Source of the DNA: Acidobacteriota bacterium
GTDB taxonomy: Bacteria > Acidobacteriota > Terriglobia > UBA7540
Assembly: GCA_004298155.1 (NCBI GenBank)
Contig: SCRD01000012.1
Span: forward strand, 434,001-498,000
DNA length: 64,000 bases
Reading direction: 5' to 3'
Position 1 is the stretch's first letter. Each line of letters opens with the position of its first letter. The notes under the pieces are model-generated. The model did not search any database and had not been told where the DNA came from. It was given only the letters and a program-made list of their open reading frames with translations. This document shows positions 1 to 64,000 of this stretch, in pieces. Both the position numbers and the translations under genes were made by a program.

Positions 1-1675
1 TCTCTGCTTGTGGACACTCCACTTTCGGCGCCGATTTCCATTTTCGGTCTTCGAGAATCGCAAAACTGATCCCGCCCCATTGAAGGTGCGTGTAGTAGAC
101 CATTATTCCCTGCTGGATTGGCGTCACATCAAAGGGATCCGGTAGGTGTGAGGTCTGAGTTCGCTGGGCCATGTTCACCCATCGCGCTGGCATCTTGTAG
201 CCGCCCGAATCCTGGCTCGCATCCCCTTCCAAGGGCAGACCAGGATCAGTCGCCTTGCCACCACATCCCCAGATGTTGCCGTGGAACATGTCGTGGTCGT
301 CCGGCATGCAAACCGACGGGATGTGTCGCGTCAGGTCGCGAGTGGCCCAACCGAAGAGGAACCACTTGCGAAGGTAGTCGTGCATCGAGGGAACCAGCAG
401 TTCCGGATCGCGCGTCTCCATCACCCCAAAGCCGCCCACCGGCTCATAAACCTGGTCGCCTGTCCAGAACAGCACGTCCGGCTTGTGCCAGCCCAGGTGC
501 CGGACAAACTCGGCGTGCGGAAAACCCATGTCCCACATGCAGGTCAGCAGGCCCACCGTGATTTCATTTTGTCCCTTGGGGTCCTTGCGGATTGTCCCTT
601 CATATGTGTACTGGCGAAGCTTCCCGCTGGCATCCGGCAGGACGTAAAACAACCGGTAGGCATGATCTTTCGAGTCGTTCCATGCGGGCACCCGGAATAC
701 CGCGTTCCAAGCGTCCGGATCCAGTTCCGCCGTTGCAATCGCCTTCCAGCGGTTCCCACCGTTGCGTATTTCGAGCCGTATTTCTTTTGGCGCGTTGCCC
801 ATCGGCGGGCATTGCACAGAAAGCTTCAACACCCCACGGCTCACGGTGTAAAGCGCGAACAAGATGGGCCCGAACGTGTGGTTCACGTGCCCATCAACCT
901 TATTGCCGTCAACTATCCAGTCGGCAAACCAGAACCGCACGTTCCCTCCCCGCTCCTGCTTGGGAGGATAGAACGCGTAGCCCGTCAGATTGCCGAGCGG
1001 CTTCGGTGTCGGCTCGACCTTCCCAGAACTTGACACGAGCGCCACGCCGCCTTCCAGCCAACCGCCCTGAACCTGCCTCGTGACTTCTGCCAGTGTTTTT
1101 CCTATCGTATCTTCTGCGCGGAGAGTTACGGCATAGCGACCGCCCGAAGGTTGTGCATTAAGATTAAGGCGTAGCTCCTGGTTCAGCTTTACGCGCGGCG
1201 TTGACGTTTTAACTTCGCCAATGAAAAGCTTCCCTTCAGCCGTAATGCCCGCATTCAATCCGCGGCCGTGGATTGCTCTTGCCCGATAGTCGTCCACAAA
1301 GCTTTTGATGCCCAGTCGAAATCCAGCATAACCCTCATCCAGGTCTTCCGAATCCTCCATCCGCCCAACCCTCACGCTCATTGCGAGGGTTCCTTCTCGG
1401 CTGGAAACATCATGCGTCAGCAGAAATACGTTGCGGTCACCGCCTGCTCCAATGCACTCGAGACGACCGTTCCGAATGCGCCAATCCTCCAGCGGGTTGG
1501 CCCAGTATTCGGGCCCCGCCCAGGGGCGCTCGGCCTGTGGGGGCCAGGCACTGCGAAAAACGTTCTCGCCAGCCGCAACGGCCTGCGAGGGTCCCAGCAG
1601 CGAAACGGCTGTGGCTCCCAACGCAGCCCCGCTCGACCGCTTCAGGAACGATCTCCGGTCAATTCGTCGGCCCAT
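1..1675 (-). CDS. PhoD-like metallophosphatase, Tat-exported, C-terminus cut by window edge
   Basis: The frame is open from the ATG at 1675 down to base 1 (558 codons, no stop), so the C-terminus lies outside the window. The N-terminus carries a twin-arginine signal (DRRSFLKRS, then an Ala/Leu-rich stretch ending in AVAA), so the product should fold in the cytoplasm and act in the periplasm. Around residue 407 is a metallophosphatase-type GDQVYE, and around 460 PDDHDMFHGN, resembling the metal-binding motifs of the PhoD alkaline phosphatase/phosphodiesterase superfamily. The first 350 residues look like a beta-rich accessory domain. It is probably last in the minus-strand run from 4979. The phosphate-ester or phosphodiester substrate is inferred from family only. 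Confidence 0.8.
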   Translation of the reverse strand, partial: MGRRIDRRSFLKRSSGAALGATAVSLLGPSQAVAAGENVFRSAWPPQAERPWAGPEYWANPLEDWRIRNGRLECIGAGGDRNVFLLTHDVSSREGTLAMSVRVGRMEDSEDLDEGYAGFRLGIKSFVDDYRARAIHGRGLNAGITAEGKLFIGEVKTSTPRVKLNQELRLNLNAQPSGGRYAVTLRAEDTIGKTLAEVTRQVQGGWLEGGVALVSSSGKVEPTPKPLGNLTGYAFYPPKQERGGNVRFWFADWIVDGNKVDGHVNHTFGPILFALYTVSRGVLKLSVQCPPMGNAPKEIRLEIRNGGNRWKAIATAELDPDAWNAVFRVPAWNDSKDHAYRLFYVLPDASGKLRQYTYEGTIRKDPKGQNEITVGLLTCMWDMGFPHAEFVRHLGWHKPDVLFWTGDQVYEPVGGFGVMETRDPELLVPSMHDYLRKWFLFGWATRDLTRHIPSVCMPDDHDMFHGNIWGCGGKATDPGLPLEGDASQDSGGYKMPARWVNMAQRTQTSHLPDPFDVTPIQQGIMVYYTHLQWGGISFAILEDRKWKSAPKVECPQAE

Positions 1676-1806
1676 TGGTCAATTTCTCCTCATCGCAAAA
1701 GGTGCTCAAATCAAATCGCAACACATAGATCTTTATCAACCCAACAGGAGCTCACCGACCAGACGGAAAATGCGTATTCAAAGGTGAGCGGCTCCTTCGC
1801 TTGTGA

Positions 1807-2721
1807 TCAGCTCTCCGCAATCAGTTTCTTGAGGTAAGCCATGTCTTCCCGGATTTCCTGATCGCGCTCCTCGCGGCCCAGCACCGGCTCAATGGTAATA
1901 GGCCCTGTGTACCCGAGCTTCTTCAGGCCTGGAATCAGCCGCGGCCATTCCACCTTGCCATGCCCGCAGGCAACCTGCCGCCCCAGATAGCGGGGACTGG
2001 TCGGATAAAATCCATCCTTGGCGTGAACACCAATCACGTACTTCCCAATCACATCGAGCGCGTCCGCAGGGCTGCCCTTCCCATAAAGTATTAGGTTGGC
2101 CGCGTCCAGGACTACTTTCACGTTGTCCATTCCGGTGTCAAGAATCGTCCTCAAGAGAGTTACTGGCGTCTCCTGGCCTGTCTCGTTCACGAAAACCTGC
2201 CCGTTCGCCTTGCAGTGCGCCGCGACCTCCTGGACCGCCTTTACCGTGGGTTCGTACAACGGGTCGCTGGGTACTTCCGGAATGTAGCCCCACTGGTTGA
2301 AGGTAACCGGAATGTCCAGACGCTTGGCAAAATCGGAAGCTCGCTTGAGATGGTCAACTCGCTGCGCCCGATAGGGCGAAGCCACCAGCCCGTAAGTCAC
2401 AGGGCCGTCATAGAGATCATACTTCTGCTCGCCCGGCCCTGAAGAAACCAACGCCGTGGCCTCGATTCCATTGTGATTGAGCGCCGCACGCAGCCGCTTG
2501 GCCATGGTGGGGGAAAAGTTCGAGGTACTTACGTGAACCGTAGGAATTGCGAATCCCCGAACATACGCCATTACTTCTTCTGGTTCGCTAGTCGCGCTTA
2601 CAAGCAATCCCATCTTCATGGGGTCCGGCTCCGCAGCCCTTGCCCCTCCGAAATTTCCCACACTCCCGACAGCGGCCGCGGCTGCCGCCTGCATGAAACC
2701 TCTCCTGGTCAGGTTTTCCAT
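1807..2721 (-). CDS. Sugar phosphate isomerase/epimerase-like TIM barrel, Tat-exported
   Basis: This is a protein of about 304 residues from the xylose-isomerase-like TIM-barrel (AP endonuclease 2) superfamily. I chose the ATG at 2721 because a strong GGAGGGG ribosome site precedes it and it places a Tat signal (TRRGFMQAAAAAAVGS) at the extreme N-terminus; the longer frame to 2847 adds an unlikely leader. A metal-ligand set is visible in order: Glu in FVNETGQE, Asp in VVLDAANL, His in IGVHAKDG and Glu in ITIEP. Exported members are common in Acidobacteriota and Planctomycetota sugar loci and isomerise or epimerise keto-sugars. It sits 131 bases before the PhoD-like gene and 251 after the hydrolase gene, on the same strand. 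Substrate unknown. Confidence 0.85.
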   Translation of the reverse strand: MENLTRRGFMQAAAAAAVGSVGNFGGARAAEPDPMKMGLLVSATSEPEEVMAYVRGFAIPTVHVSTSNFSPTMAKRLRAALNHNGIEATALVSSGPGEQKYDLYDGPVTYGLVASPYRAQRVDHLKRASDFAKRLDIPVTFNQWGYIPEVPSDPLYEPTVKAVQEVAAHCKANGQVFVNETGQETPVTLLRTILDTGMDNVKVVLDAANLILYGKGSPADALDVIGKYVIGVHAKDGFYPTSPRYLGRQVACGHGKVEWPRLIPGLKKLGYTGPITIEPVLGREERDQEIREDMAYLKKLIAES

Positions 2722-2972
2722 CGCCCCTCCATGACCTTTATTTCCCGCTGAATCTTTTACCCGAATCGGGTGGCGCATTTTCAATTCCCCCGGGGGTTGC
2801 CGAACGTCTGCCGATGCTCTTTTACTATCTTGGATTGAATTTATCAATGACCTGAAAGCCTGCTGGCAGAGGTGTCATACCTCTAAGTCTCAGCTTCCAA
2901 AATTTCTGCCGGAGCACGTCATCTAACCTGAGCAATCCCAATTCCGGATGCTCCCTTTCCGGGCATCTCGTA

Positions 2973-4979
2973 CTACTGTTTTGCGGCGGTCAAGTTCACA
3001 TAATCCGTTTCCGTCACAGTGGCAGGCTCGGCCATGGCCTTCAGAATATCCAGGTCGAAGTCCTTGTAGAGGTCCAAACAGAACACGTCAGGCACTTCTT
3101 CCGACTTAACCGATTTATCGAGAAGCTCCACTAAGGTGTGTATCCCCTGGTGAATGGCAATACTGCGGAACAGGCGTGGTTGCAATGCTCCCGCCACCAA
3201 CGACACCAACTGCATCCGGTAACCCGAACTCTCAAGGCTAAGCTCTGAAGGGTGCCACTTCTGGGCTGCCCACTCCGTGATCGCGATCAACTGCGCCGCC
3301 TCCAGACCCAGCGGCGGCGCGCCAACTGCCGTCATCATATAACCGAGGCTTCCTACGTCATCTTTCAAGGGGTTCGCATCGCCGGTAAATAGAATAGAAA
3401 GGGCCAGCACCTGTTTGCCAGTGTCCACAAGGTTGGCAGCTTCAGGCACATGGTCGCCTACCTGTTCGTCCACCCCTGGCCGCCCTTTGTCATTCACCAT
3501 CACAACCATTGGTGCGCTTTCTGGCGTCCAGGTGGATTTTGTCCAGACACCTGTGGCGCTCAATCCGTTGCTGAGCATGAACCGGAAAGAAATAGATTCG
3601 ACCGTGCTGTGGTTTGTGTTCGCCACATACCACGGCTGCTCCACCTTGACAGGCCTATAGCGCGCTACCCTGGCAAGAGATGCCCGCCGAGTTTTGGCCC
3701 ACTCCGAGCGCGCGGCAGACATCGATGGGATGGGCGCGTGCTGGATTCTTGAGGCGAATTGCCTAGCCAGCGCAAGAATGGTCAGGTTGTCTGCCGGCAC
3801 TCCGGAAGCAAGCTCGGTGTAGCTTTTGACGTACTTCTCCACTGGGATCTCGTCGGGTTTTTCTGGAAGGTCAAACCATTTTGAGAGAAAGCGGTAAGCT
3901 TGCTGCCGATTGTCTTGTTGGTAGTTGTGCGCTGAGACCTGAGTATCCTGATGAAATTGGAGCGCGTCCTGCTTGCCATACAGTGCATAGAAAGGTCTAA
4001 TTGCATCGTAGATGTCGGGTTTCACCAGCGGGGCGCGAAAGCAGCACGAATCTTCGGCGTTATTGATCTCAAGCGTCGGCTTTGGCGCTCGAATGGCAAC
4101 AAACGTCTGGTAGCCCTGGCCATCCAGCAGCCCCGGTGCCAGCTGTTCGTAATCTCCCGGCTCACCAGGCAGCCGCTCCAGCCGACCGTTGAGCGAATCA
4201 AACCCAGCCACCGGAATAGACACCTCAACCCTTGGATCAAGAGCGCTGAGCATAATGGTCTGATAGCCGCCGCCAGAAAGGCCCGTCACGGCAATTCGAC
4301 TTCTATCCACATGCGGATCGTCATAAAGAAAATCAAGCCCGCGGCGCATGGCCAGGTAAAACAAGCCCACGCCGTTCACGCCAACCAGATCCAGGTCTGA
4401 GCCGTAATAGTGCGAGTTGTCAGCCGTCCGTAGCTCCCCCATATCGATAAAGGCGATGCTCAAAGCAACCATCCCGCGCAGCGCCTGGTTGATGCAGAGC
4501 TTCTGTTCAAAAGGCTCGGACTTGCCGGTTGGAAAGTGACCCAACACATCCAGGACTGCGGGCGCTTTCCCCTCGAGATTTTCCGGCTCGTACAAAACAG
4601 CGGTAGAATAAAAACCAGGCACCACCTCATAACGAAACTTCCGCAGCCGATATCCCGCTCCGGCTGGCACGGGTACTGCTCCCATATCTTCGAACTTCGG
4701 AGCAGAATCCACCCAGTCTTTTGGCCACCCATGATAAACGACGTCGTTCACTACATGCTGGCGGATACGATTTGCTTCTGCCGCCCATTCCGCTGAGCTC
4801 GTGGGGCTCGGAAGTTCGGGCATGTGACCCATCAGGAACTGTTGCATCTGAAAAGTGACAACCTCAGGCGACTGCAACTGATTCGTCAGAAATTCATCTA
4901 CCATCCTTTGGGCGCTCTGCGCCATGGCAAATGTGTTGCCCAGCAGAACAAACGCTATCAAGAGAAGCTTGGATTTCAT
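2973..4979 (-). CDS. Secreted two-lobed alpha/beta hydrolase (acetyl xylan esterase/dienelactone hydrolase-like)
   Basis: The 668-residue product begins with a Sec signal peptide (KSKLLLIAFVLLGNTFAMA). The first half is an alpha/beta hydrolase with the nucleophile elbow GLSGGGYQ, putting the catalytic Ser near residue 235, and resembles acetyl xylan esterase or dipeptidyl-peptidase-type hydrolases. The second half (about 480-640) repeats features of an alpha/beta hydrolase core, but where an elbow would be expected it reads LESSGYRMQ, so it may be a degenerate, non-catalytic lobe. A role in deacylating plant or microbial polysaccharides in the periplasm is inferred. It leads the minus-strand run of exported enzymes down to the left window edge. 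Confidence 0.8.
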   Translation of the reverse strand: MKSKLLLIAFVLLGNTFAMAQSAQRMVDEFLTNQLQSPEVVTFQMQQFLMGHMPELPSPTSSAEWAAEANRIRQHVVNDVVYHGWPKDWVDSAPKFEDMGAVPVPAGAGYRLRKFRYEVVPGFYSTAVLYEPENLEGKAPAVLDVLGHFPTGKSEPFEQKLCINQALRGMVALSIAFIDMGELRTADNSHYYGSDLDLVGVNGVGLFYLAMRRGLDFLYDDPHVDRSRIAVTGLSGGGYQTIMLSALDPRVEVSIPVAGFDSLNGRLERLPGEPGDYEQLAPGLLDGQGYQTFVAIRAPKPTLEINNAEDSCCFRAPLVKPDIYDAIRPFYALYGKQDALQFHQDTQVSAHNYQQDNRQQAYRFLSKWFDLPEKPDEIPVEKYVKSYTELASGVPADNLTILALARQFASRIQHAPIPSMSAARSEWAKTRRASLARVARYRPVKVEQPWYVANTNHSTVESISFRFMLSNGLSATGVWTKSTWTPESAPMVVMVNDKGRPGVDEQVGDHVPEAANLVDTGKQVLALSILFTGDANPLKDDVGSLGYMMTAVGAPPLGLEAAQLIAITEWAAQKWHPSELSLESSGYRMQLVSLVAGALQPRLFRSIAIHQGIHTLVELLDKSVKSEEVPDVFCLDLYKDFDLDILKAMAEPATVTETDYVNLTAAKQ

Positions 4980-5544
4980 GGATTCTCCGTAGTATTTCGA
5001 GTTGTTTTGCGCTTTTAGCCTATGGGCGCACAGTAAGCATGCTCAAAACGTTTGGCCTTGTTCTTTGATTTAATCCTTAACAGCCGTGACAGCATAACTC
5101 AGTTTGCCCCTCGGTTCCACCGGAACAAACCAACGAACAGGAGTGAAGTATGTTGGTTGGCTGGATGGCGGTGTATAGGCCTGCACCGCGCTGGGATGCG
5201 CACATCTAAGCACAATAGCGCCATATCGCTAGGCAATTGTTCTTTCCTTGAGTGCACTCCGAATCAGTTCGGCTTCTCTCCTGGCATTCTGGAGGCTGAG
5301 CTTGAACAGCATGACGCGGCCTTCCTGGTCTGAGTCCATGATCCTTGTCGGGCGACAACACGAGACCCACTTAGAGGCTGCGTGCAGAAAGACAGGCCTT
5401 AGCACAAGCAGGCCGCCATACCGCCATATCTCCCACATTGCTTGGGGGGCCGACCCTTTTCGGCAAGATTAAAAATCATGGGAGACGTGTCAAACCAGCT
5501 GGGCAAATGAAGGGCTGGTGAAGCAATAAGTTGTTCTCGGGGAA
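4980..5544. other. Intergenic stretch without a supportable gene
   Basis: These 565 bases separate the hydrolase start from the receiver stop and should hold the promoter of the hydrolase run. The only minus-strand frame of note (5229-5438, 69 codons) has no recognisable family and no good ribosome site. A short AAACGTTT palindrome near 5046 resembles a half-length LacI-type operator but is too short to call. Confidence 0.5.
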
Positions 5545-5955
5545 TCAGGGCTGGAATTCCTGGGACAGAGGAGCAATTTGCAGGAGGGCACGGAGACGCC
5601 CCGCGAGATCAAGCTTCAACCGACTTCGTCGAACCTGGAGCAGGAAGAAGCGCTCAACCAAGTCCAGTGTTGTCTTGTCGTCCGCCTCTCCGGTTATCAC
5701 CAGGACCCTCCCCACCAGGCTTGGCCGTATGTCATGGATACCGGAAACCACTTCATCGAAAGGCATTGCGGAACTTCTCAGATCCAGGAGAACCGCATCA
5801 AAGTCTTCATAGCGTACCATCGCCAGCGCTTGCCGCCCGTCAGCCACCACTTCGCCGTGGCAGCCCAGATTGTTAACCAGTGCCCGGAGGACTTCCCTGG
5901 CCACCGGTTCGTCCTCGATTAGAAGTACTTTGCGGTCTTTGGATCCAGCTTTCAT
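5545..5955 (-). CDS. Stand-alone response-regulator receiver with altered C-terminal switch residue
   Basis: The product is a single CheY-like receiver domain of about 136 residues with no output domain. The acidic pair E14/D15, the phospho-acceptor D58 (VLLDLR) and the switch Thr T88 (VITGE) are present. The invariant Lys of the usual K-P pair after beta-5 is replaced: the region reads RFFLLQVRRS, with Gln near 107. ATG at 5955 is preferred over the TTG 18 bases upstream. It follows the small membrane protein gene by 31 bases, so the two are probably co-transcribed. No kinase is adjacent. It may signal by protein contact or be an atypical receiver in which phosphorylation is altered. Confidence 0.8.
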   Translation of the reverse strand: MKAGSKDRKVLLIEDEPVAREVLRALVNNLGCHGEVVADGRQALAMVRYEDFDAVLLDLRSSAMPFDEVVSGIHDIRPSLVGRVLVITGEADDKTTLDLVERFFLLQVRRSRLKLDLAGRLRALLQIAPLSQEFQP

Positions 5956-5986
5956 CGTAAGTTCAAATTCCAATTTTGGGTCGCAC

Positions 5987-6451
5987 TTAAATCTGATGGC
6001 CGGCAGCGATTCCGGGCACAGTCGCGGAGATTACTCTTTCCCCAACCAGATTTGCAAAATGGTGCAGTATAACCGTAAGTTTCAGTACGCCTTGACCTTC
6101 GTGGAAATGGAAGGCAAACCGGACGGGGAGCATTAGGAGCAGGATTCGAAAATAACTTATCAGTAGTCTCTCATGCCATGAGAAATAGCGCTGTTTCGGA
6201 TTTCCGTTCTTCAGCAGGTACTTGAGAGTGAGGTAATCAGACTTTAAAGCCAGCTGTATCTGGGGATAAGCGACACCTACGCCGGCCATAATCGCCTGCT
6301 GTAAATGAGGGAATTCCAGATCAATGGAGTTAAGAACATCCTGAAAATAAGAGTGGCTGAACTCGCGTCGCAGCACTTTTTCACACAACGTCTGGACGTA
6401 GAAAATGAACAACGCCGTTGAGAAAACCAGGATCACAATAGAAGAAATCAT
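5987..6451 (-). CDS. Hypothetical membrane protein
   Basis: This is a 154-residue protein that I do not recognise. It starts with one clear hydrophobic segment (residues 2-20, SSIVILVFSTALFIFYVQTL), followed by a soluble helical portion rich in Leu, and a second less certain hydrophobic stretch near 93-112 (LLISYFRILLLMLPVRFAF). The arrangement suggests an inner-membrane anchor with a cytoplasmic domain. It lies just upstream of the stand-alone receiver on the same strand, so a small sensory or regulatory pair is possible, but nothing in the protein itself shows this. Confidence 0.6.
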   Translation of the reverse strand: MISSIVILVFSTALFIFYVQTLCEKVLRREFSHSYFQDVLNSIDLEFPHLQQAIMAGVGVAYPQIQLALKSDYLTLKYLLKNGNPKQRYFSWHERLLISYFRILLLMLPVRFAFHFHEGQGVLKLTVILHHFANLVGERVISATVPGIAAGHQI

Positions 6452-6835
6452 CAGCCGACCCCTAGCCTCTTGAAATCTTACTTCTCACCACAGCCACTAT
6501 CGTACCGGGCATTGCTTTCCCCAGCAATGTTACGAAGGTACTGGCAACAGCCCGTCCATCATGAGTTTTTCTATCGACGTACTTACCATGTTACATGCGA
6601 AACGACCGACCGCACGTTAGACTTCTCTAACGTGCCTTAACCACAGATACCTGCCAGATGTCACCCAGATATGAAATGATGAACGGAGCCACGCCCCGAA
6701 AGAACTTGTCAACATGGCACCTCCACAAGTGCCCTGCGAACGCCTTGCGGGCTGATATTCCAATAACTTAAGGGGGTGATCAGGCAACGTGATTATCCTG
6801 TTTGTGGGCGAACACCCTTATTCCACAAAGAGGTC
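6452..6835. other. Intergenic stretch with two short hairpins
   Basis: No gene is visible between the hypothetical membrane protein and the P450 remnant. The stretch holds a perfect 7-bp inverted repeat (CATTGCT/AGCAATG, 6510-6529, loop of six) and the longer one listed separately at 6612-6635. The remainder may include eroded 3' sequence of the cytochrome P450 pseudogene, but no haem-binding Cys motif can be found here in any frame. Confidence 0.5.
6612..6635. repeat. Perfect inverted repeat, 9-bp arms
   Basis: GCACGTTAG at 6612-6620 is mirrored exactly by CTAACGTGC at 6627-6635 with a six-base spacer. No T-run follows on either strand, so it is not an obvious intrinsic terminator. It could be an operator for the downstream minus-strand membrane protein/receiver pair or a transcript hairpin between the decayed P450 and that pair. 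Confidence 0.6.
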
Positions 6836-7658
6836 TCAATGTGAGGGAAGGCAGGATTTCAACCTTGGCATCGGGAGCCAGTTCACAGTCTCCGTCTGCT
6901 TATTCAGTGCCAACAGGTACAAAGTCCACGGGAGACTAACTGCATTGGTTCCGTGGCAAGCAAGAAGTAGCGTCATCATCTCATCCCGCAATTCCTTGTC
7001 GCTTATCGGGGGCCGTCAGAGTGGCACATCCTGAGCACGCTCCCGGGCAAATCGCACGAGCCGACCAGGCTCACGCCCCGTTCCCGGGTGATGGAATAGA
7101 AAACATCATCCAATTTTCGTATTCCTCGGCGTACACGGCGACTGACAGGAAGAGGAAGCCACTCAGACACAATAAGAGAAATGCTTGCGTGCCACCTGAA
7201 TTTCTCCATCATTGATTGCAGGCCAACCGCGATGTCATTGGCTCTGTCCAGGATAGTTGTTCCAAAAAACATCCGTGAAGTGCAGTCAACCGTTACCGTT
7301 CCATATTCAACCATGTTTTCATGGTGAAAGGCTGGCTGCGCGAGCTTTCGTTGCCGCCGCCATGTCTCGCCTTCTGCGGTCAACAAACCTTCGCCCATAA
7401 CGTAAACCAACACACGGTAATCGCGTGACTTCACAAAATTGGACTGGTTGGCACAAGGACGTATTCTATATAGTCAGGATGAACGAGCATGCAGATTGGA
7501 ACGCCAAAGAACCTGAAGAACGCTGTATCACTGTACTCGCGGGCACATCTCTCCAGATAACCCATCCAATCCCGGGGAAGATCCAATGCATTCTCCGCAA
7601 GAAGCCGGCCAGGCGGTCCTGGCGGGAGATTTAGGGAAGAAGATTTCTTTTGTGTCAC
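6836..7658 (-). pseudogene. Decayed cytochrome P450
   Basis: Pieces of one P450 appear in order in different frames. From a GTG at 7658 the first piece has the proline-rich hinge (LPPGPPGR) and a run ending EYVLV. After a frameshift near 7440-7455 comes the C-helix region (GLLTAEGETWRRQRKLAQPA), then a piece that appears to lack about 35 residues, and the loop before the I-helix. After a second frameshift near 7005 the I-helix follows (LRDEMMTLLLACHGTN where functional P450s have A-G-H-E-T-T). The frame stops at 6836. The ExxR and haem Cys regions are absent. Two frameshifts, internal loss, a changed oxygen-binding motif and a missing haem ligand make a true pseudogene much more likely than sequencing error. 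Confidence 0.9.
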
Positions 7659-7826
7659 AGGTCCCGCCGCAATTTGACCAATCTAATCCGGAATGGTTAA
7701 CGTCATTTTGACACTTTCAGCTCGTCTTGCTTCTTTTTCTGAAGAGGGCTTCACTTTTCTCGACGAAGTTCACTCGCTTCATATGGAAGGAAGAAAACAG
7801 GCTACGGAATTCTCCGACATCAACAC

Positions 7827-9926
7827 CTACTCCAGTTCAAGAACTGCAAGAGTATAAGTGTTAAGGCCAGGCACAGTGAAGTGCACTCTTCCCTGCTCAA
7901 GCCGACCGGCCACCGTACGGTTTTCACCCGTATCAGGACTTAGCAACGTGACCACATGTACTCGCTTCCCTTCTGGCAATTCAACCGATACCGCAACATT
8001 GCTGACCGCCTTTCGTTGCGGGCCTGCAAAGTTCACCAGATGGACCAGTCGCCGGCCCTCCACGGGTTGCTCCATCAATTCGGCTACAACGGCCAGTGTC
8101 CCAGGGGCATTTACTTCCAGAGAGAGCCTGCCGTCGGCAGCCCACTTTACTGCATCTATAAGTTCCTTCCAATTCAACGGCAGCTTCCAGTATTTGCTCG
8201 ACATGTTCCCAGTCCGAGGCTTTTCAATCGCAGGTCGAACGGATGGAATGTAAGTAACGCGCCCTCGGCCGATCCTGTGTTGCACCGCGGCAATGGGAAG
8301 GTTCTTTTCTGGCATCCGCGGCCCCTGCCATGGGAGTGCTGAAACCTTAAGCAAATCTTTCAGCCCGAAATCTGCCCGTCGCAGTCTCCGGGCCGTATAA
8401 AGTGACGATTGCTCCGTCGCCACGAGTCCTCCGCCCTTTATTACGTATTTTCGGATCAAGTCCATCTGTTCATCACTCAGGCATTCCTGGTCGGCAAGGA
8501 TGAGAGTGCGGTATTTAGAGAGGTCTTCCAGATGTTCATCGAAGATAATGTCAAAAGGCACCATCGCTTGAATCAACGCTTGAGTAAAAAGCATGAAGCT
8601 CGAGGCTGGACGGTCGTTGTTGAACCCCATTGAAGCGTAGGAATAAAGCACGGCCGCGTCCGGCACATTCTGCACGCCTTTGTAATACTGAAAGTTCTGA
8701 TGGAAGAATCTGATGTACTGCTTCTGGTCCTCGGGTAATTCCGGAGCTTTTAAAACGCCTCCCACCATTCCCAGGCTCTGGCGGTTAAAAACCATCGATT
8801 CCGCCATCGATGCGCGATTCCCGCCCTCCTCGCCGTAATATCCGCCACCCGCTGTGTAAGTGACGATCTGGGTCCCCAGGATGCTACCTGTTTTATATGT
8901 CCGGATTTTGGAAACGAGGGTTCCATCCTGCCTAACCTCGGCATAGTTCCCTTCTTCGGTCCAGCTGATCTCCATGTGGGGGAAAAGCCCGGGGTAGGAA
9001 ATTCCCTGCTCCCAGATCGTGTTCGTCCCTGCCATCCCCGAACTGGGATTACTGTCGATTACGACTGCTGGATTAAGCTGGTGAACATACGTCTGCATGT
9101 CTGCATAGTATTGGTTCAACCGGCTGCACCGGAAGTCCGTCCAGAGTTGGAAAAGCGGATCGTCAATAACTGCCAGCGACGTTTCAATCACTGGCGGCAG
9201 AACGTATTTCATATTTGAGAATCCCAGACGCTCTTTCAGTTCCAGCGCTGAGCAGGCGCTCTGCAAGTATTCGCGAAACTCCTTGATTGCCAGAGGATGC
9301 TGGAATATCTCCGGTCGGCCTTGTAAGCTCGTGTTGTCAAAGTGGATCAGGTCTGCCTTGAGGTCTTCAACACCCATGCGAACCACACGTTTGATGTAAT
9401 TCACATAACCGGGGTGCATAAAGTAAACGCGTTTGCGGAACGTTTGATCCCCATAAATTACTGGCCGGCCAAGATAGTCCGGCACAAACCATTCCTGGGC
9501 TGAAGGCTCTTCCAGCAAAAATGTTTCATAAGCGATGGTGCTGCCCACGTAAAGCCCGACACGGATACCATTTTCGTGAAGCATGCCGGCCATTTTTCTC
9601 GCCAGGGTAATATGTTCGGCTTCCGCTTCAAGGCCAAATCCTTTAAAAAAGTCGATGATGGCTATCGTCACACCCAGATCTTTAAGTTTTCTTACTGTCT
9701 CCTCCGTATGTTCGTTGCGATAGTCGGCCTCTTCCCAGGTCCCTTGGCCGCCAACGCGGCGGAAGAAGATCGGCATATCATCCCAACTGCCCACTGCCAC
9801 AAATGGAGTGTCTTTCAACCACGCACGAGGCGAACCTGATAAATTTTGCTCAGCAGCCACCAGGCCGGAAATTCTTGTTGCCGAAAACCCAGCCGCCACA
9901 CCGCACATAAAATCCCTGCGATTCAT
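7827..9926 (-). CDS. Tat-exported glycoside-hydrolase-like protein with beta-galactosidase-type trimerisation domain
   Basis: About 699 residues. The ATG at 9926 has a purine-rich ribosome site (GGGGGAAAGG) and gives a Tat signal NRRDFMCGVAAGFSA at once; the frame could extend to 9965. Residues about 35-400 look like a TIM-barrel glycosidase: alternating beta strands such as VTIAIIDFF, RVGLYVG, LIHFDNTS and AVVIDSNPS. Residues about 440-560 read like the GH42-type trimerisation (glutamine-amidotransferase-like) domain, with LILADQECLSDEQ and KGGGLVATEQ. The C-terminus is a small beta domain. An extracytoplasmic role in glycan breakdown is inferred; catalytic acids cannot be assigned. It stands alone, downstream of nothing obvious, and upstream of the P450 remnant. 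Confidence 0.75.
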   Translation of the reverse strand: MNRRDFMCGVAAGFSATRISGLVAAEQNLSGSPRAWLKDTPFVAVGSWDDMPIFFRRVGGQGTWEEADYRNEHTEETVRKLKDLGVTIAIIDFFKGFGLEAEAEHITLARKMAGMLHENGIRVGLYVGSTIAYETFLLEEPSAQEWFVPDYLGRPVIYGDQTFRKRVYFMHPGYVNYIKRVVRMGVEDLKADLIHFDNTSLQGRPEIFQHPLAIKEFREYLQSACSALELKERLGFSNMKYVLPPVIETSLAVIDDPLFQLWTDFRCSRLNQYYADMQTYVHQLNPAVVIDSNPSSGMAGTNTIWEQGISYPGLFPHMEISWTEEGNYAEVRQDGTLVSKIRTYKTGSILGTQIVTYTAGGGYYGEEGGNRASMAESMVFNRQSLGMVGGVLKAPELPEDQKQYIRFFHQNFQYYKGVQNVPDAAVLYSYASMGFNNDRPASSFMLFTQALIQAMVPFDIIFDEHLEDLSKYRTLILADQECLSDEQMDLIRKYVIKGGGLVATEQSSLYTARRLRRADFGLKDLLKVSALPWQGPRMPEKNLPIAAVQHRIGRGRVTYIPSVRPAIEKPRTGNMSSKYWKLPLNWKELIDAVKWAADGRLSLEVNAPGTLAVVAELMEQPVEGRRLVHLVNFAGPQRKAVSNVAVSVELPEGKRVHVVTLLSPDTGENRTVAGRLEQGRVHFTVPGLNTYTLAVLELE

Positions 9927-10131
9927 CCTTTCCCCCTTTTGGTCATGAGGTTGTTCGTCATTCATTCCCGGCCCATACCATTGTGACTCGGCTTAGTCCA
10001 GAAGGCAGATGTCTCTTGCCTCACCGTAAGACCGGTCGCCACGTCTTTTCACCCCTGATCTGATTAGATGTGCAGGACCGTTAAACCTTTAGCCAGCCTT
10101 GGCTTCCCAGTTCCGTTACCGCGAAACCCTC

Positions 10132-10160
10132 TTGTCACCCTTCGGCCGGCTTGCCATAAT
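10132..10160 (+). promoter_or_regulatory. Sigma-70-type promoter of the NarL-type two-component operon
   Basis: TTGTCA at 10132-10137 and CATAAT at 10155-10160 are separated by exactly 17 bases, each matching five of six consensus positions. The predicted start near 10167 leaves a leader of about 25 bases before the kinase ATG at 10192. Confidence 0.6.
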
Positions 10161-10191
10161 GAACGAAGCCACACTCGGCCTGTGAGGTGTA

Positions 10192-11970
10192 ATGGGTTCT
10201 TTCCCATCTCTGAGAAGACAGTGGATCGCGGCTAGCGAATCGCAACGCATTGAGCGAATCCTGGCAGCCACTAGGGCTCTTTTGGCACTCGCCTCACTGT
10301 TTGTCATCTGGATTGATCCCACGGAACCCCACCAGTATTCCACCGTTGTATACGGGTTGCTGGGTCTTTTTGTCTTTGAAGCGGTGGGGGTGCTTGCCCT
10401 GGTTCGCACCCAGCGGGACTCATCGCTCACCTTTCGCCTGGCTGTACACTCGCTTGATGTTTTGTGGCCAGCGCTTATTGCAATCTTTACAGCCGGACCT
10501 AACAGCCCATTCTACCTCTTTTACACTTTCGTTCTGCTTGAAGCCGCCTATCGTTGGGGCCTGCAGGCGACCCTGCTAACTGCTTTGATTTCGACCGGCC
10601 TTTACATGACGCAATCGTTTTTCACTCTGTCGAAAGGACTCACATTCCCAAGTCTATCCCGCGGCTCCTATGACCTGAACTCGTTCATCATGCGCGGCGT
10701 GTATTTACTCATTATGGGTTACCTGCTCGGGTATCTTGGCGAAGAGGAAAAGCAGCTTCGGGAAGAAACCACAGCTATCGCAAATGTGATGACGAAGGCC
10801 CGCACGGAAGCCGGAGTCCGAGGAACCCTGGAAGCCGTATTCGAGGAGATTTTAGGGCTTTTTCGGACCACGCGTGGCGCGCTGGCAGTGCTCGACCACA
10901 GCTCCGGGCGTGCCTTTGTGTGGAACGTAGAACAAGAGGAATCTGGGCGGAAAGTGGCGTTGTCAACCAGCGAACTCCGCCCGCAGGAGGGCGAAAAAAG
11001 CCTGTTTGAAACGCCCGGCCACGTCTGGTACGCGAGACGCAACTCTAAAAGTGCCGACCCTCTGAAATTCGAGGTCTACGCCCTCGACGAAGACGGAAGA
11101 AGACTCTTTCACGAAACATGGCGCCCTCCGGTCGCACTCATAGGCGATCAGGAAGTGCGTAAGTTTCTGGGCGCGCGAACTGTGTATGCCGACGAATGGT
11201 CAAGTGTGATGCTCCTGTTCAGCCCGAAGCTCCAGTCCACTCCGGAAGCTGCAGTAAGATTCCTCAGAACCCTGGTTCTGCAGGTGAGCCCCGCGATTTA
11301 TTCCGCTTTCCTCACTACCCGTTTGCGCACGAGGGCCGGCGCCTTGGAGAGAGCTCGAGTGTCGCGGGAACTTCACGACGGCGTGATCCAGTCGCTGATT
11401 GGCTTGGAACTTGAAGTCGACGTCCTACGCCGCAAGCCCGGCGCTTCCACAGCAGATATCGTTGATCGGCTTTCCCACATCCAGCGAATACTTCGACAGG
11501 AAGTCCTCAACTTGCGCGAGCTGATGCAGCAGATGAAACCGGTTGAAATCCGGCCTACCCAGCTCCTCGACTTCCTGGTCACCATGGTTGACAAATTCCA
11601 GCGGGACACTGGCATTTCGAGCCGATTCGTCTCGACGCTTCAGGAAATATCTTTGCCTCCCCGGGTCTGCAATCAGCTAGCCCGAATAGTTCAGGAAGGC
11701 CTCGTAAACGCCAGAAAGCACAGTGGGGCCCGCAAAGTGCTGGTCCAACTTGGGCAGCACGATGGGCGGTTGAGGCTGGCCATTGATGACGACGGGCGCG
11801 GGTTTGACTTTTCAGGCCGCCTTACACTTGCTGAGCTTGATGCTATTCGGAAGGGCCCATTGGTTATCAAGGAAAGAGTTCGCACCATTGGGGGTGAACT
11901 TGTTGTAGAATCAGTCCCCGGCAAGGGGACTCGCGTGGAAGTCAGCCTGCCGAAAAACACTTATGGCTGA
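10192..11970 (+). CDS. Membrane sensor histidine kinase, NarX/DesK-type (HisKA_3)
   Basis: A 592-residue kinase. Residues about 25-190 hold roughly six hydrophobic segments, making a multi-pass N-terminal sensor. Residues about 200-380 fit a GAF-like cytoplasmic domain. The HisKA_3 dimerisation domain has the phospho-acceptor His at residue 395 in SRELHDGVIQS. The HATPase domain follows, with the N-box-like region LARIVQEGLVNARKHS, the G1 box DDDGRGF and the final GTRVEVSLP. The gene overlaps the response regulator by eight bases, indicating translational coupling, and it should phosphorylate that partner. The signal is unknown; no periplasmic ligand domain is evident, so membrane state or an intracellular ligand may be sensed. 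Confidence 0.92.
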   Translation: MGSFPSLRRQWIAASESQRIERILAATRALLALASLFVIWIDPTEPHQYSTVVYGLLGLFVFEAVGVLALVRTQRDSSLTFRLAVHSLDVLWPALIAIFTAGPNSPFYLFYTFVLLEAAYRWGLQATLLTALISTGLYMTQSFFTLSKGLTFPSLSRGSYDLNSFIMRGVYLLIMGYLLGYLGEEEKQLREETTAIANVMTKARTEAGVRGTLEAVFEEILGLFRTTRGALAVLDHSSGRAFVWNVEQEESGRKVALSTSELRPQEGEKSLFETPGHVWYARRNSKSADPLKFEVYALDEDGRRLFHETWRPPVALIGDQEVRKFLGARTVYADEWSSVMLLFSPKLQSTPEAAVRFLRTLVLQVSPAIYSAFLTTRLRTRAGALERARVSRELHDGVIQSLIGLELEVDVLRRKPGASTADIVDRLSHIQRILRQEVLNLRELMQQMKPVEIRPTQLLDFLVTMVDKFQRDTGISSRFVSTLQEISLPPRVCNQLARIVQEGLVNARKHSGARKVLVQLGQHDGRLRLAIDDDGRGFDFSGRLTLAELDAIRKGPLVIKERVRTIGGELVVESVPGKGTRVEVSLPKNTYG

Positions 11971-12637
11971 TACTGCACAATCGGTTCGTATCGTAATCGC
12001 CGACGACCATCCTATTTTCCGGGACGGCCTGCGAAAACTGCTGGAAGCAGAGCAGGATTTCAAGGTCATTGGTGAAGCGTCGGATGGCGGAGAAGCCATC
12101 GAGATGGCTCAACAGCTAAAGCCTGATGTCCTTTTGCTGGACTTGGCCATGCCCCGCGTTCCCGGCCTGGAAGCACTTCGCCAGCTCGGCAGCTCCGTTG
12201 AGTCCATCAAAGTCATCCTGCTCACAGCAGCCATCGAGCGAGAACAGATTGTGGATGCTTTGCATCACGGAGTGCGCGGCGTCGTCCTCAAGGAATCTGC
12301 CACTGAGTTACTCTTGAAAAGCATCCGTTGCGTCGTGGATGGCCAATACTGGGTGGGTCGCGAAAGTGTTTCCGACCTGGTGCGAATCATCCGCGATCTC
12401 ACTGCCATTCCCGAGCAAGGGACGAGGAAACGGTCCTATAATCTAACGCCCAGGGAACTCGACATCATTGCTGCGATTGTTGATGGCTACACAAACAAGG
12501 ACATAGCCGACAAATTCTCCATTGCCGAACAGACGGTCAAGCACCATCTTGGGAACATTTTTGACAAGCTTGGGGTATCCAACCGGCTGGAACTGGCGCT
12601 GTTCGCTGTGAACCATCATCTCGTTGAAGAACACTAA
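11963..12637 (+). CDS. NarL/FixJ-family response regulator
   Basis: A 224-residue regulator with an N-terminal receiver (acidic pair D14/D15, phospho-acceptor D60 in LLLDLAMP, switch Thr in ILLTAA, Lys in VVLKES) and a C-terminal LuxR-type helix-turn-helix (about 155-215: LTPRELDIIAAIVDGYTNKD and TVKHHLGNIFDKLGVSNR). Its ATG overlaps the end of the kinase gene, so the two are made together. On phosphorylation it should dimerise and bind promoters. The converging dehydratase gene downstream is on the other strand; targets cannot be told from the window. Confidence 0.95.
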   Translation: MADTAQSVRIVIADDHPIFRDGLRKLLEAEQDFKVIGEASDGGEAIEMAQQLKPDVLLLDLAMPRVPGLEALRQLGSSVESIKVILLTAAIEREQIVDALHHGVRGVVLKESATELLLKSIRCVVDGQYWVGRESVSDLVRIIRDLTAIPEQGTRKRSYNLTPRELDIIAAIVDGYTNKDIADKFSIAEQTVKHHLGNIFDKLGVSNRLELALFAVNHHLVEEH

Positions 12638-12859
12638 ACGGTCAGACCCGGACTACGATTAGGGCGGCCTACCTGGTGCTTACCCGTTCCTATCGAGAAA
12701 AGAAGCCGTATCCTCGTACCTACCCTGCGTGCTTCCAATAACTCCAAGCCTGAAGCCATGCGCGCGGCAAAAACAACACCCGAACGCGCTGAGCGCGGCC
12801 CTCTTCGCCGCCTTCCTCATCCGCAGAACCAGGAAGCGGCACCCGGTTAGCGAACCTGC

Positions 12860-14425
12860 TCAGAGGGAAGGCCAGAGTGACTCCCAAACCTTAAATTCGG
12901 TGTGGAAGCCTGACTCCTCCGCGCGAACCATAGTTCGGCCGGAGGCCACATCGAGAGTATGCTCGAAAATCCGCTTGCCAACGTCTTCAACCGTTTCATC
13001 TCCGTCGAGGATGGTTCCAGCATTGATGTCTATATCTCCGTTGTGCCTGGAGACAAAATCGTTGGACCCGATCTTGGTCACTGGGCCGAGCGCGCAGCCG
13101 ATGCCCGTGCCGCGTCCCGTCGTAAACAGCGTAATTTGCGCTCCGCTCAAAAACAGGGCCGGGGTCGCCAGATGGTCATAACCCGGCGTGTAAAGGACAA
13201 AGAGACCTTTCCGATCACCCAGCCATTCGCCATAGTCCACCAGGTCTTCTACAATCGACGTTCCGCCCTTGGCTTTCACGCCGCTGGATTTTAGAAAAAT
13301 GTTGTAGAGTCCGCCCTTCTTGTTTCCAGGCGAAGGGTTTTCCCGGAAGTCCTCTCCGAACATCTCCACATATTTCTGATAGCGTTTCAATGCTCGCATC
13401 AGCTTGCGCCCGACTTCACGACTCCGCGCGCGGTGAGCGAGGTCGACCATTGCGCCGCCCTGGAGTTCTGGAATTTCTGGAAGGAACACCGCAGCACCCG
13501 CTTTGACAAACATATCGGCGGCAACACCCACGGCGGGGTTTGCCGTCACGCCGGACCACCTGTCGGAGCCTCCGCACTCCGTTCCAACAATTAACTTTGA
13601 CGCGGGGACCGGTTGCCGGGCACATTGATTTGCAATCGGAAGGATCTTCTCAACCATGGCGAGGCCTTTTTCAACGGTCTTGCGGCCGCCACCCGCCTGT
13701 TGAATGGTGAGGTTCATAACCCGCTGGTTGTAATTCTCGATTTCTTTCTCGAAAATCGGAACAGAGCATTCGACACAGGTCTTTCCGCACCCAAGGTCAA
13801 TGTAAATGGCCGAACCAAGGTTCGGATGACGCAGCGTGTTAGTCAGGAGGCGATTGAGGAGGGAGACCGCTTTGCCGTCCGGCATGCCGCAACCAGAATC
13901 ATGGACAATAGGGACCACTCCGTCAACGTTGGGATACTTTTTCCGGCTGTAGATCTCCTGCATGGCTCGGAACGCAATTTCACGGGCTTCGGCCGACGAG
14001 CACATGCCGGAAGTCACAATACCCACAAAGTTGCGTACTCCCACGTCGCCCTCTGGCCTCACGAACCCATTAAAAGTCCGCGCAGCAAGATTTTGATCGA
14101 TGGGATTGGGAGTGGAGTTGTCCCGATAACGCACCTTCAAACGCGGCAGGTGGTGGTCGATGTTGGTTTCATCGATGGGATCGCCCGTGTGAACCAGGCA
14201 GGCAGCGAGCCCAACAGGGTCGCCGAGAGAGATAAACGGCTTGCCTTGGGCAATATCACTTACGGCAAAGCTCTGGCCCCGGAGTGCGCGCCTGGAAAGG
14301 GTGATCATCGTGCCGTCATGCTGGAGTTGGACGCCCTTGTCAATAAAATCCGTTTTCACCACTGCGAGGTTGTCTTTTTCCGGACGTATGATAATTGCAA
14401 CTTCCTTAAGACTCAAAATCGCCAT
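12860..14425 (-). CDS. Altronate/galactarate dehydratase-family (UxaA/GarD) hydro-lyase
   Basis: A 521-residue product joining an N-terminal SAF-like domain (about 1-90) to a UxaA-type catalytic domain. Conserved-looking Cys/Gly motifs include HDSGCGMPDG, DLGCGKTCVEC, GTECGGSDRWSG and TGRGTGIGCALGP, which are typical of the iron-dependent altronate and galactarate dehydratases; these make 2-keto-3-deoxy acids from sugar acids. The ATG at 14425 follows AAGGAGCGG at good spacing; the longer frame to 14626 runs through unlikely sequence. It is a single gene that converges with the two-component operon. The exact sugar acid is not resolvable. Full-length single-chain form, rather than split UxaA1/UxaA2, is inferred from the two fused domains. 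Confidence 0.85.
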   Translation of the reverse strand: MAILSLKEVAIIIRPEKDNLAVVKTDFIDKGVQLQHDGTMITLSRRALRGQSFAVSDIAQGKPFISLGDPVGLAACLVHTGDPIDETNIDHHLPRLKVRYRDNSTPNPIDQNLAARTFNGFVRPEGDVGVRNFVGIVTSGMCSSAEAREIAFRAMQEIYSRKKYPNVDGVVPIVHDSGCGMPDGKAVSLLNRLLTNTLRHPNLGSAIYIDLGCGKTCVECSVPIFEKEIENYNQRVMNLTIQQAGGGRKTVEKGLAMVEKILPIANQCARQPVPASKLIVGTECGGSDRWSGVTANPAVGVAADMFVKAGAAVFLPEIPELQGGAMVDLAHRARSREVGRKLMRALKRYQKYVEMFGEDFRENPSPGNKKGGLYNIFLKSSGVKAKGGTSIVEDLVDYGEWLGDRKGLFVLYTPGYDHLATPALFLSGAQITLFTTGRGTGIGCALGPVTKIGSNDFVSRHNGDIDINAGTILDGDETVEDVGKRIFEHTLDVASGRTMVRAEESGFHTEFKVWESLWPSL

Positions 14426-14701
14426 TGAGTGCCGCTCCTTCATTCGGATCGCCAGCGTAAAACAGCGTTGTGAAAACGGCCGACGATTGCCCGGTGCTCC
14501 ATCTCGCCGGCACATTGATAATTCCGGATTTCTCTGCCTCAAGGCAAGCGCAACCGGGCCTTTACGATGATAAATCAAATTGCACTCCAATGTGCAACCC
14601 GGCAATGGCACACCCGCCGCAGACAACGTCCTTAAAATGGCAGGGCGGTTTGTGTTAGACTGTTCCGGTACATCAGTGAATCAAATTGTCTCGAAAATCG
14701 T

Positions 14702-14777
<76 letters not shown>

Positions 14778-15065
14778 TCCCTCATCCGCGCCGACTGACC
14801 TTGATCTAAATCCTTTCGATCTTTCCACGGGCATGTGCAAGTATGCGAACAGTTCGAGACGAAACCGTCGTATCCACTTTCGTTGCGAACCATTTTCAGA
14901 CCATCCAACAGATGCATTTCGATTACTTTGAAGCTCTCGAGCCGGAACCAGGAGCACACCTTTCGAAAAACTCTGGAAGAAATTCAATCGTATTGTCCTC
15001 ACAGGCTCCTTCCCCTTCGAAATTAAATGTGGCATAATTGCGCCGCCAGCAGAATACAGGTTCGC

Positions 15066-16205
15066 ATGAACAGAGTTCGCAAAGCCTTTGTCCTCATACC
15101 ATTATTGTTAATTGTCCTACTTGGGGGATGCACCAACAACGACGCGCCGGCGCAAGGGTCAGCAACCAGCGGGGAGATTGCGCGACCGCAGGACAGCGCC
15201 GCTGTTCCGGTGATCGTGGCCCAGGCCGGGCGGACAGCAATCCCAATCGAATTGACCGCGATAGGTACGGGCAAAGCTTTCCAGACAGTCTCAGTGGAGG
15301 CGCAGGTTGCCGGCATCGTCGAGGATGTCCATTACAAACAGGGACAATTCGTCCATAAAGGAGACATGCTGGTAACCCTGGATAAAGACCCCTTTCTCGC
15401 CGCCCTTGCGCAGGCTGAGGCCGCACTTGAAAAAGATAAGGCGCAAGCACAGCTCAGTCGTGCGGACCTCCAACGCACTGAGCAACTTTACAGAGAAGGC
15501 ATAGTTTCTCCGCAGCAGAACGATCAATCACGAGCGACTTCTGCAGCCGCTGAAGCCACGGTCAGCGCTGACGAGGCTGCTATCCGGACGGCCAGAATCC
15601 AACTTTCGTATTGCTCCATCTATGCTCCCATTAGCGGAGTTACAGGAGAACAGCTCGTCTCGCCAGGAGCGACTGTGAAAGCCAATGACGTCCCAACGCT
15701 GGTGGTGGTCAACCAGGTTGAACCCATCTATGTAATTTTTTCTGTTCCGCAGCAATATCTGGAAACAATCAAGGGGAACATGGAACGCTCCCGTCTACGT
15801 GTCAGCGCCACCCCGCCCGGCAGCGCCTCTGCTGAAACGGGTGTCTTGACGTTTGTAAACAACACAGTTGATACCACCACGGGAACCATCCAGCTGATGG
15901 CTATATTTCCCAATGGCGATCACCACCTTTGGCCTGGGCAATTTTCGAATGTCGTGCTGAACCTGGGCACACAGCAAAATGTCCTGGTGGTTCCTGCGCA
16001 AGCAGTGCAGTCGGGGCAGCAGGGTGATTATGTCTTTGTGGTAAAGGCAGACAAGACCGTGGATGTTCGCCAAGTGAAGGTGGGACAGACCGTTAACAAC
16101 AAGACAGAAATTGTGCAAGGCCTCGCTACGGGTGAAACTGTCGTTACGGACGGCCAGGTACGCCTCGCTCCAGGCGCCAAGGTCTATTTTGCCAAGGCCC
16201 TTTAG
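15066..16205 (+). CDS. RND efflux membrane-fusion (adaptor) lipoprotein
   Basis: About 379 residues in the AcrA/MdtA class. The ATG at 15066 gives a lipoprotein signal with lipobox LGGC (Cys22), so the adaptor should be lipid-anchored in the inner membrane facing the periplasm. A CATAAT -10-like box at 15033-15038 lies downstream of the alternative ATG at 15027, which further favours 15066. Domains in order: biotinyl/lipoyl half-motif (VEAQVAGIVEDVHYKQGQFV), a short coiled-coil hairpin rich in Ala/Gln/Glu (about 115-175), the second lipoyl half (SIYAPISGVTGEQLVSPGA), a beta-barrel and a membrane-proximal domain ending QVRLAPGAKV. It lies 15 bases before the pump gene. No TolC-like outer-membrane partner is in the window. 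Confidence 0.93.
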   Translation: MNRVRKAFVLIPLLLIVLLGGCTNNDAPAQGSATSGEIARPQDSAAVPVIVAQAGRTAIPIELTAIGTGKAFQTVSVEAQVAGIVEDVHYKQGQFVHKGDMLVTLDKDPFLAALAQAEAALEKDKAQAQLSRADLQRTEQLYREGIVSPQQNDQSRATSAAAEATVSADEAAIRTARIQLSYCSIYAPISGVTGEQLVSPGATVKANDVPTLVVVNQVEPIYVIFSVPQQYLETIKGNMERSRLRVSATPPGSASAETGVLTFVNNTVDTTTGTIQLMAIFPNGDHHLWPGQFSNVVLNLGTQQNVLVVPAQAVQSGQQGDYVFVVKADKTVDVRQVKVGQTVNNKTEIVQGLATGETVVTDGQVRLAPGAKVYFAKAL

Positions 16206-16220
16206 CGAAACGGGAAGGCC

Positions 16221-19200
16221 ATGAATTTTTGCGAACCATTCATTCGCCGGCCGGTCATGACCAGTCTCCTGATGCTGGCGATTCTCCTCTTTGGCATTAT
16301 TGGCTACCGCTACCTGGCTGTCAGTGACCTTCCCAACGTTGATTTCCCCACTATCCAGGTTTCTGCTGGTCTTCCAGGCGCCAACCCTGATACCATGGCT
16401 TCCTCAGTTGCGACTCCCCTGGAAAAGCAATTCACCACGATTGCTGGTCTGGATTCAATGACATCGACCAGCTCTCTCGGCAATACATCGATTACTTTGC
16501 AGTTCGATCTCAGCAGGAACATCGATTCGGCCGCCCTCGACGTGCAGTCGGCTATTGGGGCGGCTGCCAGTCAGCTCCCGGCCAACTTGCCCTTTCCTCC
16601 CACTCTGAAAAAAGTGAATCCGGCCGACCAGGCCATCTTTATGCTGGCAGTGACTTCACCTACTCTTCCGCTCTACAAAGTGGACGAATATGCTGAAAAC
16701 CTGATCGCTGAGCAGATTTCAATGATACCGGGCGTCGCCCAGGTCGGCGTGAACGGGGCGGCAAAGTACGCTGTGCGTGTTCAACTTAATCCCAAGGCCC
16801 TGGCCAGCCGTCAAATTGGCATTGATCAGGTTGAAAAGGCAATTCAAAATGCCAATGTTAACATGCCGATGGGGACGCTTTACGGCGCACACAAGGCCTA
16901 CAATCTCGAGTCTAACGGGCAACTTTCTGACGCGGCGGTCTATCGCCCTCTTGTCGTCGCCTACCGGAACGGCGCACCGGTGCGGCTGGATCAGGTGGCT
17001 ACTGTCATTGATGGAGTCCAGGACAACTACATAGCCAACTGGATCAACGGAGTACCCGGCATCTTGCTTGCCATCCAGCGCCAGCCTGGCACCAACACAA
17101 TCGACATCGTCAAGAACATCAGAAAACTCCTCCCGCGGTTTTACTCGATTCTGCCTCCCTCTATCCATCTCTCGATCGAGTACGACCGCTCTGTTTCGAT
17201 CGAAGAGTCCGTTAACGACGTCAAGTTCACTCTGCTGCTGGCAATCCTCCTTGTTGTTCTGGTCATATTCCTTTTCCTGCGCAACGCCTCCGCCACCGTA
17301 ATCCCAAGTCTTGCCCTGCCGATGGCGATTATGGGCACGTTCGCAGTGATGTACCTGTTGGGTTACACGATTGATAATCTGTCGTTGCTGGCCCTGACCT
17401 TGTCGGTAGGATTCGTGGTCGATGACGCGATCGTTATGCTGGAAAATATCGTGCGTCACCTGGAACTGGGAAAGGCGCCGCTCGAGGCCGCGCTCGACGG
17501 TTCGAAAGAAGTCAATTTTACAATTCTCTCGATGACTATCTCGCTGGCCGTCGTCTTCCTCCCTGTCTTCTTTATGCCCGGAGTTTTCGGCCGGCTGCTC
17601 CACGAATTTGCTGTTGTTATCATTTCAGCCGTTCTGGTATCGGGCGTGGTTTCCGTTACCCTAAGCCCGATGCTCAGCCATCGCTACCTGCGTCCACACC
17701 ACGAGCATCGACAGGGCTGGCTATACCGTACATTGGAAAACTTACTCGACATGTCGTTGCGCTGGTATGGCCGGACCCTTCAATGGGCCCTGCGCCATCG
17801 TGTGCTGGTGATGCTTTTTGGCTTTATCGTTCTGTTGGGGACCGCCTGGGAGTTCTGGAAGATTCCGAAAGGCTTCTTGCCGAATGGCGATTCGGGGCGG
17901 ATTGCAGTCGCAACAGAGGCCAACCAGGGAATATCCTTCGATGCAATGAAGGCGCATCAACAGGCCATTAACCGCATCGTACAGGCCGATCCCAGTGTCG
18001 TTCAATTTTTCTCAGGAATCGGCGGGGCATTCAACAATGGCATGAATAATGGCCGTGCCTTTCTCCATCTGAAAAACCGTCCCGATCGCCCTTGGAGCCA
18101 CAGTCCAGCCTATGATTACCTCGTTACCCGCTACGGTAGTGTCGCCATCCTTGGTTCCCTGGTGAAGTTTATTCGGCCGCTCTATGAGCATCATATGACC
18201 ATCGAGGACGTAATCCACGAGTTGCAACCGAAGCTCGACAATATCCCGGGAATGCGGGTCTTTCTTACGAATCCGCCCTCCATTCGGATCGGTGGCAATA
18301 TGACCAAGAGCCTTTACCAATACACGCTGTCCAGCCCGCAGTCTGACGACCTTTATGAATATGCGCAGAAATTTGAAACTCAAATGAGAACTCTGCCTGG
18401 GCTTGAAGATGTTACCAGCGACCTCCAGATCAAAAATCCTCAAGCTAACGTTGTGGTCGATCGAGACAAAGCCGCTGCGCTGGGAGTGACGCCGCAGCAG
18501 GTTGAGGACGCACTCTACAGTGCGTACGGCCAGCGCCTTGTTTCTCCCATCTACACTTCCAGCGATGAATATTGGGTAGTTCTCAAGGTGCAGGACCAGT
18601 TCCAGAGTGACCCTAACATGCTTTCGGAGCTTTACATCAGTTCATCCTCCGGCCAACTGGTTCCGCTCGGCGCCGTTTCAAAATTCACAACCAGCCTCGG
18701 GCCCCTTACTGTAAACCACAGCGGCCAGCTTCCCTCGGTGACAGTGTCCTTCGATCTCGCACCGGGGGTCGCCCTCGGTCAGGCGGTAAGTGAGGTGGAG
18801 GGGCTTGCCAGATCCATGTTGCCCGTTTCCATCACCACGGACTTCCAGGGGGCTGCCCATGCTTTCAAGGAATCCCTCACCGGACTCGGCATATTGCTCG
18901 TCATGACGGTGCTGGTTATTTATATTGTGCTGGGCATCCTCTACGAAAGCTACGCTCACCCGATTACGATCCTTACGGGGCTGCCGGCGGCGGCGTTCGG
19001 CGGGCTGCTTACGCTTTCCCTGTTCCACCTGGACCTCGACCTCTACGGCTTTGTCGGCCTGATCATGCTGATCGGTATCGTCAAGAAAAACGCCATTATG
19101 ATGGTCGATTTTGCCCTGGAGCTCGAGCGCAAGGGGAATATCACGGCAATCGAATCTGCATTTCAGGGCTCCATGATTCGCTTCCGTCCAATCATGATGA

Positions 19201-19460
19201 CGACTGCCTGTGCCATAATCGGCACGCTTCCTATCGCCATCGGTATTGGCGCCGACGCCGACTCACGACGTCCGCTGGGCCTTTGCGTGGTCGGCGGCCT
19301 GCTGTTTGCACAGCTTGTAACGCTTTATGTCACTCCCGTCTTTTATACCTATATGGATTCGTTCCTGAAATGGCGCCGCGGCAGCAAACGCCAAATAGTG
19401 TCCGAACCTGCCGGCGCAGCGGTTCTTACGCCAGACGGCGAGCACCTCGCACATAATTAG
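16221..19460 (+). CDS. RND multidrug efflux permease, MdtB/MdtC-like
   Basis: A 1,079-residue AcrB/HAE-type transporter of normal length with 12 expected membrane helices and two large periplasmic loops. The N-terminus (FIRRPVMTSLLMLAILLFGI) and the segment VDFPTIQVSAGLPGANPDTM are close to MdtB/MdtC. The helix-4 proton-relay Asp pair is seen in VGFVVDDAIVMLENI, and the helix-10 Lys in GIVKKNAIMMVDFA. It exports amphipathic compounds across the envelope by proton antiport with the preceding adaptor. No regulator is adjacent. The ten-residue extension after the last helix is polar and unremarkable. Substrate cannot be predicted. Confidence 0.95.
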   Translation: MNFCEPFIRRPVMTSLLMLAILLFGIIGYRYLAVSDLPNVDFPTIQVSAGLPGANPDTMASSVATPLEKQFTTIAGLDSMTSTSSLGNTSITLQFDLSRNIDSAALDVQSAIGAAASQLPANLPFPPTLKKVNPADQAIFMLAVTSPTLPLYKVDEYAENLIAEQISMIPGVAQVGVNGAAKYAVRVQLNPKALASRQIGIDQVEKAIQNANVNMPMGTLYGAHKAYNLESNGQLSDAAVYRPLVVAYRNGAPVRLDQVATVIDGVQDNYIANWINGVPGILLAIQRQPGTNTIDIVKNIRKLLPRFYSILPPSIHLSIEYDRSVSIEESVNDVKFTLLLAILLVVLVIFLFLRNASATVIPSLALPMAIMGTFAVMYLLGYTIDNLSLLALTLSVGFVVDDAIVMLENIVRHLELGKAPLEAALDGSKEVNFTILSMTISLAVVFLPVFFMPGVFGRLLHEFAVVIISAVLVSGVVSVTLSPMLSHRYLRPHHEHRQGWLYRTLENLLDMSLRWYGRTLQWALRHRVLVMLFGFIVLLGTAWEFWKIPKGFLPNGDSGRIAVATEANQGISFDAMKAHQQAINRIVQADPSVVQFFSGIGGAFNNGMNNGRAFLHLKNRPDRPWSHSPAYDYLVTRYGSVAILGSLVKFIRPLYEHHMTIEDVIHELQPKLDNIPGMRVFLTNPPSIRIGGNMTKSLYQYTLSSPQSDDLYEYAQKFETQMRTLPGLEDVTSDLQIKNPQANVVVDRDKAAALGVTPQQVEDALYSAYGQRLVSPIYTSSDEYWVVLKVQDQFQSDPNMLSELYISSSSGQLVPLGAVSKFTTSLGPLTVNHSGQLPSVTVSFDLAPGVALGQAVSEVEGLARSMLPVSITTDFQGAAHAFKESLTGLGILLVMTVLVIYIVLGILYESYAHPITILTGLPAAAFGGLLTLSLFHLDLDLYGFVGLIMLIGIVKKNAIMMVDFALELERKGNITAIESAFQGSMIRFRPIMMTTACAIIGTLPIAIGIGADADSRRPLGLCVVGGLLFAQLVTLYVTPVFYTYMDSFLKWRRGSKRQIVSEPAGAAVLTPDGEHLAHN

Positions 19461-19561
19461 ACTGAGATGCGGCTGCCGAAGATAGCTCCGTCAGGCAGAG
19501 TCTAGCGATATTCCCCACGCCGTCATTTCAAGCACTCGCTTCTCACAAGAAGGTATCGCCA

Positions 19562-20608
19562 TCATGATAGCGTGCTTGACCATCCAAGTGTGATGATAGC
19601 CAGAATCAGAATCAGCAGTCCGACGCCCATAAACAGGCGTTCGACCGTGCGCGAAAAGCGCCATTCGCCGGCAAAGATGCCACACAAGTTTGCAGTGAGG
19701 AGACCCACAGAGAGGCTGAGCGGCCAGCCGATGGCCGGACCCAGTCTGCCGAGCTTTGGCGCCGCTGAGCCATAAACAAAGATGCTCCCACCCCAGAGCA
19801 GCCCCATTAGAAGGGTCAGTCCGTAAAGGGACTTGGATTTGATTTGGGAATATTTGGCGAAGCTCCGGTTTTTTCTGAACAAGTACACGCAGAACACAAG
19901 ATTTGCACACGCCCCGCTGGTGAGCATCAGCAACCAGACAATATTGGAACCTGCGAACGCGCTGTTGCCCAACTGTTCGGCCGAATGGACGATGCCCTGG
20001 GCGGAGCTGTAACCAATGTTGAACACCGCGGAAAGCACTCCCGCACCGGCACACAGCAACAGCCCAATCCAGAACGGCCGCACCTCGCCTACCATCTCCT
20101 GGCGAACATTCACGTTTACCTGGCTGCGTTCCTTCAGTTTTCCCGCATAGCCGCAAAAGGCGATGCCAGCAATTGCAATTGCCGTTCCTCCCATGATCGC
20201 CCCACCTTGCTTCTCAAATAGTTTGCTCGGGTCTAGTACCAGAATGGGTAGAAACGAGCCAAGAGAAGAACTGATCGCCAGAACGAAGGTGTTGCCCAGT
20301 GAGATGCCGAGCGCGCTGACCCCCTGGCCGAACATCACAGCCCCGAAACCCCAGGCAAACCCGCATATCACCGCCATTATGATGGCACGCGCCGGAGCCT
20401 GACGAAGCGCTTCCGACAGGCGCGAAACAGTTGTGGACGCAATCAAGACTGGCATCAAAATGCAGGAGATCAGAATAAACAGCGCCCAGACATTTTCCCA
20501 CGACCATCGGCCCAGGTAGCGCATGGGCAGAGTGAATATCCCGTTCATCAGACCGGACAAGACTGCGAGCGCCAGACCCAGGGCCAGCGCGGATGAGGTT
20601 GCGTTCAT
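19562..20608 (-). CDS. RhaT-like (L-rhamnose/proton symporter family) sugar transporter
   Basis: A 348-residue integral membrane protein with about ten hydrophobic segments. The N-terminus (SGLMNGIFTLPMRYLGRWSWENVWALF) and the motif GFAWGFGAVMFGQGVSALGISLGN match the RhaT drug/metabolite-superfamily branch, which imports L-rhamnose with protons. In the acidobacterial context, RhaT-like members often sit in loci for other sugars, so specificity is open. It is third in a minus-strand series after the FAD oxidoreductase and the DUF4434 protein. A rhamnose mutarotase (34.1 kb) is present elsewhere in the window but not linked. Confidence 0.88.
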   Translation of the reverse strand: MNATSSALALGLALAVLSGLMNGIFTLPMRYLGRWSWENVWALFILISCILMPVLIASTTVSRLSEALRQAPARAIIMAVICGFAWGFGAVMFGQGVSALGISLGNTFVLAISSSLGSFLPILVLDPSKLFEKQGGAIMGGTAIAIAGIAFCGYAGKLKERSQVNVNVRQEMVGEVRPFWIGLLLCAGAGVLSAVFNIGYSSAQGIVHSAEQLGNSAFAGSNIVWLLMLTSGACANLVFCVYLFRKNRSFAKYSQIKSKSLYGLTLLMGLLWGGSIFVYGSAAPKLGRLGPAIGWPLSLSVGLLTANLCGIFAGEWRFSRTVERLFMGVGLLILILAIITLGWSSTLS

Positions 20609-20799
20609 AAATCCCTCGGCAGAGTTTACACCAGCATGTCAATTCCCGAACATGACAGGTAAGTTGATTTAGACCTGCAATCAGAAGGTGTGTAATGCCC
20701 GACATTCGAGATGCACATGAATAACAATTGCATGCAGCCAGCAATTAACTAGCGGCGGCCATCGTTCTGTTTCACGTTGCCTGTACTGGTAGCGTTGTC

Positions 20800-21855
20800 T
20801 TACCGGTGGCCCTTCAACCAGTCAGCGTAGTCCGTATAGAGCCTGGCGGACGAAGGCGACCCGCACAAAGCGGCAGATCCGGGTTTGTTCATCATTCCCT
20901 GATATTGATAAATGAGAACCTTATCAACCCAGGGCGAAACGGCCGTCAATTGTTTCAGCACACGCGAAAACGGAGCCGGCAGCAGCGCGCTTTTGTAAAC
21001 CTTCCCCTCAAACTGGAAGATTTCAACGTCCGCCCAGATTGCCGCACGCTGCGCCATATCGTGGGCCTTCCTCAATCCCTCGTAAAACTTCGGTGTCTCA
21101 TCCGGCGTTGACTTTTGTACGCCCACTTCGTCCTGGTAGGCGACGACATCGACGTCAAGCGATTCCAGTTGCCGCACGTATTTGTCATCAGTGACAGCCA
21201 CGCGCGTTCCGTACGGTGCAATCAGAATTTTCGCGTTCGGCGTCAAACGCCTCGCCAACCGCGAACACTTATTAACGTAGTCGATGAACTCCCCGGAATA
21301 GTACCGGTCAATAAACGCCTCATTCGGCCAGTACCAGCCATAGAAGCTCTTGTGATGGCTGTAGAGCTGAGCAAGCTGTTCGATAGCCTGCAGGCGCTTC
21401 CGTGCGGCTACTCGATCGGAGACAATTTTCGAATCTTCCCAGTCCCCGTAAAACCCGCCTCCGATAAAGAGTCTGATGCCATATTTATCGGCCGCCGCCA
21501 GCACAGCTTCCATCGGGTCAGCGCAGGCCAAACGCCAGGGCGGAAAGATGTTAGTCGGGAAAAACGCTCGGTAATAGAGAGCTGTTGCCATCAGCACCAG
21601 GTATTCCATCCCCACACCAGCCATCTCTTTCACCTTGGCGTCCCACTGCGCGCAGCTGAAATCGGCACACTGTGGGTTCCAATCGACACCTTCGACGGTG
21701 GCATGATGTTGAAATTCAAACCAGCTTCCCGAAATTGGTTTGACCACGGCAGACACTGGCGAGGACGAAACATCCAAGGCATTGGGAAAACCACTCAGAA
21801 GAGCGCCACCCGCGCCTATCGCAAATAAGAAATCACGCCGATCCGATTTGCTCAT
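20800..21855 (-). CDS. Tat-exported DUF4434-like glycosidase-fold protein
   Basis: About 351 residues. The ATG at 21855 follows GGAGG at good spacing and exposes a Tat signal (DRRDFLFAIGAGGALLSG). The mature part resembles DUF4434, a TIM-barrel family related to glycoside hydrolases: ISGSWFEFQHH near the start, then strands MEYLVLMATA, IRLFIGGGFYGDWED, SFYGWYWPNEAFID and AKILIAPYGTR, ending in PWVDKVLIYQYQGMMN. A conserved acid in WPNEAFID could act in catalysis. It lies between the FAD/SLH protein and the RhaT-like transporter, suggesting that it processes the sugar or glycan taken up. Biochemistry of this family is poorly known. Confidence 0.75.
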   Translation of the reverse strand: MSKSDRRDFLFAIGAGGALLSGFPNALDVSSSPVSAVVKPISGSWFEFQHHATVEGVDWNPQCADFSCAQWDAKVKEMAGVGMEYLVLMATALYYRAFFPTNIFPPWRLACADPMEAVLAAADKYGIRLFIGGGFYGDWEDSKIVSDRVAARKRLQAIEQLAQLYSHHKSFYGWYWPNEAFIDRYYSGEFIDYVNKCSRLARRLTPNAKILIAPYGTRVAVTDDKYVRQLESLDVDVVAYQDEVGVQKSTPDETPKFYEGLRKAHDMAQRAAIWADVEIFQFEGKVYKSALLPAPFSRVLKQLTAVSPWVDKVLIYQYQGMMNKPGSAALCGSPSSARLYTDYADWLKGHR

Positions 21856-22012
21856 CCATTTTCCTCCACACGAGGAACAGGGTACATGAGGTTCGGCCTT
21901 GAAACCATCGCCTACCCCAAGATAGCGTTCGAATTTACCGCTGTCATCGTCGTGCTCCGAAGCTCTGCACTGGCGAAATCCGACCCTTTGTCCAAACTTT
22001 TGTGACAATCAG

Positions 22013-24169
22013 CTACGGACGAGGGGCCGCGTGCCTCGACTGGTAAACACGCATCAGCCAGTCGGCAAAATCCGCATGGCTGACTGCTCCCGAGGGCTGA
22101 CTGCCTTCTGGGAGCTCTATTTGTGTCGTTCGAGCCGCGCCTCGCAGATCTAAAAAGTGGAGAGGTTCATCCAGTCTTGCTTGTGCCGTTACAGATTGCA
22201 GCCAGTAGCCACCAGCAGCGAGTTCTCGTAGAGCGGGCGCACTTAATGGAGACGACCAGATATTGGCCGACGGTGGCCGCACGATGCCAAGTAGCCGCGC
22301 GAGCGCAATCACTGCTTCCCTTCTGGTCGTTGGAGAAGCAGGCGAAAAGTGCAGGTCTTTATCATTGCCGCCAAAAATTCCCTTCGCGGCCAAAAACTGC
22401 GCAGCGTGAAATGACGGATCGTCAACCCGCAGGTCATCAAACCAGTAAATGGGAGCACCATGGTCCACAAGATCAAGTTGAAGCATGGAAGTCAATTGCG
22501 CGTCTCCGGCGATTGCCTTGGGAGTCCTGCTGTACTTTACTGCCAATGCCGCGAGCCGGCCGGCTGCCTCTCCGACGGCCCACTCGACAGGGTGCAGGCG
22601 GTAGGCACCGTTAGTGATGTGAGTCGTGCCGATATCTTTTGAAGCAGCAAGGAGGTTCTGAATCTTTACTGGAACCAGCGCCCCCAGCGGCAACTGAAAC
22701 GGTTTGGTCGCTGATGTAAAATCCTGTTTGGAACAGCTATGAATATCGACGGGATAGAAACCCGTCCCTATCGAATCCAGAAACCATTTGCTTCGCGGGC
22801 CTTTCTGGTAAACTTCAGAAATGTCCTGTTCGCGGATTGTCTCCACGGCCCGAATCCGGCGCGACTCGCGGATGTAGGGGTACAGTGAAAGGCCATCGGC
22901 CGAGCCCAGCTCCGAGTCCAGCAAGCGAAGCTCCGGATAGCCTGCCCCTCCCTCATCCCTCGGCACATCGTGCTGCAGCCAGTAGGCCATACCCAAAGCG
23001 AGCAGCTTCGCCTGGCGCAACTGCTCTGCCTGTGCAAGACGGCTTGTGGATAGGAGGTCTGAGCCGCAGTAGTCGTTGCCGGGCCAATTGATCAATGAGA
23101 CATCGGGCGGGCGGCGCGGCCCCGTGAAATTCTCTGTTGCCACCAGCCGCCGGTAGGTCCAGAAAGAGCCCGGCGTTCCGGGTTTCATCGTGAATACACC
23201 GTATGTCAGAAATTTTCCATGCCCATAATCGAGCCTCAGGGTGTACGGCTGACCCTTAAGATTTCTTTCATATTCATCGGGCTGGGGAAGGAGTTCTCTG
23301 TTTTTGGGAGATTCAGCCATGACAAAAGAGTAGGTAAAACTCTGGTTATCCTTAGGATCACCTGCGCCCTCGCGGGCATGCGGCTCGCCCGTCAGACTTC
23401 GCGGTTCTGCGCCGGTCACGTATTCAGCCCCTGCCAGTGGCAGCAACTCTCCAAGGTCGGTTGCGTCCAGAACGTACCTGGCACGAAATCGAAACCACTT
23501 CCTCGTGTTGAACTGGTATGCGAGAACAGATCCAATGTAATTTCCGTTCATGTGGACCGAAGCAGCTTTGGTTCTCAGAAAAACCTGTAGAAGACCCTTT
23601 TGCTCAAAAGGCTTGAGCATGGAATCCAGGACCTGAAGTGCAACCTTCGGCTCAAAGCAAAGCGCACTGACCCAGCAATTGCCGGGGTTAAAATTCACCT
23701 GGGCTTTGCCTAAAGGTGACAACTGAAGATGGTCAATGTAATGCTGGCGGATTCCGTTCCGGAGTTGGTAGTAGGATGCTGTTCCACCGGCAGTCTCGAT
23801 GTAGCGGTTCTCATCAAACTCAGAGACGCCCTGCGACGTCATCTGTCCGCCCAGCCACGACGTTTCCTCCGTCAGGCAGACGCGCATCCCGGCCTTGGCG
23901 GCCGACAGTGCGGCGGAACTACCACCCATGCTTCCTCCCACCACCAGTACGTCGCAGCTTTCAATGACCGGCTGCGCAGGAGGGACTAAGCGCAGCACAG
24001 CTTGAGATGCCGGTTTGTCAGCCCGTACCTTTTCCACGTCAAGCAATTGCAGGGTTCCTTGTGCCTGCAGGCGCGCTATCGGCTGCGATATGCCCATGAG
24101 AACCAGCAGAACACCGAGCAACCACTGTGGGCATATTTTTTTCTGCAAACAGAGGATTAGGTTCGTCAT
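22013..24169 (-). CDS. Exported FAD-dependent oxidoreductase with C-terminal SLH-like domain
   Basis: About 718 residues from the ATG at 24169; the frame extends to 24337, but that would overlap the divergent nanE gene. The N-terminus has a hydrophobic export segment (about 16-30). The dinucleotide motif DVLVVGGSMGGSSAALSAAK (GGSMGG at 78-83) and the following ETSWLGGQMTSQG fit the FAD_oxidored family. Near residues 576-626 is an S-layer-homology-like repeat (WFDDLRVDDPSF, then FLAAKGIFGG and SPTTRREAVIAL), giving possible cell-surface attachment. Such proteins are frequent in acidobacterial and planctomycete glycan loci, where sugar oxidation is suspected. It heads the minus-strand series with DUF4434 and RhaT-like genes. 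Confidence 0.8.
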   Translation of the reverse strand: MTNLILCLQKKICPQWLLGVLLVLMGISQPIARLQAQGTLQLLDVEKVRADKPASQAVLRLVPPAQPVIESCDVLVVGGSMGGSSAALSAAKAGMRVCLTEETSWLGGQMTSQGVSEFDENRYIETAGGTASYYQLRNGIRQHYIDHLQLSPLGKAQVNFNPGNCWVSALCFEPKVALQVLDSMLKPFEQKGLLQVFLRTKAASVHMNGNYIGSVLAYQFNTRKWFRFRARYVLDATDLGELLPLAGAEYVTGAEPRSLTGEPHAREGAGDPKDNQSFTYSFVMAESPKNRELLPQPDEYERNLKGQPYTLRLDYGHGKFLTYGVFTMKPGTPGSFWTYRRLVATENFTGPRRPPDVSLINWPGNDYCGSDLLSTSRLAQAEQLRQAKLLALGMAYWLQHDVPRDEGGAGYPELRLLDSELGSADGLSLYPYIRESRRIRAVETIREQDISEVYQKGPRSKWFLDSIGTGFYPVDIHSCSKQDFTSATKPFQLPLGALVPVKIQNLLAASKDIGTTHITNGAYRLHPVEWAVGEAAGRLAALAVKYSRTPKAIAGDAQLTSMLQLDLVDHGAPIYWFDDLRVDDPSFHAAQFLAAKGIFGGNDKDLHFSPASPTTRREAVIALARLLGIVRPPSANIWSSPLSAPALRELAAGGYWLQSVTAQARLDEPLHFLDLRGAARTTQIELPEGSQPSGAVSHADFADWLMRVYQSRHAAPRP

Positions 24170-24303
24170 ACCGTGCCAGATTATCAAGCCAGCATGCCTT
24201 TCAGACATAGTTATGGGGTTGTTCGGCCCTCTACAAATCCCGGAAGCAGAACCAGTACAAAATGCAATTTGGTTCCACGAGCTGACGCAGGTGAAATATA
24301 CTA

Positions 24304-25023
24304 ATGATCGTTTTGAACAAGAATAGTACGCTTTCACGATTGAAGTACGGATTGATTGTTTCCTGCCAGCCGCGGCTGAAGTCTGCGCTTGACCATCCCA
24401 GGTTCGTTGCTGCGCTGGCGGCCGCAGCAGAAGAACAGGGAGCGGTTGCAGTCCGAATCAGGGGCGTGCGCGATATCCGGTCGGTCGGCCGCGCCGTGCA
24501 CATACCCATCATTGGCATTGAAAAGATAAACGATCCCGGTTCCGAAGTCTACATCACACCGACACTGGAATCTATCAGGCGTGTTTATCGAGCAGGAGCC
24601 CAGATCATCGCAATGGACGCCACAGAACGATCGCGCCCGCGGGGCCAATCTCTGGCCGACATTCTCGCCGCAGCAAAGGACGGTATCAAGGCGCTTCTTA
24701 TGGCTGACGTCGCAACCCTCAAACAGGGGGTGGAGGCGGCAAGTCTGGGGTTTGACATGGTTAGCACAACGCTTTACGGATACACGAAGGAAACCAGCCA
24801 TTGCAGAGGCCCGGCGTTCCAACTTGCCCGGCAGTTGGTGCGGGAAGTTGATATTCCAGTGATTCTTGAGGGACGGGTGCATAAACCCGACCAAGTCCGG
24901 AAAGCCTTTGACGCGGGGGTTTACGCAATCGTAGTGGGCACGGCCATCACCGATTTTGAGTGGCTCGCGCGCCGCTTTATTGAGGCCTGCCCGAACGGCA
25001 GCGCCAGACGAAATGAAAAATAG
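24304..25023 (+). CDS. nanE: N-acetylmannosamine-6-phosphate 2-epimerase
   Basis: A 239-residue TIM-barrel enzyme that interconverts ManNAc-6-phosphate and GlcNAc-6-phosphate in the cytoplasm. Family signatures are clear: LKYGLIVSCQ at the start, the catalytic Lys in IIGIEKIND (K74), AQIIAMDATERSRPRG, ADVATLKQGVEAASLGFDMVSTTLYGYT and the catalytic Glu in VILEGRVHKPDQ (E189). The annotated ATG is uncertain: a TATACT box at 24297-24302 abuts it, so if that is the -10 the true start would be a TTG further in, near 24340. It is followed 62 bases later by a kinase of the right class, and it diverges from the FAD/DUF4434/RhaT-like series. Confidence 0.92.
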   Translation: MIVLNKNSTLSRLKYGLIVSCQPRLKSALDHPRFVAALAAAAEEQGAVAVRIRGVRDIRSVGRAVHIPIIGIEKINDPGSEVYITPTLESIRRVYRAGAQIIAMDATERSRPRGQSLADILAAAKDGIKALLMADVATLKQGVEAASLGFDMVSTTLYGYTKETSHCRGPAFQLARQLVREVDIPVILEGRVHKPDQVRKAFDAGVYAIVVGTAITDFEWLARRFIEACPNGSARRNEK

Positions 25024-25085
25024 TCTTTACGCACCGCTTCCCAACGGGCCGATCCTTCGATGCGGGGAAAGAGGGGATTGCACTC

Positions 25086-26078
25086 TTGAGGCTTTTTCTT
25101 GGCGTAGACGGCGGCCAGACAGCCACCAAAACCGTGGTGGGAGATGAGCACGGTACAATTGTTGCGCAGTCAAGCGGCGGCCCCAGCAATCACACCGAAG
25201 AACCCGGAGGTCCGGAACGCCTGGAACGTGTGGTCCTGGCAACCATTCGCGAAGCGCTGACCCAGCTTCATATCTCGAATCCAAATGAACATACGTTTGC
25301 AGCCGCCTGCTTTGGCATGACCGGCGAAACCGATATCAAAACGCGGATTCTCAAACGGATTGTTCGCACAGAACACCTCAAGGTTATTCATGATTCCGTC
25401 AACGCGCTTGCAGGTGCAACGGCTGGTGAGCCGGGAATCATTGTGATTGCGGGCACCGGATCCGTGGCTCGCGGCATCAACGAACAGGGTGAAGAAGCGC
25501 GCGTGGGCGGATGGGGGCACCAGTTCGGCGATGAAGGCAGCGCGTATTGGATTGGCCGCGCGGCTGTCCGTGCAACGCTTGCCGAATATGACCGCATGGC
25601 TCCCAAAACGATATTAACTTCCATGTTATTTGAACGCCTCTCCGTCACTTCGCCATACCAGTTGACAGAGAAGTATTACGCCGGCGCCTTGTCACGCGAT
25701 CATCTTGCGGGCCTCTCAGTATGGGTAGATGAAGCCGCCCGAATGGGCGACAAGGTTGCCCTGGAGATATTGCGCGACGCCGGCCGAGACCTGGCGCATT
25801 TTGCTCAGGCCGTCATCGCCCTGGTTTTTCCTCGCTTTGGCGATGCGGCCCGCCGGACGCTTGATCTTAAATTCCTCGTCTGCTATGCAGGAGGGGTATT
25901 TAAATGCGAATTCGTCCTGACAAGTTTCAGAGACAGCGTGTCTAACGGTGACCGGCGCGCAGAGGTTCGCCCTGCCTTGTACCCTCCGGCCTTGGGTTCT
26001 CTGCTGCTGGCATATCGCGCCGCAGGCATCGATGTGCCTCCGAATGCAATGCGCGGTTGGGTTACGTCAGCCTCGTGA
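25086..26078 (+). CDS. BadF/BadG-family amino-sugar kinase (GlcNAc/ManNAc kinase-like)
   Basis: A 330-residue ASKHA-fold kinase starting at TTG 25086, preceded by AGAGGGG. Visible motifs: phosphate-1 loop VDGGQTATK (7-15), phosphate-2 IVIAGTGSVARG, and GGWGHQFGDEGSAYWIGR, which is characteristic of the N-acetylglucosamine kinase branch of the BcrAD_BadFG family. It would phosphorylate an N-acetylhexosamine with ATP. Placed right after nanE, the simplest reading is ManNAc (or GlcNAc) phosphorylation followed by epimerisation to GlcNAc-6-phosphate. No NagA, NagB or NanA is in the window, so the rest of the pathway must lie elsewhere. Confidence 0.88.
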   Translation: MRLFLGVDGGQTATKTVVGDEHGTIVAQSSGGPSNHTEEPGGPERLERVVLATIREALTQLHISNPNEHTFAAACFGMTGETDIKTRILKRIVRTEHLKVIHDSVNALAGATAGEPGIIVIAGTGSVARGINEQGEEARVGGWGHQFGDEGSAYWIGRAAVRATLAEYDRMAPKTILTSMLFERLSVTSPYQLTEKYYAGALSRDHLAGLSVWVDEAARMGDKVALEILRDAGRDLAHFAQAVIALVFPRFGDAARRTLDLKFLVCYAGGVFKCEFVLTSFRDSVSNGDRRAEVRPALYPPALGSLLLAYRAAGIDVPPNAMRGWVTSAS

Positions 26079-26153
26079 TCCAATTTCGGCTTCCCAATAC
26101 GTCGTCCGCTGCTCGGGCATACAAATTGTCTTGAGAGAGTAAATAGGGGCCAA

Positions 26154-27725
26154 TTGCAACGCACTCACCAGGCAGAAACGGAAGCGAATCCGAGGGATTC
26201 GAGTCGACGCAGTTTATTCACAAGTGCCACGACAATCGTGCTTTGCATCGCAGCCGCAAGCTTCCTGGCTCACATGCTCACTGCCGGGCGCTACGGCTAT
26301 TTTCGGGACGAGCTCTATTATCTCGCCTGTGCTCGCCATCTCGCTGTTGGATACGTCGATCAACCGCCCATGATTGCACTTGTCACATGGCTCATAGTCC
26401 ACACCATTGGTTCGTCTCTCCAGGCCTTGCACTTCCTTCCCGCACTGGCCGGCGCTGCCATCGTCTGGCTGACCGCTCTGATCGCGCGAGAGCTTGGCGG
26501 GGGACATTTTGCCCAGGGCCTGGCTGCGCTATGCATCGCGCTGGCAGGCGTGTACGTGATAATGGCCCATCTTCTGACTATGAATGCCTTTGAGCCGCTC
26601 CTCTGGATGGGGTGCGCCTATCTGGTTATGCGCATCATTACGACTGGCAACCAGAAACTCTGGCTGTGGCTCGGGGTACTGGCAGGGCTCGGACTTGAAA
26701 ACAAGTATTCGATGGCCCTTTTTGGGTTTGCAATTGTAGTGGGTGTGCTGCTGACAACGGAGCGCAAAGCGTTCAGACAGCCATGGATATGGCTGGCCGG
26801 TGCGATTGCGCTATTGATTTTTCTTCCTAATCTCCTGTGGAACATCCATCATCACTGGCCGTTCATCGAACTGATGCACAACATTAGGGCGAGCGGCCGG
26901 GATATCACGCGGGGCCCCCTTTCATTCCTGGGTGAGCAGATATTCATGATGTCGCCGCTCAATTTTCCAATCTGGCTGTCAGGCCTGCTGTTCCTGTTCT
27001 TTGGACGCGAGGGCAGACGTTATCGAGTGCTGGGATGGGCATTTCTTGTAGTCGTCGCAACAATGTTGACCATGCACGGAAAGGACTACTACACAGCACC
27101 CTCCTATCCCATGCTGCTGGCTGCAGGGGCCGTCGTGATCGAACAAGCTGCCCACACACGTCGTTGGATCAAGCCTCTGACGGTTGGGGTGTTAATTGCG
27201 GGTACGGCGCCTTTGTTCCCAATGATGCTCCCGGTTTTGCCCCTCGAAATGTATGTTGAATACCAGAAAGCGCTCCACTTTGCTCCACCCGCTACGGAAA
27301 AAAGCCATCTCCGTTCCCCGCTCCCACAATATTATTCAGACGAGCTCGGCTGGCAGGAAATGACAGCCGCTGTTGCCCAGGCCTATGACCGCCTTCCTTT
27401 AGGGCTGCGATCTGTAACCGCCGTTTACGGGCAGAATTACGGCGAGGCGGGAGCCATCGATTTCTTTGGCCCGCAATACGGGTTGCCCAAAGCTATCTGC
27501 GCGCATCAGACCTACTACCTGTGGGGACCGCGAGGATTCAAGGGCTTATCAATGATTGTATTGGGCGACACGCGCGAGCACCTGGAACAATACTTCGGAC
27601 AGGTCATACTTGCTGGTTCCTTCGGGGTCCCTTATTCCCTTGAGAGAGGGCCTATCTGGGTCTGTACACAGCCAAGGGGTTGGAATCTACAGCAAATCTG
27701 GCCAAAATTGAAGGCTTGGGATTAG
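26154..27725 (+). CDS. GT39/GT83-type polytopic glycosyltransferase (PMT_2)
   Basis: A 523-residue membrane protein starting at TTG 26154. The first extracytoplasmic loop contains the signature acidic motif (GYFRDELYYLACARHLAVGYVD..PP) of dolichyl-phosphate-mannose/ArnT-like transferases, where the acidic residues bind metal and lipid-linked sugar. About ten to eleven hydrophobic segments follow, then a soluble C-terminal domain of about 150 residues. It should transfer a sugar from polyprenyl phosphate to a lipid or protein on the periplasmic face. It starts 75 bases after the kinase gene but its function appears unrelated. The start codon is tentative. Confidence 0.85.
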   Translation: MQRTHQAETEANPRDSSRRSLFTSATTIVLCIAAASFLAHMLTAGRYGYFRDELYYLACARHLAVGYVDQPPMIALVTWLIVHTIGSSLQALHFLPALAGAAIVWLTALIARELGGGHFAQGLAALCIALAGVYVIMAHLLTMNAFEPLLWMGCAYLVMRIITTGNQKLWLWLGVLAGLGLENKYSMALFGFAIVVGVLLTTERKAFRQPWIWLAGAIALLIFLPNLLWNIHHHWPFIELMHNIRASGRDITRGPLSFLGEQIFMMSPLNFPIWLSGLLFLFFGREGRRYRVLGWAFLVVVATMLTMHGKDYYTAPSYPMLLAAGAVVIEQAAHTRRWIKPLTVGVLIAGTAPLFPMMLPVLPLEMYVEYQKALHFAPPATEKSHLRSPLPQYYSDELGWQEMTAAVAQAYDRLPLGLRSVTAVYGQNYGEAGAIDFFGPQYGLPKAICAHQTYYLWGPRGFKGLSMIVLGDTREHLEQYFGQVILAGSFGVPYSLERGPIWVCTQPRGWNLQQIWPKLKAWD

Positions 27726-27917
27726 TACTACAAGTTTTGCGCACTCGCGAGACTTTAACCCGGGATTCCTTAGCCACAATATAAGTTTGCCCTCAATCAC
27801 AACGACCCAGCCCGGCAGGAATTCTTTTGTGTGTGGGCCTTCGTACTACTTCAAACTGGAAGTTGGGGCCGATTAGAGTGAACCTGACCGAACAAGACGA
27901 AGTCAGTAAAAGGAGGT

Positions 27918-27994
27918 TGGTCGGGGCGCCCAGATTTGAACTGGGGACCTCTTGGTCCCGAACCAAGCGCGCTACCAGGCTACGCCACGCCCCG
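27918..27994 (-). tRNA. tRNA-Pro (CGG)
   Basis: A 77-base minus-strand cloverleaf: acceptor CGGGGCG pairs with CGCCCCG, anticodon stem CTTGG/CCAAG encloses TTCGGGA with anticodon CGG, and CCA is encoded. It lies 95 bases downstream of the second tRNA-Pro on the same strand. Confidence 0.96.
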
Positions 27995-28089
27995 AACATG
28001 CGGTAAACCGTGGCGAGTGACTAGTGCTAGGCGGGATAAACAGCACCCCCGTGCTTTCACTGGCCACTCATCACGTCTCAAGTAATTAC

Positions 28090-28166
28090 TGGTCGGGACG
28101 GCCGGATTTGAACCGGCGACCACTTGCACCCCAAGCAAGTGCGCTACCAGGCTGCGCTACGTCCCG
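28090..28166 (-). tRNA. tRNA-Pro (GGG)
   Basis: A 77-base minus-strand cloverleaf with acceptor CGGGACG/CGTCCCG, anticodon stem ACTTGC/GCAAGT and loop TTGGGGT, giving anticodon GGG; CCA is encoded. A TTGACA box on the minus strand at 28239-28244, within the end of the MerR gene, could be a -35 for this pair, though its -10 is poor. Confidence 0.96.
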
Positions 28167-28223
28167 GCAATCAGCGCCTTCACGCTCAAATATGGGCTGA
28201 ATGGCACGAATTCAACGCTAGCA

Positions 28224-28628
28224 TCATCTGGAAACTATTGTCAAGATTCCGAGGAGTTCACGCTTAATTGCGTTCAAGTGAGCCTGACTGGGCTTAGAAG
28301 CAGTAGCTGATTTAGATTCAGTTACGACGCCTGAATTCCCCGCCAGATGCTTGCGAGCGCCTTCGATGGTAAAACCCTTGTCATACAGGAGCCGTTTAAT
28401 TTCAAAAATCATCTCAACATCCGGCCGCCGGTAAAGGCGGTGGCCAGTGGCGCTCTTGATGGGTTTCAAGGTCGGAAACTCAGTTTCCCAATAGCGCAGG
28501 ACATAAGGCTTGGTATCAGCAAGCTCGCTCACCTCCCCGATGCGGAAGTAGAGCTTGTCCGGAATGAGAGCCCAGTCGGGTGAGCTCCGAGCATGCCGGT
28601 TGTTGCGTGGCTTGCGCTGTTTCAGCAT
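28224..28628 (-). CDS. MerR-family transcriptional regulator
   Basis: A 134-residue regulator with a single MerR-type winged helix-turn-helix: [22 protein letters not shown] (about 28-49), then [24 protein letters not shown]. The typical dimerisation helix follows ([18 protein letters not shown]), and the C-terminus is short and polar without metal-binding Cys, so it is not a metal sensor. This short MerR type is often found beside tRNA-Pro and ihfA in other bacteria; here tRNA-Pro genes lie just downstream on the same strand and no ihfA is visible. Targets are unknown. Confidence 0.88.
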
Positions 28629-28766
28629 ACCCCCATTCTCGAATAAGAATAATGTCGTCTTTGTGTCATCTTAGGAAACCTCCAGCCGGTCGTCAAGGAC
28701 ATCTGATTATCTGACAGGAAAAGGTCCTGGGGTGGCCGCAAAATCCAGAACATCCAAAGAAAAAGC

Positions 28767-30374
28767 CTATCGACCATTTGCCAGGGCGGGGTTAACGGTG
28801 TCAGCACTCCTCGCGCTAGCACCGGGAGCAGCCAGAAAAAGAATCCTGTTGCCTTGCCATCTCACCAAAGTCAGTCCCCAATCAGCCGACTGCAAGGCAC
28901 GAACAATCCACTCGTATTTTGCCGGATAATTCACGACATAGACGTAGCACTTTTGCCCCGAAGAAATATATGCTCTATATGGCTGCACATTAAGTCCTGC
29001 CCAGAGTTTCATCTCCACTAATCCCTGCTCGATGTCATTGGTTCCCGTGTAAGCAAGGCCCATTTCAGGATCTACAAGGTAGGTGAGCCTGCGCTTCATT
29101 TCCTGCGGAGCAACGTATGTTAGCTCGGTATATTGGGTTGAGCCCGAGATCACAATTGGCGCGTTGCCGTTCGCGTATTCTTCAAGGAAGGCGAGCGTCG
29201 ATGCCTGATCTGATCGAGTCTTGACCACACGCCGGAGGGTTTGCACCTCCTTTATGGCTAAGAATCCACAAAACAGCAGGGCCAGTCCGCAGGCAATTGC
29301 AAGCCGGCCGTCCAGCGCAATGTACAAGCCCCAGGCAACGATAATGCTCAAGCCTATCACCGAAGGTAACGCATAACGGTCTGAAAAAGCGCCTATCGCG
29401 GCCTTCGCCAGAACCACACCCACGACGGGTATCAATAAAAAACTAACCGCGGCGACCACTTCATACGAGGGAATGCGATTGCGTAGCGGCGATTCAATCA
29501 GGTCTGCATGAGACCTACGGAGGGCGCCGTAAGCAACAACAAACAGAAAAATAACCAGGAGTGGAACTGCAGATGAAGTCAGCAGAAAATGATCATAGAA
29601 ATATGCCATGGATGACCATCGGGGCTTTGACCAGAAGTGCGGGGCAAATTTCCGGGCGCTCTGTATCAGAGGCAGGAACAACACAAGCGGAGAGAGCGAC
29701 CATCCCAGGGCTACCCAGACTCCCACATCAAAACGTTTGCGGCGGAAGGACCGCACTGCTTCGCCCACGACCAGGGGAAACAGGCTGAGCACGGCGTAAT
29801 AGTGGCAGGATATCGCCGCACCGAGGCTGGTGGCCAAACCAGCCAGGGCCAGCACACGGTTGCGGCCCTCACAAGCCCAGATCCAACACAGCAGCCCGAA
29901 CGTGGAAAAAGCCAGGACCAGTGCGTAAGCCCGCGCTTCAGCAACAAAATTGAAGGCCGTGGTCATGAATGGGAACAGCAGAGCCAAAAAGCCATAAACG
30001 GCTGAAGTCCGCCGGGTGACAATGTGGAAAAGGCAGGCGCACATCAGGGCGAATGCAAGCAGCTCCGGAAGGCGGAGGGCCAGACCCGAGGTCCCGAATA
30101 AATAAAGATCGGCGCGAGAGATGGCGTAGAAAAACGGTGGAGTTTGCTCCGCCCCTGTCGCCAGAGCGGCCCAGACATCGCTGAAGTGGGGAAGGCGTGC
30201 AATGTACAAGGTGAAGAGTTCGTCATTCGAAACCACGCTCTTGGAAGCGATCAAAGAAAACCCGATAAAATAGGTACCAGCAAACAGCAGCAGAAGTAAT
30301 CCGGGCCTGCTGGCGAGATTATCTAGCTGAGACACAACCCGACAGCGAATTGGATCCTGGGAAATCTTGCTCAT
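28767..30374 (-). CDS. Polytopic membrane glycosyltransferase-like protein (GT-C type)
   Basis: A 535-residue protein with about ten to twelve hydrophobic segments. The first loop carries the acidic SNDELFTLYIARLPHFSDVW motif characteristic of GT-C enzymes of the ArnT/PMT group, followed by TPPFFYAISR. The C-terminal 120 residues are soluble. The family uses polyprenyl-phosphate sugars on the outer face of the inner membrane. It follows the methyltransferase-GT2 fusion gene on the same strand (gap 136 bases), so the two may act in one glycolipid or O-antigen-like pathway: the GT2 part could charge the lipid carrier and this protein use it. That link is inference. Confidence 0.78.
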   Translation of the reverse strand: MSKISQDPIRCRVVSQLDNLASRPGLLLLLFAGTYFIGFSLIASKSVVSNDELFTLYIARLPHFSDVWAALATGAEQTPPFFYAISRADLYLFGTSGLALRLPELLAFALMCACLFHIVTRRTSAVYGFLALLFPFMTTAFNFVAEARAYALVLAFSTFGLLCWIWACEGRNRVLALAGLATSLGAAISCHYYAVLSLFPLVVGEAVRSFRRKRFDVGVWVALGWSLSPLVLFLPLIQSARKFAPHFWSKPRWSSMAYFYDHFLLTSSAVPLLVIFLFVVAYGALRRSHADLIESPLRNRIPSYEVVAAVSFLLIPVVGVVLAKAAIGAFSDRYALPSVIGLSIIVAWGLYIALDGRLAIACGLALLFCGFLAIKEVQTLRRVVKTRSDQASTLAFLEEYANGNAPIVISGSTQYTELTYVAPQEMKRRLTYLVDPEMGLAYTGTNDIEQGLVEMKLWAGLNVQPYRAYISSGQKCYVYVVNYPAKYEWIVRALQSADWGLTLVRWQGNRILFLAAPGASARSADTVNPALANGR

Positions 30375-30510
30375 CGCAGTTTCGAAACCAACGTGTAAGC
30401 GAATTCAGACTGAATACACATTTGCACAATCTCACTTGGAGTCAATTCGTCCATGGATAGACAAGTAGGTGCAGCATGACCGCCGACAATAATTGTCAGG
30501 ACAAGTACAA

Positions 30511-32061
30511 TCAGCGAGAAGAGTGGTATTGACCCCGCCAATGCCTCCATGCTGCCCGGAGGAGTACTCGCAGGTAATCGGGGCCAACCTTCAACAGATT
30601 GAAAGAGGATTTGCCCATGCCCGCTGTACGGTTGATCCAGGAGACTGGAACTTCACGAATGCGGTAGTCCAACAATAGCGGCTTCAGGCCCGTTTCCACA
30701 TTGGCCGCAAAATGATTCTCTTCTATTACGAGGCTCTTCAGAATCTCCGCCCGATAAAGCTTTAGATTATTTGACACGTCGCGTACCCGCTGGCCCAGCA
30801 GCAGATTCAGTAAGAGGTGGTAGCCGCGGTTACAGACAATTTTGAAGAATGGGTACCGGATCAGCACAGACTCAGATGAAAAGCGGCTTCCAATTGCGCC
30901 GTCGCAGCCATCGGCCACGGCATCGAACAGTCCTTCGAATTCCGGCGCGATACATAGGAAGTCGCCATCAATCGAAAGGATGTACTTACCCGTGGCTGCT
31001 GCAAAACCGTCCCGAAGCGCGCGCCCCACTCCGGCGGGATGTGTGCGGTTCACGAGCTTGACTCGATGGTCAGTTTTCGCCAGGGCCATGGCAACCTGGG
31101 CTGTGTGGTCTGCACTGTTATCATTCACAATAACGATCTCGTGGATATACTCGCCATATAATTCGAGGAGCGTCTTGACAAGACGATTTATATTTGCCTC
31201 CTCGTTATGGCAAGGGATCACAACGGAGACTGTGCCAAAAAGCTCCGGACGGACTGCCAGACTTACCAGCGATGTTTGATCTTTTGTTGACTTGCCCGGC
31301 TTCGTGCCGCGCAGACTGATGGTGCGTGAAAATCCACGCGCAACTGACGTGCTCTCCAAAATCAGCCCAATCGCCTGCCCTGCATTGGAGTGGAGAGGCG
31401 GGATAGCCTCACACGGCATGGCCTCAACGTTCGAAAAACCCATAGCCCCAACCTCATCGCTCCAGGCTTTCAGGCTGACTGTGTTGCGGAAGCCGGTGAC
31501 TTGATTCACGCTGCCGGAAGGGCTTAAGGCTTTCAGTAACCAACCAAGAGGGTTCGACGAATTCGACATAAAGAAAAGGAATTGTCCGCCGGGCTTGAGC
31601 CAACCGTAAACAATTTCAAAGATGGCGGAAGTAAGTTCGCCCGCCAGGATATCTGTCCCAACTACAAAGTCAAAACTCTCCTGAGGAAAAGCGGACCGGC
31701 ATTTCTCAACGTAAATGATATTCGTGTTAAGAAGCTTTCTGGACCGGGCTCTCTGCTCCAGCTCTCTATTGAAAACCGCTCCGGTGATAGGATTCTGCCC
31801 ACCGAAAACGAAGGAAAGGTGTTCGGTCCACGCTCCGCTTCCGGCTCCGAGTTCAAGGACTGATTGGCCGGGAAACACGGGCAATGACTTTGCGACCAGA
31901 AAGGCTCTTCGGCGAAGCCTCTTGGCTCGCCCGCTGGAAGGCTTATCCCAGGCCTTTTCACGGGACATTTCAACTCTTCGAAATGCATGTGATAGTGGAG
32001 ACGCTGCCTCCCTTAACCCACCGTGGGCCAATTCTCCAGCCTGACTCTCCACTGCAGGCAT
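30511..32061 (-). CDS. Methyltransferase-GT2 glycosyltransferase fusion
   Basis: About 516 residues from the ATG at 32061, which follows AAGAGGA; the frame extends to 32172 without a better start. Residues about 45-215 form a class I SAM-dependent methyltransferase: SVLELGAGSGAWTEHLS is motif I, and FDFVVGTDIL and LKPGGQFLFFMS are later strands. Residues about 275-500 form a GT2 domain: VSVVIPCHNEEANINRLV, IVIVNDNSAD and the metal-binding SIDGDF, ending with a dolichol-phosphate-mannose-synthase-like arrangement (NRTAGMGKSSFNL). No membrane helices are evident. It likely makes or modifies a lipid-linked sugar and methylates a sugar or acceptor. It lies between the epimerase and GT-C genes on the same strand. 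Confidence 0.85.
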   Translation of the reverse strand: MPAVESQAGELAHGGLREAASPLSHAFRRVEMSREKAWDKPSSGRAKRLRRRAFLVAKSLPVFPGQSVLELGAGSGAWTEHLSFVFGGQNPITGAVFNRELEQRARSRKLLNTNIIYVEKCRSAFPQESFDFVVGTDILAGELTSAIFEIVYGWLKPGGQFLFFMSNSSNPLGWLLKALSPSGSVNQVTGFRNTVSLKAWSDEVGAMGFSNVEAMPCEAIPPLHSNAGQAIGLILESTSVARGFSRTISLRGTKPGKSTKDQTSLVSLAVRPELFGTVSVVIPCHNEEANINRLVKTLLELYGEYIHEIVIVNDNSADHTAQVAMALAKTDHRVKLVNRTHPAGVGRALRDGFAAATGKYILSIDGDFLCIAPEFEGLFDAVADGCDGAIGSRFSSESVLIRYPFFKIVCNRGYHLLLNLLLGQRVRDVSNNLKLYRAEILKSLVIEENHFAANVETGLKPLLLDYRIREVPVSWINRTAGMGKSSFNLLKVGPDYLRVLLRAAWRHWRGQYHSSR

Positions 32062-32168
32062 TATCGTATCCTCTTCGGACGTGTCGCCACGGACATGCGC
32101 AGCTATGCTTTGTCTTCTCCGGCCAATCCGGACGCAACCCAGGCAACCTGCCATCTTCCACTGCGGGA

Positions 32169-33245
32169 TCATTGGCGCTCGTTCACGGTAACCGTGTCAG
32201 AGCCACGCGCTTGTGATTTCAAACGGGCTTCTGCAACTTCGGCAATAATTTGATGCAAGCTGTATTTGATGTCCCAATTTGGAAAATGCGAGTGCACCTT
32301 GCCCAGATCAGTGATGTAGCAGATGTGGTCGCCTACACGATTTTTAGGGTCGTACTTACATCGAACAGCCAGTCCCATTTCGGACAGAAGGTCGATCGTC
32401 TCAAGGATGGATATGCTGTTCTGCCTTCCACCACCAAGGTTGTAAACCTCGCCACACTTTGGGGCCCGGAAAAATTCCATCAGTAACCGGGCAACGTCAT
32501 TACAGTGGATCTGGTCACGCACTTGTTTCCCTTTGTATCCGAAAATAGTGTATTCACGTCCATTGACAGCACATCCCACGATGTACGCGAGGTAACCGTG
32601 CAGTGCGACTGCTGCGTGATGGGATCCCGTCATACAACCGGCACGAAACACTCCCACCGGCATCTGGAAATAGCGGCCGAACTCCTGGCTCATGATATCT
32701 GCGGCCACTTTGGACGCCCCAAAAACGGAGTGCAGACTGGCGTCGATCGACATAGTCTCATTGATTCCGTCCCGGCCGTCCGCGTAGTCGTAGCGCTTGG
32801 ACTGTTCAACCAGAGGCAGAGAGTTAGGCCGGTCACCATAAACCTTGTTGGTGCTGAGAAAACAGAAAGGTGTATCCCGGCAATAGTCCCTGGCTGCGAC
32901 AAGTAAATTCAGAGTCCCAACCGCATTCACGTCAAAATCTTCGTACGGGATCGATGTGGCACGATCATGAGATGGTTGCGCGGCGGAGTGAATGATGAAG
33001 TCTGGGTGTTCCGTGCGGACCAGATCCCGGATCGCCTGCCGATTACGCACATCCAAGGCAAAATGGCGATATTCCACAAAGGAATCCTGTAGAAATTTCA
33101 CGTTTGGCGCGATGGATGCCTGAGGTCCAAAAAACTCCTGCCGCATGTTGTTGTCGATGCCCACGACCTCCCACCCTGCTTCGCTCAACAGCCGCACACA
33201 AGCCGAACCGATAAGCCCTCCCGATCCTGTAATGAGCGCTTTCAC
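32169..33245 (-). CDS. CDP-paratose 2-epimerase-like NAD-dependent SDR
   Basis: A 358-residue extended SDR. The Rossmann motif TGSGGLIGS is at 6-14. FLSTNKVYGDRPN (129-141) and GREYTIFGYKGKQVRDQIHCND are close to the CDP-paratose/tyvelose 2-epimerase (RfbE) group, which epimerises C2 of nucleotide-linked dideoxysugars. Ser131/Thr132 are present, but the usual catalytic Tyr of YxxxK is Phe175 (SVFGASK, Lys179). This may be a subfamily trait or altered chemistry. It heads a minus-strand glycan gene series with the methyltransferase-GT2 and GT-C genes, and it diverges from the Cys-rich membrane protein. No other CDP-dideoxysugar genes are in the window. Confidence 0.82.
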   Translation of the reverse strand: MKALITGSGGLIGSACVRLLSEAGWEVVGIDNNMRQEFFGPQASIAPNVKFLQDSFVEYRHFALDVRNRQAIRDLVRTEHPDFIIHSAAQPSHDRATSIPYEDFDVNAVGTLNLLVAARDYCRDTPFCFLSTNKVYGDRPNSLPLVEQSKRYDYADGRDGINETMSIDASLHSVFGASKVAADIMSQEFGRYFQMPVGVFRAGCMTGSHHAAVALHGYLAYIVGCAVNGREYTIFGYKGKQVRDQIHCNDVARLLMEFFRAPKCGEVYNLGGGRQNSISILETIDLLSEMGLAVRCKYDPKNRVGDHICYITDLGKVHSHFPNWDIKYSLHQIIAEVAEARLKSQARGSDTVTVNERQ

Positions 33246-33394
33246 TCTCGTTAGAATCTACTTACGGGTCCTAACAATTGCAAGCCTTACCTTTGCAGTC
33301 ATTGTCATCCTTGCTAGTAAAGCCTCCCCTGTCTGGCGGCATCTCGACCGCTATTGCCCCCGCCGGTCAAATTGCCGTTTTGGACACAGACGGC

Positions 33395-33437
33395 TGTGAT
33401 CTCCGTCACATCGCCAGGCAAATCCAGTTGCTATAAG
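33395..33437 (+). promoter_or_regulatory. CRP-type operator with class II promoter geometry
   Basis: TGTGA at 33395-33399 and TCACA at 33406-33410 flank six bases: a perfect TGTGA-N6-TCACA core of the CRP/CAP site. A TATAAG -10 box is at 33432-33437. With initiation near 33444, the site centre is about 41.5 bases upstream, the classic class II position, and no good -35 is present, as expected for an activator-dependent promoter. Downstream is the Cys-rich membrane protein at 33460, with ribosome site AAAGGAAGG. The activator itself is not in the window. Confidence 0.65.
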
Positions 33438-33459
33438 CAGGATAGAAAGGAAGGTTTCT

Positions 33460-34044
33460 ATGGGCAATTTAATCTACTGGGTCCTCATGGGGACCGTCGC
33501 CGCCGTATTAGGGTACTTACTCTACCGCCTTTACGACAGTGCAAAGACCTACTACCGCTTTCGAGGCAAGAGGCTGGTGACATGCCCTGAAACCCACAAG
33601 ATTGCGGCCGTCGAACTCGATGCCGAAGCAGCTGCCCGCGAGGCGTTCACCCGCAAACCACGGATCCAATTGGCTGAGTGTACCCGCTGGCCTGAACGCA
33701 AAGACTGCGGGCAAGGTTGCCTTTCCGAAATCGCAGAGTCGCCTTCCGACTGTCTTGTCCGCAATATTGTCATCGATTGGTTTACCGACAAGAAATGTGT
33801 GTACTGCGAAAAACCCATTGCCGAAGTTGAAGAGTGGTGGGTGGACCACAAACCGGCGTTGCTGACGCCGGAAAGACAGATTGTCACCTGGAACGAATTT
33901 GCCGCAGAGCAGTTGCCCGAAACGTTTGAAAAATGCCAGCCAGTTTGCTGGTCATGCGCCGCGACTGAGACGTTCCGAAAGGAGCGTCCAGAACTGGTCA
34001 GCGACAGGGCCCCAACCCCCCTGAGGATCCAACACATCAAGTAG
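33460..34044 (+). CDS. Cys-rich membrane-anchored protein of unknown function
   Basis: A 194-residue protein with one N-terminal membrane helix (about 4-24) and a soluble region holding ten cysteines (42, 74, 83, 87, 98, 113, 116, 159, 163, 166). They are arranged as CPETH (C-x3-H), a C-x3-C (83/87) and two CxxC pairs (113/116 in CVYCEKP; 163/166 in CWSC). This suggests a zinc or iron-sulfur site; no CxxCH haem motif is present. Similar CPETH-type proteins occur in Acidobacteriota from memory, always uncharacterised. The perfect CRP-type site upstream implies control by a cAMP or FNR/CRP-family regulator. It could be a redox-sensing or assembly factor. Confidence 0.75.
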   Translation: MGNLIYWVLMGTVAAVLGYLLYRLYDSAKTYYRFRGKRLVTCPETHKIAAVELDAEAAAREAFTRKPRIQLAECTRWPERKDCGQGCLSEIAESPSDCLVRNIVIDWFTDKKCVYCEKPIAEVEEWWVDHKPALLTPERQIVTWNEFAAEQLPETFEKCQPVCWSCAATETFRKERPELVSDRAPTPLRIQHIK

Positions 34045-34112
34045 CAGGCTCGACCACCTCCGTCGCCGGGCACACAGGAACGGCTGGGCCAAGTCGCAAC
34101 GAACACAACGCC

Positions 34113-34436
34113 TTAATCGAGGTGGAAAACCTCTTCAAGCTCCCGCATCATCTCATCTGGGCGAGACCCTTCCAGCGATTCAAAATACGGCGCCATCGTT
34201 TTCTGCCATCTGGCGTTGACTTCTTGTTTCGACATTCCATCCACGGCTGACTCCAGGTCAGCTGGAGTTTCAAAGTAACCAAATAACGTGCCGTCACCTC
34301 GCATGAATAGCGAGTAGTTGTGCCAGCCTGTTCGCCGCAGCGCATCCAGCATCTCAGGCCATACTCTCTTGTGGTGTTCTTTATACTCCTCAATCAGCCC
34401 GGGCTTCACTTTCAAAATAAATCCAACTCTCCTCAT
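34113..34436 (-). CDS. rhaM: L-rhamnose mutarotase
   Basis: A 107-residue protein; the ATG at 34436 follows GAGGAGG and makes the length normal for RhaM, whereas the longer frame to 34529 adds an unrelated leader. The alpha/beta ferredoxin-like RhaM signature is clear: FILKVKPGLIEEYKEHHKRVWPEML, WHNYSLFMRGDGTLFGYFE and ARWQKTMAPYFE. RhaM interconverts the alpha and beta anomers of L-rhamnose, with the His of HHKRVW and a Tyr near the YS motif implicated in this family. It stands alone, not beside other rha genes, although a RhaT-like transporter is at 19.6 kb. Confidence 0.93.
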   Translation of the reverse strand: MRRVGFILKVKPGLIEEYKEHHKRVWPEMLDALRRTGWHNYSLFMRGDGTLFGYFETPADLESAVDGMSKQEVNARWQKTMAPYFESLEGSRPDEMMRELEEVFHLD

Positions 34437-34656
34437 GTCGCCTCCTCGTGCAGATAGCTCCTGTGTCGGGGTATTTAACCATTGTAGTGACCGTAAATCC
34501 ACAGTTCTTGATTCGGGAAACTTAAACATCTACAGAGGAAACATGGCCTTCCCATTCAGGGAAAACACTACTGTGCTTTATCACAGACCATGCCCAAAAC
34601 TGTTTTGTAGGAACACCAACCTGATAAAATAGAGGCAAATCCATGTGGAAGAAAGG

Positions 34657-34685
34657 TTGAAAAAGTCGCAGGAGAAATATATATC
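34657..34685 (+). promoter_or_regulatory. Putative sigma-70-type promoter
   Basis: TTGAAA at 34657-34662 and TATATC at 34680-34685 with a 17-base spacer; the surrounding sequence is AT-rich. It would drive the secreted-protein and TgpA-like genes starting at 34757. Confidence 0.4.
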
Positions 34686-34756
34686 GTCAGAGGACAAAGC
34701 GTGACGCCCTGCTCCGCACGCCGCATTTAAAAAGCAGGGGAAAGTGGCCCACGAAG

Positions 34757-35665
34757 ATGAACAAGAAGGGTCAATCCTGGTACGTTTCCATTCCTCTCAC
34801 AATGTTATTTGCCGTCCCTTTGCCCCTGCTCGCGCGCTCAAGGCAGGAACCTTCTCTTTCGACAACAAGCATCCACCAGATGGTCGAGAATGTGGCCTGG
34901 AACCAATTGCAGGCTTCCGAACATCCCGCGCACTACTACCGGTTTGTCGAGCGAGACATCTTGCCGGATGGGTCTACCACTGTCGATGAAATTGCGACTC
35001 CGCATGGCAGCGTGGATCGCCTGATTGAAGTGGACCACCACACACCGGACCGGCAACAACTCGCGAAGAATCAACAGTTGCTTTCGCAGCTTCACGGCAA
35101 TACCCAGCTCCAGCAGTCTCGTTTTAAGGACCAGCAGAACGACCGGCAACGACGGGACAATGTGATCAAAGACATTCCGCAGGCTTTCATTTATACCTTT
35201 GACGGCAGAGATCAGCAGGGACGAATCAAGCTGAAGTTTCAGCCTGCCCCTGATTTCCGGCCCAGTTCCCGCCAGTCGCTTATCCTCCAAGGTATGGCAG
35301 GAGAAATGTGGATTGACCCTGCCACCCAGCGTCTGGTGAAAATCAACGGTTCGCTTATCAATGATGTCAAGATCGGGTGGGGCTTCCTGGCAAGGCTGAA
35401 CACCGGCGGTACGTTCCTGATGGAACAGTCGCAGGGACCCGATGGAACGTGGCATCAGAAGCTCCTTTCGGTCCATTTTGACGGGACGGTCCTCCTTCTC
35501 AAGCACATTCACATCCGCGTAAAACAAATTCAGTGCTGCTTCGAACGGGTTCCGGACAATCTGACCATCCGGGGGGCCGTTCAACTTCTGGATACCCGGA
35601 CTACCCTGCCGAAGGAGTGGCAGGCCCGCCTGGAGGCCATCGAGAAGTCCGCTCCACTCAACTGA
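34757..35665 (+). CDS. Secreted protein of unknown function, LolA/outer-membrane-lipoprotein-sorting-like fold possible
   Basis: A 302-residue protein with a Sec-type signal (YVSIPLTMLFAVPLPLLA, about 9-26). The body is predicted mainly beta: FIYTFDGRDQQGRIKLKFQP, MAGEMWIDPATQRLVKINGS and LKHIHIRVKQIQ look like the strands of a LolA/LolB-type half-barrel, and DPATQRLVKI is a common feature in such domains. I do not recognise a named family. There is a charged helical insertion (about 95-135) rich in Gln/Asn. It precedes the TgpA-like gene by 84 bases on the same strand. Confidence 0.65.
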   Translation: MNKKGQSWYVSIPLTMLFAVPLPLLARSRQEPSLSTTSIHQMVENVAWNQLQASEHPAHYYRFVERDILPDGSTTVDEIATPHGSVDRLIEVDHHTPDRQQLAKNQQLLSQLHGNTQLQQSRFKDQQNDRQRRDNVIKDIPQAFIYTFDGRDQQGRIKLKFQPAPDFRPSSRQSLILQGMAGEMWIDPATQRLVKINGSLINDVKIGWGFLARLNTGGTFLMEQSQGPDGTWHQKLLSVHFDGTVLLLKHIHIRVKQIQCCFERVPDNLTIRGAVQLLDTRTTLPKEWQARLEAIEKSAPLN

Positions 35666-35749
35666 CGCTCACGAAGCGGCAATCCCGTGAATCAGTAATC
35701 GAAAACGAGGTATCTGACGAAGGTCATTGTTGGAGGGACTTGCCTATCC

Positions 35750-37975
35750 ATGACGAAAGGACGCACAACCACACCCGCAAGCAATGCCGGACAAAAGCCC
35801 GGAAGCAGCGTTGACCGGTTCTTTGCAGTGTCTTTTCTTCTGATGCTTGGCACCAGCTTCGTAACGCTGGCATCAACCGGAAAGCTGGATATTGTCTCTG
35901 TGGTTCTGGTATTTGCTGCGCTCGGAGTGCGCCTCTGGGGTTATTCGTCGGGGCGAAACTTGCAGATATCCCCAAAAACTGTGACAAGCCTTGCCGTCCT
36001 GTATATCCCTTTTTTCGTTCTCGATTTTCTGTTTTTTTCCGCTGGAACCACTTCCCTTGAAAGCATGCTGAACGCCACGGCCCACCTGGTTCTCTTCGCG
36101 GCGGTCACGAAAGTCTTCTCGGCTGTAACCCGGCAGGACTATGCTTATTTGGCCGCACTTTCATTGCTGATGATACTTGCCACCGCGGTTTTGACGGTCA
36201 AATCAACATTTTTGGCCTTCCTTACGCTTTATATTCTGTTTGCCATCTCAACCCTTATCAGCTACGAAATTAAGAGATCAATTGAGACCTCCGGCCGGGT
36301 TGCATCAGCCCCATTGCCAGTTCTACAGGGCAGGCCTGGAATTGAACACGCCATGTTAGGAGCTGCAGCAGGCCTTGGCCTGGGGACGCTTGCAGCAGCT
36401 TCATTAATCTTCTTCGTCATTCCCCGGTATCGTTCAGGCTATCTCAACAGCATTGGGACCCGCACCGAAAACATCACAGGATTTTCTGGAAGCGTAAATT
36501 TGGGCGACCTCAGCCGCATTATGCAGTCGAGCACCGTTGTGTTTCGTGTCTTGCCTGAGAATAACTTTCGCAATTATACCGGCGTCAAGTGGCGCGGACT
36601 TGCGCTGGACAGCTTTGACGGCCGGCACTGGTACAATGACAATACAAAGCAAATCGCTGTACAGCCGGTCTCACATGGCCATTTCACAATCCCCCGCGAA
36701 CGCGGCATCCAAAATCGACCAGTAAAAACGCTTCGTTACAAGGTGCTGCTCTCTCCTATTTCTTCTGATGTTGTATTTGTCGCCGCATCTGCCCGGATGA
36801 TCACGGGCCCGATGCACTTGTTGACACTGGATGAAACAGACTCCTTGCATGACGGTCGTTATGATTTCTCATCAGTTCAATACGAAGTGATCTCGCAGGT
36901 AGGATTGCCATCGCCATCCACTCTGAAGGCAACCCCGGACACCTACGCAAGGGACATTCGCCTGCTATATCTTCGCCTCCCGCCGAAGATTGACCCTCGC
37001 ATCAAGGTCCTGGCAGAAAAAGTCACATCACCCGCAGACAACAATTACGACCGCGCAGTACAAATCCGCAACTATCTTCGTGATAATTTCGGCTATACCC
37101 TGGAGGAGCAGAAGGTCGATCCGGCCGATCCGATTGGAAGCTTCCTTTTCACAACCCACAATGGTTATTGCGAATACTTCGCTTCAGCCATGGCCATCAT
37201 GCTGAGAACCATCAGCATTCCGGCGCGACTGGTGAACGGCTTCCAGACGGGGTCATACAATCGCTTAGGCAAGGACTTCATCGTGCGCGCTCGTGACGCC
37301 CATAGCTGGGTGGAAGTCTATTTCTCCGGTTACGGATGGATACCTTTCGATCCAACTCCTCCAGACCCGCACCCGGTGATCGCTTCTGGTCTGGATGATT
37401 ACATGGATGCGCTCACGCTTTTCTGGGCCGAATGGGTCGTCAACTATGACTTCTCGCACCAGGTCCGTCTCGCAACGCAGGTCGAGATCCAGTTACACAG
37501 GGTCCATGACAATGTCAGTCATCACTTCTACCGCCTTCGGACTGCGATGGCAGGGCTGGCGCTGAAGCTGGAAGCAGGGCTTGTCGCCCACAAATTTCTC
37601 CTGCTTTTCGTTCTACTCGTAACAGCAGCCGGGATTGCGCTACTAGCAAGTGAATGGAGTATTCAGGAACTCAGATTCATTTTGGCCCTCAAATTTCCCC
37701 GTTCCGACAGGCCATTGACAGTGGAGGAAGCAACCCTCAGCTATCACCACTTCCTGAATATTGTGCGAGAAAAAGGGTTTCTCAAACTGCCGTCAGAAAC
37801 GCCTGAAGAATTTGCAGAGAAGATCAGTCCGCCAACGCTGCGAGGCGCGGCCCGAGAGTTCACCCGTCTTTACAATGCCGCGCGATACGGAGGCACGCGC
37901 CCTTCGCTTCCGGCACTGAGAGGAATGCTTCGAGGAATTTCAGCAGCCTGTGGCCAGGCAAACTTAAAGAGTTGA
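35750..37975 (+). CDS. TgpA-like transmembrane transglutaminase-domain protein (DUF3488/DUF4129)
   Basis: A 741-residue protein. The N-terminal third has about six membrane helices (DUF3488-like). The central periplasmic domain is a transglutaminase-like cysteine protease fold with the catalytic triad Cys474 (NGYCEYFA), His518 (RDAHSWVEVYF) and Asp534 (WIPFDPTPP). One more helix (about 615-640, LLLFVLLVTAAGIALLAS) is followed by a cytoplasmic tail of the DUF4129 type (LPSETPEEFAEKI, FTRLYNAARYGG). This is the complete TgpA architecture. In many bacteria TgpA stands beside a MoxR ATPase and a DUF58 protein; none is in the window. Role: likely peptidoglycan or envelope protein crosslinking. Confidence 0.88.
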   Translation: MTKGRTTTPASNAGQKPGSSVDRFFAVSFLLMLGTSFVTLASTGKLDIVSVVLVFAALGVRLWGYSSGRNLQISPKTVTSLAVLYIPFFVLDFLFFSAGTTSLESMLNATAHLVLFAAVTKVFSAVTRQDYAYLAALSLLMILATAVLTVKSTFLAFLTLYILFAISTLISYEIKRSIETSGRVASAPLPVLQGRPGIEHAMLGAAAGLGLGTLAAASLIFFVIPRYRSGYLNSIGTRTENITGFSGSVNLGDLSRIMQSSTVVFRVLPENNFRNYTGVKWRGLALDSFDGRHWYNDNTKQIAVQPVSHGHFTIPRERGIQNRPVKTLRYKVLLSPISSDVVFVAASARMITGPMHLLTLDETDSLHDGRYDFSSVQYEVISQVGLPSPSTLKATPDTYARDIRLLYLRLPPKIDPRIKVLAEKVTSPADNNYDRAVQIRNYLRDNFGYTLEEQKVDPADPIGSFLFTTHNGYCEYFASAMAIMLRTISIPARLVNGFQTGSYNRLGKDFIVRARDAHSWVEVYFSGYGWIPFDPTPPDPHPVIASGLDDYMDALTLFWAEWVVNYDFSHQVRLATQVEIQLHRVHDNVSHHFYRLRTAMAGLALKLEAGLVAHKFLLLFVLLVTAAGIALLASEWSIQELRFILALKFPRSDRPLTVEEATLSYHHFLNIVREKGFLKLPSETPEEFAEKISPPTLRGAAREFTRLYNAARYGGTRPSLPALRGMLRGISAACGQANLKS

Positions 37976-37983
37976 AAAACCTT

Positions 37984-38748
37984 CTACGGAATGGATTTTC
38001 CGCCGTCCACAGGGAAAATCTGTCCAGTTATGAAGTCGCCGTGACATGCGAGGTGCAGAACCATCAGGGCAATGTCTTCCGGGCTGCCTGCCTTCTGAAG
38101 GGCCGTGGATCGAATGACACTTTTGATCAGATTGGTTCGCTTTTCTCCTGGAAACATTATCGTACCAGGTGCAATACTGTTAACTCGGATGTAAGGAGCA
38201 AGCGCCCTGGCCAGGCACCGCGTCAACATGATCAGCCCCGCCTTCGAGGAGCAATAGTGAATATAGCGCGGCCAGGCCTGCAGTCCGCCCAGCGACGAAA
38301 TGTTAATAATCTGACCGCGTTTTCGGCGTTGCATCAGTCGCCCTGCCTCCTGCGCGCAAAAGAAAGGCCCTTTCAGGTTTACACCCAGGATATGGTCCCA
38401 TTGCTTCTCAGTCAGCCGGTCCCATCGTTCGGAGAAGAATATGCCGGCGTTGTTAACGAGCAGGTCGAGCTTTCCAAACCGTTCTTCGACAGCGTGGAAC
38501 ATGCGCCGGACCTGGATGGGACGCGCAACATCGGCACGCAATGCAAGGGAGTCTGCTCCGCCTGCTTTAATTTCGCGGACGGTTGCCAAGGCCTCGGATC
38601 TCGAATGGTTGTAGTTCACGATGACGCTAGCGCCTGAGCGGCCAAGTGCCAACGCAATTTCCCGTCCAATCCGCCGGCCTGCGCCAGTAACCAGAGCAAC
38701 CTGACCCGTAAGAGCGCGATCTTGAATTCCTCCCCGTATCATCACCAT
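37984..38748 (-). CDS. Short-chain dehydrogenase/reductase (FabG-like)
   Basis: About 254 residues from an ATG at 38748 (frame to 38796). Classical SDR: NADP-binding TGAGRRIGREIA near the N-terminus, VNNAGIF, the catalytic Ser in INISSLGG, Tyr and Lys in HYCSSKAG (Y-x3-K), and PGTIMFPGE. The RR after the glycine motif suggests NADPH preference. It resembles 3-oxoacyl-ACP reductases and pteridine reductases, and substrate cannot be read from sequence alone. It converges with the TgpA-like gene eight bases away and diverges from bshB1, with its own weak promoter at 38768-38796. Confidence 0.88.
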   Translation of the reverse strand: MVMIRGGIQDRALTGQVALVTGAGRRIGREIALALGRSGASVIVNYNHSRSEALATVREIKAGGADSLALRADVARPIQVRRMFHAVEERFGKLDLLVNNAGIFFSERWDRLTEKQWDHILGVNLKGPFFCAQEAGRLMQRRKRGQIINISSLGGLQAWPRYIHYCSSKAGLIMLTRCLARALAPYIRVNSIAPGTIMFPGEKRTNLIKSVIRSTALQKAGSPEDIALMVLHLACHGDFITGQIFPVDGGKSIP

Positions 38749-38767
38749 AAAAACACCAGAGTGACTA

Positions 38768-38796
38768 TTTATGGCACCCCAAGTTACCAGAATCAA
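38768..38796 (-). promoter_or_regulatory. Weak minus-strand promoter for the SDR gene
   Basis: On the minus strand TTGATT (38791-38796) and CATAAA (38768-38773) are 17 bases apart, each matching four of six consensus positions; initiation would fall near 38761, about 13 bases before the SDR start. Confidence 0.35.
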
Positions 38797-38839
38797 GAAA
38801 AACTAGCAGAAATCCGTTATCTCAATTCCGTGACATGGC

Positions 38840-38869
38840 TTGACCGTCCTTATCCGTTAATCCTAGAAT
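38840..38869 (+). promoter_or_regulatory. Sigma-70-type promoter for bshB1
   Basis: TTGACC (38840-38845) and TAGAAT (38864-38869) with an 18-base spacer. The -35 and the next five bases (TTGACCGTCCT) are identical to those of the promoter before tRNA-Val at 42762. The leader to the bshB1 start is about 120 bases. Confidence 0.5.
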
Positions 38870-38995
38870 CAGGGCCTTGGGCAAAGGTATTTATATGTAC
38901 CACGGAACGTTTTGCCGCAAACAGCACACTGAAGGCTCGTCGACAACAAAGACCGCCGAGCCGCCATATCAAATTCTCGAAAGGACTCTGCACCA

Positions 38996-39709
38996 ATGGA
39001 ACTCGATGTTCTTTCAATTGCCGCTCATCGCGACGACACCGAACTGACGTGCGGAGGAACGGTCATCAAGATGGTCCAGTCGGGCTATCGTGTTGGGGTC
39101 CTCGACCTGACCGCCGGAGAATCCGGAACGCGCGGCAGCGCTGAACTGCGCGAGCGCGAAGCGAACCGGGCCTCGCATGTGATGGGCATCGTGCATCGCG
39201 AAAATATGTATATGCCCGATGCGGGCATTGAGCACCTGCGCGAGTATAAGCTGAATATCGCTCAGAAAATACGCGATCGGCGGCCGCGCACTGTGATTCT
39301 GCCCTACTGGAAGGGCCGCCACCCGGACCATTACACGACGGGGCAGATTGGATACGAAGCGTGCTTCTTCGCCGGGCTTGCCAAACTGCCGCTGAAGGGC
39401 AAGCCCTTTCGCCCACACAAAATCATCTATTCAAGTCTTTATGTGCCCTCTCTGAGGCCCTCGTTTGTGGTGGATATCACGGAACAGTTTGAAAAGAAGC
39501 TCAAAGCAATTCTTGCTTACAGTTCCCAATTCTCGGCACGGGAAGACATGCAGAATCTCTTCCCTTCACGCAAAGACCTGCGCGAACGCGTGGCATCCCT
39601 CTCCCGCCATTTTGGATTGATGATCGGTGTCCGATACGGTGAACCCTTTGTGATGCGCGAAGTTGCCGCTGTCAACGACATTGTGGCGATGCCGGTCAGA
39701 TCGATCTGA
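38996..39709 (+). CDS. bshB1: Bacillithiol biosynthesis deacetylase BshB1 (PIG-L family)
   Basis: A 237-residue zinc-dependent N-deacetylase of the PIG-L/LmbE family. The metal-binding AHRDDTELTCGG carries His11 and Asp14, with Arg12 where Pro is usual in this family. LDLTAGESGTRGS and WKGRHPDHYTTG (third metal-binding His) match BshB1, which removes acetate from GlcNAc-malate in bacillithiol synthesis. A ribosome site AAAGGA precedes the ATG. bshA and bshC are not in the window. A 24-bp perfect palindrome overlaps its last six codons and stop. Confidence 0.88.
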   Translation: MELDVLSIAAHRDDTELTCGGTVIKMVQSGYRVGVLDLTAGESGTRGSAELREREANRASHVMGIVHRENMYMPDAGIEHLREYKLNIAQKIRDRRPRTVILPYWKGRHPDHYTTGQIGYEACFFAGLAKLPLKGKPFRPHKIIYSSLYVPSLRPSFVVDITEQFEKKLKAILAYSSQFSAREDMQNLFPSRKDLRERVASLSRHFGLMIGVRYGEPFVMREVAAVNDIVAMPVRSI

Positions 39710-39714
39710 CCGGC
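39691..39714. repeat. Perfect 24-bp palindrome over the bshB1 stop codon
   Basis: GCCGGTCAGATC (39691-39702) is followed at once by its exact reverse complement to 39714, so the twelve-base arms have no loop. It spans the last six codons and the TGA stop of bshB1. No T-run follows, so a bidirectional RNA hairpin or a protein site is more likely than an intrinsic terminator. The converging DedA gene ends at 39803. Confidence 0.8.
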
Positions 39715-39802
39715 TACACTCGACGGCACTCTTCGGCGGCACATGGAGAGAAACCTCACCAGAATCCGGCACGGAAGCAACGTGGAGCGTTCGGACAATC
39801 AA

Positions 39803-40426
39803 TCAGTTGGCAGGTAAACGGTTCTTCCACCTGTTGCGGATGAACCAGACAGCACCCGCAACAATTAGAATCAGGAAAGCACTATCAAAACGGTGAAAAT
39901 AGGGCCCCAAACTCTCCCATCGTTCCCCGAGCTTCATCCCCGCGTAGGCAAGAGCAAAACACCAAGGCAGAGAACCCAGAAAGGTGTAAATGTTGAAGCG
40001 CGCGAAATTCATGCGCGTAATACCTGCCGGCAGTGCGATAAAGGTCCTGACGACTGGAAGCAGGCGCGCAAGGAAAACCGCCCAGTCACCGTAACGGGCA
40101 AAAAAGCGGTCTGCAATCTCCAGGTCATGACGTGTGATCAGTACGTAATGGCCGTACCGTTCCGCGAGGGGCCGTCCGCCCGCGGCGCCGATGTAATAGG
40201 CCACGATTGATCCGAGGTTGCAACCCAGAGCTCCGGCCACCGCAACACCCCAAAGGCTGAAATGACCGGCCGAAACCAGATAACCCGAAAATGGCATAAT
40301 CACCTCAGAGGGCAGCGGGATGCACGCCGACTCAATGGCCATGAGTAGAGCGATCCCTGCGTAACCCGACCCCGAGATGAAGGCCACTACGAAGCCTGCT
40401 AGAATTTTAACAACGGTTGATAGCAT
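39803..40426 (-). CDS. DedA-family membrane protein (VTT domain)
   Basis: A 207-residue inner-membrane protein with about four to five hydrophobic segments. The DedA/VTT signature is present: ESACIPLPSEVIMPFSGYLV (acidic residue then P-x-P-E), GALGCNLGSIVAYYIGAAGGRP, and FFARYGDWAVFLARLLPVVRTFIALPAGITRM, containing the conserved Arg-Pro-rich segment. DedA proteins are linked to undecaprenyl-phosphate or phospholipid flipping and proton homeostasis. It converges with bshB1 and lies 74 bases upstream of nothing else on its strand. Confidence 0.92.
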   Translation of the reverse strand: MLSTVVKILAGFVVAFISGSGYAGIALLMAIESACIPLPSEVIMPFSGYLVSAGHFSLWGVAVAGALGCNLGSIVAYYIGAAGGRPLAERYGHYVLITRHDLEIADRFFARYGDWAVFLARLLPVVRTFIALPAGITRMNFARFNIYTFLGSLPWCFALAYAGMKLGERWESLGPYFHRFDSAFLILIVAGAVWFIRNRWKNRLPAN

Positions 40427-40500
40427 CGACGAGAAAAAGCTGCCCTATTCTGCCACGTTCCACCCGGCGCACGATGCCAGCATCGGAAACGTTGCCTAGC

Positions 40501-40722
40501 CTAGAACTGGCCTGACTCCTGTGAGAACTTAAATCCTGGAAGACCAACCCCGTCTACTGATTTGGTAATCTTCAGCCGCCGCAGATCATTATCGCCGCCG
40601 CCAACTTTGCGCAACATCGCGTAGGATGAAAAAGCCTCTGAATAAACTTTCGTCACCAGCCAGCTTTCCTCTGTTCCCTCTAGCAGCCATACCTGGCCGG
40701 GTTGTATTTTCGCAATCGCCAT
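40501..40722 (-). CDS. Small hypothetical protein, beta-rich
   Basis: A 73-residue protein beginning AKIQPGQVWLLEGTEESWLVTKVY, which reads as a small beta-barrel fold like the DUF-type family members found beside envelope genes; I do not recognise the family. No signal peptide. It follows no operon and is oriented with DedA, 74 bases upstream of it on the same strand. Confidence 0.55.
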   Translation of the reverse strand: MAIAKIQPGQVWLLEGTEESWLVTKVYSEAFSSYAMLRKVGGGDNDLRRLKITKSVDGVGLPGFKFSQESGQF

Positions 40723-40787
40723 GACAGGACGTTCAGCCCTTCCCGTGACCGCTCACGGCACGATCCACACTGCCCTCTCCGAAGTCT

Positions 40788-40808
40788 GACAGGTCAATCT
40801 AACCTGTC
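40788..40808. repeat. Inverted repeat, 7-bp arms
   Basis: GACAGGT (40788-40794) and ACCTGTC (40802-40808) enclose a seven-base spacer, between the small hypothetical and the M48 protease genes. It could be an operator for either divergent gene; no T-tract is present. Confidence 0.5.
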
Positions 40809-40899
40809 GGCGGTTGATGAGTCAACGCCAGTGGCAGATTATCAAATGACGTTACCACAATAAAGTTCATGGATTCCGTGCAACGTATTGACAGTAATT

Positions 40900-40930
40900 T
40901 TGCAAACACTGAAGGCATCGAGAGTATAAT
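40900..40930 (+). promoter_or_regulatory. Putative promoter of the M48 protease gene
   Basis: A perfect TATAAT -10 at 40925-40930 with TTGCAA at 40900-40905, spaced 19 bases. It is 20 bases upstream of the ATG at 40950, giving a leader near 13-14 bases containing AGGAGGAGAG. Confidence 0.45.
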
Positions 40931-40949
40931 AAGTGCTAGGAGGAGAGCC

Positions 40950-41948
40950 ATGAGAATTCATAAGAGGGTCCCTCTCGCTCTGGCTGTCATGATGGTTGCA
41001 GCGTCCCTGTCTGTATGGGCTTCTGACAAAAAGAAAGATGTTGATTCCATTGGTGATCGCAGGGTTGCGCACCGGAGCATGATCTCCGAACAGAAGGAAA
41101 TTGCGATTGGCAAACGCTACGCCACGGAAATAGACCGGTCGGCGCGAATTATCAAAGACCCGGTCATTAATGAGTACGTCAATCGAGTTGCGCAAAATGT
41201 AGCGCGCAATTCCGACCTGAAGATCCCGCTCACCGTCAAGGTCCTCGACGACCCGTCCATCAACGCATTCGCTCTGCCCGGCGGATTTCTTTATGTGAAT
41301 TCCGGCCTTCTGCAGGCAGCCAATGAGGAAGACCAGATTGCCGGGGTCGTCGCCCATGAGATTGCCCACGTGGCAGCACGCCATTGGGCAAGTCAAATGA
41401 CCAAAGCAACGATCCTGCAATACGCCATGATTCCACTGATGTTCACTCCGATGTCGTTCCCCGTTTACATTGGCCTTTCCGAGGGGCTCAACATGGGGAT
41501 CCCTCTCGCGTTCCTTAAGTTCAGTCGCAACGATGAGGCCGAAGCCGACTTTCTCGGTATTCAATATATGTACAAAGCCGGATACGACCCCAACGCCTAT
41601 GTGGCATTTTTCGGCAAGATCCTTCAGGAACAGCGCCGTGATCCTGGGTCGGTTCCCAGCATTTTCGCCGACCATCCGCCAACGCCGGAACGCATTATCA
41701 AGGCCGAAGAGGAAATAAAGTCTATCCTCCCCAACAAGCAGCAGTATCTGGTGAGCACGTCGGAATTTGGCGACATGAAAACGCGGCTCGAGGGCGTTAT
41801 GTCGATGCGCAAGAAGATGGAAAAAACTGAGGGCGGCCCAACTCTGCAGAAGCGCGAGCCTAAAACGACAACGTCTCCCACCACGCAGCCGAGCGGCACT
41901 CAAAACCCCGATGACGATAAGCCCCCGGTGTTGCAGCGCCGCGACTGA
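40950..41948 (+). CDS. Secreted M48-family zinc metalloprotease, BepA/YcaL-like
   Basis: A 332-residue protein. The ATG at 40950 is preceded by AGGAGGAGAG, and it gives a signal peptide (VPLALAVMMVAASLSVWA). The zinc motif HEIAH is at residues 136-140 (VVAHEIAHVAARHW) and the third ligand Glu in RNDEAEADFLG. This is the M48C group, in which periplasmic BepA degrades or assembles outer-membrane proteins; the canonical C-terminal TPR of BepA is not visible, and the tail is a low-complexity Thr/Pro/Gln-rich segment (about 290-332). A location in the periplasm is inferred. It stands alone on the plus strand. Confidence 0.92.
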   Translation: MRIHKRVPLALAVMMVAASLSVWASDKKKDVDSIGDRRVAHRSMISEQKEIAIGKRYATEIDRSARIIKDPVINEYVNRVAQNVARNSDLKIPLTVKVLDDPSINAFALPGGFLYVNSGLLQAANEEDQIAGVVAHEIAHVAARHWASQMTKATILQYAMIPLMFTPMSFPVYIGLSEGLNMGIPLAFLKFSRNDEAEADFLGIQYMYKAGYDPNAYVAFFGKILQEQRRDPGSVPSIFADHPPTPERIIKAEEEIKSILPNKQQYLVSTSEFGDMKTRLEGVMSMRKKMEKTEGGPTLQKREPKTTTSPTTQPSGTQNPDDDKPPVLQRRD

Positions 41949-42144
41949 ATCGCAGATCCAAATGTCTGGCGTGTTCGTCTCCGATTCATTGTTCAAGACA
42001 CCTGCGTATTGGTAGACGTATGTACTTGGTAGCGTCGGGGCGCCAGACTACTCTTTGTAGAAATGCCGCGTGCAGCCCGGCAGAATGTGGCGTGAGCTTC
42101 CAGGTCACCAGGGATCCTTCTGTGTAATTCCAAGGCAGAAAAGG

Positions 42145-42441
42145 CTAGCTTTGCGGTGAAAGGGACGCAATTCCCAGCTTGCGAAGCTCGTCCTGGTAAT
42201 ACTTCCGGTAGAGAATTTCCCACTCGCCGCCACCTTCGGGAATAGTCCGCTTGTGTGTCGCGATCTTCTGTCGGACGGCTTGTTCAATCTTCTCTTCCTC
42301 GTGGAGCAGGTCCGTCAGGATTTTCACGGTCTCCTGCCGGATAACATTGGGCTCCTCGAAGATTTCAACTTCGTCCAGCGCCTCAATCGCGGACATAATG
42401 CGGTGTGAAAGCTGGATGATCTTTTCGTGGGAAAGTTTCAT
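42145..42441 (-). CDS. DUF507 family protein, copy 2
   Basis: A 98-residue, highly charged helical protein of the DUF507 family (MKLSHEKIIQLSHRIMSAIEALDEVEIFEEPN, then KILTDLLHEEEKIEQAVRQKIAT). The first gene of the pair is 23 bases upstream at 42465-42743, so the two are paralogues made together. DUF507 is widespread in Acidobacteriota and some Deltaproteobacteria-like groups; function unknown. The helical pattern suggests a dimer or a complex between the two copies. Confidence 0.92.
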   Translation of the reverse strand: MKLSHEKIIQLSHRIMSAIEALDEVEIFEEPNVIRQETVKILTDLLHEEEKIEQAVRQKIATHKRTIPEGGGEWEILYRKYYQDELRKLGIASLSPQS

Positions 42442-42464
42442 GGAATCATGGCAAGAAAATCGGC

Positions 42465-42743
42465 TTAAATAACGATCCTTCGCTCGCGGATAATCTGCTT
42501 CTTAATAGCCTTGAAGGCATCTTCATAGGTTGCGCCGAAGACTTTCATCTGGTCAGCATGTTCTTCCAGAATCCTGCGAGCCTCGTCGTTGATTCGGTCT
42601 TCGACGGTGAGCTCATCCAGCACGACCTGCAACATCACTTCGTTCACGTATTCCGGTTGGTCAAACTGGACCAGGCCCTCGCCCGTAAGGCGCTTCATCA
42701 GCTCCTTGCTCATATACGCTACGTATTCACGTGTTAGTTGCAT
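42465..42743 (-). CDS. DUF507 family protein, copy 1
   Basis: A 92-residue protein of the DUF507 family: MQLTREYVAYMSKELMKRLTGEGLVQFDQPEYVNEVMLQVVLDELTVEDRINDEARRILEEH is the typical helical core, shown here for recognition in pieces: TREYVAYMSKELMKRL, VNEVMLQVVLDELTVEDRIN. The minus-strand promoter at 42784-42811 starts just upstream, so this gene leads the pair. Similar in size and fold to the second copy, though the sequences have diverged. No catalytic motif or membrane segment is seen. Confidence 0.92.
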   Translation of the reverse strand: MQLTREYVAYMSKELMKRLTGEGLVQFDQPEYVNEVMLQVVLDELTVEDRINDEARRILEEHADQMKVFGATYEDAFKAIKKQIIRERRIVI

Positions 42744-42761
42744 GGCAGATGACTACGGCAG

Positions 42762-42791
42762 TTGACCGTCCTAAATTCGCTAGTGTATAGT
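42762..42791 (+). promoter_or_regulatory. Plus-strand promoter for tRNA-Val/tRNA-Asp, sharing its -10 with an opposing promoter
   Basis: TTGACC at 42762-42767, spacer of 18, TATAGT at 42786-42791; initiation near 42798. The -10 overlaps the -10 of the DUF507 promoter on the other strand. Confidence 0.65.
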
Positions 42792-42811
42792 TTTTATGTT
42801 GGGAGTGTCAA
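42784..42811 (-). promoter_or_regulatory. Minus-strand promoter for the DUF507 pair
   Basis: On the minus strand a perfect TTGACA (42806-42811) and TATACA (42784-42789) are 16 bases apart; initiation near 42777 leaves about 34 bases to the ATG at 42743. The plus-strand promoter TATAGT overlaps by four bases. Confidence 0.65.
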
Positions 42812-42863
42812 GGCAGGCGCGCTGTATGGTCCGGCGCTGGTGCCGCGCGGCGCAGCCTCAAAA

Positions 42864-42940
42864 GGGCGGTTAGCTCAGTTGGTTAGAGCGTCTGCCTTAC
42901 AAGCAGAAGGTCATCCGTTCGAGCCGGATACCGCCCACCA
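42864..42940 (+). tRNA. tRNA-Val (TAC)
   Basis: A 77-base cloverleaf with acceptor GGGCGGT/ACCGCCC, anticodon stem TCTGC/GCAGA with loop CTTACAA giving anticodon TAC, T-arm GTTCGAGCC and encoded CCA. It precedes tRNA-Asp by 92 bases on the same strand. Confidence 0.97.
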
Positions 42941-43032
42941 CATGCATCAAGGCTCGGAGTCGCCCTCGCTGCTTGTCATGCTATTTGCAACACTGAGCCA
43001 ACCGTAAGGGATTCCCCTTGCGCAGGAATAAT

Positions 43033-43109
43033 GGGGACGTAGTTCAGCTGGTTAGAACGCATGCCTGTCACGCATGAGGCCGCGGGTTCGAGTCCCGTCG
43101 TCCCCGCCA
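43033..43109 (+). tRNA. tRNA-Asp (GTC)
   Basis: A 77-base cloverleaf: acceptor GGGGACG/CGTCCCC, anticodon stem CATGC/GCATG with loop CTGTCAC giving anticodon GTC, T-arm GGTTCGAGTCC, discriminator G and encoded CCA. Its 3' end plus eight downstream bases recur degenerately at 46249-46283. Confidence 0.97.
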
Positions 43110-43460
43110 GCATTTTGAAGAACCTGCAGCGCTGCTATTTACTCCGAGCCCGCTCTTGTAACCTTCCACCTAGCGCTCTCCCCTCAGAATTCCCCTGATT
43201 CTCACTGCTAGACAGCATTGCGGTAAGACCTTCCAAGGCCGTGTGCCTGGCTCCAGCCGGACGCGCAAATATTGTTCCAACAACAACTGGCTCGCGCCAA
43301 TATCCACAAGTAAACCCCATGGTCCTTGATCCTCGACGGCCTTTGCGGTCCGATTCTCCCGACAGTGAGGAGTGCGTATGGTTAATAGCCTCTTCTCCCC
43401 AGCCTTCTCAAAGGCGCAGACTGACCGAGGCGTAGCGTCTATGGCAACGCCTTTGCCGGA
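43110..43460. other. Intergenic stretch without a supportable gene
   Basis: These 351 bases lie between tRNA-Asp and the converging beta-propeller gene. No recognisable gene, RNA or strong hairpin was found; the region is pyrimidine-rich near 43150-43230. Short frames here have no ribosome site or family match. Confidence 0.5.
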
Positions 43461-44624
43461 TTAGTGGAGCAAGTTCAAAGTGTTGCTGCCATCATCCACA
43501 AAGACAACCCCAAGATCCGGATCAAACACCAGTCCAAACAGCGTGCCATTCCCCGGCGAGGGAGCGCTCGTGTGATCCAGGAGTCTTATTGCGATCCGGC
43601 GGCCGTCGGGAGTGAACTCTGTAATGAAACCATTGTTTCCATTTACGGTCAGAATGTTGCCGTTGGGGACGACAGTTAGCCCGAGGGGATCATTTAGACC
43701 GTTTCCCTCGGAAAGTGTGGTGCCGATATTCCCTGAGGTTGTGCGTGTAAGCGCCTGAGGGATTACTGCGATCCGATTTTCCAGGCTGTCGGCTACGTAG
43801 AGCACGCGGGCGTCGGCAGGGACCGGCGAGGCACAATTGTCGCCACCGTCCGGGCACGCTGGGCTGAGTCCGACTCCGGTTGGGCCGATCACAAGCGCAG
43901 CGGGGTCTGTCCGTTCAGGGAAGCCCGACCCCACAATGGTCGTGGCTTTAACAGCCGGCATGGTGTTTTGGGAGACCGTCAAGTCAATCCGTAACACTGT
44001 GCCCTCATTCACAATGCCGCCACCGGCTGCTACCGTGCCATTCAGGACGTTCGTGACAAACAGAGCGGGGTTTTGCCCGGACTCATCTACGGTCATGTCC
44101 CAGGGGCCATTGATCATGTTTCCCGAAAAGGTCTCGACGGGGCTGCCCTTGCTGTTGAGCACTATCAGACAACCAGCGCCGATGGTGTCGGACATGCCGT
44201 CCGTAGTCGGAAGGCTCCCTACAATCACCCAACCACTTTGCAGGACAACCAGGGCAGTGGTCAGCCCGACGCCGCCCGGGCAGGGGCCGGGCAGCGTATT
44301 GGCGTGAATCTCCGCAAAAAGGCTCACCGAGCCGTCTGCGGCCACCTGTACGATGGTCGTACCGGTGCCCTGAAGATTGGCAGCATTATTAAAATTACTT
44401 ACCAGAATGTCGCCTGCGACGAGATTTCCGGTTGTGGCTTTCACTTGAGCGACTCCATAGGGGTTAACATCGCCAATTGCAGGGACCGTGGAGGCGATCG
44501 AGGTAATGGTGCTAAGCCCTTGCAGGATCGAGCCACCAGCGCCGAACAGTCCACTCCCCGCCAGAGCGAAACCCATCACACTCAGCAGGCCAATTTTGCG
44601 AAAAGGAATATTTCTTCCGGTCAT
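43461..44624 (-). CDS. Secreted beta-propeller (NHL/SMP-30-like) protein
   Basis: A 387-residue protein. The ATG at 44624 follows GAGGAGGACACC and starts a signal peptide with a hydrophobic core (IGLLSVMGFALAGSGLFG). The rest is a repeated blade pattern typical of NHL or SMP-30/TolB-like propellers: GVAQVKATTGNLVAGDILVSNF, GPWDMTVDESGQNPALFVTN, ARVLYVADSLENRIAVI and GLTVVPNGNILTVNGNNGFITEF. At least five blades are recognisable. Such proteins bind ligands or carbohydrates outside the cell; enzymatic residues are not visible. A Pho-box-like repeat lies 206-234 bases upstream of its start and might control it. Confidence 0.75.
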   Translation of the reverse strand: MTGRNIPFRKIGLLSVMGFALAGSGLFGAGGSILQGLSTITSIASTVPAIGDVNPYGVAQVKATTGNLVAGDILVSNFNNAANLQGTGTTIVQVAADGSVSLFAEIHANTLPGPCPGGVGLTTALVVLQSGWVIVGSLPTTDGMSDTIGAGCLIVLNSKGSPVETFSGNMINGPWDMTVDESGQNPALFVTNVLNGTVAAGGGIVNEGTVLRIDLTVSQNTMPAVKATTIVGSGFPERTDPAALVIGPTGVGLSPACPDGGDNCASPVPADARVLYVADSLENRIAVIPQALTRTTSGNIGTTLSEGNGLNDPLGLTVVPNGNILTVNGNNGFITEFTPDGRRIAIRLLDHTSAPSPGNGTLFGLVFDPDLGVVFVDDGSNTLNLLH

Positions 44625-45050
44625 GGTGTCCTCCTCTATCAAGGATTAATATTTGGCTAAAGACAGTCGCTCCAAACAGGTGCTTGGGCTGCGATACAGC
44701 GTGAGAGGAGTGAAGGTTAAACACTAAGCAGGTCTTTGGCATTCTCTCCTGCTCCGGACGACGCCGGTACCAGCCACGCACAAAGGTATGTAGTGAGCCT
44801 TCTCAAAGTTAAGACAAATCTCTCCGGGCGTTGTCACGGTGTTGTCACGAGTTTGTCCTCATTTCGTACAGTGGAAGTTGCAAAATGAGTGGTTTCCTTT
44901 AAGGCAGAGGTTATGGATTTGCCCGCCTACTTGAAATGCTGAAAAATGTAGGACAGTGGTGGTACTTTAGTTCCATTGCCCTGTTAATAACCAGGAAGTT
45001 ATCATGGGCTGGCTAAAACGACAGACGGAGGGGGAAGTGGCAGGGGCCCA
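44625..45050. other. Divergent intergenic region holding a Pho-box-like triple repeat
   Basis: No gene is visible in these 426 bases between the beta-propeller gene (minus) and the 45051 gene (plus). The only striking content is the set of three phased repeats listed separately at 44831-44859 and the -10-like TACAGT at 44867-44872. Confidence 0.6.
44831..44859. promoter_or_regulatory. Three 11-bp-phased direct repeats, Pho-box-like
   Basis: TTGTCAC at 44831-44837, TTGTCAC at 44842-44848 and TTGTCCT at 44853-44859 are separated by four bases each, the 7+4 arrangement of PhoB boxes, and differ from the enterobacterial repeat CTGTCAT mainly at the first and last bases. TACAGT at 44867-44872 could be the plus-strand -10, with TTGTCA at 44842 as a -35 spaced 19. 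The direction of control (45051 on plus, or the propeller gene on minus) cannot be decided. Confidence 0.55.
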
Positions 45051-45467
45051 ATGCAGCTTGGTGACAGGCATGTCCTGACAATTGAAGACCTCCCTCTTAT
45101 CCTGAAGGCCCTGAACACGCTCTCGACTGCTGTTGAATCTGAGGGAGACCAAGATCTCCGAACGCTCAAGAGGCTTGAGGAATTCGCGAAGGAGGGCTGC
45201 GGCAGACTCATTCTGAATCTGGACGCCATAGAAGAACACCTTACCGGTACACCTCAGGATGCCAGAAACGTTGGAGCCAGCCTGGTTGGCGGAGTCCTGG
45301 TTGTAACATGCCAGGTCACCTCACGGGAGTTGCTTCAAATCAAAGTACTTACGCGCCGCCATTCGTTTCCCAAGCAACTGATTTCGAGTTTCGATGCTTT
45401 ATTTTCATCTGCTGCCGCCAGGTTAAGAACCGCCGTTTCGCGAATGGGCGGCCCAAAAGCTAACTGA
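45051..45467 (+). CDS. Hypothetical protein
   Basis: A 138-residue protein I do not recognise. A GGAGGGGG site precedes the ATG with a long spacer. It is soluble, with a helical start (LTIEDLPLILKALNTLSTAVESEG) and a central beta/alpha segment (ASLVGGVLVVTCQVTSRELLQIKVL). No catalytic motif, signal peptide or Cys cluster. It precedes the bactofilin gene by 75 bases in the same direction, so a joint role in cell shape is possible but unproven. It lies downstream of the Pho-box-like element. Confidence 0.5.
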   Translation: MQLGDRHVLTIEDLPLILKALNTLSTAVESEGDQDLRTLKRLEEFAKEGCGRLILNLDAIEEHLTGTPQDARNVGASLVGGVLVVTCQVTSRELLQIKVLTRRHSFPKQLISSFDALFSSAAARLRTAVSRMGGPKAN

Positions 45468-45542
45468 AGAGAATTAGCGCCGCTCTCATGCTTGTTATGA
45501 GGAAAGTCTTTCACTCACGCAAATGTTCTACGGGAGGATTTT

Positions 45543-45974
45543 ATGAGCCTTGAATTTATTAGACGGCAACTTGAGCAGGGCCTGCGAGACATGCCTAAAG
45601 AGGAAATCGTTGCCTTGCTCGAACCGGGAATCGAGTTTGAGGGGGAGATGAAGGTTGCCTCTGGAATGGTCCGCCTGAACTGCCAGTTCAAAGGGGCAAT
45701 TTGGTCGGCAGGAACGGTCATCGTAGCCAGCGAGGCAGATGTCGAGGCTGATATCCAGGCAGCGCACATCAGCATCGCCGGCAAAGTGAAAGGGAATGTC
45801 CAAGCCTCGAAACAACTCGAAATCAAGGAACAGGGGATCCTCCTGGGCAATGTTGAAACCCCCTCGTTGAAACTTGACCCCGGAGCGTACTTCACTGGCC
45901 ACTGCCATATGCCCACTCAGGGGATAGAGAAATCAGCCATAAACGAAGTCGTTCCCGGCCAGAAGCAAACATAA
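45543..45974 (+). CDS. Bactofilin (polymer-forming cytoskeletal protein)
   Basis: A 143-residue protein with the bactofilin right-handed beta-helix core: GIEFEGEMKVASGMVRLNCQFKGAI, then repeats such as GTVIVASEADVEADIQAAHISIAGKVKGNV and KQLEIKEQGILLGNVETPSLKLDPGAYFTGHC. The N-terminal helix (residues 4-26) replaces the usual short membrane anchor. A GGGAGG ribosome site precedes the ATG. Bactofilins form non-nucleotide filaments that position cell-wall or signalling proteins. The C-terminal tail is short, as in small bactofilins. Confidence 0.9.
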   Translation: MSLEFIRRQLEQGLRDMPKEEIVALLEPGIEFEGEMKVASGMVRLNCQFKGAIWSAGTVIVASEADVEADIQAAHISIAGKVKGNVQASKQLEIKEQGILLGNVETPSLKLDPGAYFTGHCHMPTQGIEKSAINEVVPGQKQT

Positions 45975-46381
45975 GTCACGCTGTCCCAGACCCTGGGAAG
46001 CACTTGCTGGCGCCTTGCTGGGTGTTGAATTACCGGCTCCCGGCAAGATGATGCCTTGACATCTGTGCGGCGCGAGGCCAGGAATGTGCCCATTGAAGAG
46101 AGTGGGGCAGGCTCATGGCAGCGTGCCGACTTGGAATTCAAAGGGCACCACAACCGTGTGGATACCCCACGGCAGTAGCTGCCGCCCGCCGTGCGTACCA
46201 TTGCCTTACATCGTGACGCTGGATCTCTGAACGGTCGCAACTGACGCTGCGGGTTCGAGTCCCTGCGTACCACCAGCATTTTGGACTGCGTCGTTTTTTC
46301 AAACTCTCTCTCAAATACTTATAAAACCTGAACCCGAAGGCGCTATGGTCTCATCTAACCAGTAGTCACGGGTGAACAACC
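45975..46381. other. Intergenic stretch with a tRNA 3'-end remnant
   Basis: Between bactofilin and the SpoIIE-like phosphatase; the only recognisable content is the degenerate tRNA 3' end listed at 46249-46283. No other gene is supported in these 407 bases. Confidence 0.6.
46249..46283 (+). repeat. Remnant of a tRNA 3' end plus downstream flank
   Basis: The first 15 bases, GCGGGTTCGAGTCCC, match the tRNA-Asp T-arm exactly, and ACCAGCATTTTG matches the bases around the CCA and beyond it; overall about 31 of 36 aligned positions equal 43082-43117. No D-arm, anticodon arm or acceptor 5' strand is present, so it is not a functional tRNA. It could be a duplication scar or an attachment-type repeat. 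Confidence 0.6.
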
Positions 46382-47161
46382 ATGAATGACGCACACCTGC
46401 GCCTGGCTTGCTTTGAGCTGTGGGGCGGCAATGGAAACGCCGACCATGCTGTGGAATTGCCGGGCCTCAAGGGATGGGTCTATTCCACGCCGATTGAGGC
46501 CGGCGCCGGCGGAGGTGACGTCCACTACCTATCGGTGTGCAGGCAGGGACTGATTTCGCGCATCGTCGTAGCAGACGTGGCGGGGCACGGCAGCCATGCT
46601 AGTTCTATGGCAGAGAATCTTCGAAGGGTTTTTCAGCACCACACTGACAATTGGGATCAGTCCGCCTTGATGCGCGAATTGAATGAAGCGTTCCATCGCG
46701 AATCAACCGCAAGCCAGTTCGCCACGGCCACTGTCCTGGGCTTCTACCGCGAGACAGGCGAACTGTTGTTCAGCAGCGCCGGCCACCCTCCGGCCTTGTG
46801 GTATCGGGCGCAAGAGAAATCGTGGGAGCTGTTGCAGGATTGCACTCCCTACGCGGTGGAAATCGGAGGGCTGCCGCTTGGCTTGATTCCAGGCACTGCA
46901 TACTCACAGACAGGCGTACGTCTTGCCGCGGGCGACACTCTGGTGCTTTACACCGACGGCATCACAGAAGCCCGAGATCCTTCGGGAAGCGCACTTGGGC
47001 AGCGCGGGCTGCTGGACCTGGCAAGTAGCTTCACACCGGAATCACCTGCCAAAACCTGCCAGAACTTGCTGTCGGCGCTCCAAATCTTCCGCAGTGGCCA
47101 GCCCCAGCATGACGATGAAACCATGCTGGTTCTTCAGTACATAATCTCAGGTGAAGCCTGA
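46382..47161 (+). CDS. SpoIIE/RsbU-type PP2C serine/threonine phosphatase
   Basis: A 259-residue metal-dependent phosphatase with the PP2C SpoIIE acids in order: GAGGGDVHY (Asp46), VVADVAGHG (Asp65), LVLYTDGITEARD (Asp192) and the QHDDETML motif (Asp244/245). No sensor domain is attached, and it is likely cytoplasmic. In partner-switching systems such enzymes dephosphorylate anti-sigma antagonists; no such partner is nearby. It is convergent with the cyclic-nucleotide-domain kinase and the fused reductase, separated by 119 bases, so it may be part of the same signalling island without being co-transcribed. Confidence 0.9.
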   Translation: MNDAHLRLACFELWGGNGNADHAVELPGLKGWVYSTPIEAGAGGGDVHYLSVCRQGLISRIVVADVAGHGSHASSMAENLRRVFQHHTDNWDQSALMRELNEAFHRESTASQFATATVLGFYRETGELLFSSAGHPPALWYRAQEKSWELLQDCTPYAVEIGGLPLGLIPGTAYSQTGVRLAAGDTLVLYTDGITEARDPSGSALGQRGLLDLASSFTPESPAKTCQNLLSALQIFRSGQPQHDDETMLVLQYIISGEA

Positions 47162-47280
47162 GGGATGGACTCAGAAAGGCGCTGCAAGCAAATTGCAAGC
47201 TATTCGACATTCACTTCTGCCTAACGGCCCATTTACTGATTCGCCGGGCGTGAGCCAGCCCGCCGGGGTATGGCTCCCCA

Positions 47281-48714
47281 TTACTTTTCTTGGGCCGGTT
47301 CTTTTGGCTGGTCAATGGGTAGATAGACCTGGAACCGAGTATCGCCTGGCTGCGAAGAAACACGGATTTCACCGTGGTGGTTTCGTATAATTCTGCAAGC
47401 TGTATCGAGCCCAAGACCTGTTCCCTCTCCAACGCCTTTAGTAGTAAAGAAAGGGTCAAAGATGTGCGGTAGAACGTCCGCCGGAATTCCCGGGCCGCTG
47501 TCGCAAATCTCCACCAGGATGCGGTCAATGTCACGGGCCGTCCGCACGCGAAGTTCACCCTGGCCGTGCATGGCCTCGATGGCATTATCGATCAGATTTG
47601 TCCAGATCTGGTTAAGTTGTCCACCGTAGGCACAAATTAGCGGAAGATTCTTGTCGTATTCACGGACCACGCGGATTCCTCGTTTGAGCTGGTGGCCTAG
47701 AATCGTCAGCGTATTCTCCAGGCCCTGGTGCACGTCGGTTTCCTGCATGGCGGGTCGATCCATGTGAGAGTACTCTTTAACTGCCCGAACCAGATCAGAA
47801 ATGCGCCTGGTGCTCTGTTCAATCTCGCCAATCAATCTAAGAACGCTGATCAGCGAAGTGATGCGAATCAGCGCATCATTCAGAACATCTTCACTCACCT
47901 CGGCAGCCAGGCTTTCCAGCCTGGGGGCTTCGACCCCTACGTCGGCGAGCACCGGAGCTACCTTCCAGGCGTCAGGCACCTGGCGCTTTTCGAGCCAGCT
48001 GAGGACCCGTTCTTCGCGGTCACTCTGCGCCAGAGGGTCAGCGGGAATTTTTGGCTTATATTCGCCCGCTTCGCGTTCAAAGCGCAGGATGGTTTCGCGT
48101 TCTTCGGGAGACAGGGCATGCCGCGCGAGCCTGATGCTGGAGTCGCGAACGGTCTCAAGCGTTTCGCGAAGGCTTGCCGTTGCCCGCTGGGCCGCCGCTG
48201 CTGGATTGTTCAACTCATGCGCCAGACCCGCTGAAAGCTTGCCAAGCGCCGCCATCTTATCGCGCTGAGTTTCCACGCGGGTCGTCTCACGGATGCGGTC
48301 AGACAGGAGGCCCACAAAGCGCTCGCCAAGCTGGGGGATGCGTTGCAGCATCTCGGGGAAAAAGCTCCTGTTAAGCGTCAGGCCGCGGGTTGGCACCACA
48401 GCCTGGCCGGTACCTCGGTAATGCGTCATCCGGGAATAAGGCAGCACGCCGGTGATATTCCCAGAGGTGACCCTGTAGACAGGTGAATCAGGCGCGCCAC
48501 TGAGCTGAAAACGGATTTCTCCTTCCAGTAGGACAAAGAGGGTATCCGCAGGGTCCCCCGCCTGTAAGAAGACCTCTCCGGAGCGTAAATGAATCTCTTT
48601 AAACTTTTCAGCCAACCAATCGAGGGCCTCTTTGGGCAAGTCCGAGAAAATCCCAATCGTGCGCAGGTCATCCGCCAGGTGCCCGGTATTTTTCGTGTTT
48701 AAATCTTCCGCCAT
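47281..48714 (-). CDS. Histidine kinase with N-terminal cyclic-nucleotide-binding domain
   Basis: A 477-residue soluble kinase. The ATG at 48714 is one base after the stop of the upstream reductase fusion; a GTG 12 bases earlier would overlap it. Residues about 15-140 form a cNMP-binding-type beta-barrel (FLQAGDPADTLFVLLEGEIRFQLSG). The HisKA domain has the acceptor His166 in SAGLAHELNNPAAAAQR, and the HATPase domain shows QIWTNLIDNAIEAM, ICDSGPGIP and GEGTGLGLDTACRI. No membrane segment is seen. The expected partner is the receiver of the fused flavoprotein directly upstream. Confidence 0.92.
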   Translation of the reverse strand: MAEDLNTKNTGHLADDLRTIGIFSDLPKEALDWLAEKFKEIHLRSGEVFLQAGDPADTLFVLLEGEIRFQLSGAPDSPVYRVTSGNITGVLPYSRMTHYRGTGQAVVPTRGLTLNRSFFPEMLQRIPQLGERFVGLLSDRIRETTRVETQRDKMAALGKLSAGLAHELNNPAAAAQRATASLRETLETVRDSSIRLARHALSPEERETILRFEREAGEYKPKIPADPLAQSDREERVLSWLEKRQVPDAWKVAPVLADVGVEAPRLESLAAEVSEDVLNDALIRITSLISVLRLIGEIEQSTRRISDLVRAVKEYSHMDRPAMQETDVHQGLENTLTILGHQLKRGIRVVREYDKNLPLICAYGGQLNQIWTNLIDNAIEAMHGQGELRVRTARDIDRILVEICDSGPGIPADVLPHIFDPFFTTKGVGEGTGLGLDTACRIIRNHHGEIRVSSQPGDTRFQVYLPIDQPKEPAQEK

Positions 48715-48715
48715 T

Positions 48716-50386
48716 TCACACCGCACTCAGGTATTGGTGAACAAACTGGACAGCAATGGAGCCTTCGCCAACTCCGGAGGCGACCCGCTTCACGGAACCG
48801 TGGCGGACATCACCTGCTGCGAAGATGCCTGGCACGCTTGTTTCCATCCAGTACGGGTCACGATCCAGCGGCCATCCGCGGGGACGTTTTCCGCCACGCA
48901 CAAGGTCGGCGCCGGTGAGGATAAAGCCGCGCTCGTCGCGTTCGACGATTCCCGCCAGCCAATCCGTGCGGGGTTCAGCGCCGATGAAGACGTAGAGCGA
49001 ATTTGCGGGCACGCGGCTCGTCTCATTGCTGTCTACGCAGTGAATCGAAATTGCCTCCAGCCGCTCGCTGCCGTGGACTTCCACAACCCGGGCTCCCGTT
49101 TCCACTTCGATTTTGGGCGTCCGTTTGATCTGCTCAATGAGATACTGGGACATTGTTGCGGATAGCGAAGGTCTGCGCACCACCATCACCACGCGCCGCG
49201 CATAGTTCGAAAAATACATTGCAGCCTGGCCAGCGGAATTTGCGCCTCCGATAATATAAACATCTTCGTCCTTGCATGAAAGTGCTTCTGTCATGGCCGA
49301 TCCGTAATAGACCCCGCGCCCTTGCAGCGTTTCAGCGCCAGGCACGTCCAGCCAGCGGTAGGAAACTCCCGTCGCGATCAGCATTGCTTTACAACCAAGG
49401 CCGCTGCCATCCGCCAGCATGACGGTTCGAGTGGGGCCTTCCGCTCGAGCCCCGACAACCTGTTGCGGCGTGAGGATTTCCACGCCGAATCGCCGGGCCT
49501 GGGCCACAGCGCGCCGGGCCAGATCACCTCCGCTCAGCCCGGAGGGAAAGCCCAGGTAGTTCTCAATTCGCGAACTCATTCCAGCCTGCCCGCCCGGAGC
49601 TTCCCTTTCGATCATCACTGTACGCAGGCCTTCCGAAGCCCCGTAAACCGCCGCAGCCAGCCCAGCCGGACCGCCCCCGACGATTACCAGGTCGTAGAAC
49701 GCCATTTCGGGCCGCACTCGCAGCCCAAGTTTTTCAGCCAGGTCGGCTGTGCCGGGAGCAGTCAGGGATGACCCGTCAGGGAAAAACACCATCGGCAGGT
49801 TGGCGGCTTCTGCTCCAACAGCCTCGCGGAGCTGGCGCACTTCGGGATCGCGCTCCGCCATCTCCACATCAAGCCAGCGGTAGGGGGTCTGGTTGCGGGC
49901 CAAAAAATCCCTCAGCGCGTATGCGTGCGATGACCAGCGCGTGCCGAGGACACGGAGACCCTCGAAGCGAGGACGAAACGATGCCTGCCAATCTTCTAGA
50001 AGGTCGTCGATCACGGGGTAAAGATGTTCTTCCGGAGGGTCCCAGGGCTTCAGCAGATAGTGATGAACTTCTGCTTCGTTTATCGCCCGAATTGCCGCTT
50101 CGGTATCAGCGTAAGCCGTGAGTAGGACGCGCTTGGCGTCCGGGTAAAGCTTCATTGCCTCGCTCAGAAACTCAACGCCTGTCATTCTTGGCATTCGCTG
50201 GTCCGCCAGCAGAAGCCCCACAGGGTCATCCCTTTGCTTGAGTTCACGAAGAGCTTCCAGGGCCGTCCCCCCGGAATCTGCGCGCAAAACCCGGTAGCGG
50301 TCGGCATATCGCCGCCTCAGGTCACGCTCCACGGCGAGCAGGACTTCGGCGTCGTCGTCCACAGTTACGATAGTTGGTTTCGTCAT
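48716..50386 (-). CDS. Receiver-glutaredoxin-like-thioredoxin-reductase-like fusion flavoprotein
   Basis: A 556-residue three-part protein. Residues 1-130 are a receiver domain with D10/D11, phospho-acceptor D62, T90 and K113 (LLKPW). Residues about 143-225 resemble a glutaredoxin/thioredoxin fold (LRVLGTRWSSHAYALRDFLARN, LPMVFFPDGS), but where Cys-x-x-Cys would be, it reads WSSHA. Residues about 230-556 are a thioredoxin-reductase-like flavoprotein with FAD motif VGGGPAGLAAAVYGASEG (237-254), NADPH motif GGANSAGQAAM (380-390) and FAAGDVRHG; the TrxR CxxC position is YYGSAMTE. The gene is coupled to the cNMP-domain kinase. Electrons probably pass to a partner or acceptor directly. Confidence 0.93.
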   Translation of the reverse strand: MTKPTIVTVDDDAEVLLAVERDLRRRYADRYRVLRADSGGTALEALRELKQRDDPVGLLLADQRMPRMTGVEFLSEAMKLYPDAKRVLLTAYADTEAAIRAINEAEVHHYLLKPWDPPEEHLYPVIDDLLEDWQASFRPRFEGLRVLGTRWSSHAYALRDFLARNQTPYRWLDVEMAERDPEVRQLREAVGAEAANLPMVFFPDGSSLTAPGTADLAEKLGLRVRPEMAFYDLVIVGGGPAGLAAAVYGASEGLRTVMIEREAPGGQAGMSSRIENYLGFPSGLSGGDLARRAVAQARRFGVEILTPQQVVGARAEGPTRTVMLADGSGLGCKAMLIATGVSYRWLDVPGAETLQGRGVYYGSAMTEALSCKDEDVYIIGGANSAGQAAMYFSNYARRVVMVVRRPSLSATMSQYLIEQIKRTPKIEVETGARVVEVHGSERLEAISIHCVDSNETSRVPANSLYVFIGAEPRTDWLAGIVERDERGFILTGADLVRGGKRPRGWPLDRDPYWMETSVPGIFAAGDVRHGSVKRVASGVGEGSIAVQFVHQYLSAV

Positions 50387-50729
50387 AGCGAATTCATCGC
50401 CGGAAACGCTTCGCGCGAGGACAACGGCCAGAAGGCATTTCCTGCCCGGTCACTTTCACCTGGCACCCGGCGCGCAACCTGGTGTATGTCAAAGCCCCAG
50501 CACAGACGAAGATTGTTATATCTTAATTGCCATCCGGCGCCGCAGTCCACAACAATGCGATGATCTGGCCCTCATGCTGTCTTCATTTTACATCGCGACG
50601 CTTTGGCAGAATCGCGGCACAAGCTCTTCGTGCAAACCGGTAAGGCGTCAACTATACTGATGGCCGCCGGGCTGTTTGGCCGGGCTGCGAATACGATCAA
50701 TACAAAATCGTACTTTCGGAGTTATAACT
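50387..50729. other. Divergent intergenic region
   Basis: The 343 bases between the fused reductase (minus) and the GH38-like gene (plus) contain no gene. A TATACT -10-like box at 50653-50658 could serve the plus-strand gene, with no convincing -35. No hairpin of note was seen. Confidence 0.5.
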
Positions 50730-52811
50730 GTGAAACGTCGGGAATTCGTCAGAGATCTACTGCTCGCGGGCGGAGCGCTGGCCTGCCCTCCCAGGCTTGG
50801 ACTTGCGGATGCCACGCAGCCCGTTTCCACCAGAGTCAAGCGCGTTCTGGTGGCTTTCACCTGCCATCTGGATGTGGGATTCACCAATACACAGGCGGCC
50901 GTCCTGGCCGAATACTTTGACCAGTATTATCCGGCGGCCATGCGGACCGCGGAAGCACTGCGGCAGTCAGGCGAAGACCGCTACGTCTGGTCGACGGGCT
51001 CATGGCTGCTTTACGAATATCTCGAGCACGTCACCGGCGCGGCGCGATCGCGGGCCGAACACGCCATCGGAAGAGGAGAAATGGCCTGGTACGCCGTACC
51101 CTTTAACCTGGAGACGGAGATGCTGGACCGCTCAATGGTCGAAGGTGCGATGGGAATCGCTCAAACGCTCGACCGGCGCTTCAACCAGACTACAACCGGC
51201 GCAAAGATGAGCGACGTTCCCGGTCATTCCCGCGGACTCGTAGCGCCATTCGCCGCAAACGGCGTGAGGTTTCTCGATATTGGGGTCAACGGCGCGAGCA
51301 CCGTACCCGAAGTTCCTCCGCTGTTTGTCTGGAAGGAGCCCGGGGGCGCATCGATCACGATGATGTACCACCACGGGTACGGCGGTGTCCTCCAGGTCCC
51401 GGGATCAGATCTGGCGGTAGCCATTGAGGTCCGGAACGATAATGCCGGGCCACATTCCGTCGCGGAAGTGAAGAAGATTTACGCGGGACTGCGAAAGCAA
51501 TTCCCCGGCGCAAAAGTGAGCGCAGCCAATCTCAGTGAAATCGCTCTGGCTGTGGAGCCATATAAGAGCAGCCTGCCGGTGGTAACGCAGGAGATCGGCG
51601 ACACCTGGATTTATGGGGTGGCAAGTGATCCGGTGAAAATTTCCCGATACCGTGAAGTGATGCGCATGCGCCAAGAGTGGGTCCGCCAGGGGAAGTTCAA
51701 AGTTGGCGACTCAACAGACCTCCGACTGCTGCAACACCTGTTGCTGCCTCCCGAGCACACCTGGGGCGTTGATACCAAACGGTTGAAAGACTACGAACAC
51801 TACACGCCGAAAGCTCTTGCCACCGTGGCCAACAGCCCCCGTTTTCGATGGGCGGAACAAAGTTGGAGGGAAAAACGGAGAGACATAGACCAGGCGGTTG
51901 AAAGCCTGCCGCCGGCCTTGCGAAACGAAGCCGAGGTGCGCCTCCGCGCTTTGCAGCCGAAAACTCCGGACCGAACAGGCCTGAGCCCGCACATGGCGGG
52001 TTCAGAAATTGAAACGGCCCACTTCACTATCGCGCTCGATCCTCAAACGGGAGCCATCCACCGGCTGCGCGCCAAAAATGGCGGCCGCGACTGGGCCTCA
52101 TCCGATCATCCGCTCGGATTGTTTGCCTATCAGACCCTTTCCGCAAAGGACTACGAAGATTATCGCGCCGCCTACATCATTGCGAAGACCTGGTGGGCGC
52201 CAATGGACTTCGGCAAACCCGGCATCGAGAAGCTCGGCGCCGAGAGCCACGTGTGGCTGCCGCGCGTCTGTGGCTGCTGGGCTGGCAAAATCCGTGATGG
52301 TTTTCGAGTTCTAGCCGCGTTACAGATTACGGACACTGAAGCCGAGCGTGCGGATCGCGTTGCCTGGCCTGGGCAGATGTACCTCGAACTGCTCTTTCCT
52401 GACTCAGAACCCGCAGTCCATGTGGACCTCACCTGCCTGGGCAAGGCCGCCAATCGCCTGCCGGAGGCGATGTGGCTCAGCTTTCTCCCAGTGGCGCCGG
52501 AACAGCACGGATGGACGATCGACAAAGTCGACCAGCAGATTTCTCCCTTTGACGTTGTGAAAGGCGGTAACCGCCACATGCACGCAGTCACCAAGGGCAT
52601 CTACTACAAGGATTCGACAGGAAATTTTTCGATTGAGACGCTCGACGCGCCTGCCGTCGCTCTGGGCGAGCGGTCGCCGATTTACTACTCGAACGACCAG
52701 CCCGATCTCACCAGGGGGTTCCACTTCAGCCTGTTCAATAACGCGTGGGGCACAAACTATATCCAGTGGTTCGGAGAAGACACGCGCTTCCGGTTCGTTC
52801 TGAGGACCTGA
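50730..52811 (+). CDS. Tat-exported DUF5054/GH38-like glycosidase-fold protein
   Basis: About 693 residues from a GTG at 50730, which places a Tat signal (KRREFVRDLLLAGGALA) at the N-terminus; the upstream in-frame region reads as non-coding. The mature start (RVLVAFTCHLDVGFTNTQAA) resembles the GH38 alpha-mannosidase catalytic region, with an HxD near residue 45. Other segments include GRGEMAWYAVPFNLETEMLD, GAKMSDVPGHSRGL and ILITQE-like VVTQEIGDTWIYGV. The C-terminal half is beta-rich with a galactose-mutarotase-like feel (HFTIALDPQTGAIHRL). DUF5054 is the closest family from memory. It likely acts on a glycan in the periplasm and converges with the M81 peptidase gene. Confidence 0.78.
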   Translation: MKRREFVRDLLLAGGALACPPRLGLADATQPVSTRVKRVLVAFTCHLDVGFTNTQAAVLAEYFDQYYPAAMRTAEALRQSGEDRYVWSTGSWLLYEYLEHVTGAARSRAEHAIGRGEMAWYAVPFNLETEMLDRSMVEGAMGIAQTLDRRFNQTTTGAKMSDVPGHSRGLVAPFAANGVRFLDIGVNGASTVPEVPPLFVWKEPGGASITMMYHHGYGGVLQVPGSDLAVAIEVRNDNAGPHSVAEVKKIYAGLRKQFPGAKVSAANLSEIALAVEPYKSSLPVVTQEIGDTWIYGVASDPVKISRYREVMRMRQEWVRQGKFKVGDSTDLRLLQHLLLPPEHTWGVDTKRLKDYEHYTPKALATVANSPRFRWAEQSWREKRRDIDQAVESLPPALRNEAEVRLRALQPKTPDRTGLSPHMAGSEIETAHFTIALDPQTGAIHRLRAKNGGRDWASSDHPLGLFAYQTLSAKDYEDYRAAYIIAKTWWAPMDFGKPGIEKLGAESHVWLPRVCGCWAGKIRDGFRVLAALQITDTEAERADRVAWPGQMYLELLFPDSEPAVHVDLTCLGKAANRLPEAMWLSFLPVAPEQHGWTIDKVDQQISPFDVVKGGNRHMHAVTKGIYYKDSTGNFSIETLDAPAVALGERSPIYYSNDQPDLTRGFHFSLFNNAWGTNYIQWFGEDTRFRFVLRT

Positions 52812-52849
52812 TGCCCCGCCCGCTGCGCGCTCCTTGGCGCCCCAGCCGC

Positions 52850-54391
52850 CTAAGCCTTGTGCGGTGATCGCGCGGAAACCACGACAAACGGCTTCCACTT
52901 GAGGTCCTGCTGAAAAGGAAAGCTTGGGATCCGGTGGTCGTTGCTCAGGTGCACGATGTCCTGATCAACGGCCCCCTCGGTGAGAGCCATCAGGTTGGGA
53001 TTAGCGATTTTGTTGATTTCCGGTTCCAGATAACCGGCCTTGACCACGATGATCTTGAACGCGGAGGGCTGGAGTCCCAACGAGGTGAAATCCTGGATGT
53101 GGTGGAAAGGACGCCGCCGCTCCGTGAGGACTACGGAGATACCCTGTGCCTCAATCACGGCCTGCCGCCCCAGCGGGCCGTCATTGTGCGGCAGGAAGCG
53201 CACTTCCGCGTTGACGTGCACTGGCTTGCTGGCTTTGGGATCGAGGGTGGCGCCGATGCTGAGCAGGACCGTTTGGCCCACTCCGGCCCGATAACAGGCT
53301 GCGGTGGCAGGCTGATCGCAGATGCCCGCAATCACCGCGTTGCCGACGTGATGTTTGAGCAGTGCCGCCAGCACGTCTGCGCGGTCGTCTGTGCCGCCAG
53401 CCGTCGGGTTGTCTCCCGAATCGGAAATCACCACCGGATGCGTTTGCAGGCTCACGGCTTTTTCGATGATTTCGTCGAGCGGCCCGGTGGGCACGCCGAA
53501 CTGGAATTCCTTTCGTGCGTCCCAGTATTGCTGCGCGAGCGAAAGAGCATCTTTCTTCAGCACGGCAGGCTGTGTGCCAGTGAGAACTGCGCTTGCGGTG
53601 CATCTCGGCTCGTCGGCCCACACGTATCCCACCAGCAGCGAAGCATCAAGCACGCCCGGGTGGGCGTTCATGGCAGGCAATTGCGCCCACAGGCGTTTGG
53701 CCGGCTGGTAGCGCGTGCTGCTGCGCTCGCCCGGCATCAACACCGGGATGGGCGACCAAATCATGGTGGGGCGAATATGCTCACCAAGGCAACGGACCAG
53801 CATGCCGCAGGCGCGTTGCGTGGTTTCCTCACGGTCAATATGTGGGGCCGTTCGGTAGGCCGAAAGCATGTCGAGATTGTTGATGGTTCGATGGCTTAGG
53901 CTCCCGTGCAGGTCAAAGCTCGCGGTGATGAGACAGTCCTTGCCAACCACTTCTCGTGCCGACGCAATCCAGTCTCCGTCGGCGTCCTGCATGCCCTCGA
54001 CCGACATGGCGCCGTGCATAGCCAGGTAAAGCCCGCCCAGTGGAAGGAGCGCTTTGACGCGGTCAAGAAATTCCGACTTCAACTTCTGGTAGGTTTTAGC
54101 CTCCACAGCGCCGCCGGGGACCGCGTCCGCCAGCAGCGTGGGCTGAAAGCGATAGGGATATTTCTTCAACATGCTGAAGAACGGCATATCCGCCAGCGCC
54201 TGTCCCCGGCTGACGGCGAAATCTTCCATGCGGGTGAGAATGGGTGTGTAAGTGCTGCACTCGATCCGAATGCCGCCAAAGGCCACGCGTTTAGGTCCCG
54301 CGGCCTGACCGGCTTGGGGAGTTCCAAACCGCACCAACGGAGCGCCCAGCGCCGCCATCGCCATATTTCTCAAAAAGGTTCTGCGTTTCAA
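52850..54391 (-). CDS. M81-family metallopeptidase (MlrC-like), Tat-exported
   Basis: A 513-residue protein with a Tat signal (KRRTFLRNMAMAALGAPLV). The body is the M81 (MlrC/microcystinase C) family: GGIRIECSTYTP, LYLAMHGAMSVEGMQDADGDW, SFDLHGSLS, the metal-binding TAPHIDREET, VISDSGDNPTAGGTDD and GICDQPA. M81 enzymes are zinc-dependent hydrolases of peptides or cyclic amides. A stem-loop CCGGCA/TGCCGG at 54443-54460 lies before the gene, between it and the MFS gene. The gene is third in the series PfkB kinase, MFS porter, M81, suggesting a shared catabolic locus; the combination may indicate a glycopeptide or amide-sugar substrate. Confidence 0.88.
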   Translation of the reverse strand: MKRRTFLRNMAMAALGAPLVRFGTPQAGQAAGPKRVAFGGIRIECSTYTPILTRMEDFAVSRGQALADMPFFSMLKKYPYRFQPTLLADAVPGGAVEAKTYQKLKSEFLDRVKALLPLGGLYLAMHGAMSVEGMQDADGDWIASAREVVGKDCLITASFDLHGSLSHRTINNLDMLSAYRTAPHIDREETTQRACGMLVRCLGEHIRPTMIWSPIPVLMPGERSSTRYQPAKRLWAQLPAMNAHPGVLDASLLVGYVWADEPRCTASAVLTGTQPAVLKKDALSLAQQYWDARKEFQFGVPTGPLDEIIEKAVSLQTHPVVISDSGDNPTAGGTDDRADVLAALLKHHVGNAVIAGICDQPATAACYRAGVGQTVLLSIGATLDPKASKPVHVNAEVRFLPHNDGPLGRQAVIEAQGISVVLTERRRPFHHIQDFTSLGLQPSAFKIIVVKAGYLEPEINKIANPNLMALTEGAVDQDIVHLSNDHRIPSFPFQQDLKWKPFVVVSARSPHKA

Positions 54392-54545
54392 GATGGTCCC
54401 TCCCTCGCCTGGTCAATAAGCCGGAATCAACCTATAATGGCGCCGGCATGCTTCTGCCGGAGTTCACATTGGGGCTGCCGAAACAGAAGCAGTATATCCC
54501 CCAACGCTTGGCTTTCCGATATGGATTCAGCAGGCTGCACACTGC

Positions 54546-55868
54546 TTAAGTAATGCCAAGTTTCTTTTGCATCTCCTCAAGTGTAATGTTCTTGGTCTCC
54601 GGGTAGATGAAAAGAACCACAAAAAATTGCAGCACCATCATGACTGCAAAGAACACAAACGGATAGGCGCCAGAAAAGGCTGCCATCAGCGGAAAGGTCC
54701 ACGAGATGAGCGCATTCATAAACCAGTGCGAGAAGCTGCCCAGGCTCTGCCCCTTGGCCCGAACACGATTGGGAAAAACCTCGCCGATGTAGACCCAGAT
54801 GACCGCTCCCTGCGAGAACCCGAAAAATGCGATGTAGCCCATCAGCAGCCACACCAGAAGATTCTCATGCGCCGAGGTAAAGAAAATGGCTGCAACGCCC
54901 GCCAGGCACACCGCCGTGCCAACAGACCCGATCAACAGGAGCGTCTTGCGACCCAGACGGTCAATTACAGACATTGCGATGATTGTGAACAACAGGTTGG
55001 TGGCGCCCACAGCCATGGCCTGAATGTCTCCTGACAACCCGCTAAATCCTGCGTGGGCAAAGATGTCGTTCAGGTAATAAAGAATAGCGTTGATGCCGGT
55101 AAGCTGGTTGAAAACGCCAATCGACACGGCGAGAAAAATCGGCAGCCCGTATTTTCGGGCGAACAGCGGCTCCTTCTTGCGCTCGAAGTGCATCGATTCG
55201 AGAATATCGTTCAGTTCCTGCTCAACGCTTTCTTCTCCCACCTGCAACAACACGGCTCGCGCTTCGTCCACGCGCCGCTTTTCGGCAAGCCAGCGCGGAC
55301 TTTGTGGAATCCCGAAGAGCATCGCCAGAAAGAGCGCTGCCGGAATGGCAGCGACGCCCAGCTTCCAACGCCATTCGGCTGCGCCGAAATGCAACAGTGC
55401 GATGATGTAATTGGAGAAGTATGCCAGCAGAATGCCAAACACCACATTGAACTGGAAAAAGCCGACCAGTCGCCCGCGCCATTTTGCAGGAGAGATTTCG
55501 GCGATGTACATCGGTCCCAACACCGAGGAACCGCCAATGCCCAGCCCGCCCAGGAAACGAAAAAACAACAGCGGGTACCACCCCCATGCAAAAGCACAGC
55601 CCAACGCCGAGGCGAGATAGAGCACTGCCAGCACCCGCAGGCTGTTGCGGCGCCCAAAACGCTCACCCGGGATTCCTGCAGTCATTGCGCCTACAATCGC
55701 CCCCCACAAAGCGATGGCCACCGTCATCCCCAGAAGGCCGGGCGTCAGTGCATAGGCCACCGTCAGCGCATGTGTTGTTCCGGCAATTACAGCTGTATCA
55801 AAACCAAAAAGAAGGCCGCCCAGCGCGGCCACGACAGTGCTCTTGATCAGGTATTGGTTCAGCTTCAT
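54546..55868 (-). CDS. MFS sugar:proton symporter (sugar porter family)
   Basis: A 440-residue transporter with 12 expected helices. The ATG at 55868 is chosen because the longer frame to 55913 is polar and has no ribosome site. Family signatures: GGLLFGFDTAVIAG, RFGRRNSLR (loop 2-3), FLGGLGIGGSSVLGPMYIAEISPAKWRGRLV, PQSPRWLAEKRR, QLTGINAILYYL and the final PETKNITLEE. These are the XylE/GLUT-type sugar porter marks. It lies 78 bases after the PfkB kinase, so imported sugar would be phosphorylated by that partner. The exact sugar is unknown. Confidence 0.95.
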   Translation of the reverse strand: MKLNQYLIKSTVVAALGGLLFGFDTAVIAGTTHALTVAYALTPGLLGMTVAIALWGAIVGAMTAGIPGERFGRRNSLRVLAVLYLASALGCAFAWGWYPLLFFRFLGGLGIGGSSVLGPMYIAEISPAKWRGRLVGFFQFNVVFGILLAYFSNYIIALLHFGAAEWRWKLGVAAIPAALFLAMLFGIPQSPRWLAEKRRVDEARAVLLQVGEESVEQELNDILESMHFERKKEPLFARKYGLPIFLAVSIGVFNQLTGINAILYYLNDIFAHAGFSGLSGDIQAMAVGATNLLFTIIAMSVIDRLGRKTLLLIGSVGTAVCLAGVAAIFFTSAHENLLVWLLMGYIAFFGFSQGAVIWVYIGEVFPNRVRAKGQSLGSFSHWFMNALISWTFPLMAAFSGAYPFVFFAVMMVLQFFVVLFIYPETKNITLEEMQKKLGIT

Positions 55869-55946
55869 ATGACTCGCTTGAAAGTTGGAATAAATTTCCG
55901 CTCCAATTCTCACCTGACTTCCACTTCAAAGCCTGCAAAGATAACA

Positions 55947-56834
55947 CTATTTGCCCAGGGCTTTGATGTCATCCATCGTCCATGGAGGTATTGCCCCCGG
56001 ACGGTTGACGACAAGGGCGCCCACGCGATTGGCAAAATCCGCTATCTGCCCGGCAGACCATCCGCTTCCCAGCCCGTGCAGGAAGGCAGCGGCGAAGGCA
56101 TCACCAGCTCCCACCGCGTCAACAACTTCCACCGGGTAGCCCGGAGCGCTGATAACTTCACCGGCAACCAGCAAAACGCAGCCTCCGGCTCCGCGTGTGA
56201 CGCAGACCGCCTCCCACCCAAGAAGGGCCGCGTAGTCACGGCAGAAATCCTCGAGGTTGGAATGCGACCGGCCGCACATCCGGTCCACCATAGGAACCTC
56301 TTCGTCATTCAGCTTGACCGCCGTGGCCTGCGACATTAAATCACGGACAAGATGAGGTGTGTAGCAAGACGGGCGCAGGTTAATGTCATAGAAGCGCCGG
56401 GCGCCGCCCTTTGCCGCAAGGAGCCGGCTGGTGACTTCACGCGCCTGCGAGCTCATCTGATGCAGCGTCCCAAAGTAAATCCAGTCCGGCGCAGGCGAAA
56501 AAAGTTCCTCAAAGCCAGTCGATGACAGCTCCGGAAAGTCATATGCGGCCGGACGTTCGATGTGGAAACTCGGCTGGCCCCTGGCGTCAAGCGTGACCGA
56601 GGCAATGCCTGTCGGAAAGCCTTCAACGCGGCGGACAAACCGCGTAGAAAGGTTCAATTCGGCCATGCATTCCAGTGCCCGGTCGCCGCGCTCGTCACAT
56701 CCAACGGCGCTGACAAAATAGACCTCGTGCCCAAGCCTCCTGGCCTGGGCTGAGAAGTTGAACGTGGCGCCGCCCAGGTGCTCCTTGTCACCGATTACGT
56801 CCCACAAAACTTCGCCAATGCTGACAATTTTCAT
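55947..56834 (-). CDS. PfkB-family carbohydrate kinase (fructokinase-like)
   Basis: A 295-residue ribokinase-fold enzyme. The ATG at 56834 matches the family N-terminus (MKIVSIGEVLWDVI), although no good ribosome site is present; a GTG at 56900 would add 22 unlikely residues. Signatures: GGATFNFSAQARRLGHEVYFVSAVG, the YDINLRP segment, VTRGAGGC and the DVVDAVGAGDAFAAAF anion-hole/catalytic Asp motif. It phosphorylates a hexose or ketose with ATP, probably the sugar brought in by the MFS porter gene just downstream. Confidence 0.93.
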   Translation of the reverse strand: MKIVSIGEVLWDVIGDKEHLGGATFNFSAQARRLGHEVYFVSAVGCDERGDRALECMAELNLSTRFVRRVEGFPTGIASVTLDARGQPSFHIERPAAYDFPELSSTGFEELFSPAPDWIYFGTLHQMSSQAREVTSRLLAAKGGARRFYDINLRPSCYTPHLVRDLMSQATAVKLNDEEVPMVDRMCGRSHSNLEDFCRDYAALLGWEAVCVTRGAGGCVLLVAGEVISAPGYPVEVVDAVGAGDAFAAAFLHGLGSGWSAGQIADFANRVGALVVNRPGAIPPWTMDDIKALGK

Positions 56835-57083
56835 GGAGGGATGGTCCGGAGGAATGCGCCCGCGCCAATTCTTCTCTTCCAGGCGCGCTGTCCTAACCAC
56901 ACCGGCTTCAGGTTCCAGAGGCCGAGCTTCACAATCTTTGCATCATCGTCGCTTGAAAACAACTAAATATCCCGGCTGGGAAGCGTGACGGAAACTAGTC
57001 CCGGCGTCGCCCCCGTCCTCCACTGCAAAGGCGCCAAAACTAAAGTACATCATTGGATTGATGGCTCAACTGATTGAAAAGAA

Positions 57084-57160
57084 TGGTACGCCCGGAGAGA
57101 TTCGAACTCCCGACCCCTTGCTTCGTAGGCAAGTGCTCTATCCAGCTGAGCTACGGGCGC
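57084..57160 (-). tRNA. tRNA-Arg (ACG)
   Basis: A 77-base minus-strand cloverleaf: acceptor GCGCCCG pairs with CGGGCGT (one G-T), anticodon stem CTTGC/GCAAG encloses CTACGAA with anticodon ACG, the T-arm reads GGGAGTTCGAATCTCTC and CCA is encoded. The wobble A implies conversion to inosine by TadA. Confidence 0.96.
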
Positions 57161-57413
57161 AGATAAGAAATGCGAGTACAACCCGGCTTTCGCCTTTGAG
57201 ACATTCATTTTGCACTCACCCCACCCCGGATGTCAACGCAACCGTGGCACCTGGCTCCCGGCAGGCAAGTGACAGGCCTGAGAAACGCCTCTGCCCCAGG
57301 CACGGCAGTGCTTACACCCGCCGGTCCGGCCTTGCCCACGGGCGGGCGCTCTCGTATACTTGTAGCAAGGGGGGCAAGCGCCTGTCGCGGGCCTCAAACG
57401 GCCCTTTTGGAAA

Positions 57414-57443
57414 TTTCAAGCCAGCGATAGAGCATGCTATAAT
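57414..57443 (+). promoter_or_regulatory. Putative promoter of the S41 peptidase gene
   Basis: A perfect TATAAT at 57438-57443, 31 bases before the ATG, with a poor TTTCAA (57414-57419) spaced 18 as the -35. The ribosome site GGAG lies between. Confidence 0.45.
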
Positions 57444-57474
57444 TTCGAAAGCAGGGCAAAGGAGCTGCATTAGA

Positions 57475-59115
57475 ATGAAGCAAAGTCGACGTGCGGGATG
57501 GTTTATCTTCGCTACGCTGATTGTATGCGCCATGCTCGGCGGGTTTTACGGCCCACAAGTTGAAGCCACAACGGCAAATGACAACGACTCATCCTTTCAG
57601 GCCAGCCTGCGGGAGTTCACCAGCGTCTACGATACGATCCAGGAAAATTACGCCAACCCTGTTGATCCCAATGACGCCATCTACGGTCCGACGAACAGCA
57701 ACTTTTTGGGAGCAATCCCGGGAATGCTGCGGACACTGGATCCCCACTCCAATTTCTTTGATCCGCGCGCCTTTGCCATGCTGCGGGAAGATCAGGAGGG
57801 AAGGTATTTCGGGGTTGGTATGAGCATCCAGTCCCGGCCGGGCAAGATGGGCAAGCTCGTGACGTTTGTGGCTGCGCCCATTCCAGGCTCGCCGGCTTTC
57901 AAAGCCGGACTCCGCCCGGGCGATGTTATCCAGATAGTTAACGGAAAAAGCGCCATCGGGCTCGATCCGTCTCTCGCGGAACAGACCGACAAAGTGGCCA
58001 AGATGCTGAAGGGCCCGCGCGGCACCATCGTGCACGTCACTATCGACCGCGACGGAGCTACCAAACCACTGAGTTTCACGATTACGCGGGGCGAGATTAC
58101 ACAGCCCAGCGTGGATGCCATCTTCATGGTCAAGCCGCGCGTGGGCTACATCCACATTTCGCGCTTTAATGAAACCACCAATACAGAGCTTTCCCAGGCC
58201 TTGAAAAAACTGGACGCAGAACGCATGGACGGCCTAGTTCTTGACCTGCGCGGGAACCCCGGCGGGCTTCTCCAGGAGGCAGTGGAGGTTTCCGACCACT
58301 TCCTTAAGAAAGGACAGCTGATCGTCTACCATTACGGACGGTCCTCGCCTGAAAAACGCTATTATGCAACGCACGGCGATCGTGGCAACAGATATCCCAT
58401 CGTTATTCTGATCAATCGGATGACGGCCAGTGCGGCTGAAATCGTAACGGGCGCTCTGCAGGACCACGATCGTGCCCTGGTGATGGGCGAGACCAGCTTC
58501 GGCAAAGGCCTTGTTCAAACGGTTTACCCTCTGAGCGACGAGACAGGCCTGGCGCTGACAACGGCCCGATACTACACACCCAGCGGCCGGCTCATCCAGC
58601 GCGATTATGATGCCGTATCGTTATACGATTATTACTACCATCCGAGTAGTGATCCAGAACCACACACGGAAGTGCGGCTTACCGATGGCGGCCGGAAAGT
58701 TTACGGCGGCGGCGGCATCACCCCGGACGTCAAGGCAGACGCTGAGAAACTGAACGATGTCCAGCGTACGCTGGTCCAGAACAGCGTGTTCTTCACCTTC
58801 GCTCAAAAGTACCTAGGAACCCACAAGACGATCTCGGAAGATTTCGAGGCGTCGGAGGACGACATCGCAGAATTTAAGAAGTTCCTGACGGACCAGAAAA
58901 TTCCAGTAACAGACGCCGACCTGAAGGCGAACCTGGCGTTTGTGAAGCTTCAAATTCGGGAGAAGCTGATTGAAGACATCTACGGCACCGACGTTGCTGA
59001 CCGGATCAAAGTGGAAAACGATCCGTTGGTGGATGACGCCGCTGCGCACCTGCCGCAGGCGCAACAGCTTCTGCAGAACGCCCAGAAATACATGGCTGCC
59101 ACCGAAAACAAATAA
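57475..59115 (+). CDS. S41-family C-terminal processing peptidase with PDZ domain
   Basis: A 546-residue secreted protease. The ATG at 57475 gives an N-terminal membrane/signal segment (WFIFATLIVCAMLGGFY); the longer frame to 57058 reads through the antisense of tRNA-Arg and is rejected. The PDZ domain is at about 110-200 (GRYFGVGMSI, GLRPGDVIQIVNGK). The S41 core has the catalytic Ser319 in MTASAAEIV and the general base Lys344 in TSFGKGLVQ, with DLRGNPGGLLQEAV upstream. This is the Prc/CtpA family, which cleaves C-terminal ends of periplasmic proteins. It is monocistronic with its own terminator at 59122. Confidence 0.95.
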   Translation: MKQSRRAGWFIFATLIVCAMLGGFYGPQVEATTANDNDSSFQASLREFTSVYDTIQENYANPVDPNDAIYGPTNSNFLGAIPGMLRTLDPHSNFFDPRAFAMLREDQEGRYFGVGMSIQSRPGKMGKLVTFVAAPIPGSPAFKAGLRPGDVIQIVNGKSAIGLDPSLAEQTDKVAKMLKGPRGTIVHVTIDRDGATKPLSFTITRGEITQPSVDAIFMVKPRVGYIHISRFNETTNTELSQALKKLDAERMDGLVLDLRGNPGGLLQEAVEVSDHFLKKGQLIVYHYGRSSPEKRYYATHGDRGNRYPIVILINRMTASAAEIVTGALQDHDRALVMGETSFGKGLVQTVYPLSDETGLALTTARYYTPSGRLIQRDYDAVSLYDYYYHPSSDPEPHTEVRLTDGGRKVYGGGGITPDVKADAEKLNDVQRTLVQNSVFFTFAQKYLGTHKTISEDFEASEDDIAEFKKFLTDQKIPVTDADLKANLAFVKLQIREKLIEDIYGTDVADRIKVENDPLVDDAAAHLPQAQQLLQNAQKYMAATENK

Positions 59116-59121
59116 GTTATT

Positions 59122-59159
59122 GCCCGGCTTCGCTCCTTCAACCGGAGGCCGGCGTTTTT
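59122..59159 (+). terminator. Intrinsic terminator of the S41 peptidase gene
   Basis: Seven bases after the stop: CCGGC (59124-59128) pairs with GCCGG (59148-59152), with a CTCC/GGAG inner helix, then the T-run CGTTTTTG at 59153-59160. It fits a rho-independent terminator. Confidence 0.75.
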
Positions 59160-59204
59160 GTATTCTCTTTCGGACGAATTAAATCCGTGCCGGGCGGTTT
59201 GGCC

Positions 59205-59513
59205 TCAGCCGGAATCCTTTGATTGCCTCAGATACTTGAGCAGCGACCACCCACCTGTAATCGGAAGAAGGAGAACCTGCCGCAGAATCTCACCGCGGCT
59301 ATTCTTGCGCCGCCGCTCCTGTTGCGCAGTCGTCTGCCCCTGAAAAACGAGCATGGCTGCGTACTTTACGAAATCCAGCCCGCATTTGTCGCATCGCCCG
59401 CCATGGTCCTGGACATTTCTGCAGGACGGGCACGTGAAGTGGACGGGACTGTGGCAGCGTGTGCAGAACTGGTTCGTTTCCGGGTTATCCTGGCCGCATT
59501 TATTACATCGCAT
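59205..59513 (-). CDS. Double zinc-ribbon protein
   Basis: A 102-residue protein with two zinc ribbons at the N-terminus: C3/C6 (RCNKCGQ) with C17/C20 (FCTRCH), and C28/C31 (TCPSCR) with C41/C44 (RCDKCGL). The remaining half is helical and basic (QQERRRKNSRGEI), followed by a possible hydrophobic end. The two-ribbon DZR architecture is common in small adaptor or regulatory proteins; no specific partner can be named. It faces away from the S41 gene. Confidence 0.8.
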   Translation of the reverse strand: MRCNKCGQDNPETNQFCTRCHSPVHFTCPSCRNVQDHGGRCDKCGLDFVKYAAMLVFQGQTTAQQERRRKNSRGEILRQVLLLPITGGWSLLKYLRQSKDSG

Positions 59514-59621
59514 GACGGGCTCCCCTGTGGCTGACGCTTCCTTTATCGGCGAGAAGACGCAAGGACTGGAGGCCGCACTGGCCTTTTTGACTGGACCGGA
59601 ACAGCTTGCAGATTGAAAAAC

Positions 59622-59697
59622 TGGTGGACGCGAAGGGATTCGAACCCTCGACCTCAGCGTTGCGAACGCCGCGCTCTCCCAACTGAGCTACGCGCCC
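59622..59697 (-). tRNA. tRNA-Ala (CGC)
   Basis: A 76-base minus-strand cloverleaf: acceptor GGGCGCG/CGCGTCC, anticodon stem CGGCG/CGCTG with loop TTCGCAA giving anticodon CGC, T-arm GAGGGTTCGAATCCCTT and encoded CCA. Confidence 0.96.
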
Positions 59698-59811
59698 ATT
59701 TTGGCTGTAACTTCGCTAATATAACACGCTACCTTCCAGGCTGACAATTTGCGGAGCAATGGCCTGTGTTCAGGTCCGACGTTGTGGCGCCCATGCTACA
59801 ATTCAAGCAGG

Positions 59812-60660
59812 ATGCCCATTCGCGTGATTGCAGTTGACCTTGACGGGACCCTTCTAAACAGCCAATCTGAAATTTCGCCGGCCAATCGCCGGGCGCTTAG
59901 CGCGGCCTCGGAGCGCGGCATCCGGATTGTGATCATCACAGGGCGAAGGTATCACTCCGCCAGGCCACTGCTCGAATCACTTCCCTCCCCTGTCACCCTC
60001 ATCACTTCCAACGGCGCCATCGTCCGAACGCTCTCCGGCGAACTCCTCCACCACAACTTTCTGCCTCGAAGGATTGCCGTCCAGGTGCTCGAAGCCGCCA
60101 TCGACTACCGGCCGTATGCCGTTGCAATTTTTGACAAGGAGAATCGCGGCCAGGTGATGATGCAGCAGAATGCGTCACCGGACGGGCCTCTCCGCTGGTA
60201 TTTGAAGACCGCACGGGAATATCTAATGCAGGTGATGGACCTTCCTGCCGCGCTGCCCAGCGATCCCATCCAGATCATGTTTGGAGGCGCCCCGGCGCAT
60301 CTGGAACCACTCGAGCATCTGCTGCGCGCCTCAGACGCCGGACGTCACGTTCATCTGACATGGACCAAGTATTTCGAGCGTGATGTCTCTCTGCTGGATG
60401 TAATGAACCTCGGCTGCTCAAAGGCAAGCGGCCTCAAATGGCTGCTGCAGCAGTTGGATTGCGATGCAAGCGAAGTGATGGCCGTTGGCGACAACTATAA
60501 TGATCTCGAGATGCTACAACTGGCTGGATATCCAGTGGTTATGGGCAACTGTACGCCTGGTCTGGCCAGTGATGGATGGCACGTCACTCAATCGAATGAC
60601 GAAGACGGCGTCGCCGCTGCGATTCAGGCCCTTGTCCTGAATGGAGAGCGCGGGATGTAA
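59812..60660 (+). CDS. Cof-type HAD-superfamily sugar phosphatase
   Basis: A 282-residue hydrolase. The ATG at 59812 is preferred because the start PIRVIAVDLDGTLLN places the HAD motif I nucleophile (Asp9) and Asp11 early; the longer frame to 59749 is not convincing. Motif II appears as VIITGRRYHSARP, the type IIB cap is the middle (about 85-195), and motif IV as EVMAVGDNYNDLEML. This is the Cof/YidA class that dephosphorylates sugar phosphates and FMN/PLP. It is single and independent of the neighbouring tRNA-Ala. Confidence 0.93.
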   Translation: MPIRVIAVDLDGTLLNSQSEISPANRRALSAASERGIRIVIITGRRYHSARPLLESLPSPVTLITSNGAIVRTLSGELLHHNFLPRRIAVQVLEAAIDYRPYAVAIFDKENRGQVMMQQNASPDGPLRWYLKTAREYLMQVMDLPAALPSDPIQIMFGGAPAHLEPLEHLLRASDAGRHVHLTWTKYFERDVSLLDVMNLGCSKASGLKWLLQQLDCDASEVMAVGDNYNDLEMLQLAGYPVVMGNCTPGLASDGWHVTQSNDEDGVAAAIQALVLNGERGM

Positions 60661-60748
60661 CTTAGCGCTGGCTTGCTGAAGTTACGCTTTCCAATACATC
60701 GGGAAAAGCGGAAAGGCCGGAATACGAACCCTTTACCGCCACGACAGA

Positions 60749-61462
60749 CTACTGGTGATTGATGATCTGAGTCCCGGCGGGTGGTTTCAACTCAAACAGA
60801 GCGGCTGCCGGCCTGGGGTTGCGGTCAATATGGCTGAAATTAAACTTCATGACCGTGTCGTTAGTGTAGACGATCACGAGACGGCGGATATTCATCTGCG
60901 GATCAAACTCCATAACAACGTGCCTGTAACCCGTCTTGTCTGCATTTTCAGGGTACGCGATGATCACGCGGTCTTCCGGCGGGTGTTGGAACTGGTTGTT
61001 GGCGTCTTCAAACCTGGAAAACACCTTCCGCAGGTCAAGCCGCGAAAGCAGCAGGCGAAAAGGAATGCGAAAATCCTCGCTCTGCTTGACCGATGAGCGG
61101 TTGAGTTGGCCTTGTTCAGGCAGATAAAGCAAGACCTCCTTTTTGTTCGAGAGAAAAACCTTCTTCTCCGGCTCACGATAATCCCATCGCATGCGGCCGC
61201 CCCGGGCAAAAACAACTGTACCCGACTCCACCCGGCCAGCGCCTCCCGTGTCGTAGGTCTGAGTAAAGTCAGCGCGGATAGCCTCCACGTCCCGATAGCT
61301 ATTTTGTACTTCGGTGATAAATTTATCCAGAGGCAGATTGGCATCAGAGGGCGGGCTTGCCAGGAGGCTCGAGGACATTACCAACGCTATCCACATCGCA
61401 CACGAAGCCACCAGGAAATGTTGCCTGCCCCTCCGATTATTGGTCCGAAATTTCTCTTTCAT
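60749..61462 (-). CDS. lolA: Outer-membrane lipoprotein carrier protein
   Basis: A 237-residue periplasmic chaperone that carries lipoproteins from the inner membrane LolCDE complex to the outer membrane. The signal segment is LVASCAMWIALVMSSSLLA. Family-like strands follow: VEAIRADFTQTYD, SGTVVFARGGRMRWDYREPEKKVF, and VMEFDPQMNIRRLVIVYTND. It overlaps the end of the upstream TMTC-like gene by 26 bases from the ATG at 61462 (a GTG at 61471 is also possible), so the two are translationally linked. Presence of LolA supports a diderm cell. Confidence 0.88.
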   Translation of the reverse strand: MKEKFRTNNRRGRQHFLVASCAMWIALVMSSSLLASPPSDANLPLDKFITEVQNSYRDVEAIRADFTQTYDTGGAGRVESGTVVFARGGRMRWDYREPEKKVFLSNKKEVLLYLPEQGQLNRSSVKQSEDFRIPFRLLLSRLDLRKVFSRFEDANNQFQHPPEDRVIIAYPENADKTGYRHVVMEFDPQMNIRRLVIVYTNDTVMKFNFSHIDRNPRPAAALFELKPPAGTQIINHQ

Positions 61463-63449
61463 GATTTCCACTTACTCTTAAGAGTTGGACGGCGCTTCTT
61501 GCCTCCTGGTTGTTCGGGTCCGTCACGAACCCTCGTGCGTATTCGGCCAGCGCCGCCTGCTGGTGGCCAGCGAGGACTGCAATGTGTGCCAGCCCGAAAT
61601 AGGCGCGGCTATCATACGGGTTGATCTCCGCCGCCGCCGCATATGCTCGCCCGGCGCGATCCAAGTCCCGCTGTTGCAGGTAAACATCGCCAAGGCCTTC
61701 ATACCCTTCAAAGTTTTGTGCAGCCCGTACCGACTGCGAAAACTGCGCCGCCGCTTCGGAAAGACGCCCTTCTTTAAGATACAACTTCCCGAGCTGGTTG
61801 TGGCAGCTTGGAACCAGGGGCGAGAGTGCCGCAGCGGCGCGCAGCTGCGGTTCAGCTTCATCAAATCTGCCCTGGTCCATCATCATGCTGCCAAGATTGA
61901 GGTGCGGGTCAGTGTAGTCCGGCTTGCGGAGCATGGCTTGACGGAAGTATTGTTCAGCCAGCTGGTACTGCTTCCCTCTGGCATAAACCAGGCCAAGATT
62001 GGTAAGAGTGATTGGAGAGTTGGGATTTAGCTTAAGCGCTATGTTCCATTCCTTCTCAGCCTCGCTAATCCTCCCGTGGTTCCACGCCACCACGCCCAGA
62101 TTTTCCCGGATGTTGGTAGCCCGGGGCGAGACCTTCAGAGTCTGGCTGTAAAGCGCCTCGTCGCTGCGCCAGTCGCGATTCCTGGCCACTACCCGAACGG
62201 CCATCAGCAGACCCAGAGCGCAGGACGTTGCCAGCAGGGCATGCCTCCAGGCACTTGCACGTGCCGATAGAGATTTCCACAGCTTTATACCCGCCCAGCC
62301 CATCAGCCAGCAAAAGCCCACTGATGGCAAGTAGAGGTAACGTTCTGCAAAGACGTTCCCTGCCAGGTAACGGATGTCGAGCACAGGAGCAAGAGTCAAA
62401 AAGAACCAGACAAACCCAAACGAGGCCGTACGATTTCTACGGTAAAGCAGGACAAAAATCATCAGACAGGCAGAAAGTGCCGCGATGCCCGCCAGCACCC
62501 TCGGGTCAAATATTGAGTTTCCCTTATGGAAGACGTAGTAGGCACAGAGTTTGACCGGCCAGAAAAGCTTTTCAAGATACTGGCCTGCCAGCGCCAGTGA
62601 CGACAGAACACTTGGATACCAGCCAAGCCGCGATAACTGGACCTGTGGCGCGAAGGCCCCCAAATGCTCAACCCTGAACAGAACGTAAGCCAGGTCCATC
62701 AGCCAGAACTCTCCATAGCGGCGCGCTTTCTGCAAGAAGGTGGTTTCAGCACGGTCGTCCCGGAAGAAATGCTCGTAGATCATGGCCACCAAGGGAAGCA
62801 TCAGGGCCTGCTCCTTGGAAAAAATGGTCAGAGCAAAACTCACCACAGCGGCCAGCTTGAACCAGGGAGAAATTCCGCCATGCGGACGCGCTATGCAGAG
62901 AAACAGCCAGAAAGTGAGCAGGTAGAAAAACGTAACCTCCAGGCTGGTTACGGCTGCAACCCAGGCCACGGCCTCAGTGTGGATGGGGTGGACAGCAAAA
63001 AGGCAGGCGGCCAAAAACGCAACCGCAGTGTCCTTAAACAGCCGTCGCGCCACCGCAAAGACCAGGAGGACGACGCCGACGTGCAGTAAAACATTTACCA
63101 GATGGAAGCCGTAGGCCAAAGGGCCAAATACGTGATAGCACACCGCGTATCCAAAGGTCATCATGGGGCGATAGTAGTTGGAGACGCCTTGCATCCCCAC
63201 AAATGACCAGACGGTCGTGCCAAAGACCTGCGGTAAAAAATGGAAATTCTTCAGGTAGGGGTTGTCCAGCACCTGGCGGTTATCGTCGTAGACAAATCCG
63301 TTGAGGAGCGTATTAAGGTAAGGGAGCGCCGCGAAGAGAATGAGTGCTGCGATCAGAAAAGCGCCGGGCTTCCCGGTTTCACGCCGGCCTCCCTCCTGAC
63401 CGGCTTTCGGGACGGTTTCTGGATTATTCGTCCTGCGAAAAGAAGTCAT
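61437..63449 (-). CDS. Polytopic TPR protein, TMTC-like O-mannosyltransferase family
   Basis: A 670-residue protein with about ten membrane helices (about 30-430) of the GT-C type and a C-terminal array of tetratricopeptide repeats (about 440-660), such as TNIRENLGVVAWNHGRISEAE, ITLTNLGLVYARGKQYQLAE and DPHLNLGSMMMDQGRFDEAE. The loop-1 segment FVYDDNRQVLDNPY corresponds to the acidic site of GT-C enzymes, and the mix matches TMTC-like transferases and their bacterial relatives. It could O-glycosylate exported proteins, with the TPRs binding acceptors. It is upstream of and overlapping lolA. Confidence 0.85.
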   Translation of the reverse strand: MTSFRRTNNPETVPKAGQEGGRRETGKPGAFLIAALILFAALPYLNTLLNGFVYDDNRQVLDNPYLKNFHFLPQVFGTTVWSFVGMQGVSNYYRPMMTFGYAVCYHVFGPLAYGFHLVNVLLHVGVVLLVFAVARRLFKDTAVAFLAACLFAVHPIHTEAVAWVAAVTSLEVTFFYLLTFWLFLCIARPHGGISPWFKLAAVVSFALTIFSKEQALMLPLVAMIYEHFFRDDRAETTFLQKARRYGEFWLMDLAYVLFRVEHLGAFAPQVQLSRLGWYPSVLSSLALAGQYLEKLFWPVKLCAYYVFHKGNSIFDPRVLAGIAALSACLMIFVLLYRRNRTASFGFVWFFLTLAPVLDIRYLAGNVFAERYLYLPSVGFCWLMGWAGIKLWKSLSARASAWRHALLATSCALGLLMAVRVVARNRDWRSDEALYSQTLKVSPRATNIRENLGVVAWNHGRISEAEKEWNIALKLNPNSPITLTNLGLVYARGKQYQLAEQYFRQAMLRKPDYTDPHLNLGSMMMDQGRFDEAEPQLRAAAALSPLVPSCHNQLGKLYLKEGRLSEAAAQFSQSVRAAQNFEGYEGLGDVYLQQRDLDRAGRAYAAAAEINPYDSRAYFGLAHIAVLAGHQQAALAEYARGFVTDPNNQEARSAVQLLRVSGNHEREISDQ

Positions 63450-63564
63450 CCGCTCTCCGGACGGAAGCTATCGGAATACACGGTCAGCACCGAGTCATTC
63501 GGTTTCATGGCCTTATTCTGTGGAATTGCCGACACAAGGCGTCAACGCAAGCTGTCAGGTCGCA

Positions 63565-63596
63565 AGAAAATGGGGGGAACCATCAGGTTCCCCCTC
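63565..63596 (-). terminator. Intrinsic terminator of the pilin gene
   Basis: On the minus strand GGGGGAACC and GGTTCCCCC (63573-63581 and 63586-63594) pair over a four-base loop, followed by the T-rich ATTTTCTT. It lies about 40 bases after the pilin stop and is strong. Confidence 0.85.
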
Positions 63597-63637
63597 GGAG
63601 TTATTGCAACTAGACCTAATTCAGACGCCATGCGAGA

Positions 63638-64000
63638 TCAGCCCGCGAGGGGGGAATCCGCCGAACTGGCCTGGGTGTTGTTCGAGTTCTGGCGGATAAC
63701 GCCGGATTGGTCCGTATAGTAGGAATTCGTACCCGTGGTGCCACGTGTTACCGGATCAGCCCAAAATTCATAAGTATCGATCCGGCCGCCGACAACGGGC
63801 CCTGGGGAATACGTGAAGCTGTAACCGCTCTTCACTGCTCCCATGGCCGCAGCCGTACCGCCTGAAAGCACGTTGTCAACCAGGCCGGCAGCAGTGGATG
63901 TGGGCATGCCGCCCGCGGCCGGCGGGCCCAAGTAACCCATAGTTGACGTGTAGCCGCTATTGTAAGTCGAAGCATAGGTGACTTCGGCTGTATTGTAGGT
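63638..64000 (-). CDS. Type IV pilin, N-terminus cut by window edge
   Basis: The minus-strand frame is open from 64000 to the stop at 63638, about 120 residues, so the N-terminus is outside the window; the internal ATG at 63940 is not a real start. The sequence (NTAEVTYASTYNSG.., ..FWADPVTRGTTGTNSYYTDQSGVIR) has the pattern of acidobacterial type IV pilin C-terminal domains, where a conserved aromatic-rich YYTD..G..R segment precedes the end. The hydrophobic prepilin helix is expected in the missing part. The terminator at 63565 closes the unit. The identification is from pattern and not certain. Confidence 0.75.
   Translation of the reverse strand, partial: TYNTAEVTYASTYNSGYTSTMGYLGPPAAGGMPTSTAAGLVDNVLSGGTAAAMGAVKSGYSFTYSPGPVVGGRIDTYEFWADPVTRGTTGTNSYYTDQSGVIRQNSNNTQASSADSPLAG

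What the first reader, a model, noticed from the sequence alone, without database searches (positions are those of the whole stretch)
33395..34044. Perfect class II CRP-type site in front of an uncharacterised ten-cysteine membrane protein
The site is an exact TGTGA-N6-TCACA, and a TATAAG box places the predicted start about 41.5 bases from its centre, the classical class II distance. The gene behind it encodes a one-helix protein with C-x3-H, C-x3-C and two CxxC pairs. Together this suggests a metal or redox-related envelope protein under CRP/FNR-family control.
Basis: partly seen in the sequence, partly recalled or inferred. Interest (0 to 1): 0.65.

Follow-up and report, generated by a model that had tools for sequence, protein, structure and literature searches.

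The report
Conserved CRP/FNR site before zinc-type membrane protein
A soil bacterium of the phylum Acidobacteriota keeps a classical CRP/FNR switch site in front of a small, uncharacterised membrane-anchored protein with eight invariant cysteines, and the site recurs before relatives of this gene across the phylum, which points to a role in the response to low oxygen or redox stress.

Summary
TGTGATCTCCGTCACA (33395-33410) is the only exact site in the window and one of 12 in the 5.2 Mb genome (2 for the reversed control). TATAAG lies at the class II spacing before a 194-aa ORF with ten cysteines.

Sites with at most one mismatch lie within 160 nt upstream of 29 of 79 orthologues, against 10 of 307 neighbouring genes (Fisher p 1e-14). 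In the closest orthologues the site sits 57-58 nt (66 in one) from the ATG, and the only base invariant in the 44 nt after it is the expected -11 A.

Within the family, genomes with the site carry a close orthologue of one CRP/FNR regulator with four FNR-like cysteines, encoded beside cydAB and multihaem cytochromes; genomes without the site lack it.

The interpretation needs correcting. Eight cysteines are invariant, C-x3-H is not, and charge bias puts the cysteine domain in the cytoplasm. The family is unnamed; its C-terminal half weakly resembles a degenerate HNH/treble-clef zinc fold.

Most likely: a membrane-anchored zinc or thiol protein switched on by an FNR-type regulator at low oxygen. 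Binding, start site and function are untested.

The parts
33395..33410 (+). CRP/FNR-type operator TGTGATCTCCGTCACA (TGTGAY-N4-RTCACA)
   Evidence: exact match; recurs upstream of orthologues
33432..33437 (+). probable -10 hexamer TATAAG; its A at 33433 is invariant in six orthologous promoters
33444..33444 (+). predicted class II transcription start (inferred, not mapped)
   Evidence: site centre 33402.5 + 41.5
33449..33455 (+). Shine-Dalgarno AGGAAGG
   Evidence: sequence
33460..34044 (+). 194-aa unnamed membrane-anchored cysteine protein
33463..33561 (+). N-terminal helix, residues 2-34, including the membrane span
   Evidence: AF2 model; charge bias
33583..33720 (+). first cysteine cluster C42, C74, C83-x3-C87 (invariant); a putative metal site
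33748..34017 (+). C-terminal domain with C113xxC116, D129-H130-x-P-A-L, C163xxC166; weak HNH/treble-clef likeness

Best explanation
The site is a functional operator of a CRP/FNR-superfamily activator that works class II fashion: dimer centred at -41.5, -10 TATAAG, start near 33444. The likeliest activator is the paralogue at G000:C28:66612-67325 (L022). It has a CRP-like recognition helix (S-R-E-T-V-T-R) but FNR-like cysteines (C-x2-C-x8-C plus one central Cys), which suggests an Fe-S sensor of oxygen or redox state; that sensing step is inferred. The gene makes an inner-membrane-anchored, cytoplasm-facing protein whose eight invariant cysteines most likely form two structural or redox-sensitive Zn(Cys)4-type sites. 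I infer that it serves as a membrane-side thiol/zinc accessory when cells shift to low-oxygen respiration. Shown computationally: site, conservation, geometry, co-occurrence, cysteine invariance. Inferred: binding, activation, signal, metal, role.
For: Site with <=1 mismatch within 160 nt in 29/79 orthologues vs 10/307 neighbour genes; several of the ten background hits are plausible co-targets (malic enzyme, glutamate dehydrogenase, Usp, named by eye). Site centre to ATG is 57, 66, 58, 58, 58, 57 in six divergent orthologues, and offset +23 (-11 A) is the only base identical in all six. The same-genus genome G002 keeps an exact site before a decayed copy. Other exact sites in the genome precede hemA, a TIGR04053 radical SAM/SPASM gene, Usp genes and multihaem cytochromes. 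L022 lies beside cydAB and a cytochrome island. L022 orthologues of >=64% identity are in all 5 family genomes with the site; the best homologue is <=45% in 7 without it. Genomes lacking the site mostly have near-background counts of exact sites. L022 N-terminal cysteines are conserved in its orthologues. Eight Cys invariant in 76 proteins.
Against: 50 of 79 orthologues have no such site within 160 nt, and in Terriglobales the site is 78-147 nt from the ATG with no clear class II -10. G041 and G056 have a 55% L022 homologue but no site before the gene. The co-occurrence covers few genera, so it is not independent. Other CRP/FNR paralogues in the genome also keep R-[ED]...R and could bind. No sigma-70 promoter with a -35 was found, as expected for class II but also for no promoter. 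The -10 is convincing only in the window and L002.
Confidence: 0.55

Rival explanations
1. The site is used by another CRP/FNR paralogue (L023, L024, L020 or L021) responding to NO, CO, a nucleotide or carbon state, not by an FNR-type oxygen sensor.
For: The genome holds five such regulators with an HTH, all with R-[ED]-x-x-x-R recognition helices. L024 and L020 sit near an exact site and a radical SAM gene on C18.
Against: L022 is the paralogue beside the densest group of sites, and its presence tracks the site within the family; the others were not tested this way.
Confidence: 0.25
2. The protein is a membrane-anchored HNH/His-Me-finger nuclease or nucleic-acid-binding protein, not a thiol/zinc accessory of respiration.
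For: Weak Pfam HNH match at 113-131 (E 0.057; 6 of 76 members, best E 0.004). Weak structural matches include many HNH proteins: T4 endonuclease VII Z 3.6 (rmsd 5.2, 68 aligned), Cap5 Z 3.4, Cas9 HNH 2.6-2.9. 41 of 76 members keep His at 130, 159 and 167.
Against: All scores are below the level at which a shared fold is trusted, and unrelated PB1 domains score as high. The window copy has C159 and A167, so only H130 remains. No conserved Asn of the HNH motif was seen.
Confidence: 0.12
3. The site is a chance palindrome or only sets basal expression, and its conservation reflects shared ancestry of upstream DNA.
For: Many orthologues lack it; most sequences come from MAGs.
Against: Orthologous promoters differ nearly everywhere else, including the N6 spacer, yet keep both half-sites and spacing; strong enrichment over neighbour genes; the site also recurs with other spacing in Terriglobales.
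Confidence: 0.05
4. The protein is a c-type cytochrome or electron carrier in the envelope, since most members read CxxCH at 163-167.
For: CxxCH in 59 of 76 members; weak cytochrome matches in a few members.
Against: The window copy reads CWSCA and its close relatives CWSCN and CWSCQ. Charge bias puts the domain in the cytoplasm, where haem c is not attached.
Confidence: 0.03

Closest known systems
E. coli class II CRP- and FNR-dependent promoters (site at -41.5)
   Same: Exact TGTGA-N6-TCACA, -10 at the class II spacing; class II/-41.5 as described in PMC5957442 and PMC4505428.
   Different: Regulator, signal and start site unproven here; cAMP-type control unlikely; distant orthologues use another spacing and often a second dyad 22 bp away.
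FNR-type oxygen sensors (E. coli FNR, ANR)
   Same: Candidate regulator L022 has three N-terminal Cys and one central Cys as FNR does, and lies beside cydAB.
   Different: Cys spacing C-x2-C-x8-C (my recollection for E. coli FNR: C-x2-C-x5-C) and a CRP-like recognition helix, fitting TGTGA and not TTGAT half-sites.
Pfam PF01844 HNH / treble-clef zinc domains
   Same: CxxC...DH..PAL...CxxC order and weak fold likeness of residues 97-186.
   Different: Sub-threshold scores; catalytic residues absent in this copy; membrane anchor and an additional Cys cluster.

Membership tests
CRP/FNR-superfamily operator, class II | palindrome TGTGA-N6-TCACA | tested here: met
   0 mismatches
CRP/FNR-superfamily operator, class II | centre at -41.5 from a mapped start | not testable with these tools
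   start predicted from TATAAG only
CRP/FNR-superfamily operator, class II | site conserved upstream of orthologues | tested here: met
   29/79 vs 10/307; near-fixed spacing in the near clade; absent in some lineages
CRP/FNR-superfamily operator, class II | host encodes a CRP/FNR regulator with matching recognition helix | tested here: met
   five paralogues with an HTH, R-[ED]...R
FNR (regulator L022) | CRP-type effector and HTH domains | tested here: met
   PF00027 and PF13545 over cut-off
FNR (regulator L022) | four Cys ligating a [4Fe-4S] cluster | tested here: inconclusive
   four Cys at comparable places, conserved in most orthologues, with different spacing; the cluster itself is untestable here
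FNR (regulator L022) | meets NCBIfam FNR model cut-off | tested here: not met
   49 bits vs cut-off 228; so 'FNR-like', not filed as FNR
HNH endonuclease (PF01844) | score over Pfam gathering cut-off | tested here: not met
   14.0 vs 21.4 bits
HNH endonuclease (PF01844) | catalytic His/Asn/His set | tested here: not met
   window copy keeps only H130
HNH endonuclease (PF01844) | HNH fold | tested here: inconclusive
   best Z 3.6-3.9
c-type cytochrome | CxxCH in this protein | tested here: not met
   CWSCA

The most novel reading that the evidence does not exclude
The gene founds an undescribed, mostly acidobacterial protein family: a membrane-anchored, cytoplasmic double zinc-site protein built partly on a degenerate HNH finger, held over long distances under a CRP/FNR regulator that joins FNR-like Fe-S cysteines to CRP-like DNA recognition, as a dedicated part of the low-oxygen regulon.
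Probability: 0.3. Interest if true: 0.6.

Novelty: new member of a known kind. Interest (0 to 1): 0.42.

Why it matters
Acidobacteriota are among the commonest soil bacteria, yet the literature searches here turned up no described CRP/FNR regulon for them. This gene gives a conserved operator, a testable regulator next to cytochrome bd genes, and an unnamed protein family (112 loci in one scan) with eight invariant cysteines tied to that regulon.

Tried and rejected
Pfam, NCBIfam and PDB sequence searches gave no family for the protein. Foldseek gave no significant match for the whole model or the C-terminal domain; the first cysteine cluster (residues 36-96) was not searched on its own. cAMP-CRP in the strict sense was set aside because the paralogues lack the cAMP-pocket arginine (my knowledge). 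Haem c was rejected (no CxxCH in this copy, cytoplasmic side). A conserved operon was not found: in the window the gene stands alone between an opposite-strand epimerase and an opposite-strand L-rhamnose mutarotase; neighbours elsewhere vary. A common -10 for the Terriglobales promoters could not be fixed. Literature searches found nothing on this regulon in Acidobacteriota.

Full report
Observation. The site TGTGATCTCCGTCACA stands at 33395-33410 and is exact; with up to two mismatches the window holds 21 matches, as chance predicts, but only one exact one. In the whole genome (G000, 5.2 Mb) there are 12 exact sites against 2 for the reversed control pattern. TATAAG at 33432-33437 puts a class II start at A33444, 16 nt before the ATG of a 194-aa ORF with a Shine-Dalgarno AGGAAGG. 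The scan for classical sigma-70 promoters finds none, as expected where an activator replaces the -35.

The protein has matches in 18 of 61 relatives and 112 loci in GTDB contigs, mostly MAGs of Acidobacteriota. Upstream of 79 orthologues, 8 have an exact site and 29 a site with at most one mismatch within 160 nt; of 307 neighbouring genes in the same loci only 7 and 10 do (Fisher p 0.004 and 1e-14). Orthologues are related, so the p-value overstates independence, but mononucleotide-shuffled upstream regions give 0.2 such sites per set against 15 seen in 120 nt. In the window's clade (L002=L040, L003=L056, L004=L065, L010=L070) and in L017 of another family of the class, the centre-to-ATG distances are 66, 58, 58, 58 and 57, against 57 here (for L004 the upstream ATG is taken as start). 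The spacer and most flanking bases differ, and the only base identical in all six in the next 44 nt is the A at offset 23, exactly the -11 A of a class II promoter. The hexamers are TATAAG, TAAAAG, CACTCT, CATTCT, CATCTT and CAAACT, so the -10 itself is convincing only in the first two. In Terriglobales the site lies 78-147 nt upstream and is followed 22 bp later by a second, degenerate dyad (GGTGA-N6-GCACC); L092 and L109/L117 also show two sites 22 bp apart. Members of genera g3, g4 and g18 lack the site.

Regulon and regulator. Other exact sites in the genome lie before hemA, a TIGR04053 radical SAM/SPASM gene, a variant radical SAM gene, universal stress proteins (three genes at two sites), a decahaem cytochrome and another multihaem cytochrome (318 nt away), among others. 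That is largely a respiration, haem and stress set. Five CRP/FNR paralogues with an HTH were read, all with R-[ED]-x-x-x-R in the recognition helix. One, L022 (C28:66612-67325, minus strand), lies beside cydAB, a NapC-like protein and multihaem cytochromes, with three exact sites and a one-mismatch tandem pair 22 bp apart in the same 30 kb. Orthologues of L022 with 64-100% identity are present in all five family genomes that have the site; the seven site-less family genomes searched reach at most 45%, and most of them have near-background numbers of exact sites. Beyond the family the link is looser: G041 and G056 have 55% homologues and no site. L022 orthologues keep C-x2-C-x8-C at the N-terminus and mostly a central Cys. 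E. coli FNR uses four Cys for its [4Fe-4S] cluster and Glu209/Ser212/Arg213 for its TTGAT box (PMC4505428); L022 has S-R-E-T-V-T-R, closer to CRP. L022 does not reach the NCBIfam FNR cut-off, so it is called FNR-like only.

The protein. It belongs to no Pfam or NCBIfam family. AlphaFold2 with 76 sequences gives pLDDT 89 and pTM 0.77: one long N-terminal helix and a compact soluble part. Lys/Arg average 4.6 after the helix and 0.04 before it, so the soluble part should face the cytoplasm. The C-terminal domain modelled alone (pLDDT 88) has only weak matches, many of them HNH nucleases (T4 endonuclease VII, Cap5, Cas9 HNH; Z 2.6-3.6), in line with a weak Pfam HNH match. The motif order CxxC...DHxPAL...CxxC fits a treble-clef zinc finger, but this copy lacks the other catalytic His. 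Two Zn(Cys)4-type sites are the simplest reading of eight invariant Cys in a cytoplasmic domain; an Fe-S cluster is not excluded.

Decay in a sister species. G002 of the same genus keeps an exact site at the syntenic place, but the gene behind it has lost its start and membrane helix and is frameshifted. So the gene appears dispensable in at least one lineage.

Verdict. The kind of control is ordinary; the protein family and the regulon are undescribed as far as searched.

Noticed in passing
L018 (G002:C168, around 34581-34773, minus strand): A sister species carries a decayed copy of the gene behind an intact exact CRP/FNR site, at the syntenic position next to the same epimerase.
   Followed up: partly
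G000:C28:48000-80000 (L175, L176): Island with a DmsE-type decahaem cytochrome, multihaem and NapC-like cytochromes, a large protein that may be an outer-membrane barrel (no Pfam match), cydAB, an FNR-like regulator, Usp genes and several CRP/FNR sites.
   Followed up: partly
L104:313-702, L083:4567-4938, L037:648-1013: A second unnamed family of about 125 aa with conserved Cys/His (NYGYPYR.HPCxEC...PCHxIPL) lies directly upstream of the gene in five loci, and a member lies beside CRP/FNR sites in this genome.
   Followed up: partly
L045-L086 upstream regions, L092, L109, L117, G000:C28:66523 and 66545: CRP/FNR-type sites occur in pairs 22 bp apart (two helical turns), the second often degenerate (GGTGA-N6-GCACC).
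   Followed up: partly
window 35750-37972 and L056, L065, L070: A TgpA-type transglutaminase gene lies 1.7 kb downstream in the window; a 736-aa gene that looks like its relative follows the cysteine protein directly in three relatives.
   Followed up: no
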